Part shown: piece by piece, positions 1 through 64,000 of the stretch
Layout of the letters: every line of letters begins with the position of its first letter
Position numbering within the stretch: position 1 is the stretch's first letter
NCBI GenBank assembly: GCA_027459325.1
Contig: DAIDIO010000001.1
Span: 1 to 64,000, forward strand
Length of the DNA: 64,000 bases
Source of the DNA: Candidatus Saccharimonadota bacterium
GTDB lineage: Bacteria > Patescibacteriota > Saccharimonadia > Saccharimonadales > UBA4665
Direction: 5' to 3'
The notes under the pieces: model-generated
What the model saw: the letters and a program-made list of their open reading frames with translations, nothing else
Databases searched by the model: none
Told to the model about the DNA's origin: nothing
Translations under genes and position numbers: made by a program

Positions 1-41
1 ACATGTTATTTAAAGTTTATCATTATCGTTTTAAGCTTGGA

Positions 42-761
42 CTATTTCTTTTTAAGATAATAAAATCGCTCGACGTTACCTTTAGCGCCAGCTACCTCAG
101 AATCGGCCTTATTAACGATTACATATTGCTTAACTACATAATCCTCAAAATCTTTTAGTATTTGCCTTCTGATCTTATCGTTTTTAATGACACCCTTATG
201 TTTTAAGTTATTTAACCCGGCTTCAAATTGCGGTTTAACCATAGCTATAACCTCGGTATTTCGAGAAGCTATAGTATGAAGATGAGGTAAAATCTCTCGA
301 ATAGAAATGAATGATACATCTATGATAATCAGATCAGGGGATTGTATTGGATAGAAATCCTTAATGTCGGTTTTCTCAAACAATTCTATCTTTTGATTAC
401 CCTTTAATGAGGGATGCAGCTGATCAGTTCCCTTTTCTACGGCATAAACTTTTTTAGCATTGTGTTTTAATGCATAGTCAGTAAAACCGCCAGTACTGCT
501 ACCTACATCGAGTATTATCTTGTTACTGAAAGAAAGTTTAAAGATGTTAGCGACTGAATCAAGTTTTAAGGCGGCCCGGCTAACATATTGCTCTTTTGCG
601 TTTAATTCAATCCTAGCTGACTCAGCAATCAGTTCACCTGGCTTAGTAACCACTTTGGAGTTTACTTCTACTCTACCCAGCCGTATATAGCTTTCGGCCT
701 GTGACCGGCTTCGGACAAGCCCATTACTTACCAGCAAAATATCTAAGCGCTGCTTAGCCAT
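42..761 (-). CDS. tlyA: TlyA family rRNA 2'-O-methyltransferase
   Basis: Predicted AdoMet-dependent RNA methyltransferase; characterised TlyA enzymes methylate cytidine 2'-OH groups in 16S and/or 23S rRNA. Residues about 4-65 form an S4 RNA-binding domain and about 80-235 an FtsJ/RrmJ-like Rossmann domain with the AdoMet loop DVGSSTGG at 85-92. The SRAALKL stretch (61-67) and a VKPQFE motif match the family. At 239 residues it is slightly shorter than typical homologues but complete. It starts with ATG only 6 bases after efp and is the last gene of the rpsF-ssb-rpsR-efp-tlyA run, so it is probably co-transcribed. Confidence 0.9.
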   Translation of the reverse strand: MAKQRLDILLVSNGLVRSRSQAESYIRLGRVEVNSKVVTKPGELIAESARIELNAKEQYVSRAALKLDSVANIFKLSFSNKIILDVGSSTGGFTDYALKHNAKKVYAVEKGTDQLHPSLKGNQKIELFEKTDIKDFYPIQSPDLIIIDVSFISIREILPHLHTIASRNTEVIAMVKPQFEAGLNNLKHKGVIKNDKIRRQILKDFEDYVVKQYVIVNKADSEVAGAKGNVERFYYLKKK

Positions 762-767
762 ATAGTT

Positions 768-1334
768 TTAGTTCTTGACGCGTTCCCGGTAGTTGCCAGT
801 GTCGGTATCGACAGATATGAGGTCACCCGACTTAATAAAAGCCGGAACTTTAATTTTCAAACCTGTTTCCAGTTCGGCTTCTTTGGTTATTGCCGTTGAA
901 GTATCACCCTTCACGGCATCTTCGGTATAAGTAACTTTTAAGGCTACATTTTTTGGTAGTTCTACATTTATTGGTCGGTTATTAAATAGCTGAATCTGCA
1001 CTTTACTACCTTCTAAAAGATAGCCGGCCTGATCTTCCAGCAGGCTGACCGGCACTTCGAATTGCTCAAAGCTGTCATCGTTCATAAAGAAGAAATTGCT
1101 TGAATCGTTATACAGATATTGAACATCTATATTAGTAACGTCGGCACTGTCGACTTGTTCATTTCCCTTGAAGGTTTTTTCCAGTACCTTACCGTCAATT
1201 AAACTTTTGATACGGACGTTGACAATCGAACCGCCTCGTCCCATAACTTTCTGTTTATAGTCCACCACTCTATAAGGCTCATCGTTATAGGTAAACAATG
1301 TACCCTTCTTTAGATCAGTGATGCTAAGTGCCAT
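768..1334 (-). CDS. efp: Elongation factor P
   Basis: Translation factor that binds between the P and E sites and relieves stalling at proline stretches. Its 188 residues give the three-barrel layout: KOW-like domain I (about 1-65), domain II (about 70-125) and a C-terminal OB domain ending in TGNYRERVKN, close to the usual GxYxxR end. The domain I loop reads MGRGGS, so residue 33 is Arg where E. coli has the modified Lys34. It lies 20 bases after rpsR and 6 bases before tlyA. Useful substrates in this window include the proline-rich protein at 11873-13552. Confidence 0.95.
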   Translation of the reverse strand: MALSITDLKKGTLFTYNDEPYRVVDYKQKVMGRGGSIVNVRIKSLIDGKVLEKTFKGNEQVDSADVTNIDVQYLYNDSSNFFFMNDDSFEQFEVPVSLLEDQAGYLLEGSKVQIQLFNNRPINVELPKNVALKVTYTEDAVKGDTSTAITKEAELETGLKIKVPAFIKSGDLISVDTDTGNYRERVKN

Positions 1335-1354
1335 AAAGTTGTTTAATTGCCTAT

Positions 1355-1558
1355 TTAGTTATTCGCAACAAAAGGCAATAATCCAATATGCCTTGCCCTC
1401 TTAATTGCCGTAGCCAAACGACGTTGTTCGCTTTCGTTTAAACCGGTTTTCTTTCGGGTTTCTATCTGACCATAGCTATTAACATAACGCTGAAGCGTTT
1501 TGAAGTCTTTATAGTCGAAGTATGCTACGTCTGTTCGGTTTTTAAATATCTTTGCCAT
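1355..1558 (-). CDS. rpsR: 30S ribosomal protein S18
   Basis: Small-subunit protein that pairs with S6 on the 16S rRNA platform. Its 67 residues contain the typical core (YFDYKDFKTLQRYVN, then TGLNESEQRRLATAIKRAR) and end in HIGLLPFV. It is shorter at the N terminus than E. coli S18, as is common in this lineage. It lies 11 bases downstream of ssb within the classical rpsF-ssb-rpsR order, which is strong evidence for identity. ATG start with an AGGAG-type ribosome-binding site just upstream. Confidence 0.96.
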   Translation of the reverse strand: MAKIFKNRTDVAYFDYKDFKTLQRYVNSYGQIETRKKTGLNESEQRRLATAIKRARHIGLLPFVANN

Positions 1559-1569
1559 AATTTATCTCC

Positions 1570-2058
1570 TTAAAATGGGATGTCGTCGAGATTGATTGGT
1601 TCATCACCAATGTCTTCAATGACCACGTCCTTTTCCTTAACTTTCTTAGTTGCCTTAGCTTTAGCCTTCGGTTCATCGTTAGTTGCAGCCGAAGCTTCCT
1701 CACTAGTGCTCGATTGATCGTCGCCGCCCCGGCTATCCAGGAATGTCACATCAGCGGCCAACACTTCGACTTTACTTCGTTTTTGACCGTCCTGTTCCCA
1801 CGACCTAGATTGTAAACGGCCCTGGACTAAGCATCTTCTTCCTTTACTGAGATACTGTGCTACACGCTCGGCCAGCGGGCCCCAGCAAACAATATCGATG
1901 TAATCGGTCGCTTCCTGCCACTCACCGTTACTATCGCGGTAACTTCGGTTTAAAGCCAGGCTGAAGCTAGTTACATTTTGCCCGTTAGGCGTTTGCCTGA
2001 GTTCAGGATCGCGGGTTAGATTACCCATCAGTGTTACTTGGTTGAGACTACGTGCCAT
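1570..2058 (-). CDS. ssb: Single-stranded DNA-binding protein
   Basis: Coats single-stranded DNA during replication and repair. An N-terminal OB fold (about residues 1-110) begins with NQVTLMGNLTRDPELR and contains the DYIDIVCWG strand. A low-complexity Ser/Ala/Lys linker follows, then the acidic tip ending DDIPF, the conserved C-terminal motif that recruits replication and repair partners. 162 residues is a normal length. It sits between rpsF and rpsR. Confidence 0.96.
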   Translation of the reverse strand: MARSLNQVTLMGNLTRDPELRQTPNGQNVTSFSLALNRSYRDSNGEWQEATDYIDIVCWGPLAERVAQYLSKGRRCLVQGRLQSRSWEQDGQKRSKVEVLAADVTFLDSRGGDDQSSTSEEASAATNDEPKAKAKATKKVKEKDVVIEDIGDEPINLDDIPF

Positions 2059-2156
2059 GATTTACTCCTTCTTATAAGATCTATGTCTTTTTTAGACTCG
2101 CGCTTTGTCTTTAAAACGTCAAGACTAATAATGTTCATTTAATTTAAATTTAAGCT

Positions 2157-2543
2157 TTACTCGTTATCTTCTTCTTTGTCTTCGTCATCGGCCACTTCAC
2201 CGCGCTTAGCGGCTTGTTCGGCTTTCTTTTGCTTAAGCGCATCGGCCTTGGCCTTGGCCTTTAGGTCTGGCTTTGTTATTAAAAAGCGTATGACCTCGCT
2301 GGTAATATTAAGTGTGCTCTCAACCTTTGCCACATTAAGCGGATCAAGATCTACTGTATAAAAAACATAAACCGAATGTTCGTTGCCTTTAATGCTGTAG
2401 GCTAATTTGCGCTTGCCCCAGTTATCTGCAGCGACCACCTTGCCGCCGTTGTCGGTAACTATCTTAGTTACCCTCTCCTCAGCCTTGGATAAATCGACCT
2501 CAAGGTCTGGATGGTAGAGTACGGCTATTTCGTATTGATTCAA
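2157..2543 (-). CDS. rpsF: 30S ribosomal protein S6
   Basis: Partner of S18 in the 30S platform. Residues 1-95 form the ferredoxin-like S6 fold (NQYEIAVLYHPD, then NWGKRKLAYSIKG); the C terminus is a Lys/Ala-rich then acidic tail ending KEEDNE. The start codon is TTG at 2541-2543: no in-frame ATG fits the family start and a GGAAGGAG ribosome-binding site lies about 8 bases upstream. First gene of the ribosomal/replication run, behind a good promoter. Confidence 0.95.
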   Translation of the reverse strand: MNQYEIAVLYHPDLEVDLSKAEERVTKIVTDNGGKVVAADNWGKRKLAYSIKGNEHSVYVFYTVDLDPLNVAKVESTLNITSEVIRFLITKPDLKAKAKADALKQKKAEQAAKRGEVADDEDKEEDNE

Positions 2544-2614
2544 CGAGTTTCTCCTTCCGTTGGTTAAAGCCCATAGACACTTTATGGTTATGAGCTGAAG
2601 TAATACTTAGCTCT

Positions 2615-2644
2615 ATTATAGCTTATCTACCCCTGTAAGGTCAA
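2615..2644 (-). promoter_or_regulatory. Sigma-70 promoter of the rpsF operon
   Basis: On the minus strand TTGACC (2644-2639) and TATAAT (2620-2615) are separated by 18 bases. The roughly 65-base leader before the TTG start can form two hairpins, GAGCT/AGCTC and CCATA/TATGG. S6:S18 autoregulates this operon in other bacteria by binding a leader hairpin; whether these hairpins do so is inference, and I do not see the known consensus clearly. Confidence 0.75.
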
Positions 2645-2647
2645 CGG

Positions 2648-4852
2648 CTAGAAGTCATTAGGTTCTTCAGCGGCAGCATAGACTTCTTCTTGGGCAGACG
2701 GTGCTCCACCATAGACATCATTTATTGAGTTGACTAAAACTTCTCTGGGCCGAGAACCATCAGCGGCGCCAACTATACCCTGCTCTTCCATAGTTTCAAT
2801 TAATCTGGCCGCCCTGCCGTAGCCTATCCTTAATCTTCGCTGTAGTAAGCTGGTGCTGGCTTTATGATTATCTATGACTACTTGAATTGCGTCTTTCAGC
2901 ATATCGTCGTCAACATCCTGGCCCCCATAATCGGCCACAATACCGCCTTTACCGTTTAGCTGTACCGGTTGAGAAACTACCTCGTCATCATATTGTGGTG
3001 GCCGTTGCATGCGTATGAAGTCAATAACCTTGTTGGTTTCATCGCCATCAATAAAGGCGCCTTGGACCCGACGGGGTTTTGGCGAGTCAGCCATGGTCAT
3101 AAGCATATCTCCCTGGCCTAGGAGCTTCTCTGAGCCTACCTGATCAATGATTGTACGGCTATCGACCTGTGAAGTTGTCTTAAAGGCAATACGGGCCGGT
3201 ATGTTAGCTTTAATGAGCCCGGTTATAACGTCTACTGATGGCCTTTGGGTGGCTAGGACTAAGTGAATACCGACGGCTCTAGCTTTCTGGGCAATCCGGA
3301 CAATTAGGGCTTCCACATCCCGTGCTGCCATCATCATCAGATCCGCCAACTCATCAATGACAATCACGATATATGGCATGCCTTCTTCTTTTTTAAGGCT
3401 ATTGTACTCAGCAATATCTCGCTTGCTGACTTCAGCCAGCGCCTTATATCGTCTTTCCATTTCGGCAACCGCCCATTTAAGGGCGCTAATGCACTTTTCT
3501 GGTTCAGTAATAACCGGAGTAAGTAAATGCGGTATTTCATCATAAGGTTTAAGTTCCACCTGTTTTGGATCCACCAGGATAAGCTTTAAATCTGACGGTG
3601 AGTTCTTATACAGTAAGCTGGTTAAAATGGTGTTGATCATAACAGATTTACCGGAACCGGTCTGTCCAGCTACCAGCAAGTGTGGCATCCGCCCTAAATC
3701 AGTAACTACCGGATGGCCCGCTATATCCTTTCCAATAACTAACGATAAGTTGCTTTTAGTATCCTGCCAAGCCTGAGACGTTAGTATAGAACTTACTCTA
3801 ACAGTTGCAGCTTTAACATTAGGAACTTCGATACCTACAGCCCGTTTACCAGGTATTGGCGCTTCAATACGGATCGAGTGAGCAGCTAGATCAAGCGCCA
3901 GATTGTTCTCAAGAGCGGTAATCTTGGTTAGTTTTACGCCAGTCGGCGGTTTCATGGTGTACTGGGTAACCCGAGGGCCAATATTAGCCCCTTCCATCTC
4001 GACATCAATATTAAAGTTAGAAAACGTATCATGAATCAGACGGGCGTTAGTATTAACATCACCGGCGTCTGCCTTGTCTTGCTTTTGATTTAGTAAATCA
4101 ATGCTAGGAAATTGCCAATTAACATCTGAGGTTGTAGTCAGCGCTTCATGGTTTTCCGTGCCTGATAATTTTTGAGCGGTATTTTTAAGACTAGATAACG
4201 GCTTTGGTTGTGGCTCCGGACTGACACCATGGTGAACAACCGGCACGCCCTCGTTAAGCTGGAAATTTTCGCCGGCTTTAGCTTTAAGAGCAGCCAGTTC
4301 AGATTCTTCCTCTTCTTCACTTCGTTTAAATATTCCAGCGAATTTGACTAAAACGGTAGGCGGAATACTGAAAGCATAAAATACCGCCAGTAGCGTCAGC
4401 ACTAGTAAGAATATGGAAGCTGGTAATTTATCGAAGGCCGATAAAACCAGGCCGCCTACTACACTACCTACATGTCCGCCATGCTTATTGGTTATCCAGT
4501 TACCATAACGGTTTTTCTGAGCCAGCATCGTGTAAAAAAAGCTGCTTGCCAGAATAAAGACCAATAACATACCGGCGGCTTTAGCTTTAGATACGCTATG
4601 CTCTTCATTCTTAAATATATAAATGCCAATATAAATTAAAGCAACTGGCGTAATAAAAGCCGCCAGGCCGAACAGAAAATACAGTACGTTATACGTACTG
4701 GTTGGAGCCACTCCACCAGCATGGAAACCGCCCAATAAGACAATTAAACCGAGCAGTACAGCAATAACACCACTTGCCAGCATTAAAAATGGTGACTTCT
4801 GGGCTGTTTCAATCGGCTTTTTGCTTCTTGTAGTTTTTTTCTTTTTTGGCAT
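2648..4852 (-). CDS. ftsK: DNA translocase FtsK
   Basis: Septal DNA pump that clears and segregates the chromosome terminus at division. A Lys-rich start is followed by four or five membrane helices (about residues 20-170), a hydrophilic linker, and the RecA-like motor with Walker A GQTGSGKS near residue 395 and the Walker B region VIVIDELADLMM. The last 65 residues are a winged-helix gamma domain (STSLLQRRLRIGYGRAARL) that reads KOPS-type sequences. 734 residues is typical of FtsK/SpoIIIE forms with a short linker. Monocistronic, with its own promoter. Confidence 0.96.
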   Translation of the reverse strand: MPKKKKTTRSKKPIETAQKSPFLMLASGVIAVLLGLIVLLGGFHAGGVAPTSTYNVLYFLFGLAAFITPVALIYIGIYIFKNEEHSVSKAKAAGMLLVFILASSFFYTMLAQKNRYGNWITNKHGGHVGSVVGGLVLSAFDKLPASIFLLVLTLLAVFYAFSIPPTVLVKFAGIFKRSEEEEESELAALKAKAGENFQLNEGVPVVHHGVSPEPQPKPLSSLKNTAQKLSGTENHEALTTTSDVNWQFPSIDLLNQKQDKADAGDVNTNARLIHDTFSNFNIDVEMEGANIGPRVTQYTMKPPTGVKLTKITALENNLALDLAAHSIRIEAPIPGKRAVGIEVPNVKAATVRVSSILTSQAWQDTKSNLSLVIGKDIAGHPVVTDLGRMPHLLVAGQTGSGKSVMINTILTSLLYKNSPSDLKLILVDPKQVELKPYDEIPHLLTPVITEPEKCISALKWAVAEMERRYKALAEVSKRDIAEYNSLKKEEGMPYIVIVIDELADLMMMAARDVEALIVRIAQKARAVGIHLVLATQRPSVDVITGLIKANIPARIAFKTTSQVDSRTIIDQVGSEKLLGQGDMLMTMADSPKPRRVQGAFIDGDETNKVIDFIRMQRPPQYDDEVVSQPVQLNGKGGIVADYGGQDVDDDMLKDAIQVVIDNHKASTSLLQRRLRIGYGRAARLIETMEEQGIVGAADGSRPREVLVNSINDVYGGAPSAQEEVYAAAEEPNDF

Positions 4853-4905
4853 AGAACTATTCTTATTTTATCAATGTTCAGGATAAGATGCTAATGTATA
4901 AATTA

Positions 4906-4934
4906 ATTGTAGCACCTTTTACTACAAAAGTCAA
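4906..4934 (-). promoter_or_regulatory. Sigma-70 promoter of ftsK
   Basis: Minus-strand TTGACT (4934-4929), 17-base spacer, TACAAT (4911-4906). The same two hexamers and spacing recur in front of the first toxin-antitoxin module at 45257, suggesting a preferred strong form of promoter in this genome. Confidence 0.75.
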
Positions 4935-5000
4935 TCTGCTTAAGCTTTACCGTTTAGAAAGTTGCTAGAATATCCTATGTACCCCTTAGTAGCTCTTATG

Positions 5001-5501
5001 TTATTTGCTCGATGTATCCCCACCCCTGGAGTAACCGACGTTAGCCATCTGATCTTCATTTACAAGTAATCCATTTTTATCTAAATGTGCTTGCGTTACA
5101 GGGATGTTCTGGTCTGCATGCGGCTCTCTTATGATAGCCATATCTGCCACTACATCAGCTGGTCTTTTTTGATCAAAATCAGGGCTATGAACCTGGGTGT
5201 AGGCTAAGTAATCGTGACCCCTGGCCTTAAAGACAATAGGCCTTCCTTGAGCAAAACCCTTTGCCCCCGGAAGTTTATCGTGTACTGCAACTTCTACACT
5301 ACCACCTTGTTCAAGTTTTTCCACTAAACCTGTCAGCACGGCTTTGGGCAGTTTTCCCCGAGATTTAGCACTGGCTTCAGTTTGTGTACTCCGCCTGAAT
5401 GCAAAAGCTTTAGCTGGCGCCAGTCCACTTACCGCAATGGCAAGCGCTGATGCTGCTATGGGAAGGACTTTATCCCTGGTCAACTTATTTTTGCTTTTCA
5501 T
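5001..5501 (-). CDS. Small secreted protein of unknown function
   Basis: I do not recognise the family. The 166-residue product begins with a basic stretch and a hydrophobic segment ending in AKAFA, a good Sec signal peptide with cleavage near residue 34. The mature part (about 130 residues) is hydrophilic, with no cysteines, no second membrane segment and a Gly/Ser-rich end. ATG start with AAGGA upstream. It stands alone between ftsK and RNase J behind a promoter flanked by inverted repeats, suggesting regulated expression of an exported protein. In an episymbiont, a role at the host contact surface is possible but only inference. Confidence 0.65.
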   Translation of the reverse strand: MKSKNKLTRDKVLPIAASALAIAVSGLAPAKAFAFRRSTQTEASAKSRGKLPKAVLTGLVEKLEQGGSVEVAVHDKLPGAKGFAQGRPIVFKARGHDYLAYTQVHSPDFDQKRPADVVADMAIIREPHADQNIPVTQAHLDKNGLLVNEDQMANVGYSRGGDTSSK

Positions 5502-5535
5502 TTTTAATCCTTTTTATTTTTAAATACTTAAATAA

Positions 5536-5564
5536 ATACTAGCATATTTTTGCTAATCAGTCAA
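5536..5564 (-). promoter_or_regulatory. Promoter of the secreted protein gene
   Basis: Minus-strand TTGACT (5564-5559), 17-base spacer, TAGTAT (5541-5536). The promoter is bracketed by a perfect 8-base inverted repeat, AAATACTA at 5534-5541 and TAGTATTT at 5570-5577, which could be a repressor site. About 35 bases lie between the -10 and the ATG, and a ribosome-binding site is present, unlike many genes in this window. Confidence 0.65.
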
Positions 5565-5602
5565 TATAATAGTATTTTCTTTTGTTGTATTTGAAGCTAT
5601 CG

Positions 5603-7663
5603 CTAATCTACGCGGGGATCTTGGGCGAGTAGCCTGGTTCTCATTTCCTGAAAACGCTTCTGTTGCTCAGCGGCTATTTGTTCCGCTGTTTTACTTTCTA
5701 CTTTTTCTGGGCCCTGTTGCTTCTTGTCATTATTATTCTGTTTGCTTCCACCGCCACCACTAATAACATTAACAACCGGAATAACTATCGGGCTCCGACC
5801 GGTCTGCTCAAATAGATAATGCGTTACATGATCCTTAAGCTCGGCTTTAAACCGATCCAGATCTACCCGCTTAAATCTTTGAGAAACCGCCCTTTTAAGT
5901 TCAGTTCTGAGGCCATTCATTATTTCCTCATTGTCTCTCATATAGATAAAGCCACGGCTAATTATGTCCGGGCTGGTCAGCAGATTGCCGGTCTTTTTAT
6001 CTATAGTCAGGACTACGGCTACTAGACCTTCCTCACTAAGTAGAACCCTGTCCTTAACAACTACGTTATTAACGATTGAACCAGTCTGGTCTACTAACAC
6101 AGTGCCGCTCGGTACTTCCCCGATTATCTCCATCTTGTCTTTAGTCAGGGCTATTATCTGGCCGTTCTCGGCATTAAGCATATTAGCTCTCGGGATACCC
6201 TGTTCAATCGCTAAGTCCATATGGTACTTCTTAGAGGTGAAATCACCGTAAATAGGAACAAAAAATTTAGGTTTAGTGTAGTTAATCATATCGGCATATT
6301 CATCTCGGGAGGCGTGACCTGATACGTGCAATGGCCCAATGCCATCTAGCTCATGAGTAGAGTGTCTAAACACGTGAACACCTTTTTTAAGAAGATCGTC
6401 GACCATTACTCTAATATCTGAGTCATTGCCAGAATAAGGGATAGGTGTACTGGAAAGAACTACCGTATCCTGCTCTTTTAATTTAATATGTTTATGCTCA
6501 CCATTACTCATTCGCTGAAGGGCTGAGCTGGGCTCGCCTTGTGAACCTGTGCAGATAACTACTAATTGTTCGTCTTTAAGTGCATTGGAGGAAGCTATAG
6601 GCACAAATGTACCTTTCGGAATCTTTACAAAACCGTGCCTGACGGCCATTTCCAGTGTGCTAACCATACTGCGTCCGTCCATAGCAACTTTTTTATTATT
6701 ATGTACAGCAGCATTAACTATCATTTGGACACGGTTCATATTGGTTGAGAACAAACCAATAAAGATTCGTCCGGGAGCATTTTTCATTATATCAATGAAA
6801 CTTTGCTCAATCGTTGATTCGCTAGGCGTACGTCCTTCCCGTTCGGTAGTTGTGCTTTCGCTTAACAGCGCCAGCACGCCTTCGTTGCCCAGTTCCTGAA
6901 GTCTTTCAACATCGCTTCTTTCATGATCGAGAGGATTAGGGTCTAATCGGAAGTCTCCGGTATTAATTAACCTGCCTATTGGCGTGTCCAGAACAATGCA
7001 AGTACTCCCCGGAATAGAGTGAGTAATTCTAACAAGTTCAACAAAAAACTGGCCAACTTTAAGTCGTTCATGAGTATTTTCATTCATAGTTACTGTTCGT
7101 AGCTCGAAACCTTCCGGCATAGGCAGCCCAAAGTTCTCAAAAATTTCCTCTACTCGGCCAATGCTGAATTTACTGCCGTAGATTGGTGCCGGATACTTAG
7201 GAACGATATGCGGCAAACCCCCTATATGGTCTAGGTGACCATGGGTAATTATGTAGGCTTTTAGTTTGTTTTTAATCTGCTCCAAGTAAGCTGTATCGGC
7301 GATAGCATAATTAATGCCCGGCAGATCGACGCCGAGATCGTTCCCGCAGTCCATAATAACTGCGTCATCCATGTACTCTACGAGTATCATGTTCTTCGAG
7401 CCACCGCCGTCCATACCACCAAGTGCTATGACTTTAAGTCTGGGGCTATCGTCAATGAAGTTAGCTCTCATTGGTTTTGATTCAGCCGCCATGTACTGAT
7501 TAGCTATCCGCTGAGCGTCGGCTTGCGAGCGTTTTTGGGCCCTGACAGCCTGCCCCCTGGAAGTACTCAGAGTTGAGCTTAAAACTTTACTTTGATTTTG
7601 TTTATTAAAGGATCTGGATTGCCCTCCTTTATTGGGCTGGTTATTGGATTTATTTCTATCCAT
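5603..7663 (-). CDS. rnj: Ribonuclease J
   Basis: Metallo-beta-lactamase/beta-CASP nuclease with 5'-3' exonuclease and endonuclease activity, central to mRNA turnover and rRNA maturation in bacteria lacking RNase E. The zinc motif HGHLDH is at residues 141-146; further metal histidines and the beta-CASP segment follow (SGHASRDE), and the C-terminal domain ends in a Gln/Lys-rich tail. A 75-residue disordered Asn/Gln/Arg-rich N-terminal extension precedes the core, making it longer (686) than the usual 555 or so. pnp and orn elsewhere in the window complete an RNA-decay set. Confidence 0.95.
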   Translation of the reverse strand: MDRNKSNNQPNKGGQSRSFNKQNQSKVLSSTLSTSRGQAVRAQKRSQADAQRIANQYMAAESKPMRANFIDDSPRLKVIALGGMDGGGSKNMILVEYMDDAVIMDCGNDLGVDLPGINYAIADTAYLEQIKNKLKAYIITHGHLDHIGGLPHIVPKYPAPIYGSKFSIGRVEEIFENFGLPMPEGFELRTVTMNENTHERLKVGQFFVELVRITHSIPGSTCIVLDTPIGRLINTGDFRLDPNPLDHERSDVERLQELGNEGVLALLSESTTTEREGRTPSESTIEQSFIDIMKNAPGRIFIGLFSTNMNRVQMIVNAAVHNNKKVAMDGRSMVSTLEMAVRHGFVKIPKGTFVPIASSNALKDEQLVVICTGSQGEPSSALQRMSNGEHKHIKLKEQDTVVLSSTPIPYSGNDSDIRVMVDDLLKKGVHVFRHSTHELDGIGPLHVSGHASRDEYADMINYTKPKFFVPIYGDFTSKKYHMDLAIEQGIPRANMLNAENGQIIALTKDKMEIIGEVPSGTVLVDQTGSIVNNVVVKDRVLLSEEGLVAVVLTIDKKTGNLLTSPDIISRGFIYMRDNEEIMNGLRTELKRAVSQRFKRVDLDRFKAELKDHVTHYLFEQTGRSPIVIPVVNVISGGGGSKQNNNDKKQQGPEKVESKTAEQIAAEQQKRFQEMRTRLLAQDPRVD

Positions 7664-7701
7664 ATTATTTTTTCTCCTTTCGAAAATATATTTCTAAAAA
7701 G

Positions 7702-8277
7702 TTAATTAATTTTCTCTAAAATTGCCGGTATTTTGGCAAAATCTTGTAATAAGATTTGCCTTTTACCACCGTTATATAAAGCGGCGGCTGGATGGAATAA
7801 CGGCAGTAAAGCCCGGTTCCTATATGTCATTAGCTGTCCATGACAGTCACCAATCTGAAGTTCCGGCAAGAAGCAATTCAGGCTGTGGCGACCTAATGTC
7901 ACAATAAGCTTGGGTTGAATTACCTCTAGCTGACTCTCAAGGTATGGTAGAAAGGCCTGTTTCTCGGCGGGCAATGGATCTCTATTGTTTGGCGGACGGT
8001 ATTTAACGATGTTGGTAATATATATATCGCTGCGGTTAAGATCTATTGAAGACAACATTTCGTCTAAAAATCTTCCGGCTGCTCCGACAAACGGCTTGCC
8101 GGTTAAATCCTCATGTTTGCCTGGCGCTTCACCTATGAAAACTATTTCGGCATCTTCATTACCTTCTCCAAAAACTAACTGCGTAGCACCGGCTTTTAGT
8201 TCTGTAGTAACATTATCCTGTTCTATAGCCCGGGCAATATCGCGAAGTTGTTCAAGTTTAGTGCTTAATTCGATCAT
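7702..8277 (-). CDS. Uracil-DNA glycosylase family 4-like protein lacking Fe-S cysteines
   Basis: Removes uracil from DNA in the family-4 type. The core motifs are present: [20 protein letters not shown] (residues 49-68), [13 protein letters not shown], and a C-terminal LFHPAAAL. Family 4 enzymes bind a 4Fe-4S cluster with four cysteines; here the N-terminal CxxC position (about residues 22-25) has none, KCRPP is KYRPP (Tyr93) and the fourth position is Phe109. The only cysteines are distant. 191 residues, full length. Its start overlaps the end of the upstream 72-residue membrane protein gene by 20 bases, so the two are translationally linked. Confidence 0.85.
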
Positions 8278-8476
8278 AAGTGAACCTTTTAATTAACTTA
8301 AGTAGATTTTTAATAACTCCCACAAGTAGAATCAATGAGATCAGGTATAGGAGAACGCTTCCGTTATTGATTGCCCATAGAACAAAAACGTAGAATAAGC
8401 CAAACTCTATGAGGCCAGAGACTAGCAAGCCTAAGCTAGTCTCATGCCATCTATTAATTTGTTCAACTGTCTTCAT
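8258..8476 (-). CDS. Small two-helix membrane protein, unknown
   Basis: Seventy-two residues with two hydrophobic segments (about 17-37 and 42-60) and basic ends ([15 protein letters not shown]). No family recognised. It begins 18 bases after pnp and overlaps the uracil-DNA glycosylase start by 20 bases, so it is probably read from the pnp transcript. The operon position does not suggest a function. Confidence 0.6.
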
Positions 8477-8494
8477 GGTTATTTGTAGGGTCTT

Positions 8495-10633
8495 TTACTT
8501 CTTATCTAGTTCCCGTTTAGCGGCTTTCATGCTTAGTTGTAATCGGCCTCTATCATCTATCGCTACTAGCTTAACTGTGACTTTGTCGCCTTCTTTAACT
8601 ACGTCACTGGGTTTATTAACCCGTTCTTCACTCATTTCGCTGACATGGACCAGTCCGTCCTTACCTGGCAGAATTTGTACAAAGGCACCGAAGTCCATAA
8701 CACTGACTACTGGTGCGTCTTTATATATCCGGCCAACTTCCGGCTCCTCAACAATGCTTTGTATCCATTGCTTGGCTGCGGCAATACTGGCTAGATCGGC
8801 ACTAGCAATTTGCACCGTACCGTCGTCTTTAATATCTATGTCAGTACCGGTTTCGCCAGTAATCTTTTGTATGGTCTCCCCGCCCTTACCAATAATTTCT
8901 CTGATTTTATCTGGGTTAATCTGGATGCTTTCTACTCTTGGCGCATAAGGACTTAGCTCTTTCCTAGGTTCGCTGATGGTGTCAAGCATGTGCTTGAGTA
9001 TTACTGCCCGTCCTGCCTTACCTTCGACTAGTGCCTGCTTAAGTATGCTAACTGGTAAACCATGTACCTTCATGTCCATTTGGAGTGCCGTAATGCCCTT
9101 TTCCGTACCAGCCACCTTAAAGTCCATGTCACCAGCAAAGTCTTCAGCATCAGCAATGTCGGTTAATATTATTGGGCGGTCGCCGTCCATAATGAGACCC
9201 ATTGCTACGCCACTAACCGGGGCTTTTAGCGGTACACCGGCGTCAAGCAGAGCTAGACAGCTGGAACAAGTGGCCGCCATACTGGTTGAGCCGTTTTGGC
9301 TCATTATTTCGGTCACACTGCGGATAACATATGGGAAGTCGGCTTCGGTCGGTATTACTGGCAGTAAAGCTCTTTCGGCCAAATAAGAGTGGCCTATTTC
9401 ACGCCTGCCTGGTGAACCAAGACGACGCACTTCACCGACAGTATATCCGGGGGCGTTATAGTGATGTAAATAGCGTTTTTCACCGGTTCGCTCCATCGTA
9501 TCAAGCAATTGGGCATAGCTCATTGGAGCCAGAGTTACGATGTTTAATGCCTGGGTCAGCCCTCTTGTAAACAGGCTTGATCCGTGGGCCCTTGGTAAAA
9601 AGCCTATTTCCGAGCTCAGCGGACGGACTTCATTGAGCTTACGTCCATCTGGCCGTACGCCATCCTCAACAATGCCCTTGCGAACGTCCTTATGGACGGC
9701 CATGGTAATAGCATCGTCGTATTCTCTAGCAACAGTGGCGAAATCCTCGCCTAGCTTTTCTTCAAAATGAGCTTTAGTCTCGTCTTTTAAGTTCTGTATC
9801 AGCAGGTTTCTTTCGGGGTATGGCAGCCTTAGATCCTCGCCTAATCTGCCTTCCAACCAAGCGTCAACTTCTTTTTGGATTGCTTCATCCGGCAACGATA
9901 ACTTAAATTCCTGCTTAGTAACACCGACTTTTTCGGCTAGCTGGGTTTGCAGTGCGATGGCCGGCTGCATGGTAGCTTGGGCAAATTCTATAGCTTCTGC
10001 AATTTGATCTTCAGAAACTTCGTTGGCGCCGGCTTCTACCATCATAATTGCATCTTTGGTACCTGCAACTACTAGGTCAAGGCCTCCCTTGTCTAGCTGT
10101 TCGGTTGTCAGGAAGGATGCCAATTTGCCGTTTTCGTCATAGCCGACCCGCAGCCCTGCAACCGGCCCGTCAAACGGTGCGCCAGTCAGCATAAATGCTG
10201 CGCTCATGGCAATCATAGCTATCATGTCGGGACGGAAACTAGGATCCATACTAAGCACAGTGGCTACGCCCTGAACTTCATGGCGGTAACCTTTCGGCCA
10301 TAGTGGCCTTATAGGGCGATCAATTAATCTGCCAATAAGAATGGCTTCATCGGAAGGACGGCCTTCTCTTTTAATAAAACGACTGCCGCTGATTTTACCA
10401 GCTGCGTAGAAACGCTCTTCGTAATCGATGCTTAGCGGGAAGTAGTCGAAACCTTCGACGCTATTATTGCTAACCATAGCAGTACCAAGTACCACTGTGT
10501 CGCCGTATTTAACCAGAACACTGGCGCTGGTCCGGAAACCGACGCGGTTGACTTCCAGCGTGAGTTTGCGGCCACAAAAGTCACCCTCTACGCTAATAAT
10601 TGATTTTCCACTTGGGTTTATTGTTTGTCCCAT
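8495..10633 (-). CDS. pnp: Polyribonucleotide nucleotidyltransferase (PNPase)
   Basis: Phosphorolytic 3'-5' exoribonuclease and RNA tailing enzyme. Two RNase PH domains (about residues 10-230 and 320-545) flank an all-helical linker; a KH domain (IREIIGKGGETIQKI, near 560-615) and an S1 domain (GRIYKDAPVVSVMDFGAFV onward) end the protein. The phosphate-site stretch around NGSTSMAATCSS is intact. 712 residues is standard. ATG start with GAAAGGA upstream. It follows rpsO, the classic bacterial order, with a hairpin in the gap. Confidence 0.97.
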   Translation of the reverse strand: MGQTINPSGKSIISVEGDFCGRKLTLEVNRVGFRTSASVLVKYGDTVVLGTAMVSNNSVEGFDYFPLSIDYEERFYAAGKISGSRFIKREGRPSDEAILIGRLIDRPIRPLWPKGYRHEVQGVATVLSMDPSFRPDMIAMIAMSAAFMLTGAPFDGPVAGLRVGYDENGKLASFLTTEQLDKGGLDLVVAGTKDAIMMVEAGANEVSEDQIAEAIEFAQATMQPAIALQTQLAEKVGVTKQEFKLSLPDEAIQKEVDAWLEGRLGEDLRLPYPERNLLIQNLKDETKAHFEEKLGEDFATVAREYDDAITMAVHKDVRKGIVEDGVRPDGRKLNEVRPLSSEIGFLPRAHGSSLFTRGLTQALNIVTLAPMSYAQLLDTMERTGEKRYLHHYNAPGYTVGEVRRLGSPGRREIGHSYLAERALLPVIPTEADFPYVIRSVTEIMSQNGSTSMAATCSSCLALLDAGVPLKAPVSGVAMGLIMDGDRPIILTDIADAEDFAGDMDFKVAGTEKGITALQMDMKVHGLPVSILKQALVEGKAGRAVILKHMLDTISEPRKELSPYAPRVESIQINPDKIREIIGKGGETIQKITGETGTDIDIKDDGTVQIASADLASIAAAKQWIQSIVEEPEVGRIYKDAPVVSVMDFGAFVQILPGKDGLVHVSEMSEERVNKPSDVVKEGDKVTVKLVAIDDRGRLQLSMKAAKRELDKK

Positions 10634-10839
10634 ATAATTTTTGATCCTTTCTTAACAAGGAAGCACCGTAAACAGAGTTCAAATATACATAGCCTTGCGT
10701 TTGGTCTTGTGCTTGAATAATTAAAATTAAGCGCTTTGTATATCTGCTGCTCTATTTAAGGAGCTATTGTCTAGAGATTTAATGTGCACAAGCTGAGTGA
10801 TTTTTAACTAAGTATAAAAATCACCTGTCTGGGCACAGT
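10634..10839 (-). other. rpsO-pnp intergenic region with a long hairpin
   Basis: A 206-base gap with no convincing gene. Just after rpsO lies a perfect 10-base inverted repeat, GTGATTTTTA (10797-10806) and TAAAAATCAC (10815-10824), with an 8-base loop. It lacks a clear U-run on the minus strand, so it is a weak terminator candidate or a processing/stability hairpin. E. coli has an RNase III processing hairpin at the same place; equivalence is inference. Confidence 0.5.
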
Positions 10840-11106
10840 TTAGCGGCGAATACCTAATTTTTGGATTAAGTCTAAGTATGCTTGACTATCTTTTTCGGCA
10901 ATATATCGTAGCAGACGTCGGCGTTGGCCAACCATTTGCAGTAGGCCTCGTCTGGCTGCATAGTCATGCTTATGAACTTTTAGATGCTCAGTTAACTCTT
11001 TAATACGCTCGGTTAGTATTGCTACTTGAGCGTGGGAACCACCGGTATCCTTATCGTGTAGCTGGGCGCTTTTAATAGCCTTAGCCTTCTTTTCTAGTTG
11101 TATCAT
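10840..11106 (-). CDS. rpsO: 30S ribosomal protein S15
   Basis: Primary 16S rRNA-binding protein of the platform. Eighty-eight residues with the typical helices: TGGSHAQVAILTERIKELTEHL, then HKHDYAARRGLLQMVGQRRRLL and YLDLIQKLGIRR. ATG start 8 bases downstream of a TAGAAT box, so the message is probably leaderless. It lies between truB and pnp, as in many bacteria. Confidence 0.97.
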   Translation of the reverse strand: MIQLEKKAKAIKSAQLHDKDTGGSHAQVAILTERIKELTEHLKVHKHDYAARRGLLQMVGQRRRLLRYIAEKDSQAYLDLIQKLGIRR

Positions 11107-11114
11107 GTATGTTC

Positions 11115-11143
11115 ATTCTATCAGATAGGCGCCTCTTTATCAA
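11115..11143 (-). promoter_or_regulatory. Promoter of rpsO, predicted leaderless
   Basis: Minus-strand TTGATA (11143-11138), 17-base spacer, TAGAAT (11120-11115), then eight bases to the ATG at 11106. Transcription starting about 7 bases after the -10 would leave no leader. This is the clearest leaderless case in the window because both hexamers and the spacing are near-ideal. Confidence 0.75.
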
Positions 11144-11162
11144 GGGCCTGCTTGAAAAAAAA

Positions 11163-11873
11163 TTATTCAGTTCCCTTCTCGTATGGCTTAATAAATTGCT
11201 CAACGTTTAGTAAAGAAAGTTCTTTAACCTTCTGGGCGCTTCCTACATCAAAGCTGCCGATAGTGTTTCGTCTAAGAGTTTTTACATAAGCGCCGGTTTT
11301 AAGTCGCTCGCCAATGTCTTCGCCAAGGCTTCTTATATAAGTGCCGCTGGAAACATTGGCTTTTAAAGTAACAACCGGGTATTTGTAGCTGATCAGGCTT
11401 AGCGAATGGATAGTTATGTCTCTTGGTTCCAGGGGCGCATGCTCACCGCGTCTGGCCAGCTTATACGAACGAACGCCGTTTATTTTAATGGCCGAGAAAA
11501 CCGGTGGTAATTGTTTAATAGTCCCGGTTAACTCCATCAAAGCCCCTTCTAGTTCAGTCTCAGTAGGCTCATAAGACGAGATTTCTTTAAGTCTGCCGGT
11601 TGGGTCACCGGTCGTGCTAGACATTCCTAAAACTATTTCGAAGGTGTAGGTTTTATCCAGTTTAGAAAATTCGCTTGCCCTACGGGTATAATCTTTGCCA
11701 ATTAATAGAATTAAAAGTCCCGTTGCAAAAGGATCAAGAGTGCCGCAGTGACCGACCTTTATAGCCTTAGGTTTAACATGCTCAATATCCGCCATCATCC
11801 GGCGAACATAATTAACAGCGTCAAAACTCGTCCATTGCTCAGGTTTGTCTACCAGGAGTAAGCCCTGTTTCAC
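11163..11873 (-). CDS. truB: tRNA pseudouridine(55) synthase
   Basis: Makes pseudouridine-55 in the T arm of tRNAs. The catalytic Asp47 lies in GHCGTLDPFATGLL (41-54); further TruB motifs are YTFEIVLGMSSTTGD, INGVRSYKLARRGE and SSGTYIRSLGEDIG. 236 residues, without the long C-terminal PUA domain of E. coli. The start is GTG at 11871-11873, overlapping the TAG stop of the DHH-like gene by one base (TAGTG), so the two are coupled. The order DHH protein-truB-rpsO resembles the nrnA-truB context of Firmicutes. Confidence 0.95.
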   Translation of the reverse strand: MKQGLLLVDKPEQWTSFDAVNYVRRMMADIEHVKPKAIKVGHCGTLDPFATGLLILLIGKDYTRRASEFSKLDKTYTFEIVLGMSSTTGDPTGRLKEISSYEPTETELEGALMELTGTIKQLPPVFSAIKINGVRSYKLARRGEHAPLEPRDITIHSLSLISYKYPVVTLKANVSSGTYIRSLGEDIGERLKTGAYVKTLRRNTIGSFDVGSAQKVKELSLLNVEQFIKPYEKGTE

Positions 11874-13552
11874 TAGCTGAGAGTCGGATTAAACGGCGGT
11901 GGCACGGGTGGTGGAGTCTGTTCCTCATGATGTAAATCCGGTCCTAGTGGTTGAGCATTCAGCGATGGACTCGGAGGTGGCAATGAATTATCTGGGCCGC
12001 TAGTCAGTGCTTGGTCTACCGCTGCCCTGGCAGCATCAGCACTAGTATTTTGAAGATGGGTGCTATGAACTGACTCCTCCAGCTCAGTAAGCGTGTTAGA
12101 TCCGTTAATATTCCTTATGGTGCCCTCTTCATCAATATGAATTTGCGGCGTTATGTCTTCAGTAGGGGCTTTTTGCGGGGACTTCTCTTCTTCAGGCTGC
12201 TTGGGAGTGACTGGCTCAGGGATAGGCTGCGGGGCCACAGGCTCAGGTATGGGTGGCGGGGGAACCGGTTGGGGTTGCGGTAATGGCTCAGTAATAGGTG
12301 TAACCGGTTCATTTATCACAGGGGTAGCTGAGACGTTCCAATCGGCTGGCGGTGGCATAAGTTGAGGCGCTGAGCTACCGGGGGCTGAATTAGATAAAAC
12401 ATCCAGCGGCTTAAAGGGAGCGCGGGATGAGGTATCGTTCTTGTGATCAAGCAAGGCCGGCATATCGGTTTTAGGCATACTTAGCGGATCGGTAGTTGGT
12501 TCCATGTCGTTCTGATAAGAATTAGCCGTCAAAGTACCCCCTAGCATAGGCGGTTCAGTTACAAGTTTAGAGCCAGAACTCAGGCCAGCCTGGGGTTCCG
12601 GTTCCGGTTCCGGTTTTAATTCCGGCTTACTCTCCTCAATCGGCTCTGCAGGAGCGGGTAACTCAATACTCTCTTCAGGGTTAGACTGTTCTGGCAGCTC
12701 TACTTCGTGAGCTATTTCTAAAGTGCCCGGTTCCGGTGGTTTTTCGGTCGGAGTAGGCTCACTGCTGGGTTGTTCATCTTTTTTAATACGCTTTATGGGG
12801 GATGGATGATGGCCTTCCTCCAGCTTATTAGCAACTAATTGCTGGTTTGCTCCGGCCGCCATAAGTAGGGCGCTGATACTCATTGTTTTGGAGGTTGTTT
12901 TGTCATTACTGAATCGTTCGGTGGTGGCAACTATTCCTGTCAGTAAGGCTGTAGAAATTTGTTCATCTAAAGATTCTGGGTTAATTATTTGCACGAGTTC
13001 GGTTATAAGTTCACTAAGGCTGCTGGCAGCTGGGTCGTTCCAGTTAATCGAGCCGAGACTACTAGTCGACCCAACGTTAATACTGGCAACCGTCGCATCA
13101 TGCAAAATCCGGCCATGTGCAGTAATTGCTTCATCTAAATCGGTTTGCTCAACTACACCGAGAGCCACGACCACATCTACATTAAAGTCGCCCTGGCTAA
13201 ACTCCAAGTCATCTTGGCCGATTGAGCTCTTATACGGAGTAATAAATATTCTGACCACGTTATCTTCAACCTTGTAACGCAACTTGTCGGCTTTGCTCTT
13301 ATCGAGGGCTATAATAAAATCTCTAAGGCTATCTGTATTTTTCTGTATTGTCGTTTCCGGTTTTAAAAACTCCAGTGTAGAAGGTATTTGTCCGGAGAAT
13401 ACCGCAGCACAATGCTTGCCTTCTTTATTCAAGAACAGGCTTAGTCCTAACAGCGCCGATAACTGATCAACCGAAGGGTTACGACTAACAGTCACAAGTA
13501 CGTTGTTGGCCGACTTGAGTCGTTCAGCTAAGTTTGTTTTGGCTTCATCCAT
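11873..13552 (-). CDS. DHH-family (NrnA-like) protein with degenerate active site and Pro-rich tail
   Basis: Residues about 1-245 resemble the DHH phosphoesterase fold of NrnA/RecJ-type proteins, but the metal motifs have decayed: the first-strand HxNPDxD is SRNPSVDQ, and no DHH triplet follows. It is therefore probably not a nuclease. Residues about 250-559 are disordered, with Pro/Glu/Gln repeats (PEPEPEPQ, several PIPEPV and PPP runs) and no membrane segment. An NrnA-like product next to truB is an expected context, so it may have kept an RNA-binding or scaffold role. The proline runs would need EF-P. Family assignment is moderately sure, function unknown. Confidence 0.6.
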   Translation of the reverse strand: MDEAKTNLAERLKSANNVLVTVSRNPSVDQLSALLGLSLFLNKEGKHCAAVFSGQIPSTLEFLKPETTIQKNTDSLRDFIIALDKSKADKLRYKVEDNVVRIFITPYKSSIGQDDLEFSQGDFNVDVVVALGVVEQTDLDEAITAHGRILHDATVASINVGSTSSLGSINWNDPAASSLSELITELVQIINPESLDEQISTALLTGIVATTERFSNDKTTSKTMSISALLMAAGANQQLVANKLEEGHHPSPIKRIKKDEQPSSEPTPTEKPPEPGTLEIAHEVELPEQSNPEESIELPAPAEPIEESKPELKPEPEPEPQAGLSSGSKLVTEPPMLGGTLTANSYQNDMEPTTDPLSMPKTDMPALLDHKNDTSSRAPFKPLDVLSNSAPGSSAPQLMPPPADWNVSATPVINEPVTPITEPLPQPQPVPPPPIPEPVAPQPIPEPVTPKQPEEEKSPQKAPTEDITPQIHIDEEGTIRNINGSNTLTELEESVHSTHLQNTSADAARAAVDQALTSGPDNSLPPPSPSLNAQPLGPDLHHEEQTPPPVPPPFNPTLS

Positions 13553-13638
13553 AGGATTATTTTAGCGCTTTATGCATATAAATTTTGTATGATTTTTATT
13601 TTTGATTCCTATCTAAAAAGTACCATAAATGCTTTTGC

Positions 13639-13668
13639 TTTACAAGCATCGGTCTCTTCTGTTATAGT
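13639..13668 (+). promoter_or_regulatory. Promoter of rpsT
   Basis: TTTACA (13639-13644), 18-base spacer, TATAGT (13663-13668). It gives a leader of about 45 bases before the ATG at 13721, with AAGGAAAA as a weak ribosome-binding site. Confidence 0.55.
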
Positions 13669-13720
13669 CACTTTCTGAATACTATTTAAAGCATAAGCTT
13701 TCAAACTAAGGAAAATCTCG

Positions 13721-14056
13721 ATGCCAATCATTAAATCAGCAAAAAAAAGAGTACGCGTCAGCAGTAAAGCCGCCGTACGTAACCATAAAACCAAGCGGAG
13801 TCTGCGTTCTGCTCTAAAGGGTTTCAAAAAAACTACCAGTTCTAAGTCCCTCAGTCACGTCCAATCAGAAGTAGATAAAGCTACTAAAAAAGGTGTAGTT
13901 CACAAGAATAAAGCAGCCAGACTTAAAAGCCGGGCTGCCAAACAAGCTAAAGCAAGCGGTGTTAAGTCTACCAAAAAAGCTGCTCCTAAGAAATCACCCG
14001 CTAAGAAAACTGCGGCTAAGACCACCAAAAAGCCAGCTGCCAAGAAAAAGAAATAG
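13721..14056 (+). CDS. rpsT: 30S ribosomal protein S20 with long basic tail
   Basis: Residues 1-80 match S20: PIIKSAKKRVRVSSKAAVRN at the start, and VHKNKAARLKSRAAKQAKA. Residues about 85-111 add a tail built of KKAAP/KKSPAKK/AKKKK units, like histone H1 C-terminal tails; usual S20 is about 85-90 residues. The tail could bind rRNA or DNA more widely. Single gene on the plus strand between two leftward genes. The four-base-scale gap to the convergent holA stop leaves no room for a terminator. Confidence 0.9.
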   Translation: MPIIKSAKKRVRVSSKAAVRNHKTKRSLRSALKGFKKTTSSKSLSHVQSEVDKATKKGVVHKNKAARLKSRAAKQAKASGVKSTKKAAPKKSPAKKTAAKTTKKPAAKKKK

Positions 14057-14057
14057 A

Positions 14058-14972
14058 TTATATAGCCAGTAAATAGTGAATGAGTGCGTCGTCTAAGTCT
14101 ATACTTTTAGTCTTGCTCATAATATCAAGCTTCAGCAGGTTACTAATCAGGTTATTTATTTCCCCCAAACTAAGTTCTTCAGCCAGTCTTTGACTTTTTT
14201 TCACTACAAAAGGACTGATACTGGCTTCGTGGGCAATTTCATCCGCCGACTTTTTACCGGCGGTTTTAACCAGCACCAGTACGTGCAACTGCCAGCTAAG
14301 CATGGCAATTATTTGCTGCGGCTCTACTTTCATCTGTCGCTGCTCTTCATATAACCTTAGCAGGGCGTTGGTTTGAGCATTAAAAGCCGCTTCTAATAAA
14401 TCGAAGATGCTGCTACTGGGGTTTTTATCGGTCAGTAAATCTACCGATTGTTTGGTTATTGCTTTATCGTACAAGACTAACTTACTTAGTTCATTATTCA
14501 GTCTTTCTTGATTAGTACCAATGCGCTCTACCAGGTAGCGAGCCGTGCCGGGCGTAATTGTCCCCGACAGTTTTTTTGTCTGATCTCCTACCCACCGGAC
14601 TACTTGAAAAGCGTCGAGTGACTGAAACTCCTTAAAGTCAGTCTTATTTTTCAAGAATTTATACAGGCTTGATCTTTTATCGAGTCGTTCTTCGACAATT
14701 ACTACTTCAGTTGTATCCGGTACTTGAATTATGAATTGTTCTATTTGTTCGGATACGGATTGATTACCTGAAACCTGACGTAGAACTACCAGCTTAGTTG
14801 ATGTTAGAAACGGTAAGCTGGTCAGAGCATCCTTGACGGCCGACTCGCTGGCTTCACTAGCGTCAATCTGTTCTACGGCCAAATCACCGTGGTTTTTAAT
14901 AAAGCCTTGGATAATTCTGCGTAGCTCAAACTGCACGCCAAAACTGTTTTCTCCCGATAGTGTCAGTATCAT
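14058..14972 (-). CDS. holA: DNA polymerase III subunit delta
   Basis: Clamp-loader delta subunit that opens the sliding clamp. The 304-residue product starts MILTLSGENSFGVQFELRR, as in HolA, with the AAA+-like domains (VVIVEERLDKRSSLYKFLK) and a helical collar domain. An in-frame start further upstream at 15179 would run through the otsA gene; the start at 14972 is favoured by the family and by TACAAT (14985-14980) 7 bases upstream. Divergent from the trehalose gene with a 46-base shared promoter region. Confidence 0.85.
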   Translation of the reverse strand: MILTLSGENSFGVQFELRRIIQGFIKNHGDLAVEQIDASEASESAVKDALTSLPFLTSTKLVVLRQVSGNQSVSEQIEQFIIQVPDTTEVVIVEERLDKRSSLYKFLKNKTDFKEFQSLDAFQVVRWVGDQTKKLSGTITPGTARYLVERIGTNQERLNNELSKLVLYDKAITKQSVDLLTDKNPSSSIFDLLEAAFNAQTNALLRLYEEQRQMKVEPQQIIAMLSWQLHVLVLVKTAGKKSADEIAHEASISPFVVKKSQRLAEELSLGEINNLISNLLKLDIMSKTKSIDLDDALIHYLLAI

Positions 14973-15018
14973 CTTTCCTATTGTAGCAACCAACTGGCGT
15001 GCTATGCTAACAAGGGTC

Positions 15019-17205
15019 ATGACGACTAAAGTAATTATTGTATCTAATCGGTTACCGGTGAGTGTAAGAAAAGAAAAGGGAAATTTAATCTTTTCTTCTA
15101 GTGTAGGTGGGTTGGCTACCGGCTTATCCTCATATATAGCTGGCAAGAAGGCAAATCTCTGGGTTGGCTGGCCCGGCATTCCTAGTGACGAATTAACTTC
15201 GCAGGATAAGCAGTTTATTACTGATCGGTTTGCCCTTGAGGGTCTGGTGCCGGTTTGGTTAAGTTCAAAACAAATTGAAGACTTCTATAACGGATATAGC
15301 AATTCACTGCTCTGGCCGTTATTCCACAGTTTATCCTTTAAAGCATCCAAAAGTAACCAGACTGACGTCTGGTGGCGGGCCTACAAATCAGTTAACCGCC
15401 GTTATAAGGATGCCGTTGTTAATGTCATCAGTAAATCTTCACAGGTTTGGGTGCACGATTACCAGTTAATGCTACTGCCCCAGCTTATAAGGGCCGAACA
15501 ACCAGCTGCCCATATCGGCTTTTTTTTACATATCCCCTTCCCTGAGCCGGAGCAACTCAGGCTGATTCAGCATTCCGAGGACATTCTAAATGGTGTACTG
15601 GGAGCCGATTTAATAGGTTTCCATACGCTCGGTTATGCCAATAACTTCCTTCAGGGAATTGAAGCCTTTGGCTTAGGAGAAACCAGCGGTAGTCAGATTC
15701 TGACAAATGACCGTACTGTTAGAGTGGCCAATTTCCCGATGGGCATAGATTATGCCAAATACAATAGTTCTGCTCAGTTGGAGGAGGTAAGACGGGTCGC
15801 TAAAGTATACAGCCAAAAATATAGGCGTAAGAAAATAATAGCAAGCGTTGACCGGCTTGACCCGACTAAAGGTTTAGCTGAAAGACTCAAGGCTTATGAT
15901 AGTTACTTAAAGCAGAACCCCAAATCCCACGGCAAGGTTGTTTTTGTAATGGTGGCGGCACCATCACGGACCGACATTGCTGACTATAAGGATCTTGGTA
16001 AAAAACTAAGTCAGTTAGTAAAAGATACTAACAAGCGATACGGCAGCCCTAAATGGACGCCAGTTGAATACATCAACAAGCCCGTTCCGTTTGAACATGT
16101 TACTGCCCTCTTTCAAATAGCTGACGTTGCCTTTATTACCCCGCTTAAAGACGGCATGAATTTAGCCGCCAAGGAATTCATAGCCAGTAACCGAAAAAAT
16201 GGCGTTTTAATACTTAGCTCCAGCGCTGGAGCGGCCGAAGAGCTGCAGGACGCCATTATTGTTGATCCGAAAGACCAGCAGGAATTAACCGATGCTATAA
16301 AAGAGGCTCTGCATATGAGGAAGCGTGAACTAAAACGGCGCCTTAAAAACATGCGGGACTATCTTTCTACGCACACTGTACAAGACTGGGCCCAAACCTT
16401 CATCGACACCCTAAACCAGCCGGTGCCGGGCACGCCACATTTAACCTTTACGCTCAATGAACGATTAACCAAGAAATTAACCAAACAGTACTATACTTCT
16501 TCCAAGAGATTACTGCTACTAGACTACGACGGTAGCTTGTCGCCATATACAACCAACTTTTCGGATGCTAAGCCGTCGAAGGACTTAATAAATCTATTGC
16601 GTAAGCTAGCTGCTCAACCAATGAATGACATAGTACTAATCAGCGGTCGACGCTCCAGCGAATTGGACAAATGGTTTGGTAAGCTGAACATTAATCTAAT
16701 ATCCGAGCACGGGGCCGCCTATAAAGACCGCGGTAATACGACATGGCATTCAGACGCTAAAAGCAGTGCTGACTGGCAAAAAATATTGCTTCCCACGCTT
16801 GAAAAATATGCCCGTTTAACGCCAGGCGCGATGGTCGAAATTAAGCCTCACAGTTTAGTCTGGCATTACCGTCAGGCTTCGGTATACCATGCCCAAAAAT
16901 ATGGTGTCATTTTAAAGCGAGCGCTCAAGCCGGTGCTTAAACGCTATAACCTTGAGATTATCCAAGGTAATAAGATCTTAGAAATAAAAAACCCCAATTT
17001 AACTAAGGGAAAAGCCATTAAACATTGGCTTAAAGATCCGCATGACTTTATTATGGCAATCGGCGATGACACAACTGACGAAGATATATTCAAGGAATTA
17101 CCAGAAACTGCATTTTCTATAAAAGTCGGTAAGGGTTTGTCGGCTGCTCAGTACCGTCTGCCAACCACAAAGCATGTTATCCGGTTGTTAAACAGCCTAG
17201 TCTGA
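15019..17205 (+). CDS. otsA: Bifunctional trehalose-6-phosphate synthase/phosphatase
   Basis: Makes trehalose from UDP-glucose and glucose-6-phosphate in one polypeptide. Residues 1-470 are a GT20 synthase (IIVSNRLPVSV at 6-16, VHDYQL at 145-150, DGMNLAAKEF at 378-387); residues about 495-728 are a HAD-type phosphatase with nucleophile motif DYDGS (502-506) and GDDTTDEDIF. Such fusions are known in eukaryotes and some bacteria. MTTK at 15019 is the chosen start: TATGCT ends 10 bases upstream; an ATG at 15004 is the alternative. The end overlaps the convergent mutM by 9 bases. Likely function: osmoprotectant or storage sugar, or a host-facing glycolipid head group. Confidence 0.9.
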   Translation: MTTKVIIVSNRLPVSVRKEKGNLIFSSSVGGLATGLSSYIAGKKANLWVGWPGIPSDELTSQDKQFITDRFALEGLVPVWLSSKQIEDFYNGYSNSLLWPLFHSLSFKASKSNQTDVWWRAYKSVNRRYKDAVVNVISKSSQVWVHDYQLMLLPQLIRAEQPAAHIGFFLHIPFPEPEQLRLIQHSEDILNGVLGADLIGFHTLGYANNFLQGIEAFGLGETSGSQILTNDRTVRVANFPMGIDYAKYNSSAQLEEVRRVAKVYSQKYRRKKIIASVDRLDPTKGLAERLKAYDSYLKQNPKSHGKVVFVMVAAPSRTDIADYKDLGKKLSQLVKDTNKRYGSPKWTPVEYINKPVPFEHVTALFQIADVAFITPLKDGMNLAAKEFIASNRKNGVLILSSSAGAAEELQDAIIVDPKDQQELTDAIKEALHMRKRELKRRLKNMRDYLSTHTVQDWAQTFIDTLNQPVPGTPHLTFTLNERLTKKLTKQYYTSSKRLLLLDYDGSLSPYTTNFSDAKPSKDLINLLRKLAAQPMNDIVLISGRRSSELDKWFGKLNINLISEHGAAYKDRGNTTWHSDAKSSADWQKILLPTLEKYARLTPGAMVEIKPHSLVWHYRQASVYHAQKYGVILKRALKPVLKRYNLEIIQGNKILEIKNPNLTKGKAIKHWLKDPHDFIMAIGDDTTDEDIFKELPETAFSIKVGKGLSAAQYRLPTTKHVIRLLNSLV

Positions 17206-18075
17206 CGGCTTCTTCTGGCAATGAGGACAAATATGAGTTCCTCTGCCGGCAACTCTTATTTTCTGTATATCGTGTCCGCAGCGCGGGCAAGGTTCATTCT
17301 CACGCCTGAATACTTTAGCAAACTCTAAATAACTTCCCTTTTTGCCTTCATGATTAACGTAATTCTTATCTGTTGAACCACCTTTATCTAGAGATAGTTT
17401 TAAGACAAATACAATTTCATCGTAGAGTTTATGTATTTGCCGGGCAGTAAGGGATATGACTAGTGTTTCAGGATGTAATTTTGCTCCCCACAAGGATTCG
17501 TCGGCATAAATATTACCGATACCGGCAAGAACTGTTTGATCAAGTAAAGCTGCCTTGATCTTTAATTTTTTCCTTTTCTCTAGTTGACGCCGTAAAACCT
17601 GCCAAGTAAAACTTGGTTCAAGCGGCTCCGGACCAACTGTTTTGAAAAAATCTATATTAGATATTTCAATTTTAGGCATTAGCCTCATCCAGCCAAATTT
17701 ACGTTGATCGTTAAAAAATAATCTGGAATTATCGGAAAACTGTAATACTACCCTAGTCGATTTATCCGGCAGCTGGCCTATCAAGGAATCATTAGGATGT
17801 CCGGCACCGAAGTTGGCTGCTACGCTTCTATAGACAAGTTGACCTGTCATTTTAAGATGAATGATTAAAGAGTATTCATTATCCAGATCAATAATTAAAA
17901 CTTTTGCTCGTCTGCGAACCTGTTGAATTTTCGCACCAAGCAAGAAGGCACTAACTTGCTGCTCGTCATTGGGAAACGACTTGGTCCAATCAAAAGATAC
18001 CTTACTTATCTCTTTGCCAACGATAAGTTGGTCTAGTCCACGTCTAATGGTCTCTACTTCGGGTAGTTCTGGCAT
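17197..18075 (-). CDS. mutM: Formamidopyrimidine-DNA glycosylase
   Basis: Excises 8-oxoguanine and formamidopyrimidines. Pro2 and Glu3 of MPELPEVETIRRGL are the catalytic residues; Lys of HLKMTGQL and the H2TH segment (ALLDQTVLAGIGNIYADESL) are present, and the C-terminal zinc finger has both CPRC and CPHC pairs. 292 residues, full length. Start at 11 bases from a TATAAT box with no ribosome-binding site, so probably leaderless. Divergent from the DciA-like gene. Confidence 0.96.
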   Translation of the reverse strand: MPELPEVETIRRGLDQLIVGKEISKVSFDWTKSFPNDEQQVSAFLLGAKIQQVRRRAKVLIIDLDNEYSLIIHLKMTGQLVYRSVAANFGAGHPNDSLIGQLPDKSTRVVLQFSDNSRLFFNDQRKFGWMRLMPKIEISNIDFFKTVGPEPLEPSFTWQVLRRQLEKRKKLKIKAALLDQTVLAGIGNIYADESLWGAKLHPETLVISLTARQIHKLYDEIVFVLKLSLDKGGSTDKNYVNHEGKKGSYLEFAKVFRRENEPCPRCGHDIQKIRVAGRGTHICPHCQKKPSD

Positions 18076-18086
18076 ATCTTAGTCTT

Positions 18087-18103
18087 ATTATACAAAGTAT
18101 AAT
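18087..18103. promoter_or_regulatory. Palindromic bidirectional -10 element between mutM and DciA-like gene
   Basis: ATTATACAAAGTATAAT is a perfect inverted repeat with a 3-base centre. It gives TATAAT on the plus strand (18098-18103, 9 bases before the ATG at 18113) and TATAAT on the minus strand (18092-18087, 11 bases before the mutM ATG at 18075). Both genes would have leaderless messages, and only one polymerase could occupy the site at a time. Confidence 0.6.
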
Positions 18104-18112
18104 GTTTAGTCT

Positions 18113-18352
18113 ATGGATTCACTCTTCAACATATTAAGCGCTAAAGAATTCAGCGAACCGGATGATGCTGTTAGGCTAAAGAACTACATCGAGCAGAAAT
18201 ACGGCATCAATGTGGGTGTGCAAATTAGAGAAAAGGATATTGTTTTAATTGTAAAAAGTTCCAGCGCTGCTAACAGCTTAAGACTCAACGGTCCGACTAT
18301 TAAGCGGGCTCTTGGTCTAAGCAAAAAACTCAGCTTTAGGATTAATGGCTAA
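18113..18352 (+). CDS. Small DUF721/DciA-like protein
   Basis: Seventy-nine residues. The second half (IVLIVKSSSAANSLRLNGPTI, then LSFRING) follows the pattern of the KH-like DUF721 domain of DciA: a hydrophobic strand, SSA-x-A-x-x-LRL, a helix and a final FRI strand. DciA loads replicative helicase in bacteria lacking DnaC/DnaI. The usual N-terminal extension is missing. The assignment rests on pattern only. Its end overlaps the convergent HAD gene by 11 bases. Confidence 0.45.
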   Translation: MDSLFNILSAKEFSEPDDAVRLKNYIEQKYGINVGVQIREKDIVLIVKSSSAANSLRLNGPTIKRALGLSKKLSFRING

Positions 18353-18917
18353 TAATATAATTCAGGTCGGCCTTAAGCGTATCCAGGTCCTGATAGGTAA
18401 TACCTTTCATACCGACTTCTTCTGCAGCTCTTACAAAACTTTCATGGTCATCTATAAATACACATTCTCTAGCTGCTACGCCAAGTCTTTTTGCTGTTAA
18501 TTCATAAATGTCGGAATTCGGCTTAATTAAACCAACTTCGGCCGAACAAACCACCTCATCAAAGCAGCGCTCTAAATTAGCTTCCCCTACTTTCTGACTA
18601 AGAACGCCTTTATTCGAATTACTCAGCAAGGCTGTTTTATAATCTCGCCTGAGTTCAGAGATGTAATCCAGAAGATCGTTGTCAGCCAGCTCCGCCCGCT
18701 TGCGGGCTGCTTGCCATTCTGAGTCAGACAAACCTAGTTGCTTTGCCATGGACCGGTTGAAATCTTTCTCACTGATAAGCCCTAGATTAGCGCTTCTTAA
18801 CATATCATCAAGAAATTGTTTGTCTTGTTTTGGATCGCCGCCGGCAACTGTAAAAGTATAATTAAAGCCCCTGCCGACAATAACTCCGAAACAATCGAAA
18901 ATAATCGCCTTGATCAT
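18342..18917 (-). CDS. HAD superfamily (subfamily IA) hydrolase
   Basis: Residues 1-191 form a HAD fold with cap. The nucleophile motif is IFDCFGVIV: Asp9 is kept, but the second, acid/base Asp is Phe, as in dehalogenase-like and some regulatory HADs. Motif II LLSNSN, Lys in VGLIKPNSDIY and motif IV FIDDHESFV are intact. Substrate cannot be told. A second HAD with similar motifs is fused to an HTH at 42201-43052. Confidence 0.8.
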   Translation of the reverse strand: MIKAIIFDCFGVIVGRGFNYTFTVAGGDPKQDKQFLDDMLRSANLGLISEKDFNRSMAKQLGLSDSEWQAARKRAELADNDLLDYISELRRDYKTALLSNSNKGVLSQKVGEANLERCFDEVVCSAEVGLIKPNSDIYELTAKRLGVAARECVFIDDHESFVRAAEEVGMKGITYQDLDTLKADLNYIISH

Positions 18918-18943
18918 ATCTCTATTGTCGCATAAAAACTGTT

Positions 18944-19501
18944 TTAGAAGTTTATGTCAGAAGTTAGCGAGTCGTAATTAGGAACTTGCCTTTGAAACAA
19001 CCTGACGGTCAGACTGGCAACGCCTTGGTATGTTGAATCTCCGCAAGAAGTTGAATACCAATGAATAAGCGTCTGATTGTTACTAACAAAGTTATATATA
19101 TAACGGTCACCTAGCGGGCAGATACCGTTTGGACTGGCTAACGCAGGATTAGTATTGCCCTTTAAAAAACCAGCAAAGTACAGAGATCTTAGAAAGACAT
19201 CGTAGCCATTCTGGTTATTAGTGAATGTTTGCTGTTTAACTACTGTGTAGTTATAAGTTGACAGCTCCTGGTAAACAACCTGGGACTGACTAACATCTAT
19301 TCTGACGGCTTGGTGAGTGGAATTAGCTCCTTCTGGTGCATCAATAATAAGACTGGCTACTGCATTAGTGGAACTGTAGTCGATAAACTGTTTTCCACCG
19401 ATACTCTTTTTACCACCTCCAGGTAAGAGCAGGATTATTACAATAATAACCAGCCCTATAACTGCCAATAGCCACAAGAAGTATCTCATGTAGTAACTCA
19501 T
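18944..19501 (-). CDS. Membrane-anchored extracytoplasmic protein, unknown
   Basis: About 185 residues: one N-terminal membrane helix (YFLWLLAVIGLVIIVIILLL), then a predicted outside domain of about 155 residues. It contains two cysteines (GICPLGDR and STSCGDSTY) that could form a disulfide. Start chosen at ATG 19501: TTGCCA, 17 bases, TAATAT (19516-19511) ends 9 bases upstream, so the message would be leaderless; an in-frame ATG at 19510 would sit inside the promoter. No family recognised. Confidence 0.6.
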   Translation of the reverse strand: MSYYMRYFLWLLAVIGLVIIVIILLLPGGGKKSIGGKQFIDYSSTNAVASLIIDAPEGANSTHQAVRIDVSQSQVVYQELSTYNYTVVKQQTFTNNQNGYDVFLRSLYFAGFLKGNTNPALASPNGICPLGDRYIYNFVSNNQTLIHWYSTSCGDSTYQGVASLTVRLFQRQVPNYDSLTSDINF

Positions 19502-19589
19502 ACAGAACATATATTATCATTTTTGTCCATTTTTGGCAAGATTTACCTATCTTTTACTCGAAATTAAAGGAGAAGAATGTCTTGGTGTT

Positions 19590-20114
19590 ATGAATACCTT
19601 ATTTTTCTTTTATTCTGCTTCTCAAATACTACTAACCAGTGGGATAATAGTTAACATGCATTTAACCCACGAAACAAGTAGGGCAACTCTTATTCAATTA
19701 ATGATAATTGGCCTCATGAATATTATTAATACAATTGCGTCCATTGTCAGTCATTGCACGCACTCCAACGGTCAGTGTGCCATTAATATGTTAACCTCAA
19801 CGGTGCTATATATCGGGATAATAGTATCCTTGATAATAATTGCAGCCTTTGGATATCTAGCGCAAAGCAAAAGAACCAAAAATAGTGTCCGTATATTGAT
19901 CGTGGCCGAGCTGATTGTTTTCTTTATTTCTGCCGTAAACATTAAATTCGGCATGGCATCACATGTCGGGGGGTTAAGTCTGTTTACTAATTTCTTTGCT
20001 TTGGTTTTATCGGTATGGGTTATAACACTGGCCTTCCGTCTTAAGCGGGCTGGTGGCGGACGAGTAGTCAATCGGCGCAGGCGTCACACCGAAGAAAAAG
20101 TACCACCCTTATAA
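19590..20114 (+). CDS. Polytopic membrane protein, unknown
   Basis: 174 residues with about five hydrophobic segments and a very basic C-terminal tail (RVVNRRRRHTEEK). ATG at 19590 is taken as start; a TTG at 19533 is in frame and would add 19 residues containing AAAGGAG-like DNA rather than a natural N terminus. The end overlaps the convergent polA by 6 bases. No family recognised. Confidence 0.5.
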   Translation: MNTLFFFYSASQILLTSGIIVNMHLTHETSRATLIQLMIIGLMNIINTIASIVSHCTHSNGQCAINMLTSTVLYIGIIVSLIIIAAFGYLAQSKRTKNSVRILIVAELIVFFISAVNIKFGMASHVGGLSLFTNFFALVLSVWVITLAFRLKRAGGGRVVNRRRRHTEEKVPPL

Positions 20115-22757
20115 TTCACCCCAGTTGTTGCCAATTGTTACGTCTACGTCAAGTCTTACTGGTAGCTTATAAATGTTTTCCATTTCAGATTTGAGGATGT
20201 CAGCCACAGCGCTTGCTACTTGCTGCTTACATTCAACCAGAATTGAGTCATGTATTTGAAGTAGCATCCTGGTCTCTGGATACTTCTCTGATAACAGTTT
20301 ATCTATTCTAATCATTGCCATCTTCATCAGGTCGGCTTCGGTGCCCTGAATCGGTAAATTAATTGCTGCCCGCTCAGCCGCACTTCTAACCACAAAATTG
20401 GAAGAATGGATATCCGGCGTAGGTCTACGTCTACCAAACAGAGTTTCCACAAAACCGTTATCTCTAGCATCCTGTTTTACTTGCTCAATGTAATCAAAAA
20501 TCGGTTTTCTTAGAGCCTTATATTTACTTATAAAGTCGCTGGCTTGTTCCATTGTCATGCCTGTAGCAACCGATAGGCCATGCGGGCTCATGCCATAGAG
20601 AATACCGAAGTTAATCACTTTGGCGTAGCGACGCATTTGCTTAGTTACGTCTTCCTGTTCACGGCCAAATACCTGGGCAGCGGTGGTGGCATGAATATCT
20701 GCTCCGCGGTTGAACATATCGATTAGCTCATGATCTTCAGCGAGAATTGCCGCCAGTCGTAATTCGAACTGTGAATAATCAGCGCTAATTAGTTTATGCC
20801 CTTTACCGGCTATAAATGCCGTTCTTATCCGTTTGCCTAAATCAGTCCGGATTGGTATGTTCTGTAAATTAGGGTCGGTACTGCTTAACCGGCCGGTTTG
20901 AGCGATAGTCATATTAAATGTCGTATGTAATCTTGAGTGTTCATCTACCTGTTTTGGTAAGGTATCAACATACGTATTCTTAAGCTTGGCGACTTCCCGG
21001 TACTGCGTGATCATATCAATGATCGGATGACTGCCCCGCAGTTTATCCAGCTCTTTAGCCGCCGTACTGTAGCCGTTTTTACCCTTTTTAATGCCGAATG
21101 TCGGTAGCTGTAATTTAGTGAACAAAATCTCCGATAATTGACTCGGCGAATCTATATTAAATTCCTGATCGGCATAACCGTAAATTTGTTGGCTAAAATC
21201 GGATATTAAATCATTTATTTCATCGGCAAAATCTTCCAGATATTTAGTGTTAAGCTCGATCCCGATAAACTCCATACGGGCCAAAACCGGGATTATTGGC
21301 CACTCGATATCTCTTGCTAACGACTCAACTTTGCCAAGTTTTTTTATTGCCAGGTGCTGGACCTCATATATCGCTTTGATTAACGATATTATTTCCGGTT
21401 CGGCCGCCAGTACGGCGTCCGGATCGAGTTGGTCAAAACCGCTACCATCATAACCCAGACATTTGCTCGCTAACTCGCTAAGCGTTTTTTCCCTACCAAG
21501 CGGGTCAATTAAAAAGGCTCCTATCTGAATATCGTGCAGAACGTCGGGCAGTTTTAGGCCTAAGCCTAAAAAGAGCTTTAACGTGGCCTTAACGTCATAA
21601 CCTATTAAGTCAACATCATTCAATAAGCGATCTAGCTGACTAGCTGTATCTTTCTGATTCAAAACTGTTTTATCTAGGCAATAAACTGTGTTTGTGTCGT
21701 CGCTCAATGCCAGTACGCAAGGTTTTTGACCATGCGCTCCTTCACAGTAGCTATGAACGAAAACAATTTTAGAGCTTAGTTTAATATCTCTAAGTTGCTG
21801 TGATTTGGTTATAAAGATAGCTTTATGCTTTTTAGTGATAGTCTGGCCGTTTTCACTTCTATGATTCTCTATAGCCGACTGCATCGTTTCGGGAAGACTT
21901 CTAAGCAAGCTTTTAAATTCTAATCTCTCCAATAAATTAACTACTTGATCTGGCTTTATCTTGCTGCCGTCGACAGCCTTTAGATCAAGTTCAAGTGGCG
22001 CGTCTACCCAAATCCTGGCCAGCTCCTTACTTAAATATGCCGAGTCCTTGCCGCTGACCAGTTTTTTCCGGAGAGAATCTTTTATTAAATCTATATTTTC
22101 ATAAATTCCGTCGAGCGTGCCATAGTTTTTAAGTAGTTCGACAGCGCCTTTCTCACCTATGCCAGGAACTCCCGGAATATTGTCTGAAGAATCGCCACGA
22201 ATCGATTTAAAGTCTAAAAACTGATTAACCTTCAGGTTATATTTAGCTTCAAAACTCTTGGGCGAGTAAAGTTCAATATTAGACAAACCGGTTTTAAGAG
22301 CATAAACCTGGATATTATCGCTAATCATTTGCAGCATGTCTAAATCAGATGTAATAAGCATTGTCTGAAGTCCGAGAGTTTCCGCCTGAACAGCAAGCGT
22401 TCCCATAATGTCATCGGCCTCATAATCGTCCAGTTCATAAAGCGGCCAGCCGAAGGCATCCAGCAGCTCGTGAAGTAACGGTATTTGTTCGTAAAAGTCA
22501 GGTGGTGCTGGTTTACGACCAGCCTTATATTCGGGATAAAGCTCTAAACGGCGGCGGATATTGGTCTTGGGCTTATCCCATGCCACCGCCACATAGTCTG
22601 GTTTTAAGCGTTTCATTACCTCCAGCGCCATCGTGGCAAAGCCGAATACCCCACCAGTCGGCTTACCATCTTTTGTGCTCAAATAAGGCAAAGCATAATA
22701 GCCTCTATAAAAGACGCTTTTGCCGTCTATAATTGCAAACCGTTTTTTGTCACTCAC
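20109..22757 (-). CDS. polA: DNA polymerase I
   Basis: Repair and Okazaki-fragment polymerase. Residues about 1-290 are the 5' nuclease (RGDSSDNIPGVPGIGEKGA). Residues about 300-480 are a 3'-5' exonuclease-like domain without recognisable catalytic acids (the exo II motif is GYDVKAT), so proofreading is probably absent. Residues about 490-882 are the polymerase, with DYSQFELRLA, RRYAKVINFGILYG and QIHDSILVE. The start is GTG (22757), 8 bases after TATAAT (22771-22766), predicting a leaderless GTG-initiated message. Confidence 0.95.
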   Translation of the reverse strand: MSDKKRFAIIDGKSVFYRGYYALPYLSTKDGKPTGGVFGFATMALEVMKRLKPDYVAVAWDKPKTNIRRRLELYPEYKAGRKPAPPDFYEQIPLLHELLDAFGWPLYELDDYEADDIMGTLAVQAETLGLQTMLITSDLDMLQMISDNIQVYALKTGLSNIELYSPKSFEAKYNLKVNQFLDFKSIRGDSSDNIPGVPGIGEKGAVELLKNYGTLDGIYENIDLIKDSLRKKLVSGKDSAYLSKELARIWVDAPLELDLKAVDGSKIKPDQVVNLLERLEFKSLLRSLPETMQSAIENHRSENGQTITKKHKAIFITKSQQLRDIKLSSKIVFVHSYCEGAHGQKPCVLALSDDTNTVYCLDKTVLNQKDTASQLDRLLNDVDLIGYDVKATLKLFLGLGLKLPDVLHDIQIGAFLIDPLGREKTLSELASKCLGYDGSGFDQLDPDAVLAAEPEIISLIKAIYEVQHLAIKKLGKVESLARDIEWPIIPVLARMEFIGIELNTKYLEDFADEINDLISDFSQQIYGYADQEFNIDSPSQLSEILFTKLQLPTFGIKKGKNGYSTAAKELDKLRGSHPIIDMITQYREVAKLKNTYVDTLPKQVDEHSRLHTTFNMTIAQTGRLSSTDPNLQNIPIRTDLGKRIRTAFIAGKGHKLISADYSQFELRLAAILAEDHELIDMFNRGADIHATTAAQVFGREQEDVTKQMRRYAKVINFGILYGMSPHGLSVATGMTMEQASDFISKYKALRKPIFDYIEQVKQDARDNGFVETLFGRRRPTPDIHSSNFVVRSAAERAAINLPIQGTEADLMKMAMIRIDKLLSEKYPETRMLLQIHDSILVECKQQVASAVADILKSEMENIYKLPVRLDVDVTIGNNWGEL

Positions 22758-22843
22758 TAGGTGTAATTATACTCTTAACAACTGCAGTCTGTCTTGGTGC
22801 TAAATTATCCGTCTAGACCCATTACCATATATAATGCTTATGC

Positions 22844-25609
22844 ATGCCTTCAGAAATTAAACACCTAAATTACTACCGCTTAAGCCCTGACGACGTACTT
22901 TCTCAACTGACGACAACTAAAAAGGGCTTATCTAGCGAGCGCGCTTCAGAACGGTTAAGCCGGCTGGGGCCTAACGCGCTAGTACGTGTCAAGCGAGAAC
23001 CTATAGTTCTAACATTTGCTCGGCAGTTTAAAGATTTGCTGGTAATAATGCTTCTTGTCAGTGCGGGCTTAAGTATTTATCTTAAAGACGCCAAAACTGC
23101 CATAATATTGCTACTTATTGCCCTGATGAACGCTTTTGTCGGGTTCTTTCAGGAATACAAGGCTGAAAGCCTCCTCAAAAGCTTAGAGAAGCTACTGGTG
23201 CCTAAAGCCAAGGTTATGCGCGATGGCAAACTGGAGGAACTGGATTCAGAAAAGCTGGTAATCGGCGACATTATCTATGTTGAAGAGGGCGATAGCGTAC
23301 CGGCCGACCTCAGAATAATTGAGGAGCAAGAGCTATCAACTAACGACTTTGCTTTAACGGGTGAAAGTAACCCTAGCCGGAAATTCGTTCATGCAATTTC
23401 AGCCGATGTACCCCTAGCTAATCGTCATAACCTGTTATTTATGGGTACAACCGTAGCTACCGGCAGTGGTACAGCAGTAGTTATAGGAACCGGCATGCAT
23501 AGTGAACTCGGCCGTATTGCTAGCTTATCTGAAGATACGAAGTCTGAGGCCTCACCGCTGCAAAAGGAAATGCACCACTTAGCCACCAGACTGGCGACAG
23601 GGACTATTATTTTAGCCGCTCTTCTGACTTTAATAGCACTGCGGTCGCATTTAGGCCTGCATGCGGCAATCTTATTCGGCATCGGAATTGGTGCCGCTAT
23701 GATACCTAACGGATTAGTCGCTGAAGTTAACATAACCCTAGCTCAGTCAGCCGCTAAATTAACCAAGGCTAAAGCTCTGGTAAAAAAACTTTCAGCTGTT
23801 GAAACGCTTGGTGCAACCAATTTTATTCTAACGGATAAAACCGGCACTCTTACCAAAAACCAAATGACCGTTACGGAACTACTTATTGGCAGAACCCAAT
23901 ATAAAGTAACTGGTACCGGCTATGAAACTAACGGTGATATTGTTGATGCGAATGGTAAATCTTTGCAACCTGACGCTATCAAGAAACTTGATCTGTTCTT
24001 TAAGACTGGGGTGCTGTCTTCCAATGCTAAAGTCAATCCGCCAGACAGCGAACATGCTACTTGGTACGTCGTAGGCGACCCTACCGAAGGCGCTTTAATT
24101 ACTCTTGCCCGGAAAGCCGGACTCGACCCTGAAATAATTACTTCAGCGTCTCCCGAACTGAAAGAATTTCAGTTTGATTCAGCCCGAAAGCTACTTAGCT
24201 CTGTTAGAAAACAGGATGATAAGGTGGTAGTTTTTACTAAAGGTGCGCCAGAAAGTTTATTGCGGAAGTCCCAACAAATTTGGGACCATGGGCTTGTCCG
24301 TAAACTCACCGAACGCGACCGGACCTACATTCTTAACTATAACGAGACCGAAGCGATGTCTGCCAAGCGCAATTTAGCTTATGGCTACCGAATTCTGCCC
24401 AAGTCTGCCATACATAAAACCTTTAATATGGACGAGGTTGAGCAGGACTTCATTTTCTTAGGTGTAGTCTCAATGATCGATCCACTACGCGAAGCCGTTC
24501 CAGCCGCTATGGAATCAGCCGAAATGGCCCATGTTAAAGTCTCGATTGTGACTGGCGATTATCCAACTACCGCTAAAGCTATTGCCTTGCAGGCCAAACT
24601 GTCATCAGATATAACCATCATCCTTGGTGAAGAGCTTAGTAAATTAGCCGATATCCAGATATTACAGCTAGTGGAAAAAGGAGGTGCCGTTTTTTCTAGA
24701 GTGGCCCCCGAGGATAAACTCCGCATAGTGGAGATCGTGAAGCGTTCCGGTCACGTCGTCGCCGTAACCGGGGACGGTATTAATGACGCCCCAGCCCTCA
24801 AGCGGGCTGATATCGGAGTTGCTATGGGGCGCACCGGTACAGACGTAGCTAAAGATGCTGCTGACATAATCCTGCTGGATGATAGTTTCGACACTTTAGT
24901 CGGGGCTATTAAGCAAGGCCGGCTGACTTACCAGAACATCAAGAAAGCCGCCCGCTGCGCCCTAACAGACAACGCTGGCGAGTTATTTACTGTGCTAATC
25001 GGCCTGGCCGCCCTGTCCTTGTTCAAAGTTGCTCCAGCCATTACAGCCATCCAAATACTGGCAATCGATGTGGTGGCGCAAATTCTACCTATTACCGCCT
25101 TAGGTTGGGATGATGATCAACATAACTTAATGCACGATAAACCCAGGAACTTAAAAGACCACATTATTACCAAACTCTCGGTGGTTGGCTTTGTAAGTTA
25201 TGGCTTTATGGCTTCCGCTCTTGCCTACCTTAATTACTTGCTGTTCTTTAACCGGCACCACTTAAGTGCTGCGCATTTAGGTAATTACTCAGCGCAACCA
25301 ATTTATCATCAGGCTACTACGCTAACCTACTTAACTCTAGTTCTATGTCTCTATGTCTACTTGTTATTTGAGCGAAGCGACCGGCGCGAAAAATTCTTCA
25401 GCCCTTATCTTTGGAGTAACAAAAAACTGTTGATGGCTTTCGGTGCTTCATTCTTTTTAATCGCCAACATTATCTATAACCCGGTTATTCAACCATATTT
25501 TAGCTCAGGTAGCTTAAGTTTAATTGATTGGGTGTGTGCTCTCTCGGCTGCATTAATATACCTGGTTATCAGGCTGCTGCAGCGCAACTTACCGCCGCTA
25601 AAGACCTAA
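22844..25609 (+). CDS. P-type cation-transporting ATPase (P2-like)
   Basis: 921 residues in the SERCA/PMR1-like layout: cation_ATPase_N domain (1-75), TGES actuator loop (172-175), phosphorylation motif DKTGTLT (Asp331-), KGAPE in the nucleotide domain, GDGINDAPAL hinge and a C-terminal group of six membrane helices. The M4 ion site reads IPNGL (Asn289) instead of PEGL, and M6 reads DVVAQILP; M5 keeps NAGE. Ion specificity is therefore uncertain (Ca2+, Na+/K+ or Mn2+). TATAAT at 22830-22835 ends 8 bases before the ATG: predicted leaderless. Overlaps the convergent kinase gene by 12 bases. Confidence 0.9.
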   Translation: MPSEIKHLNYYRLSPDDVLSQLTTTKKGLSSERASERLSRLGPNALVRVKREPIVLTFARQFKDLLVIMLLVSAGLSIYLKDAKTAIILLLIALMNAFVGFFQEYKAESLLKSLEKLLVPKAKVMRDGKLEELDSEKLVIGDIIYVEEGDSVPADLRIIEEQELSTNDFALTGESNPSRKFVHAISADVPLANRHNLLFMGTTVATGSGTAVVIGTGMHSELGRIASLSEDTKSEASPLQKEMHHLATRLATGTIILAALLTLIALRSHLGLHAAILFGIGIGAAMIPNGLVAEVNITLAQSAAKLTKAKALVKKLSAVETLGATNFILTDKTGTLTKNQMTVTELLIGRTQYKVTGTGYETNGDIVDANGKSLQPDAIKKLDLFFKTGVLSSNAKVNPPDSEHATWYVVGDPTEGALITLARKAGLDPEIITSASPELKEFQFDSARKLLSSVRKQDDKVVVFTKGAPESLLRKSQQIWDHGLVRKLTERDRTYILNYNETEAMSAKRNLAYGYRILPKSAIHKTFNMDEVEQDFIFLGVVSMIDPLREAVPAAMESAEMAHVKVSIVTGDYPTTAKAIALQAKLSSDITIILGEELSKLADIQILQLVEKGGAVFSRVAPEDKLRIVEIVKRSGHVVAVTGDGINDAPALKRADIGVAMGRTGTDVAKDAADIILLDDSFDTLVGAIKQGRLTYQNIKKAARCALTDNAGELFTVLIGLAALSLFKVAPAITAIQILAIDVVAQILPITALGWDDDQHNLMHDKPRNLKDHIITKLSVVGFVSYGFMASALAYLNYLLFFNRHHLSAAHLGNYSAQPIYHQATTLTYLTLVLCLYVYLLFERSDRREKFFSPYLWSNKKLLMAFGASFFLIANIIYNPVIQPYFSSGSLSLIDWVCALSAALIYLVIRLLQRNLPPLKT

Positions 25610-26185
25610 CTTTTCAGATAAATAGCTCGAAAAGTCGTCAATATTATCGAAGTTATTTAAGAGAATCATGTCAGACTTATCTTTCACGCCCTGCATGCTT
25701 AAGGTTGCTTCATCGCCCTCATGAATCATTTCAGCCTGCTCTTCAGCAAGAAATTGCTCAAATGTCTTATTATCTTCTTCGGCTCTGCCACGGAGGTCTT
25801 TATTGGCTTGGATACGCTCATAGCGTTTCCGTGGATCAGCATCAAGCCAGATAACCATTCCTTTGAACTCATGAATCCTATCAGCCTCACCGGGGTTACG
25901 AAGCGATGCCGTAGCTAGTCCGCTATAGCTCTCTTCTCTCGATTCAAATTCAGCAATTGCCTTATCCATTAGTACTCCCAGCCCCAGTTCACGTCGCCAT
26001 TCGGCACTAATGGCTCGTAAGTTCTGTCGTTCAACTGACAAACCTCGTCTTTTTGCTTCATCGCGCAGTAGTTCTGTCACCGAAAGAAACAAGAAGTTAT
26101 ACTTTTGGGCTAAAATATGGCCAGCGCTATCCTTGCCCGAGCCATTTGTTCCAGAAATACCAATAATCTTTATTTTGCTGCTCAT
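25598..26185 (-). CDS. P-loop nucleotide kinase-like protein (dephospho-CoA/nucleoside kinase type)
   Basis: 195 residues with a P-loop at 11-20 (SGTNGSGKDS) and an adenylate-kinase/DPCK-like fold: lid-type helices, and a VIWLDADPRKRYERI segment typical of these kinases. ATG start, 6 bases after rpoD on the same strand, so it probably shares the dnaG-rpoD transcript. The substrate is not evident from sequence; dephospho-CoA kinase is one option, but the family-specific motifs are not clear. Confidence 0.65.
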   Translation of the reverse strand: MSSKIKIIGISGTNGSGKDSAGHILAQKYNFLFLSVTELLRDEAKRRGLSVERQNLRAISAEWRRELGLGVLMDKAIAEFESREESYSGLATASLRNPGEADRIHEFKGMVIWLDADPRKRYERIQANKDLRGRAEEDNKTFEQFLAEEQAEMIHEGDEATLSMQGVKDKSDMILLNNFDNIDDFSSYLSEKLGL

Positions 26186-26191
26186 TGGCTT

Positions 26192-27322
26192 CTACTTAAT
26201 ATAGTCGTGGAGTTTTTTAGCATCACGGTGCTTACGAAGCTTAGCCAGAGCCTTAGCCTCAATTTGTCTTATTCTTTCCCTGGTTACCGAAAATTCCTGG
26301 CCGACTTCTTCTAACGTATGGCTTTTACCGTCCTCCAGCCCGAAGCGGAGTTTTAGGATTTTCTGTTCACGGTCGGTAAGTGCACCAAGCATATCTTTAA
26401 CCTGTTCTTTCAGCAACTGGCCGGTTGCCGATTCTTCAGGAGAAACGGTATCTTCGTCTTCAATAAAATCGGCTAGTACAGAATCTTCTTCATCATCACG
26501 AATTGATGCATCTAGAGATGAAATATCCTGTTTAATTTTCATGATGTGTTCTACTTTGTCGACATCAATTTCCATTTCCTTGGCAATTTCTTCATTGGTC
26601 GGTTCGCGGTTGAGCTCCTGAGTCAGCCGTCTTTGAGTACGCAATAATTTATTGATAGTTTCGACCATGTGTACAGGTATGCGGATAGTTCTGGCCTGAT
26701 CGGCAATCGCCCTGGTTATTGCCTGGCGGATCCACCAAGTTGCATAAGTACTAAATTTAAAGCCTTTATCCGGGTCGAATTTCTCAACCGCGCGCAGCAG
26801 TCCTGTGTTGCCTTCCTGGATAAGATCAAGCAGATCCAAACCTCTACCCACGTAGCGCTTAGCAATTGATACAACAAGTCGCATATTGGCTTCAGCCATT
26901 TGATCTTTAGCGTCTTTATCGCCAGCGACAACCCTTTTTGCTAGTGCCAATTCCTCTTCTGAACTAAGTAACGGAATTTTACCGATTTCCCGTAAATACA
27001 ATCTGACCGAATCATCAGCTACGTCATCGTCCAAATATACACTTGGGGTTTCCTCAAGCTCTTCTTCTTCGTCTTCCCATTCATCGGTAAAGTTCTCCGG
27101 GTTTGGCTCGCTGGTGGTTATTTCAATGCTCGAATCAGCCAGTTCGGTATAAAGCAGGTCCAGAATTTCAGCATTTTCTACTGTTTCCGGTATGGCGGCA
27201 AAAATTTCTCTTTGATCAATATGACCGTCACGTTTTGCCTGCTCAACTAAAGTTTCTTTAGCTTTTTCTAAACTCTGGGATTCTCCAGCCGCTGGCGTAT
27301 CATTAGCTTTTTTCTTAGCCAT
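26192..27322 (-). CDS. rpoD: Primary RNA polymerase sigma factor
   Basis: Housekeeping sigma factor (376 residues). A short region 1.1 ([12 protein letters not shown]) and an acidic linker precede region 1.2 ([16 protein letters not shown]), region 2 ([36 protein letters not shown]), region 3 and region 4 ([20 protein letters not shown]). Its -10/-35 reading regions are standard, matching the TTGACA/TATAAT-like promoters seen here. It overlaps dnaG by 8 bases; dnaG-rpoD is a classic macromolecular-synthesis pair. Confidence 0.97.
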
Positions 27323-29084
27323 GATTCACTCCTTTCACTTGTCTTAATAAATCGTTCAATTGTTTATCTTTTTCTTGCAGCGCCCTCAGACCTTGCTGAC
27401 TAGCACCACTGTTTAAGCTGATTTTTAATTTGTCTTTTTCGGTTTTTACAAATTTAGTGACCAATTCGGCTTCTAAACGTTCTGTCTCTTCGTGGAGATC
27501 ATTTAAATCTAAGCCTTGGTATAACTCATCGTAGAGCAATGACTCTATTTTACCATAATCTTCCAGTTTTTGCAGCTCGCTGCCATCTTTAAAATCATAA
27601 TCCGGGTTGGCCTTTAAGTACTCAAATAACTCCCGCCCGTCAGCAGTTGGTAGCATCGAAGAGTTAATTACGTGATCAAGAAACTCCCGTAAGGTTTTTC
27701 GGCTTAGTAAAAGGCTAAGAAATTTATCCTGAGTTTTAACGTGTTCTACCGTAGCCATATCTAACTTAGCCGGCTCTGTTTTAATACGTTTCTTAGGCGA
27801 TGTGGATTCAATTTCTTCGCCAGATAACTTTCGTGTTAAGGCGCTTTTATCGACATTAATGAGCTCAGCAATTTTAGTGATGTAGTGGTCCTGTTCAACT
27901 GGATCGCTCAGTCTCGCCAGGGTGGGTAGTATGACGTCACTAAAATCCCGCTTGCCCTTGCCCGAAGCTAGATCCAGCAAGGCGGAGTAGCGCTCAATTA
28001 GCCAATCAATCGCATAAACATTTTGGTTTACTGCCGCCTGCCAGAGTTTTGGATCACGCCGGATCAGCTCATCAGGATCTTTTCCTGCAGGAATATTAAT
28101 AATACTTATGGACACTTTGGCTTTAGAAGCTAGGGGTATTGCCCGCTCGGTTGCCGCAATGCCAGCTCTGTCACTATCAAAACTAAGCCGGACATCGTTA
28201 GTTAGCCGTCCCAGAATCTTAAGTTGCATTTCCGTTAAAGCTGTCCCCGCCGTAGCAATCGCCGACTTTACGCCAGCCTGATGAGAAGCTATTACATCTA
28301 AATTACCTTCAACTAGGACTGCATAATTATTCTTTCGAATACTTTCTTTAGCCTTATCCAGTCCATAAACGTGTCGACTCTTATCGTATAGAACTGTCGA
28401 CGGTGTATTGATATATTTCGGAGCATTGTCGTTAGCTTCAAGCAGCCGGGCGGTAAAGCCGATAACCTTACCGTAAGTATCCTCTAGCGGCACCATTAAC
28501 CGGCCTCTGAACATATCCTGGATACCGCCCCGGTAACCAGTAGAAGTCAGGCCGGCAAGTTTCATATCCTGCTCGCTGAAACCGAGCTTCTTAAGATAAC
28601 TAATTAGTGCCGAGCCGTTATTTGGCGAATAACCTAGACGCCATAAAAGAGCGGTATCTTTGCTAAACTTCCGCTTATTTAAAACGTAATCCAGGGCAAC
28701 CTTATTCTTAGAAAACTGAACCTGATAAAACTTAGCGCTGGCCTCTAACGCCGCGTACAGCTTATCTTTGTTTGGGCCCTTACTTTTGCCGGAAGAACTA
28801 CGGTAACTTGCGAGATCAATACCTGCCTTATTAGCAAGCAGTTCCAGTGCGCCCTTAAAGTCGACACCTTCTACTTCCATAACAAAGTCGAACATGCTGC
28901 CACCCTTACCGCTGCTGAAGTCTTTCCAGATTTGTTTTTCCGGACTGACAATGAAACTCGGTGTGCGCTCATTAGTAAAAGGACTTATTGCTTTATAGCT
29001 TCTGCCGGCCCGCTTTAAACTGACATACTCACCAATGACATCTTCAATACTCAGTCGGCTTTTAACCTCATCAACGGCGTCCAT
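27315..29084 (-). CDS. dnaG: DNA primase lacking zinc ligands
   Basis: Makes RNA primers for replication. The TOPRIM core is intact: [16 protein letters not shown], and the RNA polymerase segment with ISPF/PSF patterns before it; a C-terminal helicase-binding-like domain follows (589 residues). The N-terminal CHC2 zinc-ribbon region keeps the surrounding family sequence, but CPFH is SPFT (34-37) and CFGCG is DFSSG (55-59), so all four zinc ligands are replaced. TACAAT (29097-29092) ends 7 bases before the ATG, predicting a leaderless message for dnaG-rpoD. Confidence 0.94.
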
Positions 29085-29175
29085 AATCTACATTGTACCC
29101 TAGACAGCTTTCACCCTATATTGCTAAACCTTATCTTTGGTTCTAGTTATGGGCTTATGCTTTAATATTAAGGAT

Positions 29176-29961
29176 ATGCCGCCTAATTTTGAACCTAATT
29201 TTACGCCAACCCCGCCTCAGCCGGTCAACCAGCCAAACACCCCTCCACCAGTGCCAAGTCCCCTGCGCCGCGACCATTCTATTCCAGTTGGCGAACAACA
29301 CACCGTCGACATTAACAACTTACCTAAAAATGCCGGCAACAATTTATTCCAGTCTGAAGCTCCAATTGCTACACCGCCTGCGAATTACGATTTTATTCTC
29401 AACCCGGCGCCGCAGAAACAACCACTTAAGCTCGGACTGCCGGGATCATGGCGGTCAAAACTGGGTATCGGCATTATTGCTCTTGTTGCTTTAATAATAT
29501 TAATAAGTATCATTGGTAGCTTAACCAAAGGCTCGTCAAACTTACCTTACATGGAGAGTGTAGTGGAGGATCAGCAGGAACTTATTCATGTACTGACTAA
29601 TGCCTATAGTGTCCCTGATATATCCAGTAATAATAAAACTTTTGTGGCTACTGCGGTCGTTACGCTAGGTAGCAACACTTCGGTCTTGCAGTCATACTTA
29701 AAAAATATTGGCTCGCCGATGCCGGCAAAGTATTTAAAGCTTAAGATCAATAAAACTGTTGACCAGGAAATGAGCAGCGCCGAAACAGCCGGCAACTTTA
29801 ACCAGAGCTTTGCCCAAATCGCTTCCGGACAACTAAACACTTATTTGTCGGATTTATTAACAGACTTAAATAAAACCGCTGGACGACGTGGCCGTTCGCT
29901 CTTAATCAGCCAAATCAACCAGGCAAAGTTATTACAAGTCAGTCTGGCTAACGGCAGCTGA
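29176..29961 (+). CDS. Membrane-anchored protein with Pro-rich N terminus, unknown
   Basis: 261 residues from the ATG at 29176. Residues 1-80 are disordered and rich in Pro/Asn (TPTPPQPVNQPN, NTPPPVPSPL), one helix spans about 98-118 (LGIGIIALVALIILISIIG), and the rest is a helical outside domain. An in-frame start at 29137 is less likely, as MPPNF follows AAGGAT. Proline-rich cytoplasmic tails with one helix recur in this window (51453-52127). The C-terminal end overlaps the convergent YjbR gene by 30 bases. Confidence 0.55.
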   Translation: MPPNFEPNFTPTPPQPVNQPNTPPPVPSPLRRDHSIPVGEQHTVDINNLPKNAGNNLFQSEAPIATPPANYDFILNPAPQKQPLKLGLPGSWRSKLGIGIIALVALIILISIIGSLTKGSSNLPYMESVVEDQQELIHVLTNAYSVPDISSNNKTFVATAVVTLGSNTSVLQSYLKNIGSPMPAKYLKLKINKTVDQEMSSAETAGNFNQSFAQIASGQLNTYLSDLLTDLNKTAGRRGRSLLISQINQAKLLQVSLANGS

Positions 29962-30270
29962 ATTTACAATTAGATAGCTATGGCGAATCAGATCTTCAAT
30001 TTCTGCTTCTGACAGTTGGCCGGTGAGAACGATGGTATTCCACTCATTTTGGTTTAAGTGATCGCCAGGCATAACTTCATCATATTTTTCCCTGAGTAAC
30101 TTAGCTAGTTCAGGTTCACAGCGCAAACTCAGCCTGATGGGCAGTTTAGGCTCTAAAATAGCTACCATCTGGTCGTGCCAAGAATAGACTAGCTTATCTT
30201 TACCGAAAGGCTGACTCGTAGTAACCTCGGGGAAATCTAAGATAAAATTGTTAATCTTATCTGACAACAT
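29932..30270 (-). CDS. MmcQ/YjbR family protein
   Basis: 112 residues matching the YjbR DNA-binding-like fold: FGKDKLVYSWHDQMVAIL, the RLSLRCEPELAKLLR stretch, the GDHLNQNEWNTIVL segment and a helix ending in HSYLIV. Biological role of the family is poorly known. It begins directly after orn (no gap). Confidence 0.8.
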   Translation of the reverse strand: MLSDKINNFILDFPEVTTSQPFGKDKLVYSWHDQMVAILEPKLPIRLSLRCEPELAKLLREKYDEVMPGDHLNQNEWNTIVLTGQLSEAEIEDLIRHSYLIVNSAAVSQTDL

Positions 30271-30822
30271 CTATCTACTTCTAAACCACTCCAGATAATA
30301 TTGTATCTCTGCAATACTGGCCTGGATGTCATCAAAGGCCCGATGCACTTCTTTTTTATCAAAAACAACACCGTATTTTCCTTGCATCAAAACTTTCCAG
30401 GCGCTCACATCAAGCATACGGTAATGAAGTTTTAAATCTAAATTAGGCCAGTAAGCCCTAATAAATCCCCGGTCGTTATGGATACTATTACCCGACAGAA
30501 TGGCCGGTTCTTCTTTAAAGTGCTCTTCAAGTAATATGATCAACTCAGCTTCAACCTGCGTAGAATCCTTGCCCTGATCCAATTTAGCTAAAAAGTCATC
30601 CCGGTTGCCTGGATAATCCGCCCACCAGACATTCTTGGCCATCCGGTCAATTACCTTATCTTTGGGCTGGCGGATAATAGCCTCGTAACTGGCCAGGGTT
30701 TTAAATTCAAAATCAGTTATTTCTGCAGCAACTTCCAGGATAAGGTCTTCCTTAGGATCAAGTCCGGTCATTTCCAGATCAACCCATAACAGCTTGCTGG
30801 GTACCAAATTTTTGTCAATCAT
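30271..30822 (-). CDS. orn: Oligoribonuclease
   Basis: Degrades 2-5 nt RNAs left by other nucleases. DEDDh exonuclease: LLWVDLEMTGLDP holds Asp/Glu of motif I, NSIHNDRGFI motif II and HRAFDDIQASI motif III. 183 residues. ATG at 30822 is preferred over an in-frame TTG at 30828, because TATAAT (30836-30831) ends 8 bases before that ATG, with no ribosome-binding site. With RNase J and PNPase it forms the RNA decay set of this window. Confidence 0.94.
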   Translation of the reverse strand: MIDKNLVPSKLLWVDLEMTGLDPKEDLILEVAAEITDFEFKTLASYEAIIRQPKDKVIDRMAKNVWWADYPGNRDDFLAKLDQGKDSTQVEAELIILLEEHFKEEPAILSGNSIHNDRGFIRAYWPNLDLKLHYRMLDVSAWKVLMQGKYGVVFDKKEVHRAFDDIQASIAEIQYYLEWFRSR

Positions 30823-30862
30823 TAGCAAATATTATACGATACTTGCTTTATTAGCTACAGCT

Positions 30863-31441
30863 TTAGCTGCGAACTGATTTCAAGGCATCAGCATATTTGA
30901 CGACCGTTGCGGCCAAGCCGCTGAGTTGGGCTTGAGGCCCGTAAGGACTGTCTTGGAGTTCTGCTTTAAGCATTCCTTCGTCATTTATAGCTTCGCCGAC
31001 GGCATTAGTGAAAAACAAAGCATTAGGTAAGCTAACTAGTCCAACTCCCGGCAAAACCATTCTAAGATTTGCAACCGCCTGGGCACCTCCGGAAGATCCG
31101 TGGGCAACAATAGCGGCAGGTTTATCTGCAACTTCATTTCCCAGGCTATCGATAGCGTTCTTTAGAGCTCCGGGGATTGAGCGGTTATACTCAGGCGTAA
31201 CGATCACAAAACCGTCAAAGCTAGCCATCTTATCTAACCACTTCTTAACCTCTGGAGCCGGCTGACGGTTCGGGTTATATCTTGGCGATATTGGTTCATT
31301 AAAAAGCGGCATTGGGTAATCTTTTAAATCTACCAGTTCGCTTTCTGCCACTTTAGATACTTCTGCAAATACCCACTTTGCTAGTTTTTCCGATACCCGG
31401 CCTTCTCTTATGCTGCCGACTATTACACCTATTTTTGCCAT
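30863..31441 (-). CDS. NADPH-dependent FMN reductase
   Basis: Flavodoxin-fold reductase (192 residues). The FMN-binding loop GSIREGRVSEKLAKWV and the PEYNRSIPGALKNAID segment are typical of the ChrR/YieF/azoreductase group that reduces quinones and other oxidants with two electrons. It has a good AAGGAG ribosome-binding site. Divergent from an HxlR regulator, the usual pairing for oxidant- or aldehyde-responsive reductases. Confidence 0.9.
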   Translation of the reverse strand: MAKIGVIVGSIREGRVSEKLAKWVFAEVSKVAESELVDLKDYPMPLFNEPISPRYNPNRQPAPEVKKWLDKMASFDGFVIVTPEYNRSIPGALKNAIDSLGNEVADKPAAIVAHGSSGGAQAVANLRMVLPGVGLVSLPNALFFTNAVGEAINDEGMLKAELQDSPYGPQAQLSGLAATVVKYADALKSVRS

Positions 31442-31475
31442 TATTTTTTTCTCCTTATCTATGCTATACTTTATA

Positions 31476-31510
31476 TAGTTACATTAACTAGTATAGCTAT
31501 AATGCTATAC
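31476..31510. promoter_or_regulatory. Candidate HxlR operator in divergent promoter
   Basis: GTATAGC-TATAAT-GCTATAC (31491-31510) is a perfect 7-base inverted repeat whose centre is an ideal -10 hexamer, 21 bases before the hxlR ATG. A second repeat, TAGTTA-CAT-TAACTA, lies at 31476-31490, and another GCTATAC half-site at 31463-31469. A bound dimer would cover the -10 of hxlR and sit close to the reductase promoter. Confidence 0.6.
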
Positions 31511-31524
31511 AAAGTAAAGCATTT

Positions 31525-31845
31525 ATGAATACTTCTACTACAATTGAGCCGAACGTTGGTTGCATAGCAGCCACAATGGAGATTATTGGCAATAAGTGGA
31601 CGGCTTTAATACTAAGAGACCTGTTCAGCGGCCCCAAAAGGTTCTGTGAGCTGGAAAAATCTGTTGGCAGTATCAACCCCCGGACTCTTTCTCAACGCTT
31701 AGATGATCTTGAAGCCCACGGTATCATAACTAAGAAAAGCTGGGCCAACCAACCGCATAAGAGCGAATACTCCCTGACTAAGAAAGGCGCCGATTTGCTG
31801 CCCACCCTCAAGCAAATGGCTGTTTGGGGAACAAAATATGCCTGA
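31525..31845 (+). CDS. HxlR family transcriptional regulator
   Basis: Winged-helix MarR-related regulator (106 residues): GCIAATMEIIGNKWTALILR with the conserved N-terminal cysteine at 13, then RFCELEKSVGSINPRTLSQR (recognition helix) and a wing with SEYSLTKKG. Cys13 and Cys41 could make it redox-sensing, like YodB/HypR of Bacillus; that is inference. Divergent from the FMN reductase with a palindromic operator between them. Confidence 0.88.
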   Translation: MNTSTTIEPNVGCIAATMEIIGNKWTALILRDLFSGPKRFCELEKSVGSINPRTLSQRLDDLEAHGIITKKSWANQPHKSEYSLTKKGADLLPTLKQMAVWGTKYA

Positions 31846-31944
31846 TCGTCAGATAAGCTTAGTAAAATTATTCACATCTTTTGCACATTTTTCCCACCAG
31901 AAATCTATTTCAGGCTTGTGAGTATTATGCCAGGGCGCATACAA

Positions 31945-32070
31945 TTGTAATTACCACCAAGTGAGGTGGCTACTACCCCTCAAAAGGTAGTAAGTAGTGC
32001 TAGATCGAATCTTTAGGGATGAGGTCAGTGCTACGAAGAAAGGAGCCTCTTTCATTAGGGGCTTTTTTCT
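31945..32070 (+). ncRNA. Candidate structured RNA with intrinsic terminator
   Basis: The 233-base space between hxlR and the convergent msrB has no ORF of note but several local helices: CCACC/GGTGG (31954-31969), TACTACC/GGTAGTA (31971-31992), GTAGTGCT/AGTGCTAC (31994-32001 with 32027-32034, two G-U pairs) enclosing AGAT/ATCT (32002-32012), then a terminator AGCCTC/GGGGCT followed by T6. TATTAT at 31923-31928 may be a -10. I cannot match it to 4.5S, 6S, tmRNA or a known riboswitch. Confidence 0.4.
32044..32070 (+). terminator. Intrinsic terminator upstream of the msrB 3' end
   Basis: AGCCTC (32044-32049), 8-base loop, GGGGCT (32058-32063) with one G-T pair, then a T-run to 32068. Oriented for plus-strand transcription, so it ends hxlR read-through or the candidate RNA. 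Confidence 0.65.
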
Positions 32071-32078
32071 TTTTATAG

Positions 32079-32471
32079 TTATTTATCTTTAAAGTCGAGC
32101 GAAGCTGAATTTATACAGAATCTCATGCCTGTTGGTTGGTCGGGAGCATCGTTAAAAACGTGACCCAAGTGACTGCTACAGTTAGCGCAGCATATCTCTA
32201 CTCTTCTCATCCCGAAACTGCGGTCCTCGTTTAACCTTACTGCTTCGGTGTTAGCCGGCTCATAGAAACTGGGCCAGCCACTGCCACTATCAAACTTGGT
32301 TTCGCTCTTAAAGACAGTTTGGCCGCAGGCCGCACAGGTATAATCCCCGGTTTTATGATTATGCAGTAGAGTACCGCTGCCCGGCGCTTCGGTGCCCTTT
32401 TCCCTTAAAACATGGTAACGGTCAGGACTCAGCCTTTTCTTCCATTCGTCATCACTCAAATTCATGGTCAC
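32079..32471 (-). CDS. msrB: Peptide-methionine (R)-S-oxide reductase
   Basis: Repairs R-methionine sulfoxide in proteins. The catalytic cysteine is Cys119 in RFCINSASL; CAAC (46-49) and CANC (95-98) hold the structural zinc, and GSGWPSFYEP and HLGHVFNDAP are MsrB signatures. 130 residues if started at GTG 32471; ATG at 32465 (two residues shorter) is equally plausible. It fits with the neighbouring redox divergon. Confidence 0.95.
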   Translation of the reverse strand: MTMNLSDDEWKKRLSPDRYHVLREKGTEAPGSGTLLHNHKTGDYTCAACGQTVFKSETKFDSGSGWPSFYEPANTEAVRLNEDRSFGMRRVEICCANCSSHLGHVFNDAPDQPTGMRFCINSASLDFKDK

Positions 32472-32522
32472 ATAAATATTTTAACAAAGACCGGGACGCT
32501 AAGGATTTTTAAGGTAGCTGAT

Positions 32523-33548
32523 TTAGCCCAGCATAGCCTTTAACTTTTCAACTAAACCAACTGGTGTTGGATCTATGCCGTTAAGCAATGCTACATACAG
32601 GCTGGCGTAATCGCAGAAATTGGAAGTCCAAATAATTTGCTTAAGCAAAGTGTCTCCCTCAGGATTTATAACCTCTGGGTCCGGGCGCATACCGGATAGC
32701 AGCTGAGCGCTGATTTCAAAACGTTTAGAAATTCTATCGTGCTCAAGATTTGATCTTATTTCGACAACCGCATATGGCTTCTCTACCGGATGAGAGGTCC
32801 AGCCCATGAATTCATTATGGTTAAATTCAGGGTACTGATTTACCCATGCTATATTTTTGGCATTTTCATTCATGCAAATCTTAAATTTATTGGCGGCAGG
32901 AAATAATTTCGGCCCTGAATAAACTACAACTGATTTACCAACCAGTTCTAAGGCTAACTGCTTAGCTGGATTAGTGTCGGTAGGAATAACCGCTTGCCAG
33001 GCGGAAACCTGCTCTTTTAGCCACTGCCCAGCGGTGGCCATTTCTTGTGTACTACCGTCTTTAACAAGACCGAGTGGTTCCAACAGCTGAACATAGGCCG
33101 CCAAGAAGTAAAAGGAGCACATTCTCGGCTGAATACCTCCCGGTATATGAAACAGGGGGTAGTTTTTTTGTTTAGCGATCTCCAGTAATTTTCCACCGGC
33201 CGCAACAACGGCAATCTGGGCATTCTTAGACTCGGCTTCTGCTAGTGCGCTAAGTGTTTCCTCGGTGTTGCCGGAGTATGATGATGAAATGAATAAGGTA
33301 TTCTCATTCACATAGTTAGGCAAATTATAGTTTCTGACTATTTCCAGTGGAACGTTAGGTCCGGGCCATGACTGTAAAAACACAGCCGGAAAAGCCGAGC
33401 CGCCCATTCCGGCAATAACAATATTGTGTATATCTTTAAAGTCGGTGTTTACCTGATAATTATGCTGCAACTGACTCCACTGCTTTTCTGCTACACCTAA
33501 TGCATCTTCTTTATCCCGCTCATGAATCATTTTCAAGTCATCAAGCAT
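32523..33548 (-). CDS. Bifunctional phosphoglucose/phosphomannose isomerase-like protein
   Basis: Two SIS-type sugar isomerase domains in 341 residues. NIVIAGMGGSAFPAVFLQSW begins the first, SSYSGNTEETLSA is the sugar-phosphate loop, and a C-terminal PGI/PMI domain contains NHNEFMGW. This family interconverts glucose/fructose-6-phosphate and often mannose-6-phosphate. It may supply glucose-6-phosphate to the trehalose enzyme. Has a strong GAGGAGG ribosome-binding site. Confidence 0.88.
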   Translation of the reverse strand: MLDDLKMIHERDKEDALGVAEKQWSQLQHNYQVNTDFKDIHNIVIAGMGGSAFPAVFLQSWPGPNVPLEIVRNYNLPNYVNENTLFISSSYSGNTEETLSALAEAESKNAQIAVVAAGGKLLEIAKQKNYPLFHIPGGIQPRMCSFYFLAAYVQLLEPLGLVKDGSTQEMATAGQWLKEQVSAWQAVIPTDTNPAKQLALELVGKSVVVYSGPKLFPAANKFKICMNENAKNIAWVNQYPEFNHNEFMGWTSHPVEKPYAVVEIRSNLEHDRISKRFEISAQLLSGMRPDPEVINPEGDTLLKQIIWTSNFCDYASLYVALLNGIDPTPVGLVEKLKAMLG

Positions 33549-33643
33549 ATTTTGGTTGCCTCCTCTTCCCTATAGTTTTTTAAAAACAACTAATATATAG
33601 TATAACCTAAGAGTAAGCACTAGTATTTTACAGGGGGTGGAAT

Positions 33644-34135
33644 ATGTTTGGGCACCAAGACCAAGCGAATACTGATGGAAGTAACGGCAGCGGCAATGAC
33701 CAGCAGCAAGCAACAGATGATATAGATATGAATATTCAGGATCTTAATGATATGGACAACGACTCATTTAACGCTCCTCCAGCTCACGATCCCAATCAGT
33801 CAAATCAGTTTCATAATCCAATGAGCCAGTCGTCTAATGATCCTCAATCGGTTACTTTAACTGATCAGGATGGGGATCAACCGGTCGATTTAGTAGATCT
33901 AAAAACCAAGGCTCTTGATGAACTATATCCGATTATTCACAAGCTGGATTTGTCGGCAGAAGATAATTTCAAGACCTTAATGATGATGATTCAAGCTACC
34001 GACAATAAAGATTTAATTGGCCAAGCATACGAAGCAGCTGAAAAAATTGAAGATGAAGGCGTGCGAGCCAAAGCTTTACTCGATATTGTGAACGAGATTA
34101 ACTACTTTACTAATCACCCAGCGATTGATCAGTAG
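33644..34135 (+). CDS. Acidic protein of unknown function
   Basis: 163 residues. The first 85 are low complexity (Asp/Asn/Gln/Ser, e.g. NGSGNDQQQATDDID), the last 75 a helical domain (DELYPIIHKLDLSAEDNFKT, then QAYEAAEKIEDEGVRAKALL) resembling a helical-hairpin module. No signal peptide or membrane segment. GGGGGTGG ribosome-binding site 8 bases before the ATG. The end overlaps the convergent 319-residue gene by 26 bases. Family not recognised. Confidence 0.55.
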   Translation: MFGHQDQANTDGSNGSGNDQQQATDDIDMNIQDLNDMDNDSFNAPPAHDPNQSNQFHNPMSQSSNDPQSVTLTDQDGDQPVDLVDLKTKALDELYPIIHKLDLSAEDNFKTLMMMIQATDNKDLIGQAYEAAEKIEDEGVRAKALLDIVNEINYFTNHPAIDQ

Positions 34136-35069
34136 TATCAAGCCGGCCTTTTTCTAAGATTGCCATAAAATCTCCTAAATTTGTTGGAGTTTCGATAGCG
34201 GTAGGCTTAACTTTAAGCACTCTGCTGAAAATAGGATCAGCCGGCAACTCAATTCTCTCTGTCTTAATATATAGCCGCCGATTACCGTTTAAGGTCAGCG
34301 AATCACAGTACTCGACCGGCCTAGAACCATTAGCCAGAGGTTCTCTGAAAAACCTGCGAAGTCTTAAGCCGCGGCTTTGCGTGGCTGCGACAGTTTTCCC
34401 AGATTTGTAGGAGATCATGGTATCGGCGGTAATCTCAAATATTGCATCACGGTCGCTTAGCTGAGCCGCCCGGCTATTATAAAAGGTAGCGTCGGGTTGC
34501 TCTTGCTGTTCATCAGCCAAAAGAAAATTAAATAATACCGATGGAAAATACTTGTTGTAGAAGCGCTCAAGTTCTCTCTTCCTTCTATGGTCCGGTAGCT
34601 CGGGAAACTCATGAGCTTTAACGGGGCTTAGAATATCACTGATGGCCTGACGAGCGGCCTGTGTTTCTTCATGGGATATTTCTATATCAAGTAAACCCGT
34701 AACTAGCCGCCGGCCTAAGCTAGCAATATAGTCGGTTTTTGCTTCTGACAGTCCACTAACGCGCTTTCCGTCCTTATGAACGGTAGCCTTTGGCTCTTGT
34801 TTATTTGAATATTCAATTGCCATGAATGACATTAAATCAGTGTCAGTATCCGACCAGAAAAAAACATTAGCAGTCTCAGATTGATCGTGCTCCTGTATAG
34901 CTAAGCTTTTAACAGTTTGAGCTCCAATGTATAGGTGGTCAAAAACAGAACTCCAGGTAGCGCGTACGACCTCTGATGCTTGAGGAGAATATACAATACC
35001 ATCAATTCCTTGTATTAGGAATCTGCGCTCATTCTTAGTAATCTCAACCGGTATAACTTCAGTGGACAT
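34110..35069 (-). CDS. Uncharacterised cytoplasmic protein
   Basis: 319 residues, no membrane segments or signal peptide, charged and mixed alpha/beta by eye. Contains HRRKRELERFYNKYFP mid-protein and a C-terminal strand-rich part (RRLYIKTERIELPADP). I recognise no domain. It lies just downstream of groEL (32 bases), so it may be co-transcribed with the chaperonin operon and so be heat-induced. Confidence 0.5.
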   Translation of the reverse strand: MSTEVIPVEITKNERRFLIQGIDGIVYSPQASEVVRATWSSVFDHLYIGAQTVKSLAIQEHDQSETANVFFWSDTDTDLMSFMAIEYSNKQEPKATVHKDGKRVSGLSEAKTDYIASLGRRLVTGLLDIEISHEETQAARQAISDILSPVKAHEFPELPDHRRKRELERFYNKYFPSVLFNFLLADEQQEQPDATFYNSRAAQLSDRDAIFEITADTMISYKSGKTVAATQSRGLRLRRFFREPLANGSRPVEYCDSLTLNGNRRLYIKTERIELPADPIFSRVLKVKPTAIETPTNLGDFMAILEKGRLDTTDQSLGD

Positions 35070-35101
35070 AACAATATTATGTCACATTTTGAATGAATAA
35101 G

Positions 35102-36745
35102 CTACATCATTCCCATGCCGCTCATGTCAGGCGCACCGCCTGCTGATTTCGGCTCTGGCACATCTACGACTAACGCTCCCATAGTCATGCTGGTACCGGC
35201 GATCGATACGGCATTTTGAATGGCTTCTTTGGTAACTCTTGTTGGATCAACTACGCCATTGGCTTTCAGATCAACAAGCTTATCCGGGCTATTAACGTTC
35301 ACTCCCTGCCCGGCTTTAGCACTCTTGACCAGTGGCAGAAAAGCGTCGGCGTTTATACCAGAGTTAGCCAGTAGTATTCTAAATGGTTGTTCTAACGCTT
35401 TAACCAGCAATTGTTTGCCGGCAGCAACCGAATCGTCATCATCGGCAACTGAAATTGCCCCGGCTAGATTAATTAAAGTAACACCACCGCCTGGCACGAT
35501 TCCCTCGTCCAATGCCGCTTTAACAGCATGAACAGCGTCATCAACTCTATACTTCTTCTCTTCAATTTCAGTTTCAGTGGCTCCGCCGACCTTAATTACC
35601 GCTACCTTGCCAGACAGCGCAGCCCGTCGCTTTTCCAGATTTTCTTTATCATATTCACTGGTAGCCTGCTCTATCTGTGCATTAATTTGCTTAATTCGGG
35701 CGTCAACCTCTAACTTGTTACCGCCGCCTTCAATAATCGTGGTTTCATCCTTATTGGTAATGACTTTACGAGCTGAACCCACAACATCTAAGTCAACTTC
35801 TTCAAAAGTCATACCCCGATCTTCACTGATAACTTGAGCGCCAGTCAGTACGGCTATGTCGTTTAGGATGTCCTTTCGTCGGTCACCGAAGGCCGGAGCC
35901 TTAATGGCAACTGTGTTAAATACACCCTTTAAACGGTTAAGGATCAGTGTGTGTAAGGCATCTCCCTCCACGTCTTCAGCAATCAGTACCAAGTCTTTTT
36001 TGCCGGCTTGAGCTAACTTCTCAAGAATTGGCAAAAATTCCTGAACACTGGAAATTTTCTTATCGGTTATAACAATTGCTGGCTTATCGTAAATAGCTTC
36101 CATGCGGGCGGCATCGGTAACCATGTAAGGACTCACGAATCCGCGGTCAAAGGTAAAGCCCTCTACCACTTCACTTTCCAAGTTTAACCCCTGCCCTTCT
36201 TCAACTGTTACTACTCCGTCTTTACCAACTTTGTCTATAACTTCAGCTATAAGGTTACCTATCTGTTGATCACCCGCAGAAATAGTTGCAACTTCAGCGA
36301 CCCGGGATTTTTTACCTTGAATATCTTCGGTGAACGTGCCTAGCCCGGCAATTGCGTCGCTGGCGGCCAGCTCAAGACCTTTACGAAGTAATATTGGGTT
36401 ATGTCCGGCAGCTATTAACTTATTAGCTTCGCTTAAGATGTGGTAGGTAAGCACAGTTACCGTAGTTGTACCGTCACCGGCCACATCGTTCATTTTGGAA
36501 GCTGCTTGCTTAATAAGCTCAGCGCCCACCTTATAACCCAGGGTCTCATCGTCGTCATCGGCTAGTTCAACACCTTTAGCGACCGTCACTCCATCATGAG
36601 TAACTGTAGGTGCTCCAAAACTTTTACTGATTACGACGTTTCGTCCCTTTGGGCCCATCGTCGTCTTTACGGCGTTATATAAAATCTCAGCGCCAGCTAA
36701 TATTCTCTTCCTTGCATCGTCATCATAAAATACTTTCTTTGCCAT
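35102..36745 (-). CDS. groL: 60 kDa chaperonin GroEL
   Basis: ATP-dependent protein-folding chamber. All hallmarks are present: MGPKGRNVVISKSFGAPTVT, the ATP motif AGDGTTTVTVL, a central apical domain, EEGIVPGGGVTL, and the GGM-type C-terminal tail (GMGMM). 547 residues. It follows groES by 24 bases and is controlled by the CIRCE promoter upstream of groES. Confidence 0.98.
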   Translation of the reverse strand: MAKKVFYDDDARKRILAGAEILYNAVKTTMGPKGRNVVISKSFGAPTVTHDGVTVAKGVELADDDDETLGYKVGAELIKQAASKMNDVAGDGTTTVTVLTYHILSEANKLIAAGHNPILLRKGLELAASDAIAGLGTFTEDIQGKKSRVAEVATISAGDQQIGNLIAEVIDKVGKDGVVTVEEGQGLNLESEVVEGFTFDRGFVSPYMVTDAARMEAIYDKPAIVITDKKISSVQEFLPILEKLAQAGKKDLVLIAEDVEGDALHTLILNRLKGVFNTVAIKAPAFGDRRKDILNDIAVLTGAQVISEDRGMTFEEVDLDVVGSARKVITNKDETTIIEGGGNKLEVDARIKQINAQIEQATSEYDKENLEKRRAALSGKVAVIKVGGATETEIEEKKYRVDDAVHAVKAALDEGIVPGGGVTLINLAGAISVADDDDSVAAGKQLLVKALEQPFRILLANSGINADAFLPLVKSAKAGQGVNVNSPDKLVDLKANGVVDPTRVTKEAIQNAVSIAGTSMTMGALVVDVPEPKSAGGAPDMSGMGMM

Positions 36746-36769
36746 AGTGAATCAATCTACCTTTCTACC

Positions 36770-37036
36770 TTATTTAACGGTTGCTAGTACGTCTTCTTCT
36801 TTAACTAAAATGTACTCCACTGAATCAACTTTAACTTCTGTGGTTGAATAGCTTTTGTAGACGATACGGTCGCCTACTTTAAGCTCTTTGACGTCTTTTC
36901 CAACGGCTAAAACCTTAGCTGTTTTTGGCTTCTCCTGAGCTTTTTCAGGTATATATAGACCGCTAGCTGTTTTCTGTTCGGCTTCTTCGCTTCCGGCTAC
37001 GATATAGTCGCCCATAGGCTGCAAAGGTGTGCTCAT
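36770..37036 (-). CDS. groS: 10 kDa co-chaperonin GroES
   Basis: Lid of the GroEL chamber. Eighty-eight residues: LQPMGDYIVAGSEEAEQKTA, the mobile loop with the SGLYIP motif, GKDVKELKVGDRIVYKSYS and EYILVKEEDVLA. The loop segment is short but complete. First gene of the groESL operon. Confidence 0.97.
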   Translation of the reverse strand: MSTPLQPMGDYIVAGSEEAEQKTASGLYIPEKAQEKPKTAKVLAVGKDVKELKVGDRIVYKSYSTTEVKVDSVEYILVKEEDVLATVK

Positions 37037-37095
37037 TTGTATCCTCCATTTTTAAAATCGTTAGCAGATGTTATCTCGCAAATTAACACCTGTTT

Positions 37096-37133
37096 CTAGC
37101 ACTCAATATACCCGAGTGCTAATTAATGGTCAA
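37096..37133 (-). promoter_or_regulatory. groESL promoter with CIRCE operator
   Basis: TAGCACTC (37097-37104), 9-base spacer, GAGTGCTAA (37114-37122) is a one-mismatch match to the CIRCE element TTAGCACTC-N9-GAGTGCTAA, the binding site of the heat-shock repressor HrcA. On the minus strand TTGACC (37133-37128), 17 bases and TATATT (37110-37105) form the promoter, so HrcA would cover the -10. The repressor gene is predicted to be elsewhere in the genome. Confidence 0.9.
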
Positions 37134-37141
37134 GCCCTCTT

Positions 37142-38446
37142 TTATTTTTGTTTTAGCTTCTTTAAAGCATTTTTGACTTCAGCAATTTCATCCCAAGGGT
37201 TTTCGCCGTTAGCTCTTTCAATAGTTTTCTCATGACCCTTGCCTAAAAACATAACCATGTCACCGGGGCGGGCTCGTTGTAATGCAAAACTAATTGCACT
37301 AGGCCGGTCCAAAATTAAAAACAGATCCTTTTCCCTGACTTTGCCGGCCTTTTCAGCCCCCTTGGCAATTTCGTCTAAAATCTGATTGCCATCAACATCT
37401 CGATCATCCTCTTCAGTAAGAACTACTTCATCAGCATAAGCACCAGCCAACTCTCCTTGAACCGGACGCTTAGCCTCGTCACGCCGTCCAGCCGAACCGA
37501 AAACAACTATTAATTTTCCTTTGACTACCGGTTTGATGTCTTTAAACAGCTTCTCAAAACTATCCGGGGTATGAGCGAAATCCACAATCACATCAAACTT
37601 CTGCCCTTCGTCAATATGATTCATCCTGCCTTCTACGCCGGTTAGAGCCGCAATGCCCTTTTCAATTTGGTCTTTGTTTAGCCCCAATGTATGCCCAACA
37701 CCGATAGCCGCCAGCGAATTAAAGACATTAAAGCTGCCCGGCAAATTACACTTAATCTGATATGTTTGATCGTCAATCTTGGCGGTAAAGCTGGATCCAG
37801 TTGGTGTCATTTTCAAGCGCGACGCCCGGAGATCACCCTTCTCTACCCCGTATAACAGCGGGTTCTTGACGTCACTGGCAAATAGCTGGGCGCTGGGATC
37901 TTCAGCGTTAATAATGCCCACCTTCAAACCTTGCCTGTTTCGGTTAGCCAGCTTAAACATTCGCCGCTTGGCATCTCGGTAACGCTCAAAGGTTTTATGG
38001 TAATCCAAATGCTCATGAGTAACGTTTGTCATAACGGCAACCGAATAGCGCACCCCGAAAACGCGGTGCTGGGCTAATGCCTGTGAGGTTGTTTCAAGAA
38101 CCAGCCAGTCGACTTTTTGCTGTTTCATATATTTCAGTCTGGTCATGAGTTCAGGAACCGGCACATTGGTATAATGCTGGATCTGTGACTGAATATTATC
38201 CCCCGCTCCCCATGCTACGGTTGTCATGATACCGGTGTGATAACCCGCTTCCTGAAGCATCCGGTGAATCATAAAAGTCGTGGTGGTTTTACCATTGGTT
38301 CCAGTTACCCCAATAACCTTAATTCCCCGCCCCGGAAAACCGCTTTTCAGATTATAGGCAACCGCCTCTAATAAATGGCCATAAGGCTCTATAAAACTGA
38401 ACAGACCACTTGGAACTAACTTTTTGACGATTCTTCTTGGGTTCAT
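37142..38446 (-). CDS. murE: MurE-like Mur ligase (UDP-MurNAc-tripeptide synthetase type)
   Basis: ATP-dependent ligase that adds the third amino acid to the peptidoglycan stem peptide. P-loop GVTGTNGKTTTT (46-57), NVTHEHLDYH, carbamylated-Lys region RYRDAKRRMFKLA and C-terminal GKGHEK are present. It is 434 residues, lacking most of the usual N-terminal UDP-binding domain (about 90 residues). The amino-acid-recognition site, normally DNPR (for diaminopimelate) or D[DN]P[AN] (for lysine), reads EDDRDVDG here. So family is clear, substrate uncertain. It is divergent from tsaD. Confidence 0.82.
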   Translation of the reverse strand: MNPRRIVKKLVPSGLFSFIEPYGHLLEAVAYNLKSGFPGRGIKVIGVTGTNGKTTTTFMIHRMLQEAGYHTGIMTTVAWGAGDNIQSQIQHYTNVPVPELMTRLKYMKQQKVDWLVLETTSQALAQHRVFGVRYSVAVMTNVTHEHLDYHKTFERYRDAKRRMFKLANRNRQGLKVGIINAEDPSAQLFASDVKNPLLYGVEKGDLRASRLKMTPTGSSFTAKIDDQTYQIKCNLPGSFNVFNSLAAIGVGHTLGLNKDQIEKGIAALTGVEGRMNHIDEGQKFDVIVDFAHTPDSFEKLFKDIKPVVKGKLIVVFGSAGRRDEAKRPVQGELAGAYADEVVLTEEDDRDVDGNQILDEIAKGAEKAGKVREKDLFLILDRPSAISFALQRARPGDMVMFLGKGHEKTIERANGENPWDEIAEVKNALKKLKQK

Positions 38447-38478
38447 ATGATTTGTACTCCAGTATACTAGTATTGATT

Positions 38479-39537
38479 ATGAAAATCTTAGGTATTGAGT
38501 CTAGTTGTGATGAAACGGCTGCAGCAGTTGTCGAAAACGGCAGTAAACTACTCAGTAACGTGGTCGCCTCCAGCATGAATATCCATGCAAAATACGGAGG
38601 TGTGGTACCCGAAGTGGCAGCCAGAAGTCACATAGAAGTTATTATACCGCTAGTTAAAGAGGCCCTCAGTAACGCAAATTGCAGCTGGTATGACATTGAT
38701 GCAATAGCTGTAACTTACGGGGCCGGTTTATCCGGTAGCCTACTGATTGGCGTGCTAGCTGCCAGAACACTGGCAATTGCCCTTAACAAGCCACTTCAGA
38801 GGATTAACCATGTAGAAGCTCATGTTTATGCTAACTTCTTAACGGAGTCGGTTGTTCCGGGCCTATCTATGCCGGCTACAGCACCCGACTTTCCGATGCT
38901 GGCCATTATTGTGTCAGGCGGACATAGCCAGTTAGCCTTGTTTAAAGGCCATGGTAATTACACCCTGCTAGGCCAAACCCAGGATGATGCTATAGGTGAA
39001 GCTTTCGATAAAGTGGCAAAAATACTTGGCCTGCCCTACCCTGGCGGCCCGTCTATTGAAAGGATAGCCGCAACCGGTAATGAGCATGCCTATAACTTCC
39101 CTAAAGCAAAGATGAGTGGTTATGATTTTTCTTTTAGTGGGCCAAAAACAGCCGTTTTAAGGGCTGCTCAAGCCGCAGCCGGAGAAAGTTTCGACTTCCC
39201 TTCTATATTCCTGCCTGAACGCCTGAAAATGGCTCAGAAGGCAGATATTGCCGCCAGTTTCCAACGTTCGGCTTTCGAAACAATCATAGATAAAGCAAAA
39301 CAGGCATATTTGGAATATAAGCCGGTTAGCGTAGTGCTCGCCGGCGGCGTAGCCTCTAGCGGCAAGCTCAGAGAGATGTTGTCCAGCGCTATGTCAATCA
39401 GCCTTGCCTATCCGGATCCAAAGCTATGTACCGATAACGCTGCTATGGTCGCTAGTCTGGGCTATTACAAATTAAAATTATCGGAAAATACTACTGACCC
39501 CTTTACGCTAGATGTAGCGCCCTCGTTAAGCATGTAG
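38479..39537 (+). CDS. tsaD: tRNA N6-adenosine threonylcarbamoyltransferase
   Basis: Transfers threonylcarbamoyl to A37 of ANN-decoding tRNAs. The Kae1/TsaD fold is complete: ILGIESSCDETAAAVV at the start, the metal-binding HVEAHVYA, VSGGHSQLALF and the C-terminal GGVASSGKLR and CTDNAAMV. 352 residues from ATG 38479. A start at 38437 would add 14 unrelated residues and run past the TATACT box (38463-38468), which lies 10 bases before the ATG; leaderless translation is likely. Confidence 0.96.
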   Translation: MKILGIESSCDETAAAVVENGSKLLSNVVASSMNIHAKYGGVVPEVAARSHIEVIIPLVKEALSNANCSWYDIDAIAVTYGAGLSGSLLIGVLAARTLAIALNKPLQRINHVEAHVYANFLTESVVPGLSMPATAPDFPMLAIIVSGGHSQLALFKGHGNYTLLGQTQDDAIGEAFDKVAKILGLPYPGGPSIERIAATGNEHAYNFPKAKMSGYDFSFSGPKTAVLRAAQAAAGESFDFPSIFLPERLKMAQKADIAASFQRSAFETIIDKAKQAYLEYKPVSVVLAGGVASSGKLREMLSSAMSISLAYPDPKLCTDNAAMVASLGYYKLKLSENTTDPFTLDVAPSLSM

Positions 39538-39636
39538 CGCTAAGCGTTTTATATCTGTTTATACTCTTTCATATGAACCGGCAGCGTCAATGCTCTTTCG
39601 GTTTAATTACAGAGGTGATATATTAAATAAAAGCTT

Positions 39637-42180
39637 ATGAAACTACCTAAGGCCTACGAGCCAAAACTTTATGAGGCGGATATTTATGCTCTTTGGGAAA
39701 AGAGCGGTGCCTTTCAGCCGACTAACGATAAGGTCGGCTATTCAATTGTCATGCCGCCGCCTAACGCTAATGGCAATCTCCATATCGGGCATGAATTAAC
39801 CTCGGCCCTAGAGGATATTGCCGCCCGGTACCACCGGGCAAAAGGTGAATCGGTTCTGCTGGTGCCGGGTGCTGATCATGCCGGCTTTGAAACCCAATCA
39901 GTTTTTGAAAAACAACTGGTTAAAGAAGGGAAGAGTCGTTTCGATTTCAGCCGGGAAGAGCTGTACTCAAAAATCTGGGATTTTGTAGCGTTAAACAGGG
40001 ATAACTTTGAATCTCAACTGCGAAAAATGGGTGTCAGCTGCGACTGGCAGCATTTCACTTTTACGCTGGATAAAAAGATAGTTGATAGAGCTTACTCAAC
40101 ATTTAAGAAAATGTGGGACGAGGGTCTAATATACAGAGGTGAACGCTTGGTAAATTACTGTACTTTCCACCAAACCGGTTTTGCCGATATTGAAGTCGTC
40201 TATAAGGAGGCAAAAACACCCTTATACTATCTGAAGTACGGGCCATTTGAGCTTGCGACTACCAGACCGGAGACAAAATTTGGTGATACGGCTGTGGCTG
40301 TGCATCCTGACGATAAACGCTACCGAAAATATGTCGGTAGGGTACTAGAAATTGAAGGAGTCAATGGACCATTTAGTGTTCAAGTTATAGCCGATGAAAT
40401 GGTTGATCCTAATTTCGGTACCGGAGTGGTTAAGATAACCCCGGCTCACTCCTTCGATGACTGGGAGGCAGGCAAGCGCCATAACCTAGAAGTTAAGCGG
40501 GTTATTAATCATGACGGAACCCTCAATCATCAAGCCGGACGATTTGAAGGAATGACTGTCATGGAAGCCCGAAAAGCTGTCGTGGAAGCCTTAAAAGAAA
40601 AGGGGTTACTTGTTAAAGTTGATGAAAACTATACCAACCGGGTAGGGCACTGCTATAAGTGCGACACTATAATTGAACCGATGCTGATGGAGCAATGGTT
40701 TATAGAGATGGAAAGTCTGGCTAAACCAGCAATTAAAGTGCTTAAGGAAGGGAAAATTACCTTTTATCCAGAATCTAAAAAAGACCAGCTGATAGCCTAC
40801 TTGCAGGGCCTAAAAGATTGGAATATTAGCCGCCAGATAGCCTGGGGTATACCGATACCGGCTTTTCAAAATGTTGACGACCCCGATGACTGGATTTACG
40901 ACGAAAGAGTTGGTGAAGAAATACTCACAATCAACGGCAAAACCTACCGCCGAGATCCAGATGTTTTCGACACTTGGTTTAGCAGTAGCAGCTGGCCATA
41001 TGCTACCTTAAATTTTGGCGAAAAAGATAGCTCTGACTTTAATAAATTCTACCCGTTAAGCCTAATGGAAACCGGTGGAGAGATCTTATATCCGTGGGTA
41101 AGTCGTATGCTTATGCTAGGTTTGTACATTACAGGCGAAATACCTTTTGAGGCCGTTTATATCCATGGCTATGTAATGGCCGAAGACGGTAGCAAAATGA
41201 GTAAGTCAGTCGGCAATGTAGTTGACCCGCTACCAGTTATTGAGAAATATGGTTCAGACGCCCTCCGCATGGGAATAATCTGGGGACGATCAGCGGCTGT
41301 AAACCGGGGCTATGATGAGAGAAGGGTAGAAGAAGCAAGAAATTTCTGTAATAAGCTTTGGAATATAGCTAGGTATATTGAAGATAAGAGCAATAAAAAT
41401 TCTATTAGGGGTGAGGTTCAAGCTGTAACAGGGGTAGATAATTGGATACTTAGCAAGTTAAGTAATGTAAAAGTTAACTTGTTAACTAACCTGGATAACT
41501 ACAATTTCAGCGAAGCTTTTGAAGCTATATATCATTTCGTTTGGGATGACCTAGCAGACTGGTATATAGAAGCCAGTAAAAGCGAGCCTAATCAGTTGCT
41601 GCTGGAATACTTGCTGGAATCAACGCTTGTTTTGGCTCATCCGTTCGCGCCATTTGTTACCGAAACTATTTGGCAAACAATTAACGAAGACTCTTCTGAT
41701 TTGCTTGCGCTTAAACAGTTTAATGGAATATTGCCATATGACAAAAATAAAGCCCAAGAATTTAATGAAATACAAACACTAGTTAGCGAAATAAGGTATA
41801 TTCAAAAAGCACTAAAGGTTTCAAAGACTGCTTTTTTTTACGAAGACTCGATAATTTTAGAAACTAATGCCGATTTAATTAAAAAACTGGCCAATTTAGG
41901 AAGTGTTAAAAAGGGAAGTGGCAATTTAAAAATAACCAACCCTAAATTCATCTGTTCTCTAGATATTAGTTCAGAAATTGCAGATAATTACGCCAGTGAA
42001 CTGGAGCTAAAGCTAACTAAACAACAGGCATACATAAATCAGTTAGAAGCAAGATTAAACAATAAGTCGTACATACAGAACGCACCAGCAGATTTAGTTA
42101 AACAAACTAAAGAACAGCTTAGGGAAGCCAAAGCCAACCTAATTTCAATTCAAATTGAATTAGAAAAATATTCTGTTTAA
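39637..42180 (+). CDS. valS: Valine-tRNA ligase
   Basis: Class I aminoacyl-tRNA synthetase. The HIGH motif is in PPPNANGNLHIGHE (residues 40-53) and KMSKS in GSKMSKSVGN (about 521). The connective editing domain, the anticodon-binding domain (DNWILSKL, SEAFEAIYHFVWDDLADWYI) and a C-terminal coiled coil (last 70 residues) are all seen. 847 residues. TATACT at 39560-39565 gives a leader of about 70 bases and there is a GAGGTG ribosome-binding site. Confidence 0.96.
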   Translation: MKLPKAYEPKLYEADIYALWEKSGAFQPTNDKVGYSIVMPPPNANGNLHIGHELTSALEDIAARYHRAKGESVLLVPGADHAGFETQSVFEKQLVKEGKSRFDFSREELYSKIWDFVALNRDNFESQLRKMGVSCDWQHFTFTLDKKIVDRAYSTFKKMWDEGLIYRGERLVNYCTFHQTGFADIEVVYKEAKTPLYYLKYGPFELATTRPETKFGDTAVAVHPDDKRYRKYVGRVLEIEGVNGPFSVQVIADEMVDPNFGTGVVKITPAHSFDDWEAGKRHNLEVKRVINHDGTLNHQAGRFEGMTVMEARKAVVEALKEKGLLVKVDENYTNRVGHCYKCDTIIEPMLMEQWFIEMESLAKPAIKVLKEGKITFYPESKKDQLIAYLQGLKDWNISRQIAWGIPIPAFQNVDDPDDWIYDERVGEEILTINGKTYRRDPDVFDTWFSSSSWPYATLNFGEKDSSDFNKFYPLSLMETGGEILYPWVSRMLMLGLYITGEIPFEAVYIHGYVMAEDGSKMSKSVGNVVDPLPVIEKYGSDALRMGIIWGRSAAVNRGYDERRVEEARNFCNKLWNIARYIEDKSNKNSIRGEVQAVTGVDNWILSKLSNVKVNLLTNLDNYNFSEAFEAIYHFVWDDLADWYIEASKSEPNQLLLEYLLESTLVLAHPFAPFVTETIWQTINEDSSDLLALKQFNGILPYDKNKAQEFNEIQTLVSEIRYIQKALKVSKTAFFYEDSIILETNADLIKKLANLGSVKKGSGNLKITNPKFICSLDISSEIADNYASELELKLTKQQAYINQLEARLNNKSYIQNAPADLVKQTKEQLREAKANLISIQIELEKYSV

Positions 42181-42200
42181 ATTTTCTTTCGACTATAGGA

Positions 42201-43052
42201 CTACGAAGAGGGTTCCAGGGCCTGTCTGGCCCTCTCCACTGAATCGGCCGGATGAGAATCATCAAACCACATAACGTGCCAGCCTAAACGTTCAGCTGCC
42301 ATCAAATTAATACGGTCGTCGTCAATTAGAAGTATTGACTCCGGACTAACGCCGGCTTGCTTTACGGCTTCTTTATAGATATTAAGTTCAGGTTTTATGG
42401 CCCCAACAGCAGAAGAGTCAATTACCGCATCATATTTGAGATCAGGGAGCTGCCCGTTACGGCGCATTGAACTAAGTAAGCCTGGCATTATGTTGGTCAT
42501 TAGCCCAATCTTATATTGCTTGGATGTCCAGACAAGAAGCTCCTGCATCTCTTTAATAGGCTCAACATTTTCAATGTAATAATCCTGCCAGCGGAGTTTA
42601 TCCATGCCTAGGCGTTCAGCCAGTTTAGCGTTAAAGTCATCGAGACTTATCTCACCCTTACAAACCTGATCGTTATAGTGCCAAAAGGCCGACTCAACCG
42701 CCTCTAAATGTGCGCCTGATATCAGGGCTAGTTTATCAAAGGCCCGTTGATAGAAGTACACAAGGCAGCCGTTAACATCGAAGTACACAAAGCTTACGCC
42801 AGTTTTTGTCTGTTTTAGATCCCGGTTAGTCCCTGACTGGTTGTGGCCAATTAAATCGTCTAGGCTAAGCTCTAGCGCACTGGCAATCGATTGAATAGTA
42901 AAAATTGAAGGTGACTTTATAGCCCCTCTTTCAATTTTGGTTAGTGTCGAAAAGCTAAGGTTTGCCTTATGGCATAGTTGCTGCTGGGTTAACCCGGCAG
43001 CTAAACGTGCCTCTTGCAGACGCTTGCCCAACCCCCTCTCGTCCATAGCCAT
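42201..43052 (-). CDS. XRE-type HTH fused to HAD-like hydrolase
   Basis: Residues about 8-62 are an XRE/Cro helix-turn-helix (GKRLQEARLAAGLTQQQLCH, LSFSTLTKIERGAIKSPS). Residues about 88-275 are a HAD domain with cap: motif I FVYFDVNGCLV (nucleophile Asp kept, second Asp now Asn), motif II MTNIM, Lys in GAIKPELNIY, motif IV LLIDDDRIN. The acid/base loss suggests sensing rather than hydrolysis. A DNA-binding domain joined to a metabolite-type phosphatase could be a ligand-responsive regulator. Targets are unknown; it may read its own promoter. 283 residues. Confidence 0.8.
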   Translation of the reverse strand: MAMDERGLGKRLQEARLAAGLTQQQLCHKANLSFSTLTKIERGAIKSPSIFTIQSIASALELSLDDLIGHNQSGTNRDLKQTKTGVSFVYFDVNGCLVYFYQRAFDKLALISGAHLEAVESAFWHYNDQVCKGEISLDDFNAKLAERLGMDKLRWQDYYIENVEPIKEMQELLVWTSKQYKIGLMTNIMPGLLSSMRRNGQLPDLKYDAVIDSSAVGAIKPELNIYKEAVKQAGVSPESILLIDDDRINLMAAERLGWHVMWFDDSHPADSVERARQALEPSS

Positions 43053-43092
43053 ATGATATCAGCTATAATTACAATTTCCTAGTACTAAATGG

Positions 43093-43272
43093 CTATTTAA
43101 TATGTAGTGTAAACGCTAGGATTGTGTAGAAAACCAAGGTGGTAAAAATAAATATGCTGGCTAGGGTAATCACTATATTTTTGCCGTTGCTGTAACCTAC
43201 CCGGCGGCCCAGAGTATTGTAGGCAAGGGCAGTGGCGCCAGCGCCAAAAAATATAGAATACAGAAAGTCCAT
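43093..43272 (-). CDS. Small membrane protein (59 aa)
   Basis: A complete 59-codon gene, MDFLYSIFFGAGATALAYNT at the start, with two hydrophobic segments (about 4-18 and 33-55) and a short basic loop (GRRVGYSNGKN). TAGAAT (43285-43280) ends 7 bases before its ATG, the same leaderless architecture as neighbouring genes, which supports it being real. It ends 15 bases... before nothing recognisable; the adjacent HIT gene begins on the same strand upstream. No family recognised. Confidence 0.55.
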   Translation of the reverse strand: MDFLYSIFFGAGATALAYNTLGRRVGYSNGKNIVITLASIFIFTTLVFYTILAFTLHIK

Positions 43273-43287
43273 TACTGTTATTCTACA

Positions 43288-43680
43288 TTAAAAGGCAATT
43301 CTATTTGCCATTTCCTGCAATTTTGCATGATCAGGCTCAGCAGTTAAGTCTTGTGGTTGATTAAATTCATCAACAGTAGAGAAGGGGATCAGGTGAACAT
43401 GCACGTGTGGTACGTCAACGCCTACTATCCTAACACCAACAAACGGGGAGCCAAGAACATCTTTAAGCCTTTTACCAACACGCTTAACTGCTTCCATAAG
43501 AGCAATATAGTCTTTATCATCTAAATCCTGCCAGGCAGCGATCTGCTTTTTAGGTACTACCAGTGTGTGTCCCGGTTGTACCGGATGAATATCCAGGAAG
43601 GCTAGATTTAATTCATCTTCGAATACCTTATGAGATGGTATCTCACCTCTAATAATTTTTGTAAAAATACTTTCGGCCAT
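43288..43680 (-). CDS. HIT family nucleotide hydrolase
   Basis: HinT-type purine nucleoside phosphoramidase (130 residues): SIFTKIIRGEIPSHKVFEDE start, FLDIHPVQPGHTLVVPKK, and the catalytic histidine triad HVHVHLIPF. TATACT (43693-43688) ends 7 bases before the ATG, so leaderless. Divergent from the 369-residue membrane protein with a 37-base shared promoter region. Confidence 0.93.
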   Translation of the reverse strand: MAESIFTKIIRGEIPSHKVFEDELNLAFLDIHPVQPGHTLVVPKKQIAAWQDLDDKDYIALMEAVKRVGKRLKDVLGSPFVGVRIVGVDVPHVHVHLIPFSTVDEFNQPQDLTAEPDHAKLQEMANRIAF

Positions 43681-43717
43681 AGCTTCCAGTATAACTAATA
43701 GGGCTATAATTACATCT

Positions 43718-44827
43718 ATGCGTTTAATTAAAGGATTTTTATCTGTTTTGCTTGGGTTAGCTTTAATTATTGGGCTAATTGGCTTAGCTCTAAGTTTTAG
43801 CCTACATTCAGCATTTTCTAGTCCTACCCACCTTGAGACCTGGGTTAAATCCAGTAATTTTTATTCGGATGTCATCAATAATACGACTAACGATGTTGGC
43901 GTTAGCTTAGAGAGCTCATCTATTGATACAGCCACACTCTCTCTGATTAGGGGTGACCTAATCCAGGCTTTTCCAGTGCAACAATTTACAGCAGATACAA
44001 ATAAAGTTATTGATGCTAACTATTTGTGGCTGGAAGGGAAGAGTTCCATACCAAACTTTAATATTAACTTAAGCCAGACCAAGTTTGATCTGGCAAACAG
44101 ACTCGGTAACTACACACAAAGCCGTTATCTGGCACTACCGAAATGCACTTTAGCTGAAATTGCCAAACTCAATAGCACCAACCCTCTTGCACTAACCTGC
44201 CAAATTCCTTCTATCAGTCCTAGCTTAGTTAAATCAGAAATAATTACTCTCGTCGAACAAAGTAAAGTTGTGGTCAAGGGTAATATAATCGATGCGGCAT
44301 CTTTTAAAACTTCAGGCCAACCATATTACAAACAATTTAATGGCCCACAAATATATAGCCGACTCAAAATAGCTCCCGTTGCCTTTGCCCTAATGGCCTT
44401 AATAACCCTTGTCTTCCTGTTGTTACTTAATTACCGAAAGAAATCTTTGTTTTTTATTACATTAAGCCTTTGTTTTGCTATATCTGGGCTCGTTCTAATA
44501 GTTGTTTCTAGCTTGAGTAGTGTCCTCAACAATAAATTAGATTCTCTCATTAATCTGCATACAAACATTTCAGCTTATAAGGTTTCACTCGATAATTTAA
44601 TTCATCTTGTATTATCTTATATCAGCAGTCTGACCATCTGGTTCAGCCCGGCTTATATCCTAATCGCGATGCTTTTGCTAGGTATTTACTTTCGCACACG
44701 GTCAATGCCAGCTGCAAAGCCAGCTGTCGCGACAAAGACTGTAGAGCCAGCAGTTCCCGGAGTAGTTAAGCAACCGGAAAACCCAACGTCAGTCCAAGCA
44801 AAAAGACCCAGAAGACTCATTCAGTAA
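43718..44827 (+). CDS. Membrane protein with large extracytoplasmic loop, unknown
   Basis: 369 residues: one N-terminal helix (about 8-30), an outside domain (about 31-210), three more helices (about 213-235, 243-265, 300-325) and a basic, Pro-rich cytoplasmic end (AKRPRRLIQ). No family recognised. TATAAT (43705-43710) ends 7 bases before the ATG: predicted leaderless. It ends 27 bases before the tRNA-Ser gene. Confidence 0.6.
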   Translation: MRLIKGFLSVLLGLALIIGLIGLALSFSLHSAFSSPTHLETWVKSSNFYSDVINNTTNDVGVSLESSSIDTATLSLIRGDLIQAFPVQQFTADTNKVIDANYLWLEGKSSIPNFNINLSQTKFDLANRLGNYTQSRYLALPKCTLAEIAKLNSTNPLALTCQIPSISPSLVKSEIITLVEQSKVVVKGNIIDAASFKTSGQPYYKQFNGPQIYSRLKIAPVAFALMALITLVFLLLLNYRKKSLFFITLSLCFAISGLVLIVVSSLSSVLNNKLDSLINLHTNISAYKVSLDNLIHLVLSYISSLTIWFSPAYILIAMLLLGIYFRTRSMPAAKPAVATKTVEPAVPGVVKQPENPTSVQAKRPRRLIQ

Positions 44828-44854
44828 CTCTTTTACTTCATTCTTAAATTTTCT

Positions 44855-44945
44855 TGGCGGAGAGAGTGGGATTCGAACCCACGGTACGGTTACCCGTACA
44901 GCAGTTTTCGAGACTGCCCCGTTACGACCACTTCGGTACCTCTCC
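44855..44945 (-). tRNA. tRNA-Ser (CGA)
   Basis: Class II tRNA with a long variable arm; on the minus strand the 7-base acceptor stem GGAGAGG pairs with the 3' end before GCCA (CCA encoded). Anticodon loop CTCGAAA gives anticodon CGA, reading UCG. T arm GGGTTCGAATCCC. The first of three serine tRNAs in the window. Confidence 0.95.
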
Positions 44946-45044
44946 ACACGACAATTATATATTTTATTTTTGAAATATCAGACTACTAGACGATAAGAAG
45001 TATAGTATGCTAAGATGACCTCTGTTTTATTAGGGACAATATAA

Positions 45045-45121
45045 GCGCGTGTAGCTCAGCTGGATAGAGCGTTGGCTTGCGGAGCCAAAGGTCGTAGGTT
45101 CGAATCCTGCCACGCGTACCA
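45045..45121 (+). tRNA. tRNA-Arg (GCG)
   Basis: 77-base cloverleaf with encoded CCA. Anticodon arm TTGGC-TTGCGGA-GCCAA gives anticodon GCG, reading CGC and CGU. D arm GCTC..GAGC and T arm GTAGG-TTCGAAT-CCTGC pair fully. Most bacteria use an ACG anticodon (edited to ICG by TadA) here. Its 3' end is the root of degenerate repeats that flank the accessory island to the right. Confidence 0.93.
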
Positions 45122-45229
45122 AGCAGAAATCTGACTTAATTTAACAGTGGTAAATTTAGACTCTATTTTTGCTTATTAAAACGTAGCATTTTCACTAACA
45201 CCTTAAATAGGTTCGAATCCTGTCAGTGT
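45097..45229 (+). repeat. tRNA-Arg 3' end repeat, copy 1 with T-arm fragment
   Basis: The tRNA 3' end continues into GTACCAAGCAGAAAT (45116-45130) and, after a divergent stretch, ACTAACACCTTA (45194-45205). A second partial T arm, TAGGTTCGAATCCTGTCAGTG, follows at 45208-45228 without a tRNA in front of it. The same 15-mer and CTAACACCTTA recur at 45959-46047. Looks like duplicated attachment-site scars at a tRNA gene. Confidence 0.65.
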
Positions 45230-45256
45230 CATCTGTTAATTAGACCTAAAAAGTAG

Positions 45257-45285
45257 TTGACTTTAAATAGTTATGTATATACAAT
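45257..45285 (+). promoter_or_regulatory. Promoter of first toxin-antitoxin module
   Basis: TTGACT (45257-45262), 17-base spacer, TACAAT (45280-45285), then 10 bases to the ATG at 45296. No ribosome-binding site, so the antitoxin is probably translated from a leaderless message. Confidence 0.75.
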
Positions 45286-45295
45286 AATAGATACT

Positions 45296-45550
45296 ATGAA
45301 CACATCTACTGCTACTGTAATTAAGACGGGGAACTCGTATGCCTTACGTGTGCCTAAGGCATATGCTGAACGGAATAACCTACGCCCTGGCGCCAAGGTG
45401 ATTCTTCCTGACCCGCAATCAGCGGGAGGAACACTTGCCGACCTTAACACTATAATCAAAGCTTCTCGCAATAAAAATAAAGTAACCGCCTGGGATAAGA
45501 TAGTTAACCCTTCGGAATGGCAGCGAACCGAGCGTGATAACTGGTCATGA
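45296..45550 (+). CDS. AbrB/MazE-type antitoxin
   Basis: 84 residues with a swapped-hairpin AbrB fold at the N terminus: ATVIKTGNSYALRVPKAYAE and LRPGAKVIL. The C-terminal half is charged and would wrap the toxin. It overlaps the PIN toxin by 4 bases (ATGA), the usual antitoxin-first, coupled layout. ATG at 45296 is chosen; an in-frame TTG at 45257 is the promoter -35. Confidence 0.8.
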   Translation: MNTSTATVIKTGNSYALRVPKAYAERNNLRPGAKVILPDPQSAGGTLADLNTIIKASRNKNKVTAWDKIVNPSEWQRTERDNWS

Positions 45551-45927
45551 AACAGGCAGTTATTGACACTAACGTTCTTATCTATTGGTATAAGGCTGGC
45601 TTTATTCCGTCTAATATGGACTTATCTACTATAGTTCCCGTGTACTCAATAGTTACTAAGATTGAAGCTCTCGGGTTTCAATACATCACCAATAGTGAAG
45701 TTAAGGCCATAAACGCCATGCTGGCTAGCGGAGAATTGGTTAGCATCAGCGATAGTATAGCCGACCAGACCATAAGCTTGCGTCAGAACTATAAAATCAA
45801 AACGCCTGACGCTATTATTGCCGCTACCGCTCTGGTCAATAATGCCGAGCTATGGACTGCTAATACCGCTGACTTCTCCAATATTAAAGGTCTAAAATTA
45901 TTTAACCCCTTGGCAGCTAGCAATTAA
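45547..45927 (+). CDS. PIN-domain (VapC-like) toxin
   Basis: 126-residue predicted ribonuclease. Acidic metal-binding residues: Asp in AVIDTNVLIYWY, a glutamate in KIEALGF, Asp in TPDAIIAATAL, Asp in WTANTADF. VapC toxins cleave tRNA or 23S rRNA; the target here is unknown. Inside the tRNA-Arg island, with its antitoxin immediately upstream. Confidence 0.85.
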   Translation: MKQAVIDTNVLIYWYKAGFIPSNMDLSTIVPVYSIVTKIEALGFQYITNSEVKAINAMLASGELVSISDSIADQTISLRQNYKIKTPDAIIAATALVNNAELWTANTADFSNIKGLKLFNPLAASN

Positions 45928-46203
45928 TTAAATAGGTTAGAACTTCGTTCACTACGGTGTACCAAGCAGAAATATTACTCACTTTACAGAGGTGATGCAA
46001 GTTTATGTTTTTGTTTGTTAAAATTTCGCAATTTTGCTAACACCTTACTATCACGACCACGTATTTGTACAGTACGAGCTACGAAATAAAGCCATTGAGT
46101 TATTAGAAAGCCTCAAGAACGGTTAAGGCTGCAGCTCGGTTCGTTATGACATAAAGCACATGCAGAAGTTGCTAATGTACGTATAATTTGCTAAAATATA
46201 CGT
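45928..46203 (+). other. Gap between toxin-antitoxin modules: repeat, remnant, promoter
   Basis: Contains a degraded tRNA-Arg 3' end (TAGGTTAGAAC at 45933-45943 leading to GTACCAAGCAGAAAT at 45959-45973), repeat copy 2 to 46047 and a reading frame without start from about 46025 to the TAA at 46124-46126 (ends VQYELRNKAIELLESLKNG). That frame resembles a protein C terminus and may be a gene remnant. The second module's promoter follows. Confidence 0.4.
45931..46047 (+). repeat. tRNA-Arg 3' end repeat, copy 2
   Basis: Repeats the tRNA 3' end in degraded form and the exact 15-mer GTACCAAGCAGAAAT (45959-45973), followed by an imperfect copy of the next 75 bases and CTAACACCTTA (46037-46047). With copy 1 at 45097-45205 it brackets the first toxin-antitoxin module as a direct repeat of about 90 bases. 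Confidence 0.65.
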
Positions 46204-46204
46204 A
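46178..46204 (+). promoter_or_regulatory. Operator-promoter of second toxin-antitoxin module
   Basis: Perfect 8-base inverted repeat TACGTATA (46178-46185) and TATACGTA (46197-46204), the right arm touching the ATG. A TATAAT box (46182-46187) lies within the left arm. Such an arrangement suits autorepression by the antitoxin. Confidence 0.6.
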
Positions 46205-46446
46205 TGAAAACTAAACTTACCCTTAGTATAGATGAAGATTTAGCAAAGTTTGCCCACAAACAGGCTAGAGCTAATAGGAGTTCTGTTTCGGGTATGTTCT
46301 CTGAATATCTGCGACAGTATAAAATTCAATCAGACAAAGCAAATAATCCAAGTATTGCCAGTATGGTTGGGTCTCTTAAGCATTACTCAATTGATGATTC
46401 AAAAAAAGCTATAATGGCCATTTATGCAGAGAAGTATTCTCGTTGA
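46204..46446 (+). CDS. Antitoxin (DUF6364-like)
   Basis: 80 residues beginning KTKLTLSIDEDLAKFAHKQA, the ribbon-helix-helix-like pattern of DUF6364/RHH antitoxins (strand, then two helices with RSSVSGMFSEYL). The C terminus is a short toxin-binding tail. Its last 23 bases overlap the PIN toxin gene, and an inverted repeat overlaps its start. Confidence 0.75.
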   Translation: MKTKLTLSIDEDLAKFAHKQARANRSSVSGMFSEYLRQYKIQSDKANNPSIASMVGSLKHYSIDDSKKAIMAIYAEKYSR

Positions 46447-46825
46447 TTTAAACGTTATACTAGACGTGCTTTTAGAACGACCAGGCTATAAGGCTTCGCA
46501 AGCAATTTTAGAAAAGCATTCTAATGGATGCACGGTGTATATTAGTGGGCATATAGTGACAACTTTCGCCTACCTACTAGAACATGCTAAAGTGCCTAAA
46601 GAAGAAATAAGACGTAATATTAGCTGGTTGCTAAGTAAATTTACTGTTGTTGCTACATCCGATAATATTTTAAACAATGCGCTGAAAAGCAGTATAAGTG
46701 ATTACGAAGATGCCGTTATTGAGCAAGCTGCTCTGGCTTGCAAAGCATCAGCTATAGTCACTCGTAACATCAAAGACTTCGCTCAAAGTGCTGTGCCTGC
46801 ATTAACGCCTGAAAACTTTTTATAA
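46424..46825 (+). CDS. PIN-domain toxin
   Basis: 133 residues: ILVDLNVILDVLLERPGY (first Asp), YEDAVIEQAALAC (Glu/Asp), and IVTRNIKDF (C-terminal Asp). Paired with the overlapping RHH-like antitoxin. It is not closely similar in sequence to the first toxin, so the two modules are independent arrivals rather than a duplication. Confidence 0.85.
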   Translation: MQRSILVDLNVILDVLLERPGYKASQAILEKHSNGCTVYISGHIVTTFAYLLEHAKVPKEEIRRNISWLLSKFTVVATSDNILNNALKSSISDYEDAVIEQAALACKASAIVTRNIKDFAQSAVPALTPENFL

Positions 46826-46878
46826 TTTAGCCTGCAAGCAGCGGCAATATGCCTAGGTACTGCTTTGCTAGTTGGCTG

Positions 46879-47998
46879 TACTCAAATAGATCGTAGACAA
46901 TCCGTCTCGTAGAATAGTTGTTGTAAACACTAACTAAAATACGAGGAGGGTAAGACGTATCATGTCTAACCGTATTGGATCATCTACGATCTACAGATCA
47001 ATACTACCAAATAACCGGGCTTTGAATAGGCTTAATAATGTACAGTTAAGTAGGGATGCTAGATTCAGACTAACAGTTATTGAGCATTATCTATTTAAAA
47101 CCAAGAATGTCAGCTTAACCTGCAGACACTTTGCCATAACTCGGAGCTACTTCTACAAATGGTACAAAAGGTACAATCCCGGGTACCTTAAGTCCTTAGA
47201 AAGTATGAGCACTAGGCCTAAGCAAGTGCGTTCTGTTACCTATGATCTAGACTTCGTTAGACTAATTCGCAAGCTTAGAACAGACTATCCGAGCTATTCA
47301 TCTAAGAAGCTAGCCGTGGTAGTGAATAGAGATTACGGATACGACTACTCCTACGGCACCATAGGCAGGATAATCCAGAAGTTTAAACTTTACTTCTCTA
47401 AAGCCATTAGGCTACGTAAACGCCATGCCACAGCTAAAAGATTAGTTAGAATACGTAAGCCATACAACCTCAGGGCAGTAAAGCCACACAGCCTAATTGA
47501 GTTCGACATGAAGCATATATGGATGCCCGGAGCAGGCACCCGCTATGCCTTTGTAGCCGTAGATGTAGTAACTAAACAGGCTGTTATTCATGCCGGGGGA
47601 ACGCCTTCATCCGCCCAAGCTAAATTAGCCCTGGAAAAGGTTATATCCGCCTTTGGATCGGACATAGCTATCCTTAACGACAATGGCTCGGAGAACTTAG
47701 GTAAAGCCCAAGAGTTCTTAAAAGACCAAGACATAACTCAGTACTTCGCTAGACCAAGAACACCAAAGGATAAACCTCACGTGGAGAACCTAATTGGTAA
47801 GTTACAGCTAGAGTGCTTAGACGAAGATAGGTCAGCTAAAACTGTACCAGAACTACAGACCCAGATTAACCATTGGTTAAACGACTACCATTTCTTTAGA
47901 CCCCACCAAGCCTTAAAGTATCTGACTCCACAAGAATTCTGTGATACATTAAACATAACTATTCCACGGGCATAAAAGTGTCCACGATGTATTGAGTA
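46879..47998 (+). mobile_element. Insertion sequence, IS481-like, with terminal inverted repeats
   Basis: Left end TACTCAAATAGATCGTAGAC... (46879-46899) and right end, reversed, TACTCAATACATCGTGGACA (47998-47979) agree at about 17 of 20 positions with one indel. Between them lies a single transposase gene with only short flanks (about 60 and 4 bases). About 1120 bp. I see no clear target-site duplication. Both ends and the gene are intact, so it may be active. Confidence 0.75.
46962..47975 (+). CDS. IS481-like DDE transposase
   Basis: 337 residues. N-terminal HTH (about 40-80: NVSLTCRHFAITRSYFYKWY) and HTH/linker, then a retroviral integrase-type core with catalytic triad Asp182 (EFDMKHIW), Asp240 (LNDNGSEN) and Glu275 (HVENLIGK). 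The C terminus has the usual YHFFRPHQALKYLTPQEF. A strong GAGGAGGG site precedes the ATG. IS481/IS3-group rve-type enzymes cut and paste by strand transfer. Confidence 0.9.
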   Translation: MSNRIGSSTIYRSILPNNRALNRLNNVQLSRDARFRLTVIEHYLFKTKNVSLTCRHFAITRSYFYKWYKRYNPGYLKSLESMSTRPKQVRSVTYDLDFVRLIRKLRTDYPSYSSKKLAVVVNRDYGYDYSYGTIGRIIQKFKLYFSKAIRLRKRHATAKRLVRIRKPYNLRAVKPHSLIEFDMKHIWMPGAGTRYAFVAVDVVTKQAVIHAGGTPSSAQAKLALEKVISAFGSDIAILNDNGSENLGKAQEFLKDQDITQYFARPRTPKDKPHVENLIGKLQLECLDEDRSAKTVPELQTQINHWLNDYHFFRPHQALKYLTPQEFCDTLNITIPRA

Positions 47999-48136
47999 AC
48001 TGCAATATATTTGAGGAACTGAGGTAATTATGTTAGGATTTATTGATATTTTATAGCGAACAGACGACTTCTAGGAAGGAAACGCAGCTAACTGAATTAT
48101 TGTCTCAGTACCACGAAGGACTGAGGCGTATATCTA

Positions 48137-48427
48137 ATGAACATAGAAGAGGTGGATTTTATTGTTCAGTCTCATGAAGAATGTGCTCAGCGTATTACTG
48201 GAGAACCGGAACCTAGCGCAAAACAAGTTGAGGATTTAGTTAAAAGACCTCCTGGTTTAGTAGATCATCAAAACAATAGAGCGAGTATTCAATTAGCAAA
48301 TGCGGTGTCTACTGCAGCAAAAGAGTTTCCAAAAATTCTTTCACCTGAATATCAGGCATATTTAACGGCAGCAAGAAACAAAGCTAGCAATACATCGACA
48401 TTATTTATTCAAGTAATCGGGTTATAG
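48137..48427 (+). CDS. Small protein of unknown function
   Basis: 96 residues, helical, no membrane segment, modestly acidic. It lies between the insertion sequence and the convergent methyltransferase gene, which it overlaps by 19 bases. No ribosome-binding site is clear. Family not recognised; may be part of the transferred island. Confidence 0.35.
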   Translation: MNIEEVDFIVQSHEECAQRITGEPEPSAKQVEDLVKRPPGLVDHQNNRASIQLANAVSTAAKEFPKILSPEYQAYLTAARNKASNTSTLFIQVIGL

Positions 48428-49158
48428 CTAAGCGCATTAGCTGCATCGGTAATGTCTTCACCGGCAAGAAGTATAAAATTCTGCGACATCCAAAGACTGA
48501 TTGCGCTACCGGCTGGAAATAAATTTACCTCATTAAATACGTTTTTAAAGGAAGCTTCCAGGTTTTTAAGGGTTTCTGCTCTTAGCCCATGATAGGCGGC
48601 TATAATATTCATCGCCACAACCCCATTCGGATGTAATCTTTCTCTTATTTCCGCTGGTAGATCGGGCTGATTAAAATCTTTAGGTATATCTACACTATTA
48701 AATACGTCTATTAGTATTACGTCATAAGTTTTTGTTGAACGCCTAAGCAACTGACGTCCGTCTCCTATATACGCCCTTACTTTTTCGGTTTGCCGAAAAC
48801 CAAAGTATTTCTCACTGATTGGTATAAGTCCGCCATCAAGTTCGAATACATCTATGTCGGTCGTAGGCAAAAGCTTACTGATTGCCATCGGAAGAGTGAA
48901 TGCACCACCCCCGATAACCAGACAGCTTTTTGGTTTCATTTGCCCAACAATCTCCATAAACCGTTGGTTGTAATCAAATAACATCTCTGGATTATCATCG
49001 AATGGTAGTCCCGACTGAGCCGCCATTTGATTGTCGGTATAAAGAATGCGCGCCGGCCGGTTATTATAGCGGCTATCAACAACCGTATATTTTTCAAACT
49101 CAGTAGATCCTTCATACAAATTCTGATTGAGTAGAAAATCAGGAATTTGATCAGGCAT
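48409..49158 (-). CDS. Spermidine synthase-like methyltransferase-fold protein
   Basis: 249 residues with a Rossmann fold: LVIGGGAFTLPMAISKLLP (motif I), DVFELDGGLIPIS, and the YDVILIDVFNSVDIP motif of spermidine synthase-like enzymes. Key residues for putrescine binding are not all obvious, so the substrate is open. It shares a start/stop base (TAATG) with the upstream membrane protein gene, so the two are coupled. Confidence 0.75.
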   Translation of the reverse strand: MPDQIPDFLLNQNLYEGSTEFEKYTVVDSRYNNRPARILYTDNQMAAQSGLPFDDNPEMLFDYNQRFMEIVGQMKPKSCLVIGGGAFTLPMAISKLLPTTDIDVFELDGGLIPISEKYFGFRQTEKVRAYIGDGRQLLRRSTKTYDVILIDVFNSVDIPKDFNQPDLPAEIRERLHPNGVVAMNIIAAYHGLRAETLKNLEASFKNVFNEVNLFPAGSAISLWMSQNFILLAGEDITDAANALSYNPIT

Positions 49159-50084
49159 TATACTTTCTCAAGCCTGCTTAGGTCAGAACTGCCTTTGTAA
49201 ATTAAACTAAAGCCAAAGGCGCAGACAAATAAAAGAACATAAACCAGCAGCAAGGGAAGACTAAACTTAGCAAGGTTAAAATTCGTGAGTATTAATACCT
49301 GTGCACTAAATATACATATATACACAATTAAGACACCCTTGTATAAATTCGTCAGTAGGGCCTTATAAATAGAACCCTTAACGTGCAATGAAAAATGCGC
49401 TATTTCCAGACAGGCATATAGACCCATGGCCCAGACAAATATCTGGGGTAGTACGTATAAATATAATAAAGTGTTAACAGAAGAAACAAATCTAGGTATG
49501 GAATAACTGGTTAATGTACCGGTATTAGAATTCGCAAAATACCAGACAAACAAACCCATAACCGCTAGGAAGGCAAGGAAAGTACCAATAAGCTCTATTT
49601 TAGATATCTTCTCAGTTATTAAGTCGTCAAGCCGTCTAGCAGCCAGCACTAAAAGCACGGCCGAAAGAAAAACCACCAAAAGCGGTATATAGTTTTCCAA
49701 GGTAACTGCTGTATTAAGGTCAGGTGTATTTTTGAATAAAACAGTAACGCTGAAAGAGCTAGACATTAAAACGATATAAGCCGACATCAGAATTAACGAG
49801 TCGGCTAAGAACGCCATAGCCTTACCGTCTTTGCTTCTTTTAATACTGTTTGAGTATAGTTTTAACTTTAGTGAACTTATAAAAGCAATTGCCCAGATTA
49901 AAATCTCAGGTAAGGCAATCGATATACTGATCAGTAGAATGATTGATCGGCTATGACCGCCAGGGTTAAGGATAAGCGCGTCTCTATAAAGTAGATATAC
50001 GTAACCAATACTCAGAAAAGTTAGTAATAGATAAACCGGCCTTATAAGAGAGTGTCTTGGTTGGTTCTTAATAGCTGTACGCAT
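49158..50084 (-). CDS. Polytopic membrane protein, unknown
   Basis: 308 residues with about eight hydrophobic segments and few charges outside the loops (KSIKRSKDGK and others). I do not recognise the family. Translationally coupled to the spermidine synthase-like gene; in other bacteria spermidine synthase-like domains are often fused or paired to integral membrane domains, so the two may form one unit. Confidence 0.55.
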   Translation of the reverse strand: MRTAIKNQPRHSLIRPVYLLLTFLSIGYVYLLYRDALILNPGGHSRSIILLISISIALPEILIWAIAFISSLKLKLYSNSIKRSKDGKAMAFLADSLILMSAYIVLMSSSFSVTVLFKNTPDLNTAVTLENYIPLLVVFLSAVLLVLAARRLDDLITEKISKIELIGTFLAFLAVMGLFVWYFANSNTGTLTSYSIPRFVSSVNTLLYLYVLPQIFVWAMGLYACLEIAHFSLHVKGSIYKALLTNLYKGVLIVYICIFSAQVLILTNFNLAKFSLPLLLVYVLLFVCAFGFSLIYKGSSDLSRLEKV

Positions 50085-50231
50085 AGCTTTAACCGCTTGT
50101 TTATCTACACCCTAACTATAACACCTGGGTAAAGGGTATAAAGATAAAATATCTCAATGGTTGTGTGATTATTAACAGTTCTTTATAAGCTAGTTGGCCT
50201 AGAATTAACTAAGTTAGGGGAGGAGACAACT

Positions 50232-50306
50232 ATGAATAAACAATTAGTATCTAGATTACGCGCATCCAGTGAACCACGTGAATGGTGGCGCACATATTTA
50301 AAGTAA
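50232..50306 (+). CDS. Possible 24-aa small protein
   Basis: ATG at 50232 with an unusually strong GGGGAGGAG site, 24 codons (MNKQLVSRLRASSEPREWWR...), TAA at 50304. An inverted repeat AAGTAAGT/ACTTACTT (50301-50319) follows at once. It would be a basic, Trp-containing peptide. Could be a real small protein or a chance ORF; the strong Shine-Dalgarno makes it worth listing. Confidence 0.35.
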   Translation: MNKQLVSRLRASSEPREWWRTYLK

Positions 50307-50313
50307 GTCTAAC

Positions 50314-51165
50314 TTACTTAGGACGGAGCCACAGCTTTCTGGACCGGACAAGTGCTATTTCTATAGCATAGTAGATAACTTGTGATTGAAGATATAACCA
50401 GAACAGCAGACCTAGGGTCAATGCAAAGTACGAATAAAGGGCATTAAGATGTTTCAGTTCGTGGGCAATTATATAGCCACCGAGTAGCTGTATTATTATT
50501 AAACCAACGGCTGCAAAAGCGGCTCCAACCCTTGTTTCTCTATGTGGAACGTGTATAGGCAGACTAAAATCCAGCAACAACCTAAATAGCCAGAATAGTA
50601 TAAAAAAGTTTATACAGACCGATAAAACTCTAAAGTCCAAGCCTTTGCCAGCTGTACTGGCCAGGCTAGCTATTACCGAGGCGGTCAATAGCCCGACACC
50701 GCCAGTAACCACCAGCAGGATGCTCTTAACGAAGTTCTTGGGGAATTTGTCCCTTTGGCGCAAAGGTACATCCCAGATGTCCTGTACACCCCTACTGAAG
50801 GCGTTGGCAACACCCCTTGTACCATATACCAAGAAAACTATGCCTACTATCAGGGCTATCCCGGATGCATGTAAGGAATGGACGCCCCGAGACAACTGAT
50901 TGCCCAGGACTGGAAAATAATCAGTCAGGCCCTTAATAATCGTCGCCTTGGTGTGGCTATCGTTGCCGAGTATTGAATTAACGACTGTAGTGAGTAGCAG
51001 AAGAAGAGGGAAGAGCGATAAGAAACTATAATAAGTCAGCAGTGATGCATGCCAGCCAACCCCATCCTCGTTATATTTATCTATTACCGAAACAAAGAAA
51101 GCTAGCGGTGGATTCTTGGCTTCTAGGCTATTCTTCAATTTAATTAGTTTTTGTAATTGTTGCAT
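50314..51165 (-). CDS. YihY/BrkB family membrane protein
   Basis: 283 residues, six predicted membrane helices, with the family motifs DGVGWHASLLTYYSFLSLFP near the start, GTRGVANAFSRGVQDIWDVP, and RVGAAFAAVGLII toward the end. Formerly mis-named ribonuclease BN; function of the family is unclear. Typical length. No obvious operon partner. Confidence 0.85.
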   Translation of the reverse strand: MQQLQKLIKLKNSLEAKNPPLAFFVSVIDKYNEDGVGWHASLLTYYSFLSLFPLLLLLTTVVNSILGNDSHTKATIIKGLTDYFPVLGNQLSRGVHSLHASGIALIVGIVFLVYGTRGVANAFSRGVQDIWDVPLRQRDKFPKNFVKSILLVVTGGVGLLTASVIASLASTAGKGLDFRVLSVCINFFILFWLFRLLLDFSLPIHVPHRETRVGAAFAAVGLIIIQLLGGYIIAHELKHLNALYSYFALTLGLLFWLYLQSQVIYYAIEIALVRSRKLWLRPK

Positions 51166-51276
51166 TGAACCCTATTCTAATACACTTTTTGTTAAAAAGC
51201 TTACAGCTTATGGTAAGGTCAACATTTAATAATAAGGGTTACTATAAAACTAAACAACAATAAAGGAGATCGCATT

Positions 51277-51402
51277 ATGTCTAGCGAAGAAGCAGAAGCT
51301 CTAATGGAAGACTTGGAGCAAAAGTGGAGAGCTAAGCAAAAGCGTGATTTTATCGGCAGAATGGAAAGAAAACTCAGTCATAAAGAAAGAATGTACCGCT
51401 GA
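51277..51402 (+). CDS. Small basic protein (41 aa)
   Basis: ATG at 51277 behind AAAGGAGA, 41 codons, UGA stop at 51400, followed at once by a strong terminator. The product is charged and helical (EEAEALMEDLEQKWRAKQKR, ending KLSHKERMYR), with no cysteine or membrane segment. Complete promoter-free expression unit of its own scale; its single-gene, terminator-ended arrangement supports real expression. Confidence 0.6.
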   Translation: MSSEEAEALMEDLEQKWRAKQKRDFIGRMERKLSHKERMYR

Positions 51403-51422
51403 CCTTGTTTGTTGGTAGTTAT

Positions 51423-51455
51423 AACCGCCCCCGTAGTTTTAGGGGCGGTTTTTTA
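51423..51455 (+). terminator. Terminator after the 41-aa gene
   Basis: AACCGCCCC (51423-51431), 10-base loop, GGGGCGGTT (51442-51450) and a T-run: a strong 9-base stem. The minus-strand gene ends at 51453 and may also use the hairpin. Confidence 0.85.
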
Positions 51456-52127
51456 AAATCTAATCCTCTGCAAAAAATTTTCTATAATATCCGACTTGTG
51501 CTGTTCCATGGGTAATCGTTCGGATAAAAACTCGACTATTCTGTCTTCATTTTGCCCTCTATAGCAAAGCCCAAGTGGTGGTCCAAACCGTTTATGAGGG
51601 AAAAGCGTTATATTAAGATACTCTCCCTCGGTGACGGCCGTAAACGCTCTGATTTCCTCATAGACAACTTGTTTATTACCAATTGAAATGCCATCTAGCC
51701 CTAAACCAAAATTAATCAGCTTTGGTTTTCTCAGGCCATAAAAACCTAAAATCATAACGGCAATTGCTACTGTCAGGGCCGATACCAGATCTCTTGATGT
51801 TACAAAATAGATGAGTACGCCCAATATAATGGCGGCCGCTACCGTCATGCCGTACCATTCTGAATTTTTCTCATGTGACACAAACTCGGGACCATTCCAG
51901 CTGATTCCATCTTCATTATCCTGTAGCAGGTCCGCGGTAGGCTTCGGGGGAAATGCAGGCCTACCAATTTGGCTTAGTTGTGGCATTTCTTGAATAGGTG
52001 TTGGCTGCTCAGGCGTTACTACCGGCGGGGGTGATGCACTTGGGCTGGCCTGATTGCCAGAGTCCGGAGATACTACTGCGCCAGGAGTAGGCATAGAAGT
52101 TTGTTCTGAATTGTTATCCTCCTGCAT
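51453..52127 (-). CDS. Membrane protein with Pro-rich cytoplasmic N terminus and PH-like C terminus
   Basis: 224 residues: a Pro/Ser/Gln-rich first 65 residues, two close helices (about 91-130: GMTVAAAIILGVLIYFVTS, LTVAIAVMILGFYGL), then a strand-rich C-terminal domain (about 135-224) that could be a PH-like fold. Family not recognised with confidence. Similar design to the protein at 29176-29961. Confidence 0.5.
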   Translation of the reverse strand: MQEDNNSEQTSMPTPGAVVSPDSGNQASPSASPPPVVTPEQPTPIQEMPQLSQIGRPAFPPKPTADLLQDNEDGISWNGPEFVSHEKNSEWYGMTVAAAIILGVLIYFVTSRDLVSALTVAIAVMILGFYGLRKPKLINFGLGLDGISIGNKQVVYEEIRAFTAVTEGEYLNITLFPHKRFGPPLGLCYRGQNEDRIVEFLSERLPMEQHKSDIIENFLQRIRF

Positions 52128-52206
52128 AAGCGTTATTTTACCGCAAATTATTGCTTAGTTGAAATGACAAAAGCATAGAAGCACTTAAGTAAGATGGCGT
52201 AACTTC

Positions 52207-52234
52207 TTGAGAAGTTGTAACTTTTAGTTATAAT
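52207..52234 (+). promoter_or_regulatory. Candidate promoter of the tandem tRNA-Ser genes
   Basis: TTGAGA (52207-52212), 16-base spacer, TATAAT (52229-52234). A transcript starting near 52241 would run straight into the hairpin at 52244-52280 before reaching the tRNAs. Confidence 0.5.
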
Positions 52235-52243
52235 GTTACAGGC

Positions 52244-52280
52244 AAAGTGAGACAAATAATTATACGGGTCTCACTTTTTT
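52244..52280 (+). terminator. Terminator-like hairpin upstream of tRNA-Ser
   Basis: AAAGTGAGAC (52244-52253), 14-base loop, GTCTCACTTT (52268-52277), with T6 at 52275-52280: a perfect 10-base stem in plus-strand orientation. It lies between a good -10 box and the tRNA gene at 52300, so it could be an attenuator or end a very short RNA. Confidence 0.6.
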
Positions 52281-52299
52281 GAAGGTTTAACTTCAGTAA

Positions 52300-52392
52300 G
52301 GAGAGGTACCCAAGTGGCTGAAGGGGTCGGTTTGCTAAATCGATAGGGGGGAGCAATTCTCCGCGGGGGTTCGAATCCCCCCCTCTCCGCCA
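52300..52392 (+). tRNA. tRNA-Ser (GCT)
   Basis: Class II cloverleaf, 93 bases with encoded CCA. Acceptor GGAGAGG, anticodon loop TTGCTAA (anticodon GCU, reads AGC/AGU), long variable arm with GGGGGGAGCAATTCTCCGC and T arm GGGGTTCGAATCCCC. Confidence 0.95.
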
Positions 52393-52409
52393 ATTTTCCT
52401 GAATATCTA

Positions 52410-52499
52410 GGAGAGATGACCGAGTGGTTGAAGGTAGCAGTCTTGAAAACTGCCGTACCAGCAATGGTACCGTGGGTTCGAATCCCACTCTCTCCGCCA
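52410..52499 (+). tRNA. tRNA-Ser (TGA)
   Basis: Class II cloverleaf, 90 bases with encoded CCA. Anticodon loop CTTGAAA gives UGA (reads UCA and, with wobble, UCG/UCU). Eighteen bases after tRNA-Ser (GCT), so probably co-transcribed. Its T arm and acceptor match the CGA gene at 44855 closely. Confidence 0.95.
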
Positions 52500-52531
52500 A
52501 GCACCTTTTCTTTACCGTTACCCTTGACCGT

Positions 52532-53764
52532 TTACAGTAATACCGGAAACAGCAGATAGAAATTAAGTAGACTCGAGCACACTATTAAGACCTTCAGCCC
52601 TCTAGAGATATGGGTGTGGTTTCTCCTATAAATTATAAGAAATACGATAAATAGCTCCGGCAAAAAGTCCAGCGAATATCTGTAGCCATACTGGACAAGA
52701 CCAATGCCGAAATAGCTTAACACCAGGGCAGCACTGGCCGCAGCCGCTATTAACAAGTTCCTTATCTGCGCATCAAAGGCTTTAAGTTTCTGAGTGAACA
52801 GATACAGAAAATAAGGTGAGGTGACAAAGATACTGAGGCCGTAAATATTGGCCTTGATATACGGAAACTTCAGCGTCCAAGTTTTACTACTGGCAAAGAC
52901 CATGTCCGGGGCAGCCAGTAAAAATGCGTATAGATTTGACGGCACATGCACTAACGCAAACAGTCCTTGTGACTCCGAAGCTGTCGACATAGGAAATAGT
53001 AGCTGCTGGGCGTAACCTCCCTGAAAGGGACTATTAAATCTTAGGTAGTTATATAGCCCTATTAGTAAAAGGCCGATAAACACCGGTAGGCCTAACTGAA
53101 GCCAGATATTATTTTTAAAAAGTTGCTTACGTCGCCAGGCTTCCAGAACAAAAAATAGCAGTATGGGTGTGGCTGTCGCCCGAGTTAACAAGATAAATGC
53201 ACAAATTAACCCTATCAGCCACCACCTCTTTGAGTCTCTTGTTAAGTACTCATATAGCGCCCAGAACAATAGAAATACCGTCACGACTTGGGCAAAATAC
53301 CAACTAGCGTCTGCCGAAGTAACTCCTATAAATACACTGGATAGGCAAAATGCAAAGGCCATTATCAAGCTATCTTCCGTGGTGTATTTAAAGTGAATTG
53401 CTATTTTATAAACAAACCACATAACGCCGAGTACCAGTAACCACTGTAAATAACCCTGATAAAAAAAGGCGTTAAAAAGGCTAAACAGCGCCACAAAAGG
53501 CATAAGTAGAATTGACGGGAATACCCCCTCGCTCCAAAATACCTTGCCGTGATAGAATACCGGATCCTGCCCGGCACCACCAATTGGATGGAGAAAACTT
53601 AAGCTGCCATGCAAAAATGCCTGGGCTAGCAGGGTAAACTGCTGGCTCTGCGGTAAAACAATACTGGTTATTAATATGAAAATCAGTATTAGACTGAGAA
53701 TGAGAAACAAAAATAACTTCCTGTATGAGGTTATGGCCGGAGGGGATGAATTTAGTCTAACCAT
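52532..53764 (-). CDS. GT-C-like polytopic membrane protein
   Basis: 410 residues with about ten hydrophobic segments. A GGAGQDPVFYHGKVFWSEG loop between helix 1 and 2 and a YNYLRFNSPFQGGY loop mid-protein follow the pattern of GT-C mannosyl/glycosyltransferases that use lipid-linked sugars. No full catalytic motif is certain. May build surface glycans. Monocistronic. Confidence 0.5.
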   Translation of the reverse strand: MVRLNSSPPAITSYRKLFLFLILSLILIFILITSIVLPQSQQFTLLAQAFLHGSLSFLHPIGGAGQDPVFYHGKVFWSEGVFPSILLMPFVALFSLFNAFFYQGYLQWLLVLGVMWFVYKIAIHFKYTTEDSLIMAFAFCLSSVFIGVTSADASWYFAQVVTVFLLFWALYEYLTRDSKRWWLIGLICAFILLTRATATPILLFFVLEAWRRKQLFKNNIWLQLGLPVFIGLLLIGLYNYLRFNSPFQGGYAQQLLFPMSTASESQGLFALVHVPSNLYAFLLAAPDMVFASSKTWTLKFPYIKANIYGLSIFVTSPYFLYLFTQKLKAFDAQIRNLLIAAAASAALVLSYFGIGLVQYGYRYSLDFLPELFIVFLIIYRRNHTHISRGLKVLIVCSSLLNFYLLFPVLL

Positions 53765-53835
53765 TAATTACAGATTACAGCATAATTATAGTTTCGGTGT
53801 TGTTTTTAATGTGTTGTAAATAAGTGCCTGGCACA

Positions 53836-53865
53836 TTGCGCTCTGTTTGTTTACTAAGCTATACT
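53836..53865 (+). promoter_or_regulatory. Promoter of the small heat shock gene
   Basis: TTGCGC (53836-53841), 18-base spacer, TATACT (53860-53865), about 110 bases before the ATG. No CIRCE repeat here, unlike groESL. Confidence 0.5.
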
Positions 53866-53974
53866 GTTATCAACACAAAAACGCAAGTTTTTATCTATGA
53901 ACCCTTACGTAAAAAGGGTAAACGGATCTAACTCGAAGAACAATTATAGAAATCAATTTTGGAGGGTAACAAAA

Positions 53975-54457
53975 ATGGCGCGAAGAAATCGTGATGACGA
54001 TTTACTATTAGAAGAAGATGAGCTGACCGCTGCCTTCTTAGGTGACGACACATCAGCAGGACCTGAACAACCAATGCAGCAAGCCGCTGCACCAAGCGTA
54101 GAAGACGATTGGGACGAAGAGGACAATGTTGTTCCTGGACAACTGGCGGTAGATGTTTATGAAACAAGAGAGAAATTAGTTGTTAAGGCTAGAACTGCCG
54201 GTGTCAACAAAAGCGATTTAGATGTAAGTATTTCAGATAATCAATTAACTATTAGAGGCACTCTTAGCTCTGGTAGTGAAGAAGATGTAGAAAACTACTT
54301 CTTACAAGAATGCTATTGGGGCGAATTCTCTCGCAGCATTGCCCTGCCTGTAGCGGTTAAAGAAGAAGAGATTGAAGCCGTACTAAAAGACGGTGTATTA
54401 ACAATCACCTTTGCTAAAGCTCAACAGGATTCTATTAAGAAGATTCAGGTTCTCTAA
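53975..54457 (+). CDS. Hsp20/alpha-crystallin small heat shock protein
   Basis: 160 residues from ATG 53975, which has GGAGGG 8 bases upstream; an in-frame TTG/ATG at 53897 would add 26 poor residues. Residues 1-55 are acidic and disordered (DDDLLLEEDELTAAFLGD); 57-155 are the alpha-crystallin domain (LAVDVYETREKLVVKARTAG, GVLTITFAK). Holdase that keeps unfolded proteins soluble. Convergent with the pilin operon across a shared terminator. Confidence 0.9.
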   Translation: MARRNRDDDLLLEEDELTAAFLGDDTSAGPEQPMQQAAAPSVEDDWDEEDNVVPGQLAVDVYETREKLVVKARTAGVNKSDLDVSISDNQLTIRGTLSSGSEEDVENYFLQECYWGEFSRSIALPVAVKEEEIEAVLKDGVLTITFAKAQQDSIKKIQVL

Positions 54458-54480
54458 AAAGTTAATCTTAGACACTAAAA

Positions 54481-54512
54481 AACCGGCTAATAAAAATGAG
54501 CCGGTTTTTTTA
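54481..54512. terminator. Bidirectional terminator between hsp20 and pilin operon
   Basis: AACCGGCT (54481-54488), 10-base loop, AGCCGGTT (54499-54506) with T-runs on both strands. It ends hsp20 on plus and the six-gene VirB2-like operon on minus. Confidence 0.85.
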
Positions 54513-54527
54513 ATAACCTAACTAAGT

Positions 54528-54974
54528 CTAAGAAGAGACTGCGCTGGTTGACTGATTAAGTACGAAGTGTACTATAGCCTGAGCCAAAGCTACGATTATT
54601 AGACCAATGATAGCGTAAATAAGGGTGTTTTTAGCACCGCCAACTTTATCACTCGCACCACCTGAGGTAACGTATCGGAAACCGCCGATGATTATCATGA
54701 TAACAGCAACGATTCCAACAATTATAGACAGGATGTTAATAACTTTTCTAGCTATAGCAGTCAAGGTTGAGCCGGCTGCTGTACCGTTACCGGTACAAGA
54801 TCCGCCTGTTGCTCCCATAATGCCGCTACAGAGCCCGGATTTTATATTAGAGCCTGCGGTATTAGATAAACTTTCAGCGCTTACTGTTCCGACTAGTGCG
54901 GGAGCTAGTCCCGGGGAAGCAATAATCATACCGGTTATGCCTACCATAATAAATTTTCTAATTTTTTGTAACAT
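54528..54974 (-). CDS. VirB2/TrbC-like two-helix subunit, sixth gene
   Basis: 148 residues from ATG 54974; 20 extra residues upstream are in frame but come before AGAAAGG. A signal-like N terminus ending SAESL, then two helices around GGFRYVTSGGASDKVGGAK and a hydrophobic second helix (TLIYAIIGLIIVALAQAIV). The arrangement is that of VirB2/TrbC pilins of type IV secretion systems. Last of six tandem genes and the most similar to the fifth. Confidence 0.75.
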   Translation of the reverse strand: MLQKIRKFIMVGITGMIIASPGLAPALVGTVSAESLSNTAGSNIKSGLCSGIMGATGGSCTGNGTAAGSTLTAIARKVINILSIIVGIVAVIMIIIGGFRYVTSGGASDKVGGAKNTLIYAIIGLIIVALAQAIVHFVLNQSTSAVSS

Positions 54975-55030
54975 TTCTTTTACCTTTCTTATTGATTTAA
55001 TTAACTTATACCATAAAGATTCATCTGTTT

Positions 55031-55477
55031 TCAAGATTTCTTGGGTACTGACTCGACTGAAGTATTAATAACAAAATGAATTATTGCCTGCGCCAGGGCA
55101 ACCACAATTAGACCAATAAGCGCATAGATTAGTGCGGTCTTAGCGGCGGCTACTTTTTGACTATCTCCACCCGAAGTGACAAACCTCAGACCACTAATTA
55201 TTATCATGACTACGGTGACGATTCCAACTATATAGGTCAGAATGTTAATAATTGTTGAAATCAGATTATTGACAGTAGTGGAACTTGAAGAACCACAGGT
55301 TTCACCTGAGTTAAGTCCCTTTAGTGTTGCGCAAGCCGCTTTGCTTCCCGAGCTAGCAAAATAACTTGGCGTGAAGCTAAGGGCGCTCGCTGAAACTGGG
55401 GCTAGCAATAGACTCATAGTCAAGAACAGGCTGGTTATTATTTTGTTTATTTTTCTGGTTGCTACGTTGATTTTCAT
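55031..55477 (-). CDS. VirB2/TrbC-like two-helix subunit, fifth gene
   Basis: 148 residues; N-terminal signal segment (SLFLTMSLLLAPVSASA), two helices around GLRFVTSGGDSQKVAAAK and LIYALIGLIVVALAQAII. Close to the sixth (54528) in the helix-loop-helix part, so a recent duplication. Two pairs of cysteines in the outer part (CATLKGL, CGSSSS) could form disulfides. Confidence 0.75.
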   Translation of the reverse strand: MKINVATRKINKIITSLFLTMSLLLAPVSASALSFTPSYFASSGSKAACATLKGLNSGETCGSSSSTTVNNLISTIINILTYIVGIVTVVMIIISGLRFVTSGGDSQKVAAAKTALIYALIGLIVVALAQAIIHFVINTSVESVPKKS

Positions 55478-55492
55478 AACATATTCCTATTA

Positions 55493-55882
55493 CTAGTTAA
55501 CTTTATTTAGAACAAATACTACTATTGCCTGTGACAAAATTAAAATTGCTACGCCTATCATGGCGTTTATCAGGGTGCCCTTTGCTGATGTGACCTTTTG
55601 GCTGTCACCCCCTGATGAAGCAAATTTTATACCGCTCACAACGATCAAGATTACCGCAGCTATTCCAGCTACCCAAGAAATAACCCGTATTACAACTTTT
55701 ATTATATTTATGACCGGATTAGTCGTTGCTCCTGACTTAACATCAGGACAAATAGAGTTTGGTTGATTTTTCAAAGTTGTATTACATATCGGAACAATGC
55801 CATCGGCACCGACCACTCCATTTATTTGTATGGGTAAAAGCAGGCTGAGGCCTAAAAATAAACTAAATAATAGTTTTTTCAT
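55493..55882 (-). CDS. VirB2/TrbC-like two-helix subunit, fourth gene
   Basis: 129 residues: signal peptide (KKLLFSLFLGLSLLLP), mature segment with two cysteines, helices around GIKFASSGGDSQKVTSAK and TLINAMIGVAILILSQAIV. Ten or so bases separate it from the fifth gene; it overlaps the third by one base. Confidence 0.75.
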   Translation of the reverse strand: MKKLLFSLFLGLSLLLPIQINGVVGADGIVPICNTTLKNQPNSICPDVKSGATTNPVINIIKVVIRVISWVAGIAAVILIVVSGIKFASSGGDSQKVTSAKGTLINAMIGVAILILSQAIVVFVLNKVN

Positions 55883-56187
55883 TATGTACTACCGTTCAGA
55901 TTATTAAGCACTAATGCAACTAAAGCCTCGGCTGTTATGGATATCAAAAGCCCGACAACAGCATAAATTACAGTTTCTTTTCCTCTACTAGCTTTTTGTG
56001 GATCACCGTCTGAAAGTATATATCTTAAGGCGCCTATGGCTATAAACAGGATTGAGATGGCGGCAATTATACCTATTACAATGTTTAGTATGCTAGAAAG
56101 TTTTGGCGTTGTTGCACCAACCTTTGGTAAATGATCCGGGTATCCAAGGACAGCTGCAGTTTTTGTAAACTTTAAAAGATTTTCCAT
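55882..56187 (-). CDS. VirB2/TrbC-like two-helix subunit, third gene
   Basis: 101 residues without a clear signal peptide. Two helices around ALRYILSDGDPQKASRGK and TVIYAVVGLLISITAEALV. The loop motif is looser (S-x-G present, first G changed). No gap to the second gene (starts at the base after its stop). Confidence 0.7.
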   Translation of the reverse strand: MENLLKFTKTAAVLGYPDHLPKVGATTPKLSSILNIVIGIIAAISILFIAIGALRYILSDGDPQKASRGKETVIYAVVGLLISITAEALVALVLNNLNGST

Positions 56188-56547
56188 TTATAAACTCGTT
56201 GCCATAAAACCTACTAATAATGATGCGGAGACTGAAATAAGTAAACCTACAAGCGCGTTTATTATTGTGCTACGCGCCTTTGCGGTTTGCTCTGGTGATC
56301 CCTGGCTGGTGGTATAGCTGACGCCACCGATTATTACAAACACAACAGCTGCCAAAGTGGCTACCCGAAGAAGTATCTCGATAATAGCGGCGACTATAAG
56401 CCAGATGTCGGATATGCTTGTTAGCGCCGGAGAGCAAGCCCCTTTTATAGATGTCTTTGGCAAGAACTCATACCAGGTCGGGAGAATAGTAAATATCGAG
56501 GGGCCTGGACAGCCTTGCGTTGAAGAAAAGAATTGTAGTAACCACAT
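56188..56547 (-). CDS. VirB2/TrbC-like two-helix subunit, second gene
   Basis: 119 residues, no signal peptide; an outer N-terminal part with two cysteines, then helices around GGVSYTTSQGSPEQTAKAR and TIINALVGLLISVSASLLV. Start overlaps the stop of the first gene by one base (TAATG), so the six genes are translationally linked from here. Confidence 0.7.
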   Translation of the reverse strand: MWLLQFFSSTQGCPGPSIFTILPTWYEFLPKTSIKGACSPALTSISDIWLIVAAIIEILLRVATLAAVVFVIIGGVSYTTSQGSPEQTAKARSTIINALVGLLISVSASLLVGFMATSL

Positions 56548-56960
56548 TACTTAAGTACCGCCCCTGGAACTACATAATTAAGTATGGCGTAGGCAAAAAA
56601 GAATAGCAGTAGCGCCGTTACATTACCTTGAACTCTTTTCATGGCTTTTGCTGTTGCCTGAGGATCCCCTCTTGACGATGTAAATTGAATACCCGCAACA
56701 ATTAAAGACGCTATGATGACCAATCCGACACCATCGGATAACCATTTAATGATCGCAAAAAGCAGGTCCATAATTGGGTTGCCTTTGCCTATACAACCCA
56801 AATCAATACTAACCTGCACTGGATGATACGGAGCTCCCCCACAAGCCTGTGCAGCATAAACCCTGCCGGGCCCGAGGGCAAGAAAACTAAAGAACATAAC
56901 AAAAATTGAAGTTATAAATCTATATGTGACTAGTTTTAATTTATATGTTTTAAAAGACAT
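56547..56960 (-). CDS. VirB2/TrbC-like two-helix subunit, first gene
   Basis: 137 residues from ATG 56960: signal peptide (TSIFVMFFSFLALGP, cut near VYAA), then a first helix, the loop AGIQFTSSRGDPQATAKAM and a second hydrophobic helix (GNVTALLLFFFAYAILNYV). A TTG-initiated longer form (56972) would lie inside the promoter. Most divergent of the six. First gene of the operon. Confidence 0.7.
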   Translation of the reverse strand: MSFKTYKLKLVTYRFITSIFVMFFSFLALGPGRVYAAQACGGAPYHPVQVSIDLGCIGKGNPIMDLLFAIIKWLSDGVGLVIIASLIVAGIQFTSSRGDPQATAKAMKRVQGNVTALLLFFFAYAILNYVVPGAVLK

Positions 56961-56971
56961 CTGCAAAAACA

Positions 56972-57000
56972 ACTATACTATCTGAATGGGGTAGATACAA
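56972..57000 (-). promoter_or_regulatory. Promoter of the VirB2-like operon
   Basis: Minus-strand TTGTAT (57000-56995), 17-base spacer, TATAGT (56977-56972), 11 bases before the ATG at 56960. It predicts a leaderless message for the pilin genes. The 181-base divergent region to the VirB6-like gene holds separate promoters; on the plus strand TATTATAG near 57121-57128 may serve the other side. Confidence 0.7.
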
Positions 57001-57153
57001 GATAATTCTAATCACTAAAATGATAGGCTAAAACCTTTTTACTTTATTAAGCTTTGATCACTCGTTTATAAAATAGTTTTAATCTTTAATGCCAGAGATC
57101 ATACAGCAAACATTGTGTTATATTATAGAAGTTATGGCTATTGAGACAAAAAG

Positions 57154-60123
57154 ATGAAAAGACTCAGTTCTAGGCGCTTTATTAGAAAAGTTATCCCATT
57201 TTTTGGTGTCTCAATAATCTTACTTAACATAACCGCGGGCTTAAACCTAACTCAAAAAGTGCTTCCTTCTTTAGCCTCAGCCGCAGGCTGCAACAGTATT
57301 AGCGCTCCAGGGCCAGGAATAAGATTAAGTATATGTTTGGTTGACCCTTCAGGAAATTTACTTAGTGACCCCTCTAACTATAACGTAACAGTAACTCAAA
57401 CATACGCCCCTGGTCATACAGCAACCTACACAACTACCTACTATCAGGGCACATATGTAACCCAGCCGATGACACACGGACTGGGCACACAGAGTCAAAC
57501 CTGTACAGGTCCAAGCGCTGAACTTTATCAACTGGAAATCTATGCAAAAAAGAATGGTGATACATACAAGAACGCATACAATGCCTGTAATGATCAGTCT
57601 CGGAGTACAACTTATTTAGCAAACGTAACAGTGACCCCTGGTAAACAACCTCAGTATGGTTCGATTTCAGGATGTATAACATATACGGCTCAAGATGGGA
57701 CGACACAGAAGTTTAATGGTTCAAGCAATATAACAAACCCTGCGTCCGCTACTTTAGTTGGGCCTAATGGCTCGGCAACATCAACCCCCGTAACCATAAA
57801 CTCCGATGGTTGTTTAACGGTAAATAATTTACCCGTCGGACAGTACACTCTACGTGCACAATACTCGCCCGACGGTGCTAACGGTCAACTTTTAACAGAA
57901 AATTATCAGGATGTTTTTACAGTAACCGCCGGCAAAACCACACAAATTGGAGGACAGGCATCCACTAAAGAGAGTAGCCCCATCACGACCGGGCAAACAA
58001 ACAATCAAACAAGTTCATCAGACCCGACGCCGTCGTGCGCCAGCGGCTTTTCGCTATCTTGGCTTTTTTGTAGTGTTATTTCTGGTGCAGCGAAATTTGT
58101 TCAAAACGCTTACTTAAACATCATTAATCCGATCTTGGACCAACCTCAATCAAGCGTAATACTTGATACAAGCAAACCTTACTATTCTGTTTGGGCAAAT
58201 TTTCGTATATTCGGCGATGTATTCCTTATTATTGCATTGCTAGTGGTAGTCTTTGGCGAATCAATAGGTGGTGGGTTAATCGATGCATATAGTGCAAAGA
58301 AGATATTGCCTAGGCTATTAACCGCAGCCGTGCTTATTAACCTCTCTATATATTTGATTGCTATAGCCCTAGACGTAACAAGTGTTTTTGGGCATGGCAT
58401 CTACAGCTTACTGGTCTGGCCGTTTGATAAAAGTTTACACGGCTTTACTCTTCACCTATCTTTAACCGGCAATTTACTTACCGCATTAGCTGCCGGAGCG
58501 GGGGCTATCTGGGTATCGGTTGCCGGTGGAGGTTTTCTCCATTTTCTTTTTGTAACAGTGCTAGGTGGAGCTGTACTTATTCTTTTCGCAACTATGACAA
58601 CCTTAATTTTACGAATAGCACTCATCTTGGGGCTGCTGTTTGTAGCGCCAGTAGCCTTTGCTCTATATTGTTTACCCAACACTGAGAAATATTTTAGAAA
58701 ATGGTGGGATTTATTATCGCGGGCACTGTTAGTTTATCCTCTGGTTGGAGCTATTTTTGCATTAGCAAATATCACATCTTGGACTCTGGGTAATCTACCG
58801 CTTACTGGTCTTGCTAAAGGGTTTGGTGATGTTTTTGCTCTTATAGGTCTTTTTGTGCCCCTTATACTTGTACCTTTTGTGTTTAAGCTAGCTGGAGGGG
58901 CTATTGGCACACTTCATGATGGGATCGGGGGGAGAATGCACCAAGGTGGAATGCGAGGAATATCTGCAATTCGCAATCAACGACGTCAGTCTATTCATCA
59001 ACAGCGCATGAGTGGTGAAATGTCTAAGGGTAGATTCGGAGATGCGTATCGAAGGGTACATACCGGCTTAACTGTTCCTCATAGTGGTGCTTTTACATCA
59101 AACGCGCAATACAGATCTACCAAAGAAAGACTTCTTGCGGCGCAGCGAGATGAACTTCTAAAGAGACCGGGTGTCAATGAAGCACTTATGGATGATAATG
59201 TTCGTGGGGTTCTTGCTGTAGGAGAAGACAAAGCAAGAGACTTTTTGGTACAAAAGAACGTAAAGACAAAAGAGGAGCAAGATGTTGTCATAGCTGCTGC
59301 AAGATCGGTAGGTTTTTCTCCAACAGCCAGGCTTGCTGCACTACAGGGCGAATCAACACACGGTAAGGGACGAAACATGGCCGCAATTTCTACAGTATAC
59401 GGTAGTCCTGGTGATGCAAACAAAGGGTTAGATTCACTCATTAAAGATATTCAGACAACAAATGGTCTTGACGATACAGGCGTTCGAAGGCTGAAAGACC
59501 AAACAGAATACAACTTCCGTACCAATGGCGGGCGAGGTGATCTTGGACAAGACTCGGTATCTGATTTTGTTGATAAAAAATTCGATGGACAAACCATATC
59601 TACTATTACGGATGCCGGTATGGCTGTGGTGGGTAATGAATGGAAACAAAGAATCACCAGTACCGATCCTGTTAAGAGACAGCAGGTTGCCGCACAACTA
59701 CTTGCTACCACTGAAACTATGAGCAGAATGCTAGAACCCACAAGGGTAGAGTTTGTTAAACAAATGAAGTCAATGGGAGTAGACTTCGAATCAAGCGAAC
59801 CCGTTGATGTGCAACTTGCTAAGATGGCTTCAGGTCCTTCTGTTGCTACGTCTTACAATGCTACTATTGGTGCGGTTAGACAAGCACAAAGCGGAGTTCG
59901 TGCCGCTCAACAAGCCATTGACACCGCTGTAGCTGAGCACGGTACCGGAAGTCCCGAAGCTCAGGCACAGGTTGCCGCACTTTCTGCCGCACAGGCAAGC
60001 TTAGCCGCAGCGCAAAAAGCACATGCGCCATACGAAGAGATTATTGGCCGGGCAACCAGAGAAATACGCGGCACTTCCAGTACTTACAGCCAAAGCGTAC
60101 CTATGGCTGAAAGGACAGTATAG
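57154..60123 (+). CDS. VirB6/TrbL-like membrane protein with extracellular and cytoplasmic domains
   Basis: 989 residues. A signal/anchor helix (about 10-35) is followed by an outside region of about 230 residues built of strand-rich repeats with four cysteines (two Ig/CarboxypepD-reg-like domains, from NVTVTQTYAPGHTATYTT and a GSISGCITYTAQDGTTQKF segment), a linker, then about six helices (about 350-600: LIIALLVVVFGESIGGGLID, LFVTVLGGAVLILFATMTTL, LLFVAPVAFALYCLP) typical of VirB6/TrbL channel proteins. The last 380 residues are hydrophilic, helical, Arg/Gln/Ala-rich. The design is unlike classical VirB6; the outer part may face a host cell. Confidence 0.75.
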   Translation: MKRLSSRRFIRKVIPFFGVSIILLNITAGLNLTQKVLPSLASAAGCNSISAPGPGIRLSICLVDPSGNLLSDPSNYNVTVTQTYAPGHTATYTTTYYQGTYVTQPMTHGLGTQSQTCTGPSAELYQLEIYAKKNGDTYKNAYNACNDQSRSTTYLANVTVTPGKQPQYGSISGCITYTAQDGTTQKFNGSSNITNPASATLVGPNGSATSTPVTINSDGCLTVNNLPVGQYTLRAQYSPDGANGQLLTENYQDVFTVTAGKTTQIGGQASTKESSPITTGQTNNQTSSSDPTPSCASGFSLSWLFCSVISGAAKFVQNAYLNIINPILDQPQSSVILDTSKPYYSVWANFRIFGDVFLIIALLVVVFGESIGGGLIDAYSAKKILPRLLTAAVLINLSIYLIAIALDVTSVFGHGIYSLLVWPFDKSLHGFTLHLSLTGNLLTALAAGAGAIWVSVAGGGFLHFLFVTVLGGAVLILFATMTTLILRIALILGLLFVAPVAFALYCLPNTEKYFRKWWDLLSRALLVYPLVGAIFALANITSWTLGNLPLTGLAKGFGDVFALIGLFVPLILVPFVFKLAGGAIGTLHDGIGGRMHQGGMRGISAIRNQRRQSIHQQRMSGEMSKGRFGDAYRRVHTGLTVPHSGAFTSNAQYRSTKERLLAAQRDELLKRPGVNEALMDDNVRGVLAVGEDKARDFLVQKNVKTKEEQDVVIAAARSVGFSPTARLAALQGESTHGKGRNMAAISTVYGSPGDANKGLDSLIKDIQTTNGLDDTGVRRLKDQTEYNFRTNGGRGDLGQDSVSDFVDKKFDGQTISTITDAGMAVVGNEWKQRITSTDPVKRQQVAAQLLATTETMSRMLEPTRVEFVKQMKSMGVDFESSEPVDVQLAKMASGPSVATSYNATIGAVRQAQSGVRAAQQAIDTAVAEHGTGSPEAQAQVAALSAAQASLAAAQKAHAPYEEIIGRATREIRGTSSTYSQSVPMAERTV

Positions 60124-60176
60124 TTTTTCGTAATAACCAAAACCGTATTCAGATTTTGATATAATTTTACTAAGAC

Positions 60177-61235
60177 ATGGCAACATACAAAGTTATCCAG
60201 GACATTGAGGCTGAGGATCATATACTAGGTCCTTTAACCCTTCGGCAGTTTATATTTGCATTAATTGCCGTATTCTTTTTTTACTTATCGTTTATATTTT
60301 ATGCTAAAGGTGTAATCTTCTTAGACGTCATATCGTTACCGCCAGCTCTTTTCTTTGGATTTTTTGCAGTTCCGTTCGGCAGAGATCAACCCACTGAAGT
60401 TTGGGCATTAGCTAAAATACGTTACTTTTTAAAACCACGGAAACGAATTTGGGATCAGAGCGGCATAAAAGAGCTGGTAACGATTACTGTTCCTAAACGA
60501 ATTGAACATCAACTTACCGATGGGTTAACCCAGTATGAAGTCCAGAGCCGGTTAAAAGCCTTAGCCAGTACCCTAGACACCAGAGGCTGGTCGGTTAAGA
60601 ATAGTTTGATTCCACAGATCATAACACCTAGTGCAAATGGCGATTCCGATAGATTAATCGCGGTTAACCCGTTTGTTGGGGGAAATGATGTTGGCGCAGA
60701 TGAAACAGACGTGATGGACGAAGAAAACAGTCAGGTTGCTCAGCAATTTGCTCATATGATAGACGAGTCAGCCAGGGTACGACATCAGCAACTAGTCTCA
60801 CAAATGTCAGCGACAACAACCCTACCCGCACAGCCATCGCTAGACAATAACCAGTGGTTTATGCCTAGTGAACCCATAAGTTCCAATGATTCTAGTGGTT
60901 TTGCTCCTCAGCCGGTTTATGCTCCTGACGTAGAGGCTGGTCAGGAAACCTCTGAAGAGTCGGCTATAGTTTCTAAAATAAAAGAAACTCAACAAGCCCA
61001 AAAACTAGAATCAAACAATTTAAGAACGTTGCAGCCAATTAGCAAACAACCCCGACAACCAATGGTTACACACGTGCCGTCCCAGCCACCTACGCCAATG
61101 ACACAACCCGCAGATCCTGCTATACTATCTTTAGCAAACAGTGACGATTTGTCTATTCAAGCAATTGCCCATGAAGCCAAACGGACCAAGGGCGATGCAA
61201 CAGACAAGGATGAGGTCGTCATTTCGCTGCATTAA
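60177..61235 (+). CDS. PrgI/VirB3-like protein with long C-terminal extension
   Basis: 352 residues. Residues 1-110 are the PrgI family: YKVIQDIEAEDHILGPLTLR, two helices (about 26-45, 48-67), PFGRDQPTEVWALAKIRYFL. The rest is disordered, Gln/Ser/Pro-rich and acidic at places. PrgI is a small inner-membrane component in Gram-positive type IV systems, functionally like VirB3. TATAAT (60160-60165) ends 11 bases before the ATG, so it may be expressed separately from the VirB6-like gene. Confidence 0.85.
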   Translation: MATYKVIQDIEAEDHILGPLTLRQFIFALIAVFFFYLSFIFYAKGVIFLDVISLPPALFFGFFAVPFGRDQPTEVWALAKIRYFLKPRKRIWDQSGIKELVTITVPKRIEHQLTDGLTQYEVQSRLKALASTLDTRGWSVKNSLIPQIITPSANGDSDRLIAVNPFVGGNDVGADETDVMDEENSQVAQQFAHMIDESARVRHQQLVSQMSATTTLPAQPSLDNNQWFMPSEPISSNDSSGFAPQPVYAPDVEAGQETSEESAIVSKIKETQQAQKLESNNLRTLQPISKQPRQPMVTHVPSQPPTPMTQPADPAILSLANSDDLSIQAIAHEAKRTKGDATDKDEVVISLH

Positions 61236-61273
61236 TCAAGCAGAAGTAAACTCTAAGGGTGGTATTGGCCTAG

Positions 61274-62116
61274 ATGAATCCTCAAACAAACAACGTTAGA
61301 CCTGGTTCGACTATTGCCCCGCCGCATACAGTTGTACCTGTTCCCCCCGTTCCAACCAATGCTAATGGTGTAAAAGCACCAATTAGCAATCCGAATAGCA
61401 CCCAGAACACACTGCAAATAGCGGAAATTCGCGATGGTCTTGTCATAATGAACGACGGCTCCTTCAGGTCAGTTGTTATGGTAAACAGTATTAACTTTGA
61501 CTTAATGAGCGGACAAGAACAGGAAGCGGTGGAATATAGCTATCAAGGGTTTTTAAATTCTTTATATTTTCCAATTCAAATCTTCGAAAGATCACAAAAA
61601 ATAGACCTCCAACCTTATATAAATAAACTGGATAAGATTAGGGCTGAGCATGACAATATGCTACTGGCAATGCTGATGGAAGACTATATAGAATACATGT
61701 TCAACCTAAGCCAGCAAACAAATATTATGGATAAAAAGTTTTATGTAGTTATTCCTTATTTTCCGGTTATCGATTCAGCCAACAAAGCCGTTGAGCAAAG
61801 TAAAAACTTCCTGACGGGATTTGTGAGTCTTTTCAATAAAACCGAACAGCACGTCACGATTAATGAGGCGGAGCTGGAGAATGCTAAGACGGAACTCCGC
61901 AACAGAGTTCAGGCGGTACTTAGTGGTCTTTTACAATGTGGTATCAAGGGATTACCACTAGATACACAGGAACTTATTGAGCTTTACTACGATACATATA
62001 ACCCCGATACTGCCACCCGCCAACAACTTAAGAATTTTGATAACTTAACGGCCGACGTGATTACAAAGGGTACAGGCATGGCACCCCAGGCTCATTTGCA
62101 AAGGGAGCTACAGTAG
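61274..62116 (+). CDS. TraC-type N-terminal domain protein
   Basis: 280 residues. After a Pro-rich start, residues about 40-280 match the N-terminal part of TraC/VirB4-type conjugation ATPases (IAEIRDGLVIMNDGSFRSVV, FPIQIFERSQKIDLQPYINK, KKFYVVIPYFPVI) without a P-loop. It is followed 1 base later by a second ATPase gene with the motor, so the classic VirB4 protein appears split or duplicated here. Confidence 0.75.
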   Translation: MNPQTNNVRPGSTIAPPHTVVPVPPVPTNANGVKAPISNPNSTQNTLQIAEIRDGLVIMNDGSFRSVVMVNSINFDLMSGQEQEAVEYSYQGFLNSLYFPIQIFERSQKIDLQPYINKLDKIRAEHDNMLLAMLMEDYIEYMFNLSQQTNIMDKKFYVVIPYFPVIDSANKAVEQSKNFLTGFVSLFNKTEQHVTINEAELENAKTELRNRVQAVLSGLLQCGIKGLPLDTQELIELYYDTYNPDTATRQQLKNFDNLTADVITKGTGMAPQAHLQRELQ

Positions 62117-62117
62117 C

Positions 62118-64000
62118 ATGTTGGGGTTAGGAAATAAGTCTAACAACTCAACGTCAAATGATCCAGTGGCTATAGCTCAGGCTCAGAGGGCTAGGGAAGA
62201 AGTAGAAGTTCAGTCCGCCTTTCAAAAAGGAATAACCGCCCTTAGAGACTTCATCGCACCAAGCTCATTAGAATTCAGTAGCACTCATTTTCAAATTGGC
62301 ACTCGGTATGCGAGAACTTACTATGTCTACGGTTATCCAAGACAGGTCTATACGGGTTGGCTAAGTGGCATGGTCAACCTGGATGAGGTCATGGACATGA
62401 GCATTTACATATATCCTGTTGAAAGTCAGGTGGTTCTAGAAAACCTCCGTAAGAAAGTAACTCAGCTAGAAGCGGGTATACAAATTGATAGCGAAAAAGG
62501 TCGAGTCCGGGATCCTGGCAAACAGGCGGCTATTCTTGATGCAGAAGAGATGCGGGACAAATTACAGGTGGGCGAAGAGCGCTTCTTTAGATTTGGGCTT
62601 TATTTCACTATTTACGGAAGCAGCATGGAAGAGTTGGAGTTTATAAGCCATAAGGTTGAGTCAATGCTTGGTCAGCAACTAGTTTACAGCAAGCCAGCCA
62701 CTTCTCAGCAGGAACAAGGATTTAACAGCACGGTTCCTCAGCTAGTGGATCAGTTGCAAATAAGGCGCAATGTCAGTACCGGAGCCCTTAGCACTAGTTT
62801 TCCTTTCACTAGCGCTGATCTCACCCAAGATAACGGCATCCTATACGGTATCAATATGCACAATTCTGGTTTAGTAATATTCGACCGTTTTTCTTTGGAA
62901 AACAGCAACTCAGTAGTATTTGCAAAATCAGGCGCTGGTAAAAGCTTCTTGGTTAAGCTTGAAGCTTTAAGAAGTATGATGTTTGGCACAGAGATATTTA
63001 TTATTGACCCGGAAAATGAATACCAAAAAATGTGTGATGCGGCCGGTGGAGCATATGTCAGATTAAGCCTTAACTCTAATACCAGGATTAATCCTTTTGA
63101 TTTACCCCGGGTAGTTGATAGCGAAGAAGCCGATAACGCGCTTAGGTCTAACTTAATAACCCTTCATGGGTTGTTAAGACTGATGATGGGTGGAGCTCAG
63201 GCTCAAATACAGGGCGGAAACCAATACGTCATGCCGGCGCTAGCGCCCTCTGAGGAAGCCGATCTCGATGCGGCCTTGATTAATACCTATGCCAAGGCTG
63301 GAATCACTAATGATCCGCTAACTCACACTGCTGAACCGCCAACAATAACCGACCTTTACGATACCTTGCTACATATGGGAGGTACAGGGCCTCAGTTAGC
63401 TCAAAGGTTAAGAAAGTACACTTCGGGAACTTTTGCTGGCATATTCAGTCAACCAAGTAATATAGACATTAACAATCCTTTAGTTGTATTTAATGTTCGT
63501 GACCTTGAAGACGAACTCAGGCCCGTTGCTATGTATATTGTCTTAAACTATATATGGAATAAGACTAAAACGGATCAGAAGAGACGATTACTGATTGTTG
63601 ACGAGGCTTGGCAATTAATGAAGTATGAGGACTCGGCAAACTTCCTATTTTCTCTCGCTAAACGGGCGAGAAAATATAATTTGGGCATAACAACCATATC
63701 TCAAGATGTCGAAGACTTCATGGGAAGCAGAATGGGTAGGGCAATTGTAGCAAACGCCTCAATGCAGTTCCTTTTAAAGCAGTCGACTTCAGCGGTCGAT
63801 GTCCTCTCAGATGTATTTAAATTGACCAATGAGGAGAAGAAAAGGCTTAGTCAGTTTCCGGTTGGTCAAGGATTATTTTTTGCCGGTCAAAATCATGTCC
63901 ATATACAGATAATTGCCAGCCCCACCGAAACCAGCCTAATTACCACTAACCACCTAGAGACGGAAGACTCCCCTATAGCGGCCGGTAGCTTCAATCAACC
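62118..64000 (+). CDS. VirB4/TraC-type secretion ATPase (partial, runs off the window)
   Basis: At least 627 codons, open at the right edge. Walker A is AKSGAGKS at residues 269-276 and Walker B LLIVDEAWQLM (Asp495-Glu496); further VirB4 motifs are EIFIIDPENEYQKM, INPFDLPR, and ITTISQDVEDFM. It provides energy for pilus assembly or substrate export. The first 230 residues carry a TraC-like domain with YPVESQ and RFFRFGLYFTIYG. It starts one base after the upstream gene. Confidence 0.92.
   Translation, partial: MLGLGNKSNNSTSNDPVAIAQAQRAREEVEVQSAFQKGITALRDFIAPSSLEFSSTHFQIGTRYARTYYVYGYPRQVYTGWLSGMVNLDEVMDMSIYIYPVESQVVLENLRKKVTQLEAGIQIDSEKGRVRDPGKQAAILDAEEMRDKLQVGEERFFRFGLYFTIYGSSMEELEFISHKVESMLGQQLVYSKPATSQQEQGFNSTVPQLVDQLQIRRNVSTGALSTSFPFTSADLTQDNGILYGINMHNSGLVIFDRFSLENSNSVVFAKSGAGKSFLVKLEALRSMMFGTEIFIIDPENEYQKMCDAAGGAYVRLSLNSNTRINPFDLPRVVDSEEADNALRSNLITLHGLLRLMMGGAQAQIQGGNQYVMPALAPSEEADLDAALINTYAKAGITNDPLTHTAEPPTITDLYDTLLHMGGTGPQLAQRLRKYTSGTFAGIFSQPSNIDINNPLVVFNVRDLEDELRPVAMYIVLNYIWNKTKTDQKRRLLIVDEAWQLMKYEDSANFLFSLAKRARKYNLGITTISQDVEDFMGSRMGRAIVANASMQFLLKQSTSAVDVLSDVFKLTNEEKKRLSQFPVGQGLFFAGQNHVHIQIIASPTETSLITTNHLETEDSPIAAGSFNQ

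Follow-up and report, generated by a model that had tools for sequence, protein, structure and literature searches.

Six VirB2-like pilin genes that follow one another in the window (the whole 64,000-nucleotide stretch of Candidatus Saccharimonadota DNA analysed here) very probably represent six orthologous slots, the sequence of which is fixed throughout the family and in parts of the taxonomic order. The locus would be the pilin set of a chromosomal, host-interaction T4SS of a Saccharibacterium. In the reading that we prefer, with a probability of about 0.6, the products of these genes form one heteromeric assembly on VirB6/VirB4, with slots 1–4 as fixed specialised subunits and slot 6 as the major one.

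A tandem array of T4SS pilins

Six ORFs of 101–148 aa succeed each other on the minus strand (54528-56972; Table 1). The slots are numbered in the order of transcription, so that slot 1 is the sixth gene in the numbering of the original prediction and slot 3 is p4. For slot 6, the most likely start is the ATG at 54974 rather than an upstream TTG.

Table 1. Features of the pilin array and the adjacent T4SS genes in the window.
Feature	Coordinates	Strand	Evidence or remark
Slot 1 pilin-like protein, 141 aa	56547..56972	-	PF18895 27.4 bits; slot-1 clade SH-aLRT 99
Slot 2 pilin-like protein, 119 aa	56188..56547	-	PF18895 33.8 bits; slot-2 clade SH-aLRT 95
Slot 3 pilin-like protein, 101 aa	55882..56187	-	PF18895 40.0 bits; slot-3 clade SH-aLRT 96
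Slot 4 pilin-like protein, 129 aa	55493..55882	-	PF18895 34.6 bits
Slot 5 pilin-like protein, 148 aa	55031..55477	-	PF18895 53.5 bits
Candidate internal sigma-70 promoter of slot 6	55005..55034	-	conserved TGNTATAA and -35
Slot 6 pilin-like protein, 148 aa from ATG at 54974	54528..54974	-	PF18895 52.8 bits
VirB6-like polytopic membrane protein, 989 aa, divergent from slot 1	57154..60123	+	conserved divergent homologue
PrgI/VirB3-family protein	60177..61235	+	PF12666 40 bits, above cut-off
TrsD-like protein (related to VirB4 N-terminus)	61274..62116	+	NF041427 E=3.7e-7, under cut-off
VirB4-like ATPase	62118..64000	+	PF19044 93.8 bits; continues 58 bases beyond window end

All six proteins exceed the gathering cut-off of the Pfam family T4SS_pilin (PF18895; 26.6 bits), with scores between 27.4 and 53.5 bits. 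The TrbC/VirB2 family PF04956, the cut-off of which (27.9 bits) is not reached by the window copies (23.7 bits at best), matches 29 of the 35 slot-6 orthologues at E<1e-3. The proposal that the six paralogues are VirB2-like is borne out by these two families, and the kinship with VirB2 is supported at the level of Pfam. Among 14 control genomes, the archaeon Haloferax volcanii is the sole case with a PF18895 match above its cut-off.

A profile built from other genomes only, with the window left out, scores the six proteins at 77–109 bits, compared to at most 11 bits for 1000 full shuffles of each protein and at most 30 bits for shuffles that keep the hydrophobic pattern. The latter control rules out chance likeness among small membrane proteins, contrary to the outcome (a loop pattern no better than chance) that would have refuted the original prediction. 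The motif itself required amendment: [GA]xx[YF]xxSxGx(7)[AG] fits all six sequences, whereas the version first written fits only three.

The AF2 model of slot 6 consists of two long helices (66-102 and 107-146; pLDDT ~80 there, pTM 0.44), and a Foldseek search with this modest model yielded no match under E=0.001. Compared with solved VirB2 structures, the array profile retrieved no VirB2, and hhalign against R388 TrwL, with a single sequence on the TrwL side, gave a probability of 0.2%, equal to that of an unrelated membrane protein control. Given the N-terminal signal and the positive loop residues, the simplest topology would place the N-terminus outside, the loop in the cytoplasm and the C-terminus outside. 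All six subunits would then share a two-helix hairpin with a polar cytoplasmic loop.

Six slots in a fixed order

The pilin domain is present in 53 of the 59 genomes of the family, and the array regions from 40 of these yielded 35 complete six-gene arrays, including that in the window. When slots were assigned from the 72-residue core alone, leaving out each genome in turn, the position was correct for 205 of the 210 domains (97.6%; 35 arrays), compared to 16% with shuffled order. A second sample comprised 54 further non-duplicate named loci, among them 26 six-gene and 15 seven-gene arrays; these loci were found via slot-6 patterns, which biases the sample toward arrays with good slot-6 copies. 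The position was correct for 144 of the 156 domains in the 26 six-gene arrays of this sample (92.3%), and in half of the errors a slot 5 domain was taken for slot 6. Order is thus conserved across related genomes, the check that the original prediction had named.

In a tree built from 120 cores, single clades are formed by slot 1, by slot 2 and by slot 3 (SH-aLRT 99, 95 and 96, respectively), and slots 4–6 jointly form another one. The slot label changes 12 times on this tree, compared to 77.7 times in shuffles. Loci from other families of the order and, in one case, from another order (L052, L053, L059, L064, L067) give the same slot reading or nearly so. Outside the class, we found arrays of 4–10 pilins with no mapping onto the six slots. 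Beyond the family, arrays often include proteins with tandem pilin domains; several loci from other orders or classes (L066, L072, L073, L082, L085, L087) carry two to four such domains per protein.

In a few genomes, neighbouring slots are fused. Slots 1 and 2 share one open frame in four loci (L012, L023, L158, L169), and slots 2 and 3 in two (L030, L031), that is, in only 6 of the ~90 loci examined. Such fusions suggest that neighbours work together: an uncut chain would imply that both partners are present at once, sharing the outside N-terminus and C-terminus, which argues for joint assembly and against alternative subunits.

The single assembly slot filled by alternative subunits, as put forward in the original prediction, is at odds with these findings, given that every position corresponds to a separate orthologous family, in a fixed order, and that neighbours are sometimes fused. 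Slots 1–4 are best read as single-copy specialised subunits. The stacked subunits that the original prediction also offered are a possible arrangement, close to our preferred reading.

Variable outer parts

The pattern originally described for the window, an inner architecture that is conserved and outer parts that vary, extends to the other genomes, where the N-terminal parts are 17–28% identical, compared to 38–63% for the cores. The described differences among the N-terminal halves in length, signal peptide and cysteines are confirmed. Slot 1 is the most variable, with an N-terminal length of 2–348 residues and 0–21 cysteines; the window copy has a signal-peptide-like N-terminus and two cysteines. 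Slots 2, 4, 5 and 6 almost always contain at least two cysteines. In the window, slot 2 carries a P-x-W-Y motif within a two-cysteine segment, and slots 4 and 5 each combine a signal peptide with a cysteine pair. Slot 3, the shortest, usually lacks both cysteines and a signal-like segment, and its window copy, also the shortest of the six, has no cysteine and no evident signal peptide. Judging from these cysteines, the outer parts may be held by disulfides.

Slot 6 as the candidate major pilin

The genes for slots 1–4 overlap or are a few bases apart, and slot 5 follows slot 4 after 9 nt. The gap between slots 5 and 6 is longer (median 75 nt, quartiles 66–84) and contains TGNTATAA in 33 of 61 cases, with 28 gaps lacking it, compared to 0–2 of ~60 before each other slot and 2.3 expected from shuffles. 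A TTG-type -35 lies 17–18 nt before this element in 34 of 36 segments, one of which (L027) may fall outside the slot 5-6 gap. The resulting consensus, TTG[AC]AA-18-TGTGnTATAA, precedes slot 6 in roughly every second array and is very rare ahead of other slots. In the window, the -35 TTGAAA (55034-55029), which overlaps the slot 5 stop codon, is separated by 18 nt from the extended -10 TGG-TATAAG (55013-55005); a stricter promoter scan did not list this element. No consistent RNA fold was found in 12 examples of the gap, the common feature of which is the promoter-like element. The element is accordingly a candidate promoter that slot 6 would have of its own.

Slot 6 is also the most conserved slot, with 63% core identity across genomes, and its N-terminal length is the least variable of the six. 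In all 15 seven-gene arrays of the second sample, the surplus copy lies at the slot 5/6 end. High conservation, duplication at this end and the promoter-like element together make slot 6 the likeliest candidate for the major pilin.

Genomic surroundings

The array is linked to T4SS core genes, with PrgI and VirB4 identified by Pfam in the divergent operon and a conserved VirB6-like neighbour. The VirB6-like protein itself does not match a Pfam VirB6 family; its homologue lies divergently beside slot 1 in 48 of the 54 arrays with enough flank, at a median distance of 134.5 nt. Past the window end come a 1087-aa protein, a phage-tail-lysozyme-domain protein, dnaN and dnaA, the last two read from sequence. 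The first two of these, directly after VirB4 (L010:4107-8638), show a weak Peptidase_M23 match (1087 aa) and a Phage_lysozyme2 match of 99.7 bits (434 aa), and are candidate wall-cutting parts of the T4SS.

The genome comprises 823 kb in 27 contigs, and its nearest named relatives are almost all Saccharibacteria assemblies. On the other side, a small heat-shock gene (HSP20-like, by eye; 53897-54457) adjoins the array, convergent with slot 6. Further away, two neighbouring gene pairs (45257-45927 and 46204-46825) each resemble an antitoxin with a PIN-type toxin (VapBC-like, by eye), and a 337-aa integrase-type transposase-like ORF adjoins them (46962-47975). A second, smaller T4SS lies across dnaA, outside the window (L010:14213-16816 and L091:31-1031; contig C11, ~74.2-79.0 kb). 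It includes a single pilin (PF04956 30.0 bits, above the cut-off), PrgI, a TrsD-like protein, a VirB4-like fragment and a CHAP-like protein.

A proposed heteromeric assembly and its alternatives

We propose that the six distinct, non-interchangeable subunits are produced from one operon and probably assembled jointly on a VirB6/VirB4 base. Slot 1, whose outer domain is the largest and varies most, would be the likeliest tip or partner-contact subunit, and slot 6 would most likely provide the major subunit, be it of a pilus or of an envelope-spanning conduit. A more specific version is tentative: in a VirB2-type pilus or conduit made of different pilins that are ordered and in register, slot 1 would serve as the tip, since VirB5 is missing, and slot 6 would form the shaft.

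It is rather doubtful that the six proteins never form an extracellular pilus and instead belong to a membrane channel or envelope conduit, where the hairpins would be stacked as rings or would form a collar over VirB6. The monoderm envelope leaves a short path to span, and pili are absent from monoderm conjugation systems according to the available text of two reports (PMC12102498, PMC10633639). Furthermore, the second T4SS encodes a 394-aa protein in which a pilin domain is fused to a TrbL/VirB6-like part, so that a hairpin of this kind can serve as a fixed component in the membrane. Full-length homologues of this fusion are present in at least 7 other genomes of the family, and the top Foldseek hits of its model by probability are R388 TrwI/VirB6 (0.84, 0.69; E ~0.7-1.2), a likeness that is only suggestive. 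The conservation of slot 6, its occasional duplication and its promoter-like element point in the other direction, suggesting that one subunit is required in excess, as in a polymer.

A scheme in which the paralogues take turns in a single slot, for different hosts or to evade recognition, appears improbable. One-slot alternation or antigenic variation has been proposed for VirB2 arrays in Bartonella and in Anaplasma, and the available text of PMC12102498 suggests it for Patescibacteria. Such a scheme could account for outer parts that diverge much faster than the cores, for copy number that varies at slot 5/6, and for the greater similarity of slots 5 and 6 within one genome (59% identity) than between genomes (52%); being close, these two slots could be partly interchangeable. 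However, interchangeable copies, as in an antigenic-variation array, would lack position-specific orthology, whereas assignment here is position-specific at 97.6% and 92.3%. Copy-specific orthology and fixed order in dozens of species, single-copy slots 1–4 and fusions of neighbours are all unexpected under alternation, and the fixed slots speak against an interpretation of the array in terms of antigenic variation.

There is only a very remote chance that slot 6 is produced at another stage of the epibiotic cycle than slots 1–5 and that the two sets act independently: the long gap and the promoter-like element are found only ahead of slot 6, but transcription of slots 1–5 still runs in the direction of slot 6, no conserved terminator was noted, and gene order and neighbourhood are kept.

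The preferred reading, one heteromeric assembly with fixed slots in which the major subunit would be slot 6, makes specific, testable predictions on the T4SS of Saccharibacteria.

Comparison with known systems

Pilin arrays as such are already known, as far as the available text of the published reports goes. In S. epibionticum, a series of predicted T4SS pilins is essential (Wang et al., PMC10633639), and six pilins are reported, the same count as here; strain ML1 of this species is open to genetic manipulation (PMC10633639). Quinonero-Coronel et al. (PMC12102498) describe 441 VirB2 arrays of 2–11 genes in 383 assemblies and suggest versatility toward hosts. The arrays of S. epibionticum ML1 and N. 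lyticus TM7x (PMC10633639, PMC12102498, PMC12857230) resemble the present one in belonging to the same Pfam family, in being tandem and in lying near dnaA. In contrast to the fixed slots found here, the copies in published Patescibacteria arrays are treated as variable, and host adaptation or antigenic variation is suggested. The available text of PMC10633639, PMC12102498 and PMC12857230 contains no mention of fixed slots, fusions, a slot-6 promoter or expansion limited to slot 5/6.

Further afield, the Mbov_0395-family conjugal transfer protein of mycoplasma ICEs (NF045849) is the best NCBIfam model for all six proteins (E from 3e-9 to 9e-5), and all remain under its cut-off of 40 bits (36.4 bits at best). 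Type IV pili and type II secretion systems combine one abundant pilin with several distinct low-copy subunits; the fold and assembly machinery are unrelated to those of VirB2-like pilins, so that this is an analogy only. The VirB2/TrbC pilins of diderms, such as R388 TrwL, are two-helix hairpins, the fold also predicted for the present proteins, and are likewise encoded with VirB3, VirB4 and VirB6; many orthologues of the proteins described here show similarity to PF04956. In diderms, however, one VirB2 normally makes the pilus and VirB5 the tip, whereas here there are six distinct putative hairpin subunits. Known T4SS pili are built from one VirB2 pilin; the ordered heteromeric structure tentatively suggested here would be built from several different two-helix pilins.
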